From positions 1 through 29,748 of the IMG/VR virus record IMGVR_UViG_3300028559_000144: a stretch of 29,748 nt of DNA; one strand, 5' to 3'. This document shows positions 1-29,748 of the stretch, piece by piece; the first letter of the stretch is position 1; the number at the start of each line of letters is the position of its first letter. This DNA comes from a virus. The translations under genes and the position numbers were made by a program. Under the pieces are notes generated by a model. That model saw nothing but the letters and a program-made list of their open reading frames with translations. It searched no databases and was not told where the DNA came from.

Positions 1-953
1 CCAATGTCTACGAGGAACTTAATTCTACTTCTGCTTGCGTCTCGACAAAGTTTACGGAAGATGAAAGTGGCTACATTACGGTTGCAAACGACTATCGCAC
101 AATTGGTATCGTTAAGGACCCACTATATACTAACGTACTAATTGCTCTGACCGGCACAGTAGGAAACTTCGTCAGTGGCGAGCCGGTATATAGTTACACT
201 TCAGATGTGTTAGCCGGAACTGTTGCAATTACAACAGGAAGCCCAACGGTGACTGGAACAAATACGTTCCTTAATACTTCGTTCAAAGCTGGAGATCAGA
301 TTCTACTTACTAACGGGCTTAGTAATCAACTGGCTACTGTCGCCGGAACATCAAGCAATGTTTCATTGACTATTTCGTCAAACGCCATTTTCACCGCATC
401 TGGCCTTAAATGTGTGAAGCCATACTTAGAGCTAGCTGGAGAAGTGACTGGTGTTACCGGTGGTCTTACTCTGACCGATGTTCGCGGAACAAATGTGAGA
501 GCAAATAATCTCATTATCGGCGGTCTTTCTTATGCCACTTCCACAATAAACAGCGCCGCTCCACAACCTATTTCGATTAATGGTACTACTATAGTGAATT
601 TTAGCACATTTAACCAACTTACTAAATTTATTGGTTCTCAGACCGTTGGGGCATTTGTAGCCGATGAACTTGTAAGACAGGTAAATGCTCTACCAGCGGC
701 AGAACCATCCGCTCGAGTACACTCATTTGTAGAGAATGGTGTAAACGATGAACTATATCTTACTAATGTAAAGAATATATTTGAAGAAACTCAAAACATC
801 GTTAGTGATAGTGGTGCTGTATTCACCCTTTCCGATAAGACTCCGGGTGATCTGGTAAAAGACTCAGGTGATATTTTCTACATTGAAAATGTAAATCCCA
901 TTACTAGAGAAAGCAATAAATCTGAAACGGTGAAGCTCATACTTGAATTCTAA
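1..953 (+). CDS. 8: gp8-like baseplate wedge subunit, C-terminal part (5' truncated by window edge)
   Basis: The reading frame is open from the left edge (first full codon at base 3), so the start lies outside the window. The protein is assigned to the T4 gp8 family, a structural wedge protein of the tail baseplate. Two conserved stretches support this. One is YRTIGIVKDPL near the start, which matches the T4 gp8 segment FRQISIITNPL. The other is the C-terminus, DLVKDSGDIFYIENVNPI followed by a charged segment ending in LILEF, which matches T4 gp8 DLMRHSGEMIYMENRPPI and its hydrophobic end. In T4 these two stretches lie close together; here about 200 residues separate them, including a Thr/Ser/Asn-rich module (bases about 213-417) that recurs in the next two large genes. 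The family call rests on remembered motif similarity, not a search. A GTG at 207 is internal, not a start. Confidence 0.72.
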   Translation, partial: NVYEELNSTSACVSTKFTEDESGYITVANDYRTIGIVKDPLYTNVLIALTGTVGNFVSGEPVYSYTSDVLAGTVAITTGSPTVTGTNTFLNTSFKAGDQILLTNGLSNQLATVAGTSSNVSLTISSNAIFTASGLKCVKPYLELAGEVTGVTGGLTLTDVRGTNVRANNLIIGGLSYATSTINSAAPQPISINGTTIVNFSTFNQLTKFIGSQTVGAFVADELVRQVNALPAAEPSARVHSFVENGVNDELYLTNVKNIFEETQNIVSDSGAVFTLSDKTPGDLVKDSGDIFYIENVNPITRESNKSETVKLILEF

Positions 954-1006
954 TATCCAACCAGGCATTAGCCGCAACTGATAAACTTCTTTTGTTCCGC
1001 TTCGCG

Positions 1007-1056
1007 TTGGAAGACAAGCTTCCAAAACTACTGGTTTTGTTTCTTTTGTTTCTTTA
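1007..1056 (+). terminator. possible factor-independent terminator after the gp8-like gene
   Basis: Two overlapping weak hairpins are visible. TTGGAAG (1007-1013) can pair with CTTCCAA (1019-1025), and CAAAAC (1023-1028) can pair with GTTTTG (1034-1039). The second is followed by a T-rich run to 1056. The position between the end of the gp8-like gene and the late promoter at 1140 suits a terminator. The stems are short and AT-rich, so the call is weak. I saw no gene in the rest of the 954-1179 gap. Confidence 0.3.
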
Positions 1057-1139
1057 TGAAGGATTACATATCCATTATAACGTGTTTCTAGTTCAATGTC
1101 AACAAAATAATGCAGTATGGCAAAATCTTTTTAGCCTGA

Positions 1140-1147
1140 TATAAATA
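1140..1147 (+). promoter_or_regulatory. T4-type late promoter (TATAAATA) for the DUF4815 gene
   Basis: This is an exact TATAAATA octamer, the -10 element of T4 late promoters recognised through the gp55 sigma and gp33/gp45 co-activators. It ends 32 bases before the ATG at 1180 and lies in the only sizeable non-coding gap of the left part. A GGAG Shine-Dalgarno sequence (1165-1168) lies between it and the start. Confidence 0.75.
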
Positions 1148-1179
1148 GAACAAACGACGAATTTGGAGTACTATACTAA

Positions 1180-4100
1180 ATGCCAATTCAAACTGATCTA
1201 AGCATCTCTCCCTATTTCGATGACTTTTCGGCAGAGAAAGACTATTATAAGATTTTATTCCGCCCAGATGTTGCGGTCCAAGTTCGCGAGCTAAATCAAC
1301 TACAGACGATGCTTCAGAAGCAGGTCGAGCGATTTGGGGATAACATTTTTCGGCGCGGCACCATCATCGATGGCTGCGATATTAAGTTCTATGATATTTT
1401 TCCTTATGTAAAGATCAAGGATAACGAAGCCGCCGGAGCTCCAGCTAACCCAGCACAGTATCGCGGATACTATGTTCGGAACTCTGCTAATATTGCTCCT
1501 CTAATTGCATCTATTACCACTACAGTCGATGGCTTTGAGTCGCGGGCCCCAGACCTTAACACTTTATATCTTCGTTACATCAATTCAGGCTATGCAAACG
1601 TAGCAAATGTAAGAACCGAACAGCTGGTCTTTTCCGCGGATGAAACTCTTACTGTATACAACCCGTCCGACGTAATCGAAAAGATTATCTCGTTCAACGA
1701 CTCCACTGGGTTTGCTAACACGGATGAGGTGGTTATTCTACCATCACTTGCGCTTCAGAATTCATCCGGTGGTACTTTCTTTGCAAATGGCTTCTTTGTA
1801 GGAGACGAGCTTCGTTCCGCAACCGCCAATGTGAAGATTGTAACGGTAGATACTACCACTAATACTCAGGTGCTCATTCTAAGAGTTAAACCTCTAACGT
1901 CTGACCTTCAGTCCGGCAATACGGCCAAATGGGCTATCACTACCAATACAAATGTTCAGACTGCAAACGCAGCTCCCTCATCTATTGCTAACGTAGTCTC
2001 CATTCTTGGCTCGGGTGCCCAGGCAAGTCTTAAGACTGGCAATTTCGGCGAAGTGGATATCATTTCAGTAACGGGCAAGGGGTCTGGCTATATATCACTG
2101 CCCACTGTCTCTATCAAGACCTCAACTGCCAACACGCAACAAATTGAATCCGCTAACCTGGTCGCTCAATCTTTCCTAACTCAGATCGTAGTGTCTAACA
2201 CCAGCACCGTTCCTATTGGCACTGGATATGCTATGTCGGTAGGCGAAGGAGTTGTATATCAGAAAGGTTTCTTTGCTCGTGTTGCGCCACAGCTTGTTGT
2301 GGTAGAAAAATATGCAAATACTCCAGACGCGCTATCAGTTGGTTTTACAACCACGGAAACAATTGTCAACAGTCAACAAGATCAAGACCTGCTTGATAAC
2401 GTAACCGGCGCTCCGAACGCAACCGCACCAGGTGCAAACCGACTTAAGCTAACTCCTATGCTTACGGTCAAGGATAAAACTGCTGCGGATTCAGACTCAG
2501 AGTTCATGTCAATCGCAGAGTTTCGTGCCGGGGCTCCCTATAAGCAAAACAGACAGACCGTCTATAATGTTATCGGCAATGAGATGGCTCGGAGAACATT
2601 CGAGGAATCTGGTAACTATGTTATCGACCAATTCCAACTGAACACCAAGTCTCCAGTTAACTTTGGAGTGGAGGCTACCCGTTTTGATATTGTGGTAGAC
2701 CCAGGTGTAGCCCTAATCAATGGCAACCGAGTTGCAACAGAGCGCAACTATCAACTAGCAATCGACAAGGGGACTGATACAGTAGTAGCAAATAATGCTA
2801 CCATCTCTCTTAACTATGGCAATTATATTCGTGTGAACCAGTTTGGTGGTGTTCTTGACTTTGCCTCCGGTTCGCTTGTAAACCTATATGGCATTGCTGC
2901 AAACTATATTTCATCTACCCCTGGGCAAACACCAAGTGCCGCCGGTCTAGGGCCAACACTCGGCACCGCTCGAGTTAGAGCAATGGTACATGAAACTGGA
3001 ACTCCTGGTATTGGTGCTGCTGTATACCGCATATATCTATTTGATGTGAAACTTACCGATGGATCTAATTTCTCTAATGTAAGATCTATTTTCTATACTG
3101 ACGGCGGTTCAAAGCAGGCTGTTGCCGACCTTGTTCTAGTAGACGGCAATGGTGTACTAATCGACAATAATCGTACTGCGCTACTTTACTTTGCAGGATC
3201 GCCTGCGGTTAAGGGAATCGATAACGTATCATACGAATACAGAACAAGCAATACGCAATCGCTGCTTGCAAACGGCACCATTACACTCTCAACCACCTCC
3301 CCCGACGTGTTGCCTTACACCGGGCTTCTCTCTAGTGATCAAGAGCGCCAAATACTTGTAATTCCTACCGCGAATGTTCGCTTGGCGGCAAATGCTGCAG
3401 GTTCAGTAACCACGCTTACTACTAGCAATACCGTTACTGGGGTAAGTACTTCTTTCTTAACTTACTACGTTGCCGGCGACTTTATCCGGATTGCAAACTC
3501 TACAGTTAATACGGTGTCACAAATCTCGTCAATCGCTAACAGCACCAGTCTAACATTAACCGCCAATGCCGCCACCGCGTTCACAGGTGCTAATACTACC
3601 CTGCAAATGCCAATGAATGTGCCTCTTTCACTTGAACGGGCATCACGAAGCGTTACTGTTACCACTGCTAACTCTACTACCATGAACATGGTGATTGACC
3701 TTGGTGCGTCGGTTAATGCCATCACATCAGTTTCAGTGTCTCATAATGTAAAATCCACAGCCACTCAAGCTCAAGCCAAGACCGTAAACAGAAATCGATA
3801 TGCTCGTATTCTTACTTCAAACGCGACTAGTCTAGACGCAGGACCTTGGGCCCTAGGTGTATCAGATGTATTCCGACTCAAGAAAGTCTACAGCGCCAAC
3901 AGTGCATCACAAGTGGTGAGCATCAATGCACTAACTGCGGTCAATAGCTCATCTGATTTTATCACTGTCACAAACAATCCATTTTCAAATGGCGACTCAG
4001 TTACATATTCTAACACCGGCGGCACTGGGGCCATCGGCGGCCTTACTAACTCTACTTCTTACTTTGTAATTGATGCAAATACTTCAGGCTTTGCTCTGTC

Positions 4101-6522
4101 AACATCAAGTGGCGGTGCTAAGATTGATATCACCGCCAACTCTAGCACAACACACACCTTCACTGGTCGTCCTATTCACTTTACTCCTACTACATATGGC
4201 GTGTCAGACGTAACAAAGAATTACTATATTGACCACAACCAAACTGAAGATTATTACGGTACATCTTATCTGTATGTAAAACCCAACGCGACCAATAAAC
4301 CTACTATTACTCAGGGGCTTCTTGTTCAATATGATGTATTTACGGTTGCGGCCGAGGGTCTCAAGACAATTAGTTCATACACCATCAATGACGGACTTAC
4401 TCTTGCTGTATCCAATACAAGCATTAATACTATGGAAATCCCAGAAGTCTATGGTACGAAGGGAACATATTACGATCTTCGTGACCACTTTGACTTCCGA
4501 CCGGTTTCTGCTAATACTGTAGCCCTTATTGCGGTGGCAAACTCATCGGTTCCTATCAACCCAGCTGAGCCATCCAATGCTAATAGATTCAGTGGTTCCA
4601 ACAAGCTATATCCCGCGCCAGACACAAATCTGTCCGCCGATATTGAGTACTATCAGGGGCGCGCCGACCGAGTCATTATTAATGATCAAGGTGAGTTCAA
4701 GATAATGCGCGGAACTCCAGGGTCACCTGTTGCTCCTACTAAGCCCGATAATGCACTTACTGTCAACCTGCTTCAGATTCCACCATATCCTTCGCTGCCG
4801 TTTGCACTGTCTGCTTCAATGGCGGACTTTGTAGATACTTCAATTGCCAACGAGCGGTTTACTAATAAGCGTGGTTCAGTCTATAAGGTGCAAACTCCAA
4901 TCGATTCGAACCAAAGGGCCCGACTACAGCCTCGCGGTTATACCATGGTGGATATTGGCGCACTTGATCGCAGAATCAATGCCCTAGAATATTATGTGTC
5001 GTTTACCCTGGTTGAGGTACTAGCTCAGCGCCGGGTGATTCCAAGTTCTACTGACACATCGGTTGATCGCTTTAAGTTCGGGCTGTTTGTTGACGGCTTC
5101 CAGGATGAAAAGTATAGTGATAAGCGCAACCCAGGCTATTCCGCTGCCATCATCAATGGTTACCTATCCGCCTCAGTAGAAGAACTTAATCTGCCTGCTG
5201 AACTAGACTCCGCTGATCCACTGCAGCTTCCTTATGACGAACTTGTCTTTATCTCACAGACCACATGTACCAATGGCCCTGCTCGTGCCGCCAATACTAC
5301 TGTCTTTGTCGGCAATACCACGGTTACAAGTAACACCACCACTCAAGTAACTCAGATTACAACATCTGTTGACATTACTAATAGAACCACTAACCGATCA
5401 AATACGGCGCCTTATGTCTACGAGGACTGGGCATTTAAGCTAAGTTCACTCTCAGGTCCAGCAGAACTATACATGAACTGCTTCGATAACAACACCGCAT
5501 TGGAAGTTCTGCAAAGCACTACCGAGGATGGAACTTTTGCTGTTATCTACAATACGGCATCTGGCGGACCGGTCAGAGCTGTTACCGTTGCTGAAAGTAG
5601 ACCTACTGGTCGGGCGTATCGCATCGGCGGGCGTAGAACACTACAAGATCTAGGTCAGCTCCACATTGCCGGTTACGGCCCAGGTGGTGGCTTTATCAGC
5701 GATTCCTATGTTATTCCATGGACTCACAACCCCGCCGGAGGTCAGTTTTATAAGATTCGCGTCTACAAGGGCCTGCGTGGGGTAGACCGAGGTGCGGATG
5801 CTCCGCTTGGTACTTACTCATTCCGTCTATATTACCCAACTGATGCGGCTGTTGCCGAACCAAGAGTTATCGGACCTGATTATGATGTGTCCACCTGGTT
5901 CGATGGTATCATATACAACGGAGTTGTGCTACCGTATAATCTTATCTCTCAGCCAAGTAGATCAGTTCGGTATATAGCAAACGACGTCTATCGCTACATT
6001 ACTGGCTCTGGGCAAAGAGGCGCTGAAGGTTATACAAGCCTGCAGCAGAGATTTACCGTCAGTATTACTGGACTTAAGCCTAGCACTACTCATATTATTC
6101 GCATGGACGGAATTGATATTACATCAAAGACTCAAGCAGGAGCTAATGCAATTGGTGCGCCACTTGTGACTGCGCCCGACGGGACTCTGGTATTTGATCT
6201 ATTCTTCTATCCTGACATCAATAACCCAACCTCTGAAGCTCAACTAGCTGCACAGATTGCAAGTACTCCAGTCGGAGACCGAGAGTTTACTGTTACGAAC
6301 TCAGATGGTTCCTCTACTTCTACTGGGCGTCTCACAATTGCTGGCTGGGTTAGACAAGAGATCAATACTCCTCCGGTGCAACCCGAACTCCCTGTAATCA
6401 CCTCACCGACTGGTATATATATTGATACCCCGACTGTAACATCAGTTGGTGATACCTCATTCCGATGGGATGGAACTATTGGTGGCGGCCCTGTTCGATC
6501 CGATTCTGTTAACGAATTTTAA
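1180..6522 (+). CDS. DUF4815-type giant virion structural protein (baseplate/fibre-associated)
   Basis: This 1780-aa protein begins LSISPYFDDFSAEKDYYKIL, followed by RPDVAVQVRELNQLQTMLQ and ERFGDNIFRRGTIIDG. That is the characteristic N-terminus of DUF4815 proteins encoded in the late region of aquatic T4-like phages. No enzymatic motif is visible. The middle is Thr/Ser/Asn-rich beta-type sequence with two recognisable modules. The first is a VTG-x-ST-x-F ... GD-x-I module (bases about 3379-3612) shared with the neighbouring genes. The second is a GDSVTYSNTGG ... HTF module (about 3952-4167) often seen in phage adhesins. The C-terminal ~150 residues look Ig-like (RFTVSITGLKPSTTHIIRMD). The role is probably a large baseplate-periphery or fibre-attachment protein, inferred from position after gp8. 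The ATG has GGAG upstream and its own late promoter. Confidence 0.8.
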   Translation: MPIQTDLSISPYFDDFSAEKDYYKILFRPDVAVQVRELNQLQTMLQKQVERFGDNIFRRGTIIDGCDIKFYDIFPYVKIKDNEAAGAPANPAQYRGYYVRNSANIAPLIASITTTVDGFESRAPDLNTLYLRYINSGYANVANVRTEQLVFSADETLTVYNPSDVIEKIISFNDSTGFANTDEVVILPSLALQNSSGGTFFANGFFVGDELRSATANVKIVTVDTTTNTQVLILRVKPLTSDLQSGNTAKWAITTNTNVQTANAAPSSIANVVSILGSGAQASLKTGNFGEVDIISVTGKGSGYISLPTVSIKTSTANTQQIESANLVAQSFLTQIVVSNTSTVPIGTGYAMSVGEGVVYQKGFFARVAPQLVVVEKYANTPDALSVGFTTTETIVNSQQDQDLLDNVTGAPNATAPGANRLKLTPMLTVKDKTAADSDSEFMSIAEFRAGAPYKQNRQTVYNVIGNEMARRTFEESGNYVIDQFQLNTKSPVNFGVEATRFDIVVDPGVALINGNRVATERNYQLAIDKGTDTVVANNATISLNYGNYIRVNQFGGVLDFASGSLVNLYGIAANYISSTPGQTPSAAGLGPTLGTARVRAMVHETGTPGIGAAVYRIYLFDVKLTDGSNFSNVRSIFYTDGGSKQAVADLVLVDGNGVLIDNNRTALLYFAGSPAVKGIDNVSYEYRTSNTQSLLANGTITLSTTSPDVLPYTGLLSSDQERQILVIPTANVRLAANAAGSVTTLTTSNTVTGVSTSFLTYYVAGDFIRIANSTVNTVSQISSIANSTSLTLTANAATAFTGANTTLQMPMNVPLSLERASRSVTVTTANSTTMNMVIDLGASVNAITSVSVSHNVKSTATQAQAKTVNRNRYARILTSNATSLDAGPWALGVSDVFRLKKVYSANSASQVVSINALTAVNSSSDFITVTNNPFSNGDSVTYSNTGGTGAIGGLTNSTSYFVIDANTSGFALSTSSGGAKIDITANSSTTHTFTGRPIHFTPTTYGVSDVTKNYYIDHNQTEDYYGTSYLYVKPNATNKPTITQGLLVQYDVFTVAAEGLKTISSYTINDGLTLAVSNTSINTMEIPEVYGTKGTYYDLRDHFDFRPVSANTVALIAVANSSVPINPAEPSNANRFSGSNKLYPAPDTNLSADIEYYQGRADRVIINDQGEFKIMRGTPGSPVAPTKPDNALTVNLLQIPPYPSLPFALSASMADFVDTSIANERFTNKRGSVYKVQTPIDSNQRARLQPRGYTMVDIGALDRRINALEYYVSFTLVEVLAQRRVIPSSTDTSVDRFKFGLFVDGFQDEKYSDKRNPGYSAAIINGYLSASVEELNLPAELDSADPLQLPYDELVFISQTTCTNGPARAANTTVFVGNTTVTSNTTTQVTQITTSVDITNRTTNRSNTAPYVYEDWAFKLSSLSGPAELYMNCFDNNTALEVLQSTTEDGTFAVIYNTASGGPVRAVTVAESRPTGRAYRIGGRRTLQDLGQLHIAGYGPGGGFISDSYVIPWTHNPAGGQFYKIRVYKGLRGVDRGADAPLGTYSFRLYYPTDAAVAEPRVIGPDYDVSTWFDGIIYNGVVLPYNLISQPSRSVRYIANDVYRYITGSGQRGAEGYTSLQQRFTVSITGLKPSTTHIIRMDGIDITSKTQAGANAIGAPLVTAPDGTLVFDLFFYPDINNPTSEAQLAAQIASTPVGDREFTVTNSDGSSTSTGRLTIAGWVRQEINTPPVQPELPVITSPTGIYIDTPTVTSVGDTSFRWDGTIGGGPVRSDSVNEF

Positions 6523-6540
6523 TCTTAGGTAATAAAACAC

Positions 6541-8700
6541 ATGGCTTCATCTACTCAACCGCATCTTGAAGTTTGTTATACAGTACCTCAGTATAACTAT
6601 ATTCAAACTTTCTATGCCGATCCAGAGATCGTCAATAAAGCCAGTGCGGTTTCTCTTACCTCATTGGACTTGTTCTTCAAGTCTAAGCCAAGTACCGTGA
6701 ATAACATTTCAGGATCGACCGCCCCCGGCGTTCTTGTATCTATCTGTGCGGTTGAAAATGATACTCCTATTCTTTCAAAGACAATTAGTGCTTCTCTAGT
6801 AAAAGTTGAACACAAGGGCGTATACGTTTTTGATGATGCATCAGTGCCCACGTCATTTGTTTTTAATAAGCCTCTTCGTTTGCCAACTGGACAAACCTAT
6901 GGTATTATTGTGACATTTGAAGATTCGGGCTATGAACTGTGGACTAATAAGCAAGGTGATGCAATCCTTGGAACTAATACTCCGTCTCCTGGGTCAAATC
7001 TTATTCGAGACGGCAAGCTTTACATGTCTAACAACTCGGATATCTTTAGATCACTTTCTGATGTTGATCTTAAGTTTGCACTTAGAGTAGCAAGATATAC
7101 TGCCAACAGTGTTACCAGAGACCTACTCAATAAGGACTATGAATTCCTTACCATTAATAGCCAAACCGGAATCTTTATTCCAGGCGAGCTAGTGCATGGA
7201 ACTGTAGCCAACTCTGCTGGTACCATTTCTGTAAATGCTGGCAATAATGAAATTGTAGGAACCGGCACCACATTCACTTCACTTGGAGTCGGTCAGTATA
7301 TCACTGCAGTTTCAAATACCACTCACTTCCAGGCGCTACGGATTGACAACGTCTCAAATACCACTCATCTGACCGTGGATACGGTGCCTATGTTCTCTAA
7401 CACTACCTGCAACTATCAAATCGCTCCTACCGGCAGAGTTTATCATAAAAATGAACTTAATGATGTGATGTATCTAGTGGATTCTTCCGCCAACTCTACC
7501 GTGCTATTTGCTCCCAATCAGATCATTCAAGGCTCTCTATCAAAAGCCAGAGCAACCATTACCTCACTTGATATCATCAATGTCGATAGAATTAACTACA
7601 AGCCTACAGTTCGCACTCCAGCTGACGGCAGAGTTAGTTCATCATTCGCGTTTGCATATACACCAGATGGTGGCACCAATTATGTTTATAGTCAATCCAA
7701 TGCAGAGACCGTGAACTTTAATCTGGATACTATTCAGGACATTAAAGACTATGATGCTAAACTTCTGTCTCGATCACTAGAGCTTACCCATAACGGACTT
7801 TATTCAAACTCTACTACCGGGGTATACAGAAAGAGTGCCAGGTTTATTAATACTCTGTCTGTTACTCAGACGGGCACCAATATCTATAACTCACCTTCAA
7901 TCGATGTAGGCGAGCTTGCGGTCCTGGTCTACAACAATCGAATTTCAAATGCTTATCTAACGGTTGATGCAAATTCAATCCCAATCGATTCTGAAACTCG
8001 TCCTGTGGGCGGGTTGGCTTTGGCTAGGCACATTTCAAGCAAGGTTACCTTCGGGGTAAATAAGTTTCCAGAGGACTGCAAGGTCTATATGACTGCATAT
8101 CGTCCGCTTGGCACCGACATTAAAGTTTATGTGCGCCTTCACAACTCAACCGATTCCGATGCAGCCGATGATAAAGCCTGGTCACCGTTAGAATACGTCA
8201 CAAGTTCTGCTCAATATAGTTCGTCAGTAAACGAAAGTGACTTTATTGAGTATGAACTAGGCCTTCCATCGTATCCAGAATCCGCCGTTACTATCCCAGG
8301 GCGCTTTACCAGCCAGAGCGCAAACGCGGTTCTTGTATACACTGGCACGGATGCAAACTCTTATGTAGCTGTAGGTGACGGCATTAAACTATATAACGAA
8401 CTCATCCCTACAAACTACCAGGTTGGCATTATCACCGCGGCAAATACCACCACCATTTCAATTAATGATCCAGTCTCTAACTCCAATGTTATCGGCGCAG
8501 GCTTTAAGATTGATAGACTTAAGCATACAGATATTGCTTTCAATAATGCTCAGAATTCTAACATCGTTAGATACTATAATTCTTCACGCGTAGAGTTTGA
8601 TAAATATGATTCTATGCAGGTCAAAATAGTTCTTCTTTCAGATTTAACCTACAAATCACCAAAGGTGGACCAAATTCAGGTTCTTGGAGTTTCAGCATAA
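6541..8700 (+). CDS. large virion structural protein, unknown exact role
   Basis: This 719-aa protein starts 18 bases after the DUF4815 gene, behind a TAGG-type Shine-Dalgarno. It has no signal peptide, membrane segment or catalytic motif. The N-terminal ~190 residues look like a beta-rich jelly-roll-type domain (LDLFFKSKP, GVLVSICAVE, LRLPTGQTYGIIV). Residues about 220-300 carry the GTGTTF ... VGQYI module also present in the gp8-like and DUF4815 proteins. A later stretch (about residues 515-580, VYMTAYRPLGTDIKVYVRLH then SDFIEYELGLP) resembles a domain common in marine T4-like phage structural proteins. Tight linkage to the DUF4815 gene suggests the two products assemble together at the baseplate, but this is inference. 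It does not resemble T4 gp9, gp10, gp11 or gp12 as far as I can judge. Confidence 0.7.
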   Translation: MASSTQPHLEVCYTVPQYNYIQTFYADPEIVNKASAVSLTSLDLFFKSKPSTVNNISGSTAPGVLVSICAVENDTPILSKTISASLVKVEHKGVYVFDDASVPTSFVFNKPLRLPTGQTYGIIVTFEDSGYELWTNKQGDAILGTNTPSPGSNLIRDGKLYMSNNSDIFRSLSDVDLKFALRVARYTANSVTRDLLNKDYEFLTINSQTGIFIPGELVHGTVANSAGTISVNAGNNEIVGTGTTFTSLGVGQYITAVSNTTHFQALRIDNVSNTTHLTVDTVPMFSNTTCNYQIAPTGRVYHKNELNDVMYLVDSSANSTVLFAPNQIIQGSLSKARATITSLDIINVDRINYKPTVRTPADGRVSSSFAFAYTPDGGTNYVYSQSNAETVNFNLDTIQDIKDYDAKLLSRSLELTHNGLYSNSTTGVYRKSARFINTLSVTQTGTNIYNSPSIDVGELAVLVYNNRISNAYLTVDANSIPIDSETRPVGGLALARHISSKVTFGVNKFPEDCKVYMTAYRPLGTDIKVYVRLHNSTDSDAADDKAWSPLEYVTSSAQYSSSVNESDFIEYELGLPSYPESAVTIPGRFTSQSANAVLVYTGTDANSYVAVGDGIKLYNELIPTNYQVGIITAANTTTISINDPVSNSNVIGAGFKIDRLKHTDIAFNNAQNSNIVRYYNSSRVEFDKYDSMQVKIVLLSDLTYKSPKVDQIQVLGVSA

Positions 8701-8897
8701 TGCAAACATTCGCTCGCGACTTAAGCACAGGGATCGTTATAAATACAGATGATAGTCACTACCGACAAATTCTAAGTCAACGGGCTAAGTCCAAAGAGTC
8801 CATCAAAGTCCAAGAATCCATTGCCGATCTGCAAAGAGACTTTGCGGAAATTAAACAGCTACTAAGCGCAATCGTAGGCGAGAAAAAATATGGCTAG
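8700..8897 (+). CDS. small coiled-coil protein, unknown function
   Basis: This 65-aa protein has an ATG that overlaps the upstream stop codon by one base (TAATG), and its end overlaps the next gene's start by 8 bases. Such tight packing strongly suggests a real, translationally coupled gene. The N-terminal half is polar (INTDDSHYRQILSQRAKSKE). The C-terminal half, IADLQRDFAEIKQLLSAIV, has heptad-like hydrophobic spacing and is probably a short coiled coil. Small proteins of this type sit before fibre genes in T4-like aquatic phages, so a role in fibre assembly or as a fibre accessory is possible but not shown by the sequence. Confidence 0.7.
   Translation: MQTFARDLSTGIVINTDDSHYRQILSQRAKSKESIKVQESIADLQRDFAEIKQLLSAIVGEKKYG
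8738..8745 (+). promoter_or_regulatory. T4-type late promoter (TATAAATA) inside the 65-aa gene, upstream of the fibre genes
   Basis: This is an exact late-promoter octamer lying within the coding sequence of the small coiled-coil gene, 144 bases before the ATG of the first fibre gene at 8890. It could give the fibre block its own late transcript. Because it is also coding sequence, chance occurrence is possible. Confidence 0.5.
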
Positions 8898-11886
8898 ACT
8901 TATTGCCAATGTAGATGTTCTTACGGAGACATTCCAGACCTGGGTTACACGAACCAACACGGTACTTGATGCTCTATCTAACGAAATTATCACTGCAAAT
9001 GCTGCCGGGGCAAATACAGGCAATACTGCCGTTCCTCGCCATGCTCTGCTGCATGGTTCGTTTGCTGCCAATTCAATCATTGTTACTACGGACCTGCGGG
9101 GCGGCACTCCATCCGCAGCCGCACCGCTTATCATATCATCAAACGCGGTTGTTAATGGAGCACTCATCACCATTACCGCCAATAGTGTTTCAACCGGGCT
9201 GGCAACATTTAATGCTAATGTGTCCGCTGTCGGCGCCAATACTTCTATCGGTGGCACCACATTCAATGTGACTTCAAATGTCGCCGTCGTTGCTACGAGC
9301 CAGACATTTAGATCCAACAGCACTGTTACAGCCTTGTCAATTGCAGGCAACTCTACCGCGACGAATACTGCTATCGGTGGCACTACCCTCAATGTGACTT
9401 CAAATGTTGCTGTGGTAGCCGCAAGCCAGGCATTTAGGTCCAACAGCACTGTTACTGCTTTAGTGATTACCGGTAACTCTACCGCGACGAATACTGCTAT
9501 CGGTGGTGATGTTTTTACCGTAACTCCTAATACTACATTTGTCAACACAACTTCATTCTCTAATACAGTCGCGGTAACGGGCAACGCTACGTTCAGTAAT
9601 ACAGTTGCGGTAACGGGTGCAGCCACATTTTCAAATACTATTGCGGTAACAAATACTGCCACATTCAGTAATACAGTTGCGGTAACGGGCGCTGCCACAT
9701 TTTCAAATACTATTGCGGTAACAAATACTGCCACATTCAGTAATACAGTTGCGGTAACGGGCAACGCTACGTTCAGTAATACAGTTGCGGTAACGGGTGC
9801 AGCCACATTTTCAAATACTATTGCGGTAACGGGTGCGGCCACATTTTCAAATACGATGGGGGTCACCGGACTAACTACGCTTGGGGCAGTTAATGCCATC
9901 ACCGCAAACGCGTCTGTCATTGTCAATGTTGGTGCAAATGTCCATGCCAATACTACTTCACTTAAAGTTGGTAATGCCACTGTAAATACTGTGGTGACTA
10001 GTGCTACTGTTACTGTAGCCAATTCGACCACCTCACTGGTAACCACTCCCGGCTCTGTTGCTACTGGTATTACTACTGTAAATACTACGGCGCTGAGTGT
10101 TGGCGCGAATGTGGTAGCAAATAGTTCAGCCTTGGTTGTGGGTAACACTACGGTCGGTCACGTTACCGTATCAGTGGGCGCCAATGTGGTTTTAGAAACA
10201 TCTAGACTGGCGGTAGGTAATTCTACAACAAATACTATTATTTCACAGGCACAAGTTCACACTGATGGCAACTTAACGGTCGCAGGCACTACTACTCTAA
10301 GTGGAGTAAATAATCTTAACGGTGCCACTACAGTTGCCAATACACTAGGTGTCACAGGACTAACTACACTTGTAAATGTGAATGCTGCCGTTGCAAACGC
10401 ATCAACTATTGTGAACGTAGGCGCCAATGTTCATGCTAATACAACCTCACTTAAGGTTGGTAACTCAACTGTAAATACTGTTGTAACTGGGGCTCTTACT
10501 ACACTACAAGACGCAACTGGCTCGATCACCCTATCACCATCTGTGATTACCGCCGGGCTTGCTACTATTAACTCTACTGCAATCGCGGTTGGAGCAAATA
10601 ATGTGTCTAATAGCTCTGCCGTGGTGGTAGGGAATACAGTACTAAGGCATACAACAGTCACAGTAGGTAGCAACGTATCACTGGATACAGCCGCGGTTCG
10701 AGTGGGCAACTCAACTGTGAATACTGTTATTTCTCAATCGTCAGTTTACACCGACGGCGCTATCACCGTGCAGGGTGCAGCAACAATTAATGGCACAGTA
10801 ACTCTAACTGCGCTTACCGCCGCCAATAATCTAACTGCTAACGTAGCTAACGCGGCGACAATTGTGAATGTCGGTGCCAATGTTCATGCTAATACTACTT
10901 CACTCAAGGTAGGCAACTCTACCGTAAATACCGTAATTACATCTTCTACTACAAACGTATCAAACTCTACTGTCAATACGTTTATCACTGTAGGTTCTGG
11001 GCTATTTGGTAATTCTACGGCTAATGCTACTGTGAACTCATCCTCGTTCATGACACAGAGTTCAGCCACAGTTAATACTTCTATCACTCCTACTCAGATT
11101 AGAATTATTAATAGTTCTGGTAATGCAACCATCACACCTACTTCTATTACTGTAGGTCTGTTTACCGGCAATGCTACTTCAATGGCGGTCGGCGCCAATG
11201 TGGTTGCCAATACTACCTCGCTTGTCATCGGCGCTAACGTGTCTCTTGATGCCGCTGCGCTTCGCGTAGGAAACTCCACTGTCAACTCAGTCATCACCTC
11301 GTCGTCATTATCTACTACTGGCACGCTTGGGGCCATTGGAGCAGCTACATTTAGCAATACTGTTGCGGTTACAGGCGCAGTTACACTCAGTAATACATCT
11401 AGCCACGTTGGCGCTGCTACTTTCTCCAATACCGTGGCGGTTACTGGCGCTGCCACATTCAGTAACACGGTTGCGGCCACGGGTGCCGCTACATTCAGCA
11501 ATACCGTAACTGTTACTGGCAATGTCAATGCAAATGCTTCAGTTACCATCAATACCGACTACAGCATGATTGTTACTGCAAATACTAATGTCGGATCAAA
11601 TTCGGCGCCTAGAATTGTATTCAGTTTCCCTAAGGCCACATGGAAAGGCGCCAAGATCATTGCCATGGCCGACAACGCGGGAACAAATCAGATCACAGAA
11701 ATGGCAGTGGTGCACGATGGTACAACAGCTTGGTCTACTACATACGCAACAATCTCGTCTCCTGGCGGCGGTGAAACCGCTCTAGGAACTTACTCTTCAC
11801 AGATAAATAATGCTAACGTAGAGATTTTACTCACTCAAGTTCTATCTGGCACCTCCGTTAAAATCATCAGTCACCTTATAAAGTAA
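8890..11886 (+). CDS. repeat-rich tail fibre/adhesin protein 1
   Basis: This 998-aa protein is almost entirely Ala/Asn/Thr/Val/Ser-rich beta-repeat. The N-terminal ~60 residues (MARLIANVDVLTETFQTWVT) are unique and probably form the attachment part. Blocks of a 12-residue repeat (consensus ATFSNTVAVTGA) lie at bases about 9544-9857 and 11329-11520. Between them a longer unit, starting NVGANVHANTTSLKVGNSTV or close variants, recurs at about 9910, 10398 and 10855. The last ~110 residues form a distinct globular cap (EMAVVHDGT ... LGTYSSQINNANVEILL) that is shared with the next gene. This architecture fits a trimeric beta-helical fibre shaft with a C-terminal tip. The ATG follows GGCGAG and overlaps the upstream gene by 8 bases. 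A long antisense reading frame here is a by-product of the repeats. Confidence 0.78.
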   Translation: MARLIANVDVLTETFQTWVTRTNTVLDALSNEIITANAAGANTGNTAVPRHALLHGSFAANSIIVTTDLRGGTPSAAAPLIISSNAVVNGALITITANSVSTGLATFNANVSAVGANTSIGGTTFNVTSNVAVVATSQTFRSNSTVTALSIAGNSTATNTAIGGTTLNVTSNVAVVAASQAFRSNSTVTALVITGNSTATNTAIGGDVFTVTPNTTFVNTTSFSNTVAVTGNATFSNTVAVTGAATFSNTIAVTNTATFSNTVAVTGAATFSNTIAVTNTATFSNTVAVTGNATFSNTVAVTGAATFSNTIAVTGAATFSNTMGVTGLTTLGAVNAITANASVIVNVGANVHANTTSLKVGNATVNTVVTSATVTVANSTTSLVTTPGSVATGITTVNTTALSVGANVVANSSALVVGNTTVGHVTVSVGANVVLETSRLAVGNSTTNTIISQAQVHTDGNLTVAGTTTLSGVNNLNGATTVANTLGVTGLTTLVNVNAAVANASTIVNVGANVHANTTSLKVGNSTVNTVVTGALTTLQDATGSITLSPSVITAGLATINSTAIAVGANNVSNSSAVVVGNTVLRHTTVTVGSNVSLDTAAVRVGNSTVNTVISQSSVYTDGAITVQGAATINGTVTLTALTAANNLTANVANAATIVNVGANVHANTTSLKVGNSTVNTVITSSTTNVSNSTVNTFITVGSGLFGNSTANATVNSSSFMTQSSATVNTSITPTQIRIINSSGNATITPTSITVGLFTGNATSMAVGANVVANTTSLVIGANVSLDAAALRVGNSTVNSVITSSSLSTTGTLGAIGAATFSNTVAVTGAVTLSNTSSHVGAATFSNTVAVTGAATFSNTVAATGAATFSNTVTVTGNVNANASVTINTDYSMIVTANTNVGSNSAPRIVFSFPKATWKGAKIIAMADNAGTNQITEMAVVHDGTTAWSTTYATISSPGGGETALGTYSSQINNANVEILLTQVLSGTSVKIISHLIK
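9544..9857 (+). repeat. 36-bp coding repeat array with exact long copies (fibre 1)
   Basis: These are tandem 36-base units encoding ATFSNTVAVTGA-like 12-mers. Superimposed on this are longer exact copies. An 80-base stretch at 9571-9650 recurs identically at 9751-9830. A 69-base stretch at 9622-9690 recurs at 9694-9762 (72-base period). Such identity at DNA level indicates recent duplication or gene conversion rather than only protein-level selection. Confidence 0.9.
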
Positions 11887-11893
11887 AGATCAT

Positions 11894-12766
11894 ATGGCCG
11901 ATACAAGATTCAAGGTAGAAAATGGACTGTTAGCAGTAGGAGGGGCTGGGAGTAGTTCTAGATTTGAACACCCTCTTACCGTTGCTGCCAACACTACAAT
12001 TGACGGAGACCTGCTATTGGTGCAGGGTAACTTTACCGTCGTTGGTAACACAATTTACCAGGGTGTTCTAAACTATGCAGCCGATCTTATTCCGACTACC
12101 AATGGCACGTTAACAATTGGCACTTCCACCAACACCTATAACGGGCATTTTAATACCCTAATTAGCCATAGTGGAATCTTTCCGTTAGCAAATACCGTAG
12201 CACTAGGAAATACAAGCAGACGGTTTGAAGGCTTTGTAACTAATATTAATGCATCTGGCACTGGAACAATCACAGGCGCCGCAACATTCTCTAACACAAT
12301 TGTTGTTACGGGGAACGCACAGTTCTCTAATACAGTTGCTGTAACGGGTAATGCTACATTCTCTAATACAATTGCTGCCACTGGTGCTGCTACATTCTCT
12401 AATACAGTTACAGCAACCGGCGCCGTAACTACTCCTGCGGTCATTCTTACCAACGGCGGACTTTATTCCAATCAAGCTACAGTGTCCACTACTTCCCCAA
12501 CCGTAGTTGATTCGTTCCCACTTGCCTCTGCTACTGGCGCAAGGTATACTGTTACCGCAAGACTTGCGGGTACTTCTAGACATGCAGTTGAACTTCTTAC
12601 CGTTCACGAAGGCACCAATGTTCTTGCTACTCAATACGCAGAGATTTTTAATACCAGGCTTGGGGTGTTTGATATAAATATCAATGGCGCAAATGTTGAA
12701 CTAACATTCACTCCTCTTACCGCCGTGGCTCATACCGTCAGAGTCATCCGCCAGCAGATACTATAA
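11894..12766 (+). CDS. short fibre/adhesin protein 2 (paralogue of fibre 1)
   Basis: This 290-aa protein starts 7 bases after fibre 1. The N-terminal part (GDLLLVQGNFTVVGNTIYQG and LTIGTSTNTYNGHFNTLI) is of a type common at the base of phage fibre proteins. It is followed by four copies of the ATFSNTVAVTG 12-residue repeat at bases about 12277-12430. The last ~95 residues match the tip of fibre 1: VELLTVHEGTNVLATQYAEI and INGANVELTF here correspond to EMAVVHDGTTAWSTTYATI and INNANVEILL there. It looks like a compact version of fibre 1 with most of the shaft missing, and probably forms a second receptor-contacting or decorating fibre. Catalytic residues are not evident. Confidence 0.72.
   Translation: MADTRFKVENGLLAVGGAGSSSRFEHPLTVAANTTIDGDLLLVQGNFTVVGNTIYQGVLNYAADLIPTTNGTLTIGTSTNTYNGHFNTLISHSGIFPLANTVALGNTSRRFEGFVTNINASGTGTITGAATFSNTIVVTGNAQFSNTVAVTGNATFSNTIAATGAATFSNTVTATGAVTTPAVILTNGGLYSNQATVSTTSPTVVDSFPLASATGARYTVTARLAGTSRHAVELLTVHEGTNVLATQYAEIFNTRLGVFDININGANVELTFTPLTAVAHTVRVIRQQIL
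12277..12430 (+). repeat. 36-bp coding repeats in fibre 2
   Basis: Four consecutive 36-base units encode ATFSNTIVVTGN-like 12-mers. The core words ttctctaata and acagttgctgtaac resemble those of the arrays in the genes on both sides. Confidence 0.8.
12673..12680 (+). promoter_or_regulatory. TATAAATA octamer inside fibre 2, possible late promoter for fibre 3
   Basis: This is an exact late-promoter octamer lying in codons for DININ near the end of fibre 2, 95 bases before the ATG at 12776. Its placement upstream of a gene start is suggestive, but it is coding sequence and may be fortuitous. Confidence 0.35.
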
Positions 12767-12775
12767 GGATAACCA

Positions 12776-14806
12776 ATGGCTATCAATAATAATTTCAGGG
12801 CGGTACACGGGCTAGAGGCTAACGGGGCCGTAACTTTTGCTAATACGCTTGCCGTGACCGGTGGCTCTACCCTGTCTAATACACTGGCGGTGACTGGCGC
12901 AGCCACATTTAGCAATAACGTAACGATCGGTGGTAACTTTACCGTAACCGGCACTACCACCTACGTCAACACGGCTGTTCTTAATATTGCCGACAATATT
13001 ATGTCTCTTAATTCAGATGTTGTCGGAGCTCCTACGGAGAATTGCGGGCTGGAAGTTAACCGTGGCTCATCTGCTAACGTTTCATTTATCTGGAATGAAA
13101 CATCTGATAGATGGCAGATTACCAATGACGGTTCCACCTTCGGTAATGTGCACTCGACTTTAGCTTCTGTTGTGCTTGGAACTCATACTTCTGGCAATTA
13201 TGTAGGCACCGTGACCGCTGGTACTGGCGTCAGTTTATCTGGAGCTTCTGGCGCAAATGCTGCTCACTCCATTTCAATTGGGCAGAACGTAGATACTACG
13301 GCTGCTGTTACATTCGGCCGCCTGACCGCTGGGGCCGGTAGCGCTAATAGTTCTGCAAACAGCACGGTTGTCCAGGTAGCCAACAGTACACTTTCTTCTC
13401 AGATGACTGCAGGAGGGTTTACGGCTGGTTCTACTACTATGACCGCATCTGGGTTCACTGGGAACTTAACCGGTACGTCATCCAACACTACCAATCTCAA
13501 TGGGCAACCCGCTTCATTCTATTCAAACGCCACTAACCTAGCCACGGGCACGGTGCCTACTGCTAGACTTGCTACCTCTGGTACTGCAAACTCTATTACA
13601 TTTTTAGCGGGGGATCAAACTTGGAAAGTAGGGCCTCTAGGATACACCGGGTCTCAAGGAAACCAGGGTAACCAGGGGGTCATCGGCTTTACTGGATCAA
13701 CCGGCTTTACTGGATCGCAGGGCATTCAGGGCGCCACAGGAGCCACAGGCGGGCAAGGGCCCATCGGCTTTACTGGATCAACCGGCTTTACTGGATCGCA
13801 GGGCTCTCAAGGAATCCAGGGCAATCAAGGAATCCAGGGTAACCAAGGCAGCATCGGCCTCACAGGTTCAACCGGCTTTACTGGATCGCAGGGCATTCAG
13901 GGCAATCAAGGAATCCAGGGTAACCAAGGAATCCAGGGCAACACCGGCTTCACAGGTTCAACCGGCTTTACTGGATCGCAGGGCATTCAGGGCAATCAAG
14001 GAATCCAGGGTAACCAAGGAATCCAGGGCAACACCGGCTTTACTGGATCGCAGGGCATTCAGGGCGCCACAGGAGCCACAGGCGGGCAGGGTAACCAAGG
14101 CAGCATCGGCCTCACAGGTTCAACCGGCTTTACTGGATCAAGGGGATTCAAAGGAGATCTAGGAGACTCTGGCGTGGCCGGCGGAATAGGCCTCACTGGA
14201 TCAACTGGATCAACTGGATTTACTGGTTCTAAAGGAGATACTGGCACCACTGGTACTCAAGGCGCCACTGGATTTACTGGTTCTAAAGGAGATACTGGCA
14301 CCACTGGTACTCAAGGCGCCACCGGCTTTACTGGCTCTGGATATGGCACCGCGGCTAATGTTGAGATGAACTCTCTTGGAGTTGGTACTCCGGGCTCTGG
14401 TACTGCAGGTGAGATTCGTGCCACCAATAATATCACGGCATACTATTCCGATAGAAGGCTCAAGGAAAATATTGTATGCATTCCAGATGCGCTGGATAAA
14501 GTTGACTCTATCAATGGAGTGACATTTACTTCTAACGATCTAGCCGAAACCTTTGGTTATCTGGATAAGTCTAGTCAGGTGGGTGTTATCGCGCAGGAAA
14601 TTCAAGCGGTGCTGCCTCAAATCGTAGTACCGGCGCCATTTGACATTGGTCAGAATGAGGATGGCACTGAGTATAGCTTATCCGGTGAGAATTATGTAAC
14701 CGTTCACTACGAAAAACTCATCCCGTTGCTTATCGAGGCGATCAAGGAACTTAGGGCAGACCTCCGCGAACTTGAAACTAAGGTGACCAACCATGGTGTC
14801 AATTAA
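12776..14806 (+). CDS. tail fibre 3 with collagen-like shaft and C-terminal S74 intramolecular chaperone
   Basis: This 676-aa protein begins with three ATFSNTLAVTG-type repeats. Next comes the fibre segment ADNIMSLNSDVVGAPTENCG ... SFIWNETSDRWQIT, then Ser/Thr/Asn-rich beta sequence. Residues about 290-520 are collagen-like Gly-X-Y triplets (GFTGS, GIQGNQ, GPI). The end is a peptidase S74 / endosialidase-type chaperone domain, recognised by YYSDRRLKENI, GVIAQEIQ and VHYEKLIPLLIEAIKELRAD. In this family the domain helps the trimer fold and then cuts itself off just before the Ser of the SDRRLK motif (here Ser558), with the motif Lys (Lys563) completing the dyad; both are present. The released part would be about 119 residues. 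It is probably a trimeric receptor-binding fibre. The ATG follows AAGGATAACC. Confidence 0.85.
   Translation: MAINNNFRAVHGLEANGAVTFANTLAVTGGSTLSNTLAVTGAATFSNNVTIGGNFTVTGTTTYVNTAVLNIADNIMSLNSDVVGAPTENCGLEVNRGSSANVSFIWNETSDRWQITNDGSTFGNVHSTLASVVLGTHTSGNYVGTVTAGTGVSLSGASGANAAHSISIGQNVDTTAAVTFGRLTAGAGSANSSANSTVVQVANSTLSSQMTAGGFTAGSTTMTASGFTGNLTGTSSNTTNLNGQPASFYSNATNLATGTVPTARLATSGTANSITFLAGDQTWKVGPLGYTGSQGNQGNQGVIGFTGSTGFTGSQGIQGATGATGGQGPIGFTGSTGFTGSQGSQGIQGNQGIQGNQGSIGLTGSTGFTGSQGIQGNQGIQGNQGIQGNTGFTGSTGFTGSQGIQGNQGIQGNQGIQGNTGFTGSQGIQGATGATGGQGNQGSIGLTGSTGFTGSRGFKGDLGDSGVAGGIGLTGSTGSTGFTGSKGDTGTTGTQGATGFTGSKGDTGTTGTQGATGFTGSGYGTAANVEMNSLGVGTPGSGTAGEIRATNNITAYYSDRRLKENIVCIPDALDKVDSINGVTFTSNDLAETFGYLDKSSQVGVIAQEIQAVLPQIVVPAPFDIGQNEDGTEYSLSGENYVTVHYEKLIPLLIEAIKELRADLRELETKVTNHGVN
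13643..14335 (+). repeat. collagen-like coding repeats, including an exact 90-bp tandem duplication
   Basis: The repeats are runs of 9-base Gly-X-Y codon triplets. Bases 13861-13950 are identical to 13951-14040, an exact 90-bp tandem duplication of ten triplets. A further 54-base period unit, encoding FTGSKGDTGTTGTQGATG, occurs twice around 14216-14323. Segments containing ggcattcagggcgccacagg also recur further apart (about 13720 and 14050). Unit lengths are all multiples of 9, so the Gly-X-Y register is kept. Confidence 0.92.
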
Positions 14807-15125
14807 AACTAAGTTGCGGATGGAACAGGGCGCTAATTTTAGTGCTACCGTTCCTGTGCTAGGAGATGATGGCTTACCATTCAATTTGACTGGGTACACT
14901 GGCGCAGCACAAGTAAGAAAACACTATTCGTCTTTGACCGCTTATACTTTTACTGTTGCTCTAGGCGGAAACACAGGCATAGTTACTTTAAGCATGACTC
15001 CAGTACAAACTGGAGCTATTAGCCCTGGTATCCACGTATTTGACTGTGAAGTCACATCAGGAAATACTGTGTATCGCGTAGCCGAAGGGCAAGTACATAT
15101 AACCGCACAGGTTACTAAAGCTTAG
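14793..15125 (+). CDS. small BppU-N-like structural protein
   Basis: This 110-aa protein has an ATG that overlaps the end of fibre 3 by 14 bases, with AAGGTG upstream, so it is probably translationally coupled. The pattern is a basic N-terminus, then MEQGANFSATVPVLGDDGLP, NLTGYTGAAQVRK, LSMTPVQTGAI and a final strand-rich segment ending EGQVHITAQVT. It resembles a small beta-sandwich protein often found beside phage fibre and baseplate genes (BppU N-terminal-like). A role in fibre attachment or as a small tail decoration is likely but unproven. Its stop codon lies only two bases from the stop of the convergent glycosyltransferase gene. Confidence 0.65.
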   Translation: MVSIKTKLRMEQGANFSATVPVLGDDGLPFNLTGYTGAAQVRKHYSSLTAYTFTVALGGNTGIVTLSMTPVQTGAISPGIHVFDCEVTSGNTVYRVAEGQVHITAQVTKA

Positions 15126-15127
15126 TT

Positions 15128-18100
15128 TTAGCGCCGGATAAAGTAATAATCTCCGTCTGGCTTATCTACCTCGGTGAATTGACCTGCACACTCAAAGCCA
15201 ATGCTATCCAGATATTCAATCACTTCTTCAGCTTTAGGCGCACCGACATTGTAGTCGGTTTTCTGTAGTTCAAGAAGTAGGTGGTTACACCCTTTCAGGG
15301 TTTCAGTTGCGCCTTTAAGCACATCGAGTTCCGCTCCCTGAATATCCATCTTGATCAAGTCGGGTGTTGGAAACTGATTCATCTTGCACACGCTATCAAG
15401 TGACATTCCGATCCGCTTCTTCTTATTCTCTTCTGGGAATAGAGTTGGAGCAAGAGGACTGAGTTCTGGGTTCTCTGTGTAATAACTATTTCCAGCCGGA
15501 TCATGCGTGTTTTCGTTGAAGTCTAGTTCCGTGAAATCATTCTCGGTAAGCAGGCCTAGGTGATGATCGTAGTCGTTGTAAAGAAATCTAACCTCTGACA
15601 TTGCCTCAAATAGCACAAACTTGGATTCAGGCCATACCTTTTTAGCTTCGTTAGTCCAATGAAGAACACAAGAGCCAATGTCATAGATAACGGCAGGTTT
15701 GATCATGCCGCTAAGTTTTCTCAGGAACTCTATGTGGTCAAGTGGCAACATAGGAGTATCATGTAGAGCTTTGAGTCTTTGTCTCTCTGGAGACTCTGGA
15801 GCCGAAGCATTATCTTCAATACGGAACACCCGATCCCCGTGATGGTCACAAACAATCGTAACATCGCACCAAATACCATAACCTAGCTTGCGAGCTTTCA
15901 TACAGAAGTCTAGGTCCTCACTGACTGTATTGGTATGATCTAGTGCCGAGTGATAGACAAACTGTGGATAGCCTACGGCTTTGAATACTTCAGACTTGAT
16001 CAGAACACAGCCCAGCCCACAACCGCAAATCTCTACAAAAGACCATTGTTTAAGAGCCGCCCAGGGAATGTTATGGTGAAGATGATCATACACTTCAAGA
16101 ATTTGTTCCTCTTTGCGCTGTCTATAAACTCCGGTTACAATAGGTTTATCATGCGCCAGTAGTTTTACCAGCGTATCCGGCGCAAATGCAATATCATGAT
16201 CCACAGAAAAAAGATAATCGTATGATCGAACGGTCCAGTCTGCAATGAGATTCCGAACTTGGTCTACGTTGTAGCCATAGAAATATTGAAAGTCAACTTC
16301 ATAGCCTTCCGGCACGATAAGATCATAGATTGATTTGAATGTTGCGACCTCAATATTTTTGGCGGTGGGAATTGCAATTAGTATCTTCTTATTTTTCATA
16401 ATCTTGCCCTTGGTTACAGCATTCACGGTTCTTGTTTGTTCGTCACTATTAATCTTATAGTCATTTATCGGATTCTTATCGTTGTAGTTATACACGATAT
16501 CAGGCACACATACGACTTTGTCTGGGTCAGCTAGTTCCAATAGAGTGTAAAAGACGGCGGTGTCTCCACCTGCTTTAAGCCATTTGTCATCCTTATCTTG
16601 GAACGCCGTATCATCTGGCACCAAGTTAAACAACTTGCCTTTAAATGTCCTCATATGAGTGTAAGGCATATGCCAGTTGAACTCATAGCTGCGGTACGAT
16701 TTGTTTCTTTTAATCTCTGGAGGATATGGCTGTGCAACTAGAGGAATGTTGTCAGCCATAGACCAACAAGAGCCGTATGTAAACTCAGCACCTTCGTCGT
16801 ACAGGTTGTTGTACATATGGAAGATAGTTGGATCATTAACTAGAGTATCGTCTCCGTCAATGAGTATACAAATATCATCGCCATCTGGCTCAATATTGCG
16901 AAGGCTTGTTATCTGATTACATACAGCGCCGCGGTTGACGGTATTATTTATTAGGTGAAATTTGCTCTCTGTTTCCAAGTCAAGCGTGTTTAGTGCGTTG
17001 TTTATACGATCCCAAGTGGAATCAGTTGATGCATCATTAATAATTGTTACGTCATAGTTATCATAATCTTGGGCCGCAATAGACTTAATGCAATCCTCAA
17101 TATAGTTCTCTGCGTTATAGACAGGAACGATAACGTGTATGCGCTTTTCTTTTGTCTTTGGTTGTAGTAGCTCCTCGGGGTTTAGATATCGGCGATTGAA
17201 CACCGATCGTACCTTCTTATTAATAGCAGTCACCTTTCGGTATTCGTCAACTCGAAGATAGTTTCCCATCTTGTGATACAGATGTTGTTTCCATTGTAGG
17301 GCAACGGAATCCCAACCACAAATAGTGGCTACGTCCCCGCAGGCTTTTTGCTTTTCATCAAGCCTTGAGTAGTGGTATGCATCAATGACTAGATTAGCAA
17401 ACTCTTGAGCTTGCCGATCGGCATCAAGCTCAGGTACTATCCAATTTGGTTCAACTGGGTACTTAAGTTTCCATGAGGCCGCGTCAATAGCGGTCTCTGA
17501 TAGTCCGGCATAATCACAAGTGATGACCGGAGTATTGTAGTAGAGTGACTCAAGCACGGAAATACCAAACGTCTCAGGCTGATCACACGGATAGATCATA
17601 TAGGTGGAACTTGCCACCTCTTGTGCTACTTGCTTCGGGGTCAGTATTCCAGTGAACGTGATAGTATCATTGCAGGTAAGCTTTGATAGCCGATTGTATT
17701 CTACTTCTTGTGCATCGGGACCGTGCGACTCGGCAAATTTGTAGTAGCCACCTAGAACTTTCAGTCGTGCGGTCGGAATGGCCGCTACTACTTTAGGCCA
17801 AATCTTTTCTACCAGAGGAGTCATACCTTTTGATACCGCAGAATTGAACACAAAGAGGTTGGGATCTTTTTTGGCGTGAGGAGAGATCTTGTGTCTAGCC
17901 ATTCCATTTCTTGTGTGGAATTGTTTCTTCTTAAAGTTCTCTGACATTCTGTAGTGCCCATGATTGGCATTAGCAACATATGAACTGTGCCAGTCTGTCA
18001 GGGTGAATACCTCGTCTAGCCGATTTTCGTTCAGATATTGCTCGAGCAGACCATCACCGTCCAGGAAGGTATCGTGCATCCATAAAGCTTTAAAGCCCGA

Positions 18101-18445
18101 TTGCCCGATCATCCCGCTGAAGTCTGGAAGATAGGTATAGGTTTTGAAGTTCTCTCTCATCTCGGGTGGTGCGTATGCCACCAGAGAACGACTGGCAATT
18201 ACGATATCAAAGCCTGGATGCCCTTGCACATCAATGAGAGGCCTATACAGAACACCGTTATAGAAGCCAGGCTTTGTGTCGGGGCCTTCGCACGTGTTAA
18301 ACACCGTTACATCAAAGCCAATCTTTGCAAGTTCGGCAGATAATAGTATTACTGAGGCCTCAGAACCACCGAGACCTCTTTTGTTTAGGGTATCACCATC
18401 GTAGCATTGCCCCAGGGTATCAATGAATGCAATTGTCTTGTTCAT
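15128..18445 (-). CDS. four-domain glycosyltransferase-FkbM methyltransferase fusion
   Basis: This 1105-aa cytoplasmic-type protein has no signal peptide or membrane segment. Residues 1-~400 are a GT4-like (GT-B) glycosyltransferase: KRGLGGSE near residue 22, VSKGMTPLVEKIWP near 205, and the E-x7-E motif ETFGISVLE near 295. Residues ~435-640 are a GT2-type (GT-A) domain, with HVIVPVYNAENYI, INDASTDST and the metal-binding ILIDGDDT near 525. Residues ~683-880 are another GT-A-like domain (MKNKKILIAIPTAKN, then SVDHDIAF near 747 and SEDLDFCMKA). Residues ~900-1105 are an FkbM-type SAM methyltransferase with YDIGS near 921 and LIKMDIQGAELDVLKGA near 1030. Its ATG overlaps the upstream gene's stop (ATGA), with an AGGAACC ribosome site. 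It probably builds and O-methyl-caps a short glycan; the acceptor is unknown. It could alternatively modify host envelope sugar. Confidence 0.85.
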   Translation of the reverse strand: MNKTIAFIDTLGQCYDGDTLNKRGLGGSEASVILLSAELAKIGFDVTVFNTCEGPDTKPGFYNGVLYRPLIDVQGHPGFDIVIASRSLVAYAPPEMRENFKTYTYLPDFSGMIGQSGFKALWMHDTFLDGDGLLEQYLNENRLDEVFTLTDWHSSYVANANHGHYRMSENFKKKQFHTRNGMARHKISPHAKKDPNLFVFNSAVSKGMTPLVEKIWPKVVAAIPTARLKVLGGYYKFAESHGPDAQEVEYNRLSKLTCNDTITFTGILTPKQVAQEVASSTYMIYPCDQPETFGISVLESLYYNTPVITCDYAGLSETAIDAASWKLKYPVEPNWIVPELDADRQAQEFANLVIDAYHYSRLDEKQKACGDVATICGWDSVALQWKQHLYHKMGNYLRVDEYRKVTAINKKVRSVFNRRYLNPEELLQPKTKEKRIHVIVPVYNAENYIEDCIKSIAAQDYDNYDVTIINDASTDSTWDRINNALNTLDLETESKFHLINNTVNRGAVCNQITSLRNIEPDGDDICILIDGDDTLVNDPTIFHMYNNLYDEGAEFTYGSCWSMADNIPLVAQPYPPEIKRNKSYRSYEFNWHMPYTHMRTFKGKLFNLVPDDTAFQDKDDKWLKAGGDTAVFYTLLELADPDKVVCVPDIVYNYNDKNPINDYKINSDEQTRTVNAVTKGKIMKNKKILIAIPTAKNIEVATFKSIYDLIVPEGYEVDFQYFYGYNVDQVRNLIADWTVRSYDYLFSVDHDIAFAPDTLVKLLAHDKPIVTGVYRQRKEEQILEVYDHLHHNIPWAALKQWSFVEICGCGLGCVLIKSEVFKAVGYPQFVYHSALDHTNTVSEDLDFCMKARKLGYGIWCDVTIVCDHHGDRVFRIEDNASAPESPERQRLKALHDTPMLPLDHIEFLRKLSGMIKPAVIYDIGSCVLHWTNEAKKVWPESKFVLFEAMSEVRFLYNDYDHHLGLLTENDFTELDFNENTHDPAGNSYYTENPELSPLAPTLFPEENKKKRIGMSLDSVCKMNQFPTPDLIKMDIQGAELDVLKGATETLKGCNHLLLELQKTDYNVGAPKAEEVIEYLDSIGFECAGQFTEVDKPDGDYYFIRR

Positions 18446-19740
18446 GCTATGGTTCCTAGTTCACACTTATTCAATGTTCGGCGCCCAAATACTTTATGGG
18501 CTCGCTGATTTATACGATTGACTTTATTTAGCAAAGCTTTACTCATGGGCTTTCCAAATGTAAAGCAGAAGTGTTGGTGCCATTGTAAGGCAACTGTGTC
18601 CCACTCACAAATATCAGCTACTGCGTTGCAGGCATATTGCTTTTGCTGGTGCAGATAGGGAGTGTTGTATGCTCTGATTACCATATCGGCAAACAGTTGA
18701 GCCTGAGCATCTTGATCAATCCACGGCACCATCCAGTTTGGAGTCACTGGATATCTAATCTTGTATGATGCGGAATCAATTGCTGTTTCCTCTAGCGCTG
18801 CAAACTCGCAGGTGAATACTGGGGTATTATAGTAGATGGATTCTAGGGTGGAGATACCAAAGGTCTCTGGATCAGCGCACGGAAAGATGGTATAGGCGGC
18901 TTTGGCTAAAATATTAGCGATTTCCGATTGCTTGATAATGCCGGTGAACTCGATGGAATCACCGCACAGTGCTTTAAGTCTCAGATAGTTCTGTTCAAAC
19001 ATATCAGGCATGTCGCAATCATTGAACCTATAATACCCGCCGATAATCTTTAGTCTGGCTTGAGGAATTGCTTTGTGGACAATAGGCCAAACTTTTTCGA
19101 CCAGCGGGGCCATTCCTTTTGACACTGACGCATTGTATACGAAAAGGTTCGGGTCTTTATCTTTGATATCTACCCAGTCAATGTGCTTCTTGATGCCGTT
19201 GCGGGTCTGGAAAATCTTCTGATGGAAGTTTTCGGACATTCTCTTTTTGCCATGGTCAGCATGTGAAACGTAGGAACTATGCCAATCTGAGAGAGTAAAC
19301 ACTTCATCGATCACGCCGTCGTTCAGGTATTGCTCAATCAAATGATCGCCATGACAGAACGTATCTTGCATCCATAGGATTTTGTGCAATGCGGCATCAA
19401 CTATAGGACTAAAGTCTGGAAGATGGGCGAAAGCGTTGAGCGAATCCCTTTCTTCATGCGGGACAAATGCCGCTACGGACCTGAAGCCAATGACGATATC
19501 GTATTCATAGTACTCTGGATTTTCCACCTCGCGTAGAGGCTTGAACGATACTCCGTTATAGACACCAGGGCTAGAGTATGGACTCTCACAATTATTGTAA
19601 ACAGTTACATCATAACCAAGTTTTACCAGTTCTGCCGACATGTAAATGACCGCCGACTCGGAGCCACCTAGGCCTCGCTTGCTTAGGGTTTCACCGTCAT
19701 AACTTAACCCCACCGCATCAATAATTGCAATTGTGTACAT
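18442..19740 (-). CDS. GT4-like glycosyltransferase, paralogue of the first domain of the fusion protein
   Basis: This 432-aa protein is collinear with residues 1-~420 of the following gene (for example TLSKRGLGGSESAVIYMSAE here and TLNKRGLGGSEASVILLSAE there; LPDFS; LTDWHSSYV/LSDWHSSYV; PETFGISTLES/PETFGISVLES). It contains the GT-B retaining-enzyme E-x7-E signature near residue 290 and lacks signal peptide or membrane segments. I chose the ATG at 19740, which has an AGG five bases upstream and matches the N-terminus of the paralogue; a GTG two codons earlier is possible. It is the first gene of a two-gene minus-strand operon, ending in an ATGA overlap, and is served by the minus-strand late promoter at 19822-19829. 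It probably transfers a nucleotide-activated sugar in the same glycan pathway as the fusion enzyme. Confidence 0.85.
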   Translation of the reverse strand: MYTIAIIDAVGLSYDGETLSKRGLGGSESAVIYMSAELVKLGYDVTVYNNCESPYSSPGVYNGVSFKPLREVENPEYYEYDIVIGFRSVAAFVPHEERDSLNAFAHLPDFSPIVDAALHKILWMQDTFCHGDHLIEQYLNDGVIDEVFTLSDWHSSYVSHADHGKKRMSENFHQKIFQTRNGIKKHIDWVDIKDKDPNLFVYNASVSKGMAPLVEKVWPIVHKAIPQARLKIIGGYYRFNDCDMPDMFEQNYLRLKALCGDSIEFTGIIKQSEIANILAKAAYTIFPCADPETFGISTLESIYYNTPVFTCEFAALEETAIDSASYKIRYPVTPNWMVPWIDQDAQAQLFADMVIRAYNTPYLHQQKQYACNAVADICEWDTVALQWHQHFCFTFGKPMSKALLNKVNRINQRAHKVFGRRTLNKCELGTIA

Positions 19741-19769
19741 GTTCACCTATGTCCAGACTATTTTCTTAT

Positions 19770-19777
19770 TATAAATA
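19770..19777 (+). promoter_or_regulatory. T4-type late promoter for gp13 and downstream genes
   Basis: This is an exact TATAAATA, non-coding, ending 64 bases before the ATG of gp13. It faces a minus-strand copy of the same octamer at 19822-19829. Confidence 0.75.
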
Positions 19778-19821
19778 CACGGAGTAATAAAGTCAACCAT
19801 ATAGTTGCATTATCCCGCACC

Positions 19822-19829
19822 TATTTATA
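19822..19829 (-). promoter_or_regulatory. minus-strand T4-type late promoter for the glycosyltransferase operon
   Basis: TATTTATA on the plus strand reads TATAAATA on the minus strand. It lies 81 bases upstream of the glycosyltransferase ATG at 19740 and just 12 bases before the gp13 start codon, so it overlaps the gp13 leader. It implies that the sugar genes are expressed late, together with the virion proteins. Confidence 0.7.
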
Positions 19830-19841
19830 GCGAGAAATACC

Positions 19842-20585
19842 ATGGCAACACCAACAAATAAAGCTGAATTCAAAGAATATTGCCTCCGTAAGTTAGGTAA
19901 GCCCGTAATTGAAATTAACGTAGACGACGATCAGATTGACGATCGGATTGACGAAGCGCTACGATACTACTGGGACTATCACTTTGACGGCACCGAGAAA
20001 ATCTACTACAAGCATCAAGTGACACAGCAGGATATAGATAACCAGTACATTACTCTGCCCGAAAACATCATCGGCGCAGTATCAATTTTTAACGTCGATG
20101 ATCCATCCATCGCCAACGCGGACATTTTTAATCTACGATATCAGATTGCCTTGAACGATATCCACACGCTTACTTCTGTTTCAATGGTTCCATACTATAT
20201 GGCCATGGAAAAGCTGGCTCTAATCTCTGAAATGCTGGTCGGCAAGGCTCCTATCCGATACACGCGGCACTCAAATAAACTACACATTGACTTCAACTGG
20301 TCACGGGTTAACGTAGGAGAGTTCTTGCTGGTTGAAGCATACGAAATACTCGATCCTGCTGTCTATACCGACGTTTGGAACGACCGCTGGCTACAGAACT
20401 ATGCTACAGCAAAGATCAAAGCAAACTGGGGCGCCAATATATCTAAATACAGTGGTATGCAACTTCCCGGCGGAGTCACATTTAATGGTGATAGAATCCT
20501 GGACGATGCAAATGCAGAAATTGCAAAGATGGAAGAAGAAATGATTTCGTCCTATTCGCTGCCAGTTCTGGATATGATCGCGTAG
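19842..20585 (+). CDS. 13: neck protein gp13
   Basis: This 247-aa protein opens with AEFKEYCLRKLGKPVIEINV, then DDDQIDDRIDEALRYYWDYH, the typical N-terminus of gp13 in T4-like phages outside the T-even group. gp13 sits with gp14 at the portal vertex, closes the filled head and makes the docking surface for the tail. T4 gp13 is longer (about 309 aa); the shorter size is normal for aquatic relatives. The order gp13-14-15-16-17 that follows is the T4 order. The start has GCGAG upstream, and the gene is the first after the plus-strand late promoter at 19770. Confidence 0.85.
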   Translation: MATPTNKAEFKEYCLRKLGKPVIEINVDDDQIDDRIDEALRYYWDYHFDGTEKIYYKHQVTQQDIDNQYITLPENIIGAVSIFNVDDPSIANADIFNLRYQIALNDIHTLTSVSMVPYYMAMEKLALISEMLVGKAPIRYTRHSNKLHIDFNWSRVNVGEFLLVEAYEILDPAVYTDVWNDRWLQNYATAKIKANWGANISKYSGMQLPGGVTFNGDRILDDANAEIAKMEEEMISSYSLPVLDMIA

Positions 20586-20615
20586 CATATACTTCGTGAA
20601 GATAGGATATAGTAC

Positions 20616-21353
20616 ATGCCGGTAAATCCATACTTTAATAATTTCAAGTCCTCAATGGAACAGACACTCATTGAGGACCTTGTAGTGGAATCTATTAAAG
20701 TATACGGCATTGATGTTCAGTATTGCCCTCGCACTATTGTTGCCAAGGATGAACTGTATGGTGCTGATACAGTATCCGAATATAACTCATCCACCGATAT
20801 TGAAATGTACATTAAGAGTGTCGATGGTTTTGAAGGTGATGGAGTCTTCCTGTCTAAATTCGGGCTTGAAATGCGGGATCAGATTGTTCTTACTGTATCA
20901 CTTAGGGCCTTTGATAATGAGATACGGCACATTTCAAACCAAGAGAAGCCCAGAGAAGGCGATCTTATTTACTTTACACTAAATCCAAATCGCCCACAAC
21001 TATATGCGGTCAAGTATGTTAATGATCGCTCTATTTTCTATCAGTTAGGCGGGATGCAAGTGTATGATCTAACCTGTGAACTCTTCGAGTATTCAGGAGA
21101 GCAACTAAATACAGGCATCGATGAAATTGACGCTCTCGAAGCCAAGCTTACTACAAACATGGGCGCATTCGGTATTCTAACTCACGAAGGAAAGAACATT
21201 GTCACCTCTGCTGGTTACAGCATTATACGAAGTGAGTTCAACTTAGATACACAGTTGCAGGATGCCGGCGACGATTCTGAATACTTCCAATCTAATGCTA
21301 ATGGCTTTATTGACTTCAGTGATATTGATCCGTTTTCAGAGGGAGCATTCTAA
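20616..21353 (+). CDS. 14: neck protein gp14
   Basis: This 245-aa protein (T4 gp14 is about 256 aa) is assigned by content and by its place directly after gp13. It has MPVNPYFNNF at the start, IEDLVVESIKVYGIDVQYCP, and the acidic C-terminal end. gp14 forms the outer part of the head-tail neck with gp13. A 30-base gap containing a weak AGGA-like site separates it from gp13. Its stop codon is immediately followed by the ATG of gp15 with no spacer, so translation of the two is probably coupled. Confidence 0.83.
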   Translation: MPVNPYFNNFKSSMEQTLIEDLVVESIKVYGIDVQYCPRTIVAKDELYGADTVSEYNSSTDIEMYIKSVDGFEGDGVFLSKFGLEMRDQIVLTVSLRAFDNEIRHISNQEKPREGDLIYFTLNPNRPQLYAVKYVNDRSIFYQLGGMQVYDLTCELFEYSGEQLNTGIDEIDALEAKLTTNMGAFGILTHEGKNIVTSAGYSIIRSEFNLDTQLQDAGDDSEYFQSNANGFIDFSDIDPFSEGAF

Positions 21354-22175
21354 ATGTTTGGTCAAACTTGGCACCATGGGCTGATCAGGAAATACGTCAT
21401 TCTGTTTGGAACTCTATTCAATAATATCTACATCAACCGCGAAGCCGCAGATGGAACTCACCTGCAAACACTTAAAGTGCCGCTTACCTATGGCCCTAAA
21501 GATAAGTTCCTATCAAGAGTAGACAACGATCCTGGCATGGATAAGGCGGTGGGAATAAGTCTGCCTATCATGTCGTTTGAAATGAATACTCTAGAATATG
21601 CGGCAGACCGTAAACTTAATACTATCAATAAGATGGTAGCGGTAGGCACTTCTCCCAATAAAGTTCAGTTTCAATACGGCCCGGTCCCATACAACATTAA
21701 CTTTTCGTTGAATATAATGGTGAAGAATGTTGAGGATGGAACTAGAATCATTGAGCAAATCTTACCATATTTTACTCCGGAATGGACGGCGTCCGTAAGG
21801 GTTATTCCTGAAATGAACATCGTTCATGATATTCCTATCATCCTCAACTCTACTTCAGTCGAAGATAGTTATGCCGGTGAATACACCCAGAGGAGAGCAT
21901 TAACTTATACACTTGAGTTTACTATGAAGGCATATATTTACGGCCCGGTCAAAAAGCCTGGCGCTGCAATAATCAAAACGGCAACTGGCGATATATTCAA
22001 CGGACTTACCGCTAACAGTGCTAGTGCTTCAGTTGATGTTACACCCGGGCTTGATAACCAAGGAAACCCAATTAACTATTATGGAACTCTAGCCAACACT
22101 GGCACAATCGACATTGCCTCTATCGATGCAGGTGATGATTATGGGTTCGTTAATACTATCACGGAAGATAACTAA
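21354..22175 (+). CDS. 15: tail terminator / sheath stabiliser gp15
   Basis: This 273-aa protein is the same size as T4 gp15 (272 aa). The N-terminus WHHGLIRKYVILFGTLFNNI is followed by the conserved stretch VPLTYGPKDKFLSRV and by PIMSFEMNTLEYAADRKLN, which are hallmarks of gp15 in T4-like phages. The protein forms the hexameric ring that ends the tail tube and sheath and binds the neck. The C-terminal ~60 residues are Gly/Asn/Asp-rich and look flexible. Its ATG directly follows the gp14 stop and its own stop overlaps the gp16 ATG (TAATG). Confidence 0.88.
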   Translation: MFGQTWHHGLIRKYVILFGTLFNNIYINREAADGTHLQTLKVPLTYGPKDKFLSRVDNDPGMDKAVGISLPIMSFEMNTLEYAADRKLNTINKMVAVGTSPNKVQFQYGPVPYNINFSLNIMVKNVEDGTRIIEQILPYFTPEWTASVRVIPEMNIVHDIPIILNSTSVEDSYAGEYTQRRALTYTLEFTMKAYIYGPVKKPGAAIIKTATGDIFNGLTANSASASVDVTPGLDNQGNPINYYGTLANTGTIDIASIDAGDDYGFVNTITEDN

Positions 22176-22570
22176 TGTCAACACTAGATAACGCACTAGG
22201 ACTTACTCCATACAAACCAGAAAAACAAAGTCCTACACTAGTTCAAACTGAGAATGTAGATACGGTAGACTTTGATCATGCCAGGTCAACACTCTATGAT
22301 GTGCTCGAGGAAACCAAGTCCGCAGTAGATGAAATGATCGGCATTGCTAGCCAGTCTCAGCACCCAAAGTCATACGAAGTGCTCAATGGCATACTTAAGA
22401 CTATGGCAGATGTAAGTATGAACTTAGTGGACTTGGATATAAAGCGACGTAAAGTGCTCGGTGCTACAGAAGCGGCCGCTGCTCCTGTGACAAATAATCT
22501 GTTTGTCGGTAGCACTGCTGAGTTGCAAATGATGATTGCTCAGATGCAAGCAAGTAAAGATGAGCAGTGA
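22175..22570 (+). CDS. 16: small terminase subunit gp16
   Basis: This 131-aa protein (T4 gp16 is 164 aa) is mostly predicted helical (LYDVLEETKSAVDEMIGIAS, VLNGILKTMADVSMNLVDLD, ELQMMIAQMQAS), consistent with the ring-forming central domain of gp16. The small terminase regulates the packaging ATPase and recognises concatemeric DNA. It starts on the gp15 stop codon and overlaps gp17 by 11 bases, so the two terminase subunits are translationally coupled. The call rests mainly on position between gp15 and gp17 plus the helical pattern. Confidence 0.83.
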   Translation: MSTLDNALGLTPYKPEKQSPTLVQTENVDTVDFDHARSTLYDVLEETKSAVDEMIGIASQSQHPKSYEVLNGILKTMADVSMNLVDLDIKRRKVLGATEAAAAPVTNNLFVGSTAELQMMIAQMQASKDEQ

Positions 22571-24836
22571 GTTTAAGGGCTACAATGGCAATCACAATCT
22601 AAAGAAAGGCGGAGTTCAGATTGACTGGACTCCCGCCCTAGTACAAGAGTATCTAAAGTGTTCACAGGACCCAGTATACTTCTGTGAAACTTACATGAAG
22701 ATCATTAACGTCGACGAAGGTCTAATCCCATTCGAGATGTATGATTACCAAAAGGAAATGATTACCAGTATGGCGGATAATCGCTATACTATTATCACCA
22801 CGGCTCGCCAGACCGGAAAATGTGTTGATGGGGGCACAAAGGTAGAAATTAAGTTTTTAGACTCTGGTTGGGCAAAGCTTTCTATTAGCACGATTCATGA
22901 AATTAGTCTTTTTGTAAATAACTACAGGTTACGGTGGTTGCAGGAAGACGACTATAATGTTTTTAGAAAACAAGTATACATTTACTTATCTTCTATTGAT
23001 GAGGAAGAGGCAAACGTATTTGATCGACTTTGGAGAGAAGCATCACATACTACCAAAGTCTCTTGGTGGGAGCAACTTACCAGAACATCTAGTTATAATG
23101 AAAGCAGTCTGGGCGCTAAGGAAAGCGACAAAAAATTCATTGAGTCCTTCAGCCTAACCGGTTTTTATACTACATCAAGTGACGGTGTGGTTCCCATTTC
23201 GGAATCCCACAAAACTATTGAATATAATGTCTGGGAACTAGTAACAGAAACAAAAACACTAAACGCAGCTGATATGCATATAGTGTTTTTGAAAAATGAT
23301 GTGCAAAAATTCATAAAAGACTTAATGTTAGGTGATGAAATCATTACTGACACTGGGTTAGAAAAGATTATATCAGTCACAAAGACAGCCCGTTCTGTTA
23401 ATATGTATGATCTTGGTATTAATCATGAACAGCATCGCTATTATACCAATGGAATTTTATCCCATAACAGCACCACTACTTGCGGGTTTATTCTTTGGTA
23501 CATTCTATTCCACTCTGAAAAAACGGTTGCTCTACTTGCAAACAAAGGCGATACCGCCCGAGAAATTCTAAGTAAGATTCAGCTTGCTTATGAGCATCTA
23601 CCCAAGTGGCTTCAGCAAGGTGTGCGCGAATGGAATAAGGGTTCGTTTGAATTAGAAAACAACTCCAGAGTTATTGCTACTGCCACCAGTGGCAACAACA
23701 TCCGTGGTTATGCCATTAACCTACTGTTCATCGACGAAGCCGCGTTTATTGCTAACTGGGAAGAATTCTTCACATCAGTACTACCTACTATCTCGTCCGG
23801 TAAGTCCACAAAAATTGTGCTTGTGTCTACTCCAAACGGGCTAAATCACTTCCATAAACTTTGGGCTGGTGCCAATGATGGGACCAATAACTTTAATCCG
23901 ATTAAGGTTATGTGGAGCGAAGTGCCGGGGAGAGATGAGACCTGGAAAAAAGATACTCTAGCAGCGATGGGTAACGATACGGAAAAGTTCAACCAAGAAC
24001 ACTGCTGTGAATTCCTAGGCAGTTCTGGCACTCTCATTGCTGGCTGGAAGCTAAAAGAACTGACTTTCAAACTCCCTCGACTTGCTGGGGAAGGTGTTTC
24101 TCAGTACGAAGCTCCAATCCCGGATAACAAATATGTAATGGTGTGTGATGTGTCACGAGGTAAGGGTCTTGACTATTCTGCATTTCAGTTGATCGATACC
24201 ACTGCCATGCCTTACCGGCAAGTAATGGTTTACCGAAATAATCTAATTTCACCGATTGACTATGCCGAAGTGATCCATCGAATTGCAAAGACGTACAACA
24301 ATGCCGCCATTCTGGTGGAATCCAATGATATCGGGCAACAAGTTGCCGACACAATCTATCAAGAATATGAGTATGAAAATATCCTATTTACTGAGGGTGC
24401 TGGTAGGGCTGGTAAGAAAATCTCATCTGGCTTTAGTTCTGGGTCTGACATTGGCGTCCGAACCACAAAATCTGTTAAGGCGGTCGGATGTTCTATTCTC
24501 AAACTACTCATCGAACAGAACCAACTTATTCTTCGCGATCATCAAACTATTAAAGAAATATCTACGTTCTCAAAGAAAGCCAACTCATTCGAGGCCGAGT
24601 CTGGTTGTCACGATGATTTGGTCATGGGACTAGTACTATTTGCCTGGCTATCCGACCAGCAGTACTTTAAAGACATGACGGACATTAATACTCTCATGCG
24701 ACTAAGAGAAAAAACGGAAGATGAATGGGATAGAGAACTGATTCCGTTCGGCTTTATTGAAACCGGGCAAGAGGAACACGAAGATATAGTGGAACTTAAG
24801 CCTGGCGATACATTTGAGTCAAGACTGTGCGGCTAG
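22560..24836 (+). CDS. 17: large terminase gp17 (packaging ATPase-nuclease) interrupted in frame by an intein
   Basis: The precursor is 758 aa; removing the 216-aa intein leaves about 542 aa, close to gp17 of aquatic T4-like phages. ATPase: Walker A is ARQTGK (ending at residue 87) followed, after the intein, by S304; Walker B is LLFIDEAAF (Asp392/Glu393 of the precursor) and the coupling motif is VSTPNG. Nuclease: DVSRGKGLDYS (Asp530), VESNDIG (Glu587) and CHDDLV (Asp685/Asp686) supply the acidic metal-binding set known from T4 gp17. It pumps DNA into the prohead through the portal and cuts headful lengths. I use the ATG at 22560, which overlaps gp16; an in-frame TTG at 22536 is less likely. 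Since the Walker A loop is split by the intein, ATPase activity should require splicing. Confidence 0.95.
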   Translation: MSSEFKGYNGNHNLKKGGVQIDWTPALVQEYLKCSQDPVYFCETYMKIINVDEGLIPFEMYDYQKEMITSMADNRYTIITTARQTGKCVDGGTKVEIKFLDSGWAKLSISTIHEISLFVNNYRLRWLQEDDYNVFRKQVYIYLSSIDEEEANVFDRLWREASHTTKVSWWEQLTRTSSYNESSLGAKESDKKFIESFSLTGFYTTSSDGVVPISESHKTIEYNVWELVTETKTLNAADMHIVFLKNDVQKFIKDLMLGDEIITDTGLEKIISVTKTARSVNMYDLGINHEQHRYYTNGILSHNSTTTCGFILWYILFHSEKTVALLANKGDTAREILSKIQLAYEHLPKWLQQGVREWNKGSFELENNSRVIATATSGNNIRGYAINLLFIDEAAFIANWEEFFTSVLPTISSGKSTKIVLVSTPNGLNHFHKLWAGANDGTNNFNPIKVMWSEVPGRDETWKKDTLAAMGNDTEKFNQEHCCEFLGSSGTLIAGWKLKELTFKLPRLAGEGVSQYEAPIPDNKYVMVCDVSRGKGLDYSAFQLIDTTAMPYRQVMVYRNNLISPIDYAEVIHRIAKTYNNAAILVESNDIGQQVADTIYQEYEYENILFTEGAGRAGKKISSGFSSGSDIGVRTTKSVKAVGCSILKLLIEQNQLILRDHQTIKEISTFSKKANSFEAESGCHDDLVMGLVLFAWLSDQQYFKDMTDINTLMRLREKTEDEWDRELIPFGFIETGQEEHEDIVELKPGDTFESRLCG
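22821..23468 (+). mobile_element. 216-aa intein in the Walker A motif of gp17
   Basis: The insert starts with Cys1 (CVDGGTKVEIKF, block A) and ends ...RYYTNGILSHN (blocks F/G, penultimate His and terminal Asn). It is followed by Ser+1, which is also the P-loop Ser of the terminase. The block B region is LNAADMHIVF with His153 of the intein; the usual Thr three residues before this His is Ala here. GDEIITDTG and VNMYDLGINHEQHRYY complete the splicing fold. All splicing nucleophiles are present, so it should be active. No LAGLIDADG motif is present in frame. About 85-90 extra residues lie between blocks A and B. This extra part is where a frameshifted HNH relic lies. The intein is AT-rich: 35 G+C in 23221-23340 (29%) against 29 in 60 for 23701-23760 (48%) of the host gene. 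Confidence 0.93.
22957..23157 (+). pseudogene. HNH homing-endonuclease relic in the +1 frame inside the intein
   Basis: Read one base out of register with the terminase, this stretch encodes 66 residues containing NKYTFTY, then EKHHILPKSLGGSN (bases 23035-23076) and LPEHLV. This is the signature of HNH homing endonucleases of the HHI(I/L)P(R/K)SLGGSN type. The expected downstream REHxxxH segment is missing (KAVWALRKATKN instead), and the frame stops at 23157, so it is truncated and probably inactive. The splicing frame runs through without a stop. Either a once in-frame endonuclease was knocked out of register by two compensating indels, or this is a nested gene. An AGGAAG at 22942-22947, nine bases before its ATG, leaves the second option open. 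Confidence 0.75.
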
Positions 24837-24857
24837 AATTCCTGTAAATGGGTAAAG

Positions 24858-24865
24858 TATAAATA
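24858..24865 (+). promoter_or_regulatory. T4-type late promoter for the tail sheath gene
   Basis: This is an exact TATAAATA in the 66-base gap between gp17 and gp18, ending 37 bases before the gp18 ATG. A strong AAGGGAG ribosome site follows, suiting a very abundant product. Confidence 0.8.
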
Positions 24866-24902
24866 TAAGCAATGAATCACACACTTCTAAAGGGAGAATA
24901 AC

Positions 24903-27002
24903 ATGGCGGTTTCTAATTTTGGCTCAGGTGGAGGTGGATTCCAGGTCAGCCCAGGCATCAACATCAGCGAAATTGATATCACTAGCGTAGTTCCAGCAGT
25001 TTCATCTACTGTTGGTGCCATCGGCGGCGTATTTCGTTGGGGCCCGGTTGACAAACTACAACTAGTTGACTCAGAAAACTCACTGGCTATTCTATATGGC
25101 AAGCCTTCGAACCTAAACTCAGAAACCTGGTTCACCGCTGCCAGCTTTCTTTCATATAGCAATGCGCTCTATGTCAGCCGCGCTAAGGACGTTTCGCTTC
25201 TATCAGCTGTAGCCGGGACCGGCCTTTCCACTTCAAATTCTGCTCATACCGTTCTCAATTCAGACGATCATGAAGCAAAACAAGCCACATTCGATGCCGC
25301 CGTGGACTATGTTGCTCGTTACCCTGGCGCTCTTGGCAATACGCTTAAAGTTTCCGTTTGTGACTCAGCCGCTCAATATAGTTCAAATGTTAATCTAGGC
25401 ACCGTCGGAAGCAACACACTATTTGGCAATGCTGCAACTAAGCTAACACTAGCCGTAGGCAGCAACACTGCTCAGGTTGTTCTTGCAAACACAGGCGCAC
25501 TTGTTAATGATAACTCTGCGCCATATGCAATTACTGTTAAGGCCCAATTCACTGTCGGTGATGTAATCACAGTTGGTAATAGCACCATCGGCACACAAAC
25601 AATTAAGATCACGGGCCTAGGTGAAACCAGCACCACTGTATATGCCAACGGATCAAATCTGCCCGCTGGTTATGCTGCATTTTCCGTATCACTTGATCAG
25701 CCTCTAAAACTTGCCGGTGCGGTTGATACCGTGACCGTCCCTCGTTTCTGGGAATACTTTAACCAAGTCAACCAAGCCCCAGGGAAGTCCGAATTCCAGA
25801 ATTCATACGGCACCAATGTCAATGACGAACTTCACGTAGTTGTTGCTGACGAGGACGGCCTATTTACAGGCAATCCCGGCACCGTGCTAGAAGTCTACGC
25901 AGGTCTATCACGCGCAACTGATGCCAAGCTATCAGATGGTGGCACAAACTATTACAAGAATGTTATCAATAGCCGGTCACAGTTTATTTGGTTTGCATCA
26001 GATCGTGCGCTAGCCACCTCCGCGGCCGCCGCATCCCTTACTGCATCTACAAATACGGTTCCTCTGACCCTATCTTTTGTCGGCGGAGTTGATACTGCCA
26101 CAGAAGATGCTATTCTGTTTGGTGGCCTAGCGACTGCTTATGACCTCTTTGCTACCACCGCCGGCATCGATATCTCACTTCTCATGACCGGTAAGTCAAG
26201 AGGCGGTTCAACTGGAGAGCAGCTAGGTAACTATCTCATCGACAATGTTGCCGAGGTTCGCAAGGATTGTATTGTGTTTGTCTCACCAAGACGGGAAGCG
26301 GTTGTTAATAACCCCATCACCGCCGCAGCAGACATTGTTGCCATGAGAAACAACATGAGATCATCTTCATATGGAGTCATGGATAGCGGCTACAAGTACA
26401 TTTATGACAAGTACAATGATCTGTATCGCTACATTCCGCTAAACGGTGACATTGCCGGTCTCTGTGTTCGCACCGACGCTAATCGTGACCCATGGTTCTC
26501 ACCTGCCGGTATCAATCGCGGGCAGATCAAGAATAGCATCAAGCTATCTTATAACCCATCAAAGGCCGATCGTGACGTTCTATACAAGTCAAGCGTTAAC
26601 CCAGTCGTAACACAGCCTGGCTATGGCAGCATGCTGTTCGGTGATAAGACACTTCTCTCAAAGCCAAGCGCCTTTGATCGTATCAATGTTCGTCGCCTAT
26701 TCATTGTTCTTGAGAAAGCCGTTGCAAATGCGGCTCAATCCACAATCTTTGAATTCAACGATGAGTTCACCCGCACTCAGTTCCGCAACCTAATCGAGCC
26801 TTTCCTACGGGATATTCAGGGCCGTCGGGGTATCTATGACTATAAGGTGGTTTGTGATGAAACAAACAACACCGCCGAGGTCATTGACGGTAACCGATTC
26901 GTAGGTGACATTTATGTCAAGCCCGCCAAGTCAATCAATTACATTCAACTGAACTTCGTTGCTGTCAGAAGTGGCATTGAGTTCTCCGCCATTGTCGGCT
27001 AA
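24903..27002 (+). CDS. 18: contractile tail sheath protein gp18
   Basis: This 699-aa protein (T4 gp18 is 659 aa) forms the contractile sheath around the tail tube. The N-terminus has FQVSPGINISEIDIT, a hallmark of phage sheath proteins (protein starts, then VSPGVxxxE), followed by TVGAIGGVFRWGPVD. The C-terminal half carries the conserved sheath core: DSGYKYIYDKYNDLYRYIPL, NGDIAGLCVRTDANRDPWFS, PAGINRGQIKN, DRINVRRLFIVLEKAVA and FEFNDEFTRTQFRNLIEPFL. The middle is a Thr/Asn/Ser-rich insertion typical of the variable outer domains. It has its own late promoter and the best ribosome-binding site in the window. Confidence 0.96.
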   Translation: MAVSNFGSGGGGFQVSPGINISEIDITSVVPAVSSTVGAIGGVFRWGPVDKLQLVDSENSLAILYGKPSNLNSETWFTAASFLSYSNALYVSRAKDVSLLSAVAGTGLSTSNSAHTVLNSDDHEAKQATFDAAVDYVARYPGALGNTLKVSVCDSAAQYSSNVNLGTVGSNTLFGNAATKLTLAVGSNTAQVVLANTGALVNDNSAPYAITVKAQFTVGDVITVGNSTIGTQTIKITGLGETSTTVYANGSNLPAGYAAFSVSLDQPLKLAGAVDTVTVPRFWEYFNQVNQAPGKSEFQNSYGTNVNDELHVVVADEDGLFTGNPGTVLEVYAGLSRATDAKLSDGGTNYYKNVINSRSQFIWFASDRALATSAAAASLTASTNTVPLTLSFVGGVDTATEDAILFGGLATAYDLFATTAGIDISLLMTGKSRGGSTGEQLGNYLIDNVAEVRKDCIVFVSPRREAVVNNPITAAADIVAMRNNMRSSSYGVMDSGYKYIYDKYNDLYRYIPLNGDIAGLCVRTDANRDPWFSPAGINRGQIKNSIKLSYNPSKADRDVLYKSSVNPVVTQPGYGSMLFGDKTLLSKPSAFDRINVRRLFIVLEKAVANAAQSTIFEFNDEFTRTQFRNLIEPFLRDIQGRRGIYDYKVVCDETNNTAEVIDGNRFVGDIYVKPAKSINYIQLNFVAVRSGIEFSAIVG

Positions 27003-27008
27003 TAAATA
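27001..27008 (+). promoter_or_regulatory. one-mismatch late-promoter motif (AATAAATA) overlapping the gp18 stop
   Basis: The motif differs from TATAAATA at the first base only, includes part of the gp18 stop codon and ends 21 bases before the gp19 ATG. It could give the abundant tube protein an extra transcript. Single mismatches in AT-rich gaps are common, so the call is weak. Confidence 0.25.
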
Positions 27009-27029
27009 AAAGAAACATAGGAGAAATAA

Positions 27030-27581
27030 ATGGCTTTTAACATTAACGACATGAGAAGTAATCTTAAGTTTGGTGGAGCTCGCCCAACACTCTTTCAGGT
27101 TACTATCACTAACCCGGTAAACCCGGTTGCGGATATTCAGATTCCGTTTCTTGTTCGGACTACCTCTCTTCCTGCCTTTAATCTTGGCACGGTTGAGGTT
27201 CCTTACTTTGGGCGTAAAATGAAGGTGGTCGGTGACCGCACATTTGAACCGTGGTCCACTACTGTTATCAATGATGAAGACTTTGCCATCCGAAATTCAC
27301 TTGAGGCTTGGTCTTCCGCAATGAATACCAATCTTACTAACGCTCGGAACCTTCCTAGTTCTGCTCCAGCAGAATATAAGTCTACCGCTCAGGTCATTCA
27401 GTTTGGTAAGAAGGGTGAAATTCTGCGAGAATATCGCTTTAACGGTTGCTGGCCTTCAGAAATCTCAAGTATCGACCTAGACTGGGATCAGACTGACACC
27501 ATTGAAACTTTCAATGTCACATGGCAGTATGATTGGTTTGATGTTACTCGCGGCACCACAGTCGATGGTACTGTTATCTAA
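27030..27581 (+). CDS. 19: tail tube protein gp19
   Basis: This 183-aa protein (T4 gp19 is 163 aa) stacks as hexamers to form the inner tube through which DNA passes. Diagnostic segments are FQVTITNPVNPVADIQIPFL, VRTTSLPAFNLGTVEVPYFG, RKMKVVGDRTFEPWSTTVIN and YRFNGCWPSEISSIDLDWDQ, then ETFNVTWQYDWF at the end. These match the tube fold shared by gp19 and related proteins. It lies in the T4 position between sheath and portal. TAGGAG eight bases before the ATG is a good ribosome site. Confidence 0.95.
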   Translation: MAFNINDMRSNLKFGGARPTLFQVTITNPVNPVADIQIPFLVRTTSLPAFNLGTVEVPYFGRKMKVVGDRTFEPWSTTVINDEDFAIRNSLEAWSSAMNTNLTNARNLPSSAPAEYKSTAQVIQFGKKGEILREYRFNGCWPSEISSIDLDWDQTDTIETFNVTWQYDWFDVTRGTTVDGTVI

Positions 27582-27584
27582 ATA
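27577..27584 (+). promoter_or_regulatory. one-mismatch late-promoter motif (TCTAAATA) at the gp19 stop
   Basis: This differs from TATAAATA only at the second base and contains the gp19 stop codon. A transcript from here would begin just before the hairpin at 27592-27615 and carry it in the leader of gp20. It is weak evidence taken alone. Confidence 0.22.
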
Positions 27585-27591
27585 ATGAAAG

Positions 27592-27615
27592 GTGGGCGGG
27601 GGAAACTCCGCCCAC
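27592..27615 (+). other. strong RNA hairpin with GAAA tetraloop between gp19 and gp20
   Basis: A ten-pair stem (GTGGGCGGGG with CTCCGCCCAC, including one G-U) closes a GAAA loop, a very stable GNRA-type hairpin. It is not followed by a U-run, so it is not a classic factor-independent terminator. Candidates are an mRNA-stabilising 3' end for the abundant tube transcript, a processing site, or a brake on gp20 translation. The rest of the 62-base gap holds the AGAAAGAAG-type ribosome site of gp20. Confidence 0.6.
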
Positions 27616-27643
27616 ATCTATACAGATAGAAAGAAGTGACACT

Positions 27644-29191
27644 ATGGATCTATTTGGATTCGAGATTAAAAGAGCCAATAACGCAGTAAAGCCATTACCT
27701 TCATTTGTAGCCGATGATAGAATTGACGGGTCCATGGTGGTCGAAGGCGGCATCCAAGGGTCCTATTTGGACCTTGATGGAGTAGTTCGCAACGAAACTG
27801 AGCTAGTAAACCAATACAGAGAAATGACTCTGGCGCAGGAAATTGACCAGGCGCTAGATGACATTGTAAACGAGGCTATTGTAGGCGAAGCCGGAGTCAA
27901 GGTAGTAGAAATTAACCTTGAAAATCTAAAACAGCCCGATAGAGTAAAAAATATTATCCGAGATGAGTTTCAAACTATTCTAGAACTATATGACTTCAAG
28001 CATAATGGTTACGATATCTTTAGACGTTGGTATGTGGACGGGCGGCTTCCATACCATATTACTGTCGATCCAAAAGATACCAAAGCTGGGATCAAAGAAC
28101 TTAGGTACATTGACAGCAGAAAAATCCGTAAAGTACGAGAGATCAAAAAGAATAAAACTGAAAACAATGTAATCGTGCAGGAGATAAAGTCCGAGTACTA
28201 TATCTATAATGAAGCCGGCTTCATTAAAACAATTCCGGGTATTGGGCGATCAGGTACCGCCTCGGGCATTAAGATTGCTAAGGATTCTATTATCTACTGC
28301 ACAAGTGGCCTAACAAATCCAGATGGTGACCAAACATACTCATATCTCCATAAGGCTATTAAGCCACTCAATCAACTTAAGTCACTCGAAGATTCACTTG
28401 TTATCTATCGTATTTCCAGAGCGCCAGAACGTCGTATCTTTTATATTGACGTAGGCAATCTACCAAAGATTAAAGCTGAACAATATCTACGCGATATTAT
28501 GACTCGGTTCAAGAATAAAGTTGTCTATGACTCCAAGACTGGTCAAATCAGAGACGATAGAAAACATATGACTATGCTAGAGGACTTCTGGCTACCTAGG
28601 CGTGAAGGCAGCCGCGGCACAGAAATCTCTACACTAGCAGGAGGGCAGAACCTAGGCCAGATTGAAGACGTAGTTTACTTCCAGCAAAACTTGTTTAAGT
28701 CACTGAATGTTCCCATCACACGGCTTCTTCCAGAGACACAGTTTAGTGTTGGGCGTTCAGCAGAGATTAGCCGTGACGAAATTAAGTTTTCCAAATTCAT
28801 TGATCGCCTACGGTCTAGGTTCTCCTTTATCTTTACTGAAGCTCTAAAGGTTCAACTTATCCTCAAAGGTACCGTGACACTTGAAGAATGGCCTGAATTT
28901 GCTACCGCCATTACATATGACTATGGGCAGGACAACTATTTTGCGGAACTTAAAGAGACTGAAATTCTTCGTGATAGGATATCAATGCTGAGAGACCTGG
29001 ACGATGCTGTAGGCAAATATTACTCTATTTCTTGGGTTCGTAAAAATGTGCTTAGGCAGTCTGAGGAAGATATTCAAGATATTGATAGAGAAATTGAAGA
29101 AGATAAAAAGAAATACGGCGAACCTATGGAGCAACAGACTCCGCAGCCAGATCAGCAACCAACAGCTCAGCCTAGCGAGCCGCCTAAATAA
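27644..29191 (+). CDS. 20: portal vertex protein gp20
   Basis: This 515-aa protein (T4 gp20 is 524 aa) forms the dodecameric portal for DNA entry and exit and nucleates prohead assembly. Diagnostic stretches are LAQEIDQALDDIVNEAIVGE, ELRYIDSRKIRKVREIKK, LHKAIKPLNQLKSLEDSLVI, YRISRAPERRIFYIDVGNLP and LEDFWLPRREGSRGTEISTL. The C-terminal ~30 residues are a Gln/Pro-rich tail with low complexity. The gene follows gp19 in the T4 order. The terminase gp17 would dock on this ring during packaging. Confidence 0.96.
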   Translation: MDLFGFEIKRANNAVKPLPSFVADDRIDGSMVVEGGIQGSYLDLDGVVRNETELVNQYREMTLAQEIDQALDDIVNEAIVGEAGVKVVEINLENLKQPDRVKNIIRDEFQTILELYDFKHNGYDIFRRWYVDGRLPYHITVDPKDTKAGIKELRYIDSRKIRKVREIKKNKTENNVIVQEIKSEYYIYNEAGFIKTIPGIGRSGTASGIKIAKDSIIYCTSGLTNPDGDQTYSYLHKAIKPLNQLKSLEDSLVIYRISRAPERRIFYIDVGNLPKIKAEQYLRDIMTRFKNKVVYDSKTGQIRDDRKHMTMLEDFWLPRREGSRGTEISTLAGGQNLGQIEDVVYFQQNLFKSLNVPITRLLPETQFSVGRSAEISRDEIKFSKFIDRLRSRFSFIFTEALKVQLILKGTVTLEEWPEFATAITYDYGQDNYFAELKETEILRDRISMLRDLDDAVGKYYSISWVRKNVLRQSEEDIQDIDREIEEDKKKYGEPMEQQTPQPDQQPTAQPSEPPK

Positions 29192-29194
29192 ATA
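29187..29194 (+). promoter_or_regulatory. one-mismatch late-promoter motif (AATAAATA) overlapping the gp20 stop
   Basis: This is the same AATAAATA variant as in front of gp19, also overlapping the upstream stop codon and ending 22 bases before the next ATG. The repeated geometry raises interest, but the single mismatch keeps confidence low. Confidence 0.25.
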
Positions 29195-29216
29195 GAAGGT
29201 ACACAGGAGAACAACT

Positions 29217-29748
29217 ATGAGCATCATCGACCATATCCTAAAGGAAAAAGCAAGTTCAGTCTATTTTGAACTTTCACGCATGCTCGACGAGAAGGCATCT
29301 GAAATTGCTTCTCAGTACAAAAATGAGTTTGACAAGGAGTGCTTTGACGATATCAATGAAAGCCCTCTTACCGGCAATCAGCACAAGATTGATGCCAATA
29401 AAAACGGCAAACTTGATGCCCATGACTTTAAGCTCCTTCGTGCAAAAAATGATAAGCCGCCTTTCGATCAGCCTTATTCCAAGACTAAGGTGCACAAGGA
29501 TGAGTATGGCAACGTAATCAGAAATGTTGCTAAGCGCCTAGCCAAGAAGGGTATGGCCGCTAACGAAGAAATGAGTCCGCAAGAAGCACATTACCGCAAA
29601 CGTGGTTTCTATAGTTACGCACTCAAAGCTCCCACCCCAGCTGAGGCAATCGGCCATGCAATGAATACGATTACCGCGAAGTATGCAAAATCAAAGAAGA
29701 AAACTAACGAAGAAGCTGACCTTCATGAGATGAAAACTGTTACCAATC
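29217..29748 (+). CDS. prohead core-type protein with EF-hand-like loop (3' truncated by window edge)
   Basis: The gene starts with ATG behind ACAGGAGA and stays open to the right edge for 177 codons. It begins MSIIDHILKEKASSVYFELS, a helical segment like those of small T4-like prohead core proteins. Next comes HKIDANKNGKLDAHDFKLLR, whose DANKNGKLDAHD has the Asp/Asn/Gly spacing of an EF-hand calcium loop, then a Lys/Glu/Ala-rich basic region (RNVAKRLAKKG, KYAKSKKKTNEEA). In T4 the genes after 20 are 67, 68 and 21; the composition fits a 67/68-type core protein rather than the gp21 protease, since no protease motif is visible in the part present. Function is inferred from position and composition. 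Confidence 0.6.
   Translation, partial: MSIIDHILKEKASSVYFELSRMLDEKASEIASQYKNEFDKECFDDINESPLTGNQHKIDANKNGKLDAHDFKLLRAKNDKPPFDQPYSKTKVHKDEYGNVIRNVAKRLAKKGMAANEEMSPQEAHYRKRGFYSYALKAPTPAEAIGHAMNTITAKYAKSKKKTNEEADLHEMKTVTN

Follow-up and report, generated by a model that had tools for sequence, protein, structure and literature searches.

The terminase large subunit gene of the window, i.e. the whole stretch of 29,748 nucleotides analysed, an IMG/VR virus fragment, is interrupted by a contiguous intein, which carries in its +1 frame the remains of an HNH homing endonuclease. The reading preferred here, to which a probability of about 0.85 is assigned, is that this element is a decayed dual-coding TerL intein, in which the HNH sequence was never part of the splicing frame and the offset between the two frames is ancestral. 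This reading is based on sequence comparisons: the +1 register is shared by all relatives with nested endonucleases, no gap separates the window from its relative L126, stops are avoided in the intact nested genes, and the nuclease frame is constrained in one nested group.

The terminase gene and its intein

The window carries T4-type structural genes, coding for head-tail connector, terminase, tail sheath, tail tube and portal. The gene for the terminase large subunit (T4-type gp17, TerL) spans 22560-24836 on the + strand, as do all window features described below unless otherwise indicated; its frame is open from a TTG at 22536, and the ATG at 22560 is the likely start. The product matches Terminase_6N (6.9e-16), Terminase_6C (1.2e-12) and phrog_2 (2.1e-59), and is 65-72% identical to intein-less relatives. 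Two large glycosyltransferase-type genes (1105 and 434 aa), antisense to the structural operon, are located on the - strand at 15128-19746, between tail and neck genes.

The intein (22821-23468, 216 aa, class-1-like) is inserted in the Walker A motif of TerL, RQTGK|S. Its splice residues, Cys1, the penultimate His215, the terminal Asn216 and the +1 Ser, are in frame with the conserved host site, and the block residues conserved in the family are retained. It was recognized by comparison with homologous TerL inteins, by a sequence match to VidaL in the PDB (6e-5) and by an AlphaFold model, which shows a confident Hint fold (pLDDT 89.3, pTM 0.86) having VidaL (6vgv, E=4.7e-10) as top Foldseek match in the PDB; the score for Pfam Intein_splicing is under the cut-off of that model. 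The IntN segment, of about 30 residues (22821-22910), was located with an IntN profile built here (6.1e-8 in the identical contig L001), and the IntC segment (KFIESF...TNGILSHN, 23133-23468) with alignments and an IntC profile. Since no stop separates the two segments, which lie in a single open frame from 22536 to 24836, this is neither a split intein nor a fractured gene. On this evidence the insert is a contiguous, atypically built class-1-like TerL intein, for which splicing activity is predicted. A DNA pattern scan for RQTGKC returned the same virus and chance matches, and nothing else.

An HNH relic in the +1 frame

Within the intein, the +1 frame is open, stop to stop, from 22918 to 23157, and contains an ORF of 66 aa, extending from an ATG at 22957 to the stop at 23155-23157. 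A previous, sequence-only reading of this DNA had pointed to an HNH signature at 22957-23157, and its elements NKYTFTY, EKHHILPKSLGGSN and LPEHLV are all found there; translation also confirmed that the splicing frame reads the same DNA, free of stops, as WREASHTTKVSWWEQL. The family search which had been proposed as a check assigned the +1 peptide to phrog_655 (PHROGs, homing endonuclease) with E=1.3e-8, and a tblastn search retrieved mobile HNH endonucleases of T4-like phages (E=1e-5); because of these hits a chance match can be excluded. The match to Pfam HNH_5 is weak (0.005, below the curated cut-off), and the splicing frame of the intein has no HNH family match in Pfam or PHROGs.

The core of the relic, NKYTFTY...EKHHILPKSLGGSNLPEHLV (22969-23094), is 63% identical over 46 residues (E=2e-16) to the complete HNH endonuclease nested in the intein of L126. 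It is followed by a tail, IMKAVWALRKATKNSLSPSA (23095-23154), the presumed C-terminal end of the old endonuclease, which resembles the tails of L126 and L129. The first histidine pair of the HNH motif is present, the central Asn is changed to His (EHLV, vs ENxV in the relatives) and the region of the third histidine is deleted; the complete catalytic motif is found in L126, L125 and L051. Judging from these residues, the relic is a MobE-type HNH homing endonuclease which is dead, as had been proposed.

The hexamer AGGAAG, similar to a Shine-Dalgarno sequence, occurs at 22942-22947, 9 nt 5' of the ATG, with a duplex energy against the anti-SD of -4.3 kcal/mol. An open frame preceded by such a site is what a functional small nested protein, either a mini-HNH or a regulator, would display, but this role for the 66-aa ORF is extremely improbable, given the deletion of the third histidine region, the changed central Asn and the greater length of every intact member. 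The idea of a nested gene with its own AGGAAG ribosome site, offered as an alternative in the sequence-only reading, fits the ancestor, while the copy in the window is a relic.

Two further IMG/VR contigs, 3300027970_000560 and 3300028557_000047, are 100% identical to the window over the intein, and one of them differs from it by 1 nt in 6,209 outside the intein. Since three contigs are identical across the intein, a frameshift error in the consensus is very unlikely. Sequencing or assembly error, against which raw reads were to be checked, was ruled out on these grounds, the inteins of L126, L127 and L128 being likewise identical to one another. L126 and L001 share the IMG sample number 3300027970.

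Relatives with intact nested endonucleases

The TerL intein alignment took in 80 of 418 relatives, and others were added by two more scans, led by L051 and L088. In most of these relatives the intein is split and a nuclease separates its halves. A full-length nuclease lying in the +1 frame of a contiguous intein, the splicing frame of which is free of stops, was found in L051, L125, L126, L088, L152, L199-L204, L206 and L257. In the first three, inteins of 405-448 aa contain, wholly in the +1 frame, an HNH-NUMOD3 endonuclease of 254-299 aa (E=3e-48, 4e-53 and 8e-34 against phrog_655). In L088, L152, L199-L204 and L206 the nested +1 gene belongs to another family, matching DUF559/MTES_1575, and its sequence suggests the Vsr-like type. 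In L257 (2645-6934) one TerL contains two inteins: a split one with a Vsr-like nuclease is followed by a contiguous one in which an HNH is nested in +1. Relics similar to that of the window are present in L129 (HNH type) and L054 (Vsr-like type). The window itself, having no intact nested nuclease, is a deleted derivative of the dual-coding arrangement. The register is +1 in every relative with an endonuclease nested in a contiguous intein, and an HNH in the splicing frame is absent from all the relatives found.

In a tree of IntC sequences (113 columns), the window groups with L126, L125, L051, L129 and L047 (SH-aLRT 98). All six inteins of this clade are contiguous; three have an intact +1 HNH and two have relics. 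Compared with the window, the TerL exteins of L129 and L126 show 53-64% identity. Only three distinct intact HNH members are present in the clade, all metagenomic and 44-46% identical to one another at the protein level. No isolate phage with the nested arrangement was found when the L051 and L088 inteins were used as queries.

Other features were observed in these loci. The TerL of L126 has a second, split intein (3250-4270; IntN after EFC, IntC ending TIVNHN|C), with an apparent GIY-YIG-type endonuclease gene between the halves (3348-4004). In L129 the relic intein (771-1460) has Lys instead of His as penultimate residue (ILSKN), and its splicing may be impaired. In Vibrio phage VP-1 (L040, 2030-4249) the TerL ORF continues in frame, after QEYDC, into GIY-YIG endonuclease-like sequence, and a gene annotated separately encodes the remainder of the protein. 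The sole cellular match of the intein scan is an Oscillospiraceae MAG contig (L269), a weak IntC relative with 27% identity.

Register and deletion history

According to the sequence-only reading, an ordinary intein with an in-frame HNH had lost its register through two compensating indels, under selection which kept the splicing frame open. An HNH in +1, an open splicing frame, with 0 stops across the intein, and an A6 run near the end of the relic would all suit such a history. However, the +1 register is shared by L126, L125, L051 and L129, and the window aligns to L126 without gaps over intein nt 1-264, and the two agree in the register of the HNH; over the corresponding splicing-frame residues, 1-88, identity is 45%, again with no gap. 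The A6 run, at 23130-23135, is real, but it sits at the start of IntC and marks no indel, and the proposed alignment with relatives still carrying the endonuclease in frame found no such relative. A paired-indel origin is, on these comparisons, very improbable.

The window intein is 567 nt (189 codons, a multiple of three) shorter than that of L126, and the simplest history would be the loss, in frame, of the middle of the nuclease, about 570 nt including the third HNH histidine. The window tail IMKAVWALRKATKN resembles the L126 tail QKMKEAWRLRKE, in a weak match (blastp-short E=0.03), and the L129 relic has a similar tail, KMKEAWVKRR. The tail probably represents the C terminus of the former endonuclease, brought next to the core by in-frame loss; a single deletion event depends on this assignment, and hence on the weak match and on the similarity to L129. 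Assignment of the tail to a middle region of MobE was also considered, and was dropped in view of the similar C-terminal ends of L126 and L129.

Differences between the window and L126 are most frequent at third codon positions of the HNH frame over the HNH overlap (11/10/17 at positions 1, 2 and 3), and at third positions of the splicing frame before the HNH (19/19/27), the counts being small in both cases.

In the AlphaFold model of the L126 intein, the Hint parts and the stretch 45-90 have pLDDT near 97, and residues 96-236 are below 50, which is consistent with most of the linker between IntN and IntC being unstructured. The splicing-frame translation of the HNH core (22953-23084 in the window, intein residues 45-88) is modelled as confident helices both in the window and in L126. 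These helices could be a real overprinted subdomain or a by-product of the constraint on the HNH frame, both being possible from the models.

Constraint on two frames

Stops in the frames overlapping each nuclease gene were compared with those in 20,000 synonymous permutations, in which protein and codon usage were kept fixed. The splicing register of each intact nested gene contains 0 stops, against 12-23 expected, and the other register contains 21-30, near or somewhat above expectation. At wobble positions before AA/AG/GA codons, T is found at 0 of 87-129 sites per nested gene, vs 27-44% elsewhere. L199 and L201 are near-copies, and are to be counted as one. Such avoidance, specific to the splicing register, further argues against paired indels. 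In the window, T is likewise found at 0 of these wobble sites, of which 19 are left, a small number for judging ongoing selection.

By dynamic programming, synonymous choice alone was found to clear every stop when the endonuclease is in +1, with 2-7 stops unavoidable in +2; for this reason +1 is the workable register. Between L200 and L201, the 46 changes are 31 synonymous and 15 replacement in the nuclease frame, where about 0.2 would be expected to be synonymous, and 5 synonymous and 41 replacement in the splicing frame. Since changes are synonymous mainly in the nuclease frame, this frame is constrained as protein, and the linker mainly to stay open.

The same test bears on a possible origin from a fractured ancestor, with a stop after IntN, a free nuclease and an IntC start, in which loss of the stop joined the halves and left the nuclease out of frame. 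The prevalence of split relatives with a nuclease between the halves agrees with such a fusion, as do the 8 changes, on the IntC tree, between the contiguous and the split state. The 46 nuclease genes from split loci, however, contain 25-64 stops, mostly as expected and in a few cases mildly low, all of which a split locus would have to purge, and the nearest relatives of the window are contiguous, and in three of them intact nested genes avoid stops thoroughly. A fused split intein is, for these reasons, an unlikely account of the window, while the same route may be the deeper origin of the whole class.

Start sites of the nested genes

In L088, L152, L199-L201, L206 and the relic L054, the nuclease ATG is located at Cys+73 to +79, in an IntN motif. 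The start context is GGAGAATTTTATG or close to it, and is read by the splicing frame as IGEFY, a conserved intein motif; many nucleases have such a GGAG...ATG start inside IGEFY. At split loci, 36 of 69 counted nuclease genes start at Cys+73..82, and only this subset was used, the frame tally of split loci including some mis-assigned extein ORFs. Starts inside IGEFY have an anti-SD duplex energy of -7.3 kcal/mol, which is also the median of the split starts; the values are -6.4 for L125 and L126 and +0.4 for L051, and control ATGs have a median of -0.9. Energies between -6.4 and -7.3 were thus obtained for 7 of 8 intact nested genes, two of them near-copies, and no clear SD precedes the nested start of L051. 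These contexts lend fair support to translation of the nested gene from its own start, least so for L051.

Proposed history of the element

In the ancestor, IntN and IntC would have been joined in frame by a long linker, the DNA of which, read in +1, formed a complete HNH-NUMOD3 gene that had a start codon of its own. Ribosomes initiating internally on the TerL mRNA would make the endonuclease, which would then promote the homing of the intein into terL genes lacking it; the linker, in the splicing frame, would need only to stay free of stops and clear of the Hint fold. Both frames would be kept usable by wobble-base avoidance of stops, and in the best-developed cases ribosome site and start codon would be built into the IntN motif IGEFY. 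In the lineage of the window, about 570 nt, with most of the endonuclease, would then have been lost in frame and the central Asn replaced by His, so that the element now amounts to a mini-intein carrying a relic in +1.

On balance, it seems reasonably probable that these elements form a class of dual-coding mobile inteins, in which about 0.8-0.95 kb serve both as dispensable linker and as a complete, active +1 endonuclease. A single nonsense change in the linker, together with an IntC start, would convert such an element to the split form, its nuclease then being free-standing, and the contiguous and split types would be connected through this class. How split inteins arose thereby becomes testable as a step of one or few mutations.

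Comparison with known systems

In the usual descriptions, an intein either contains its endonuclease as an in-frame domain or is split, the nuclease then having a free-standing gene. Dassa et al. (2009) reportedly described fractured genes, in which split inteins are accompanied by free-standing homing endonucleases, of the Vsr-like type in part of the loci. The order IntN, nuclease gene, IntC and the Vsr-like nucleases of some loci are common to those systems and to the inteins described here, in which, unlike in fractured loci, a single open frame runs through IntN and IntC, with the nuclease wholly overlapping it in +1. Earlier work on fractured genes with split inteins, and on atypically split TerL inteins, is cited in PMC6892783 and PMC11766414. 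AceL-TerL, GOS-TerL, Cat-TerL and VidaL (PMC11766414; PDB 6vgv, 6dsl) have, as the window intein, a very short IntN, a long IntC and a Hint fold, and the first three are also located in TerL; they are split proteins, whereas the window has a contiguous intein, in which a helical insert and a +1 nuclease relic are present. The TerL mini-inteins of Ackermannviridae (Kuja, VP-1, P46FS4, Maynard) belong to the same family and share the insertion site, and those examined show no endonuclease trace in any frame. The MobE/MobB HNH endonucleases of T4-like phages (phrog_655), to the sequence family of which the relic and the intact nested HNHs belong, are free-standing genes, and differ from the window copy, which is without the catalytic residues.

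In the part of the literature covered, no contiguous intein was found described as having an endonuclease nested out of frame, and dual-coding inteins are apparently an undescribed group. Such nesting involves at least two nuclease families, provides a clean natural case of dual-frame coding, upheld almost wholly by wobble bases, and implies that searches limited to the host frame will miss nested endonucleases.

Along with the fractured loci, the closest known systems are the ShiLan-type insertions in phage DNA methylases (PMC11855218), in which an HNH gene lies out of frame, starting at a GTG 18 bp inside the insert, and for which the authors found neither splicing domain nor RBS. In both systems an intact HNH is read in a frame other than that of the host gene, as is the relic in the window, and the host frame is open through the insert. 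Here, unlike in the ShiLan type, the nested gene is flanked by the IntN and IntC of an intein and usually starts at an SD-preceded ATG, and splicing would be able to restore the host protein. The methylase insertions, for which the phenomenon was reported in 2025, have neither splicing domains nor ribosome sites, and the TerL inteins add both.
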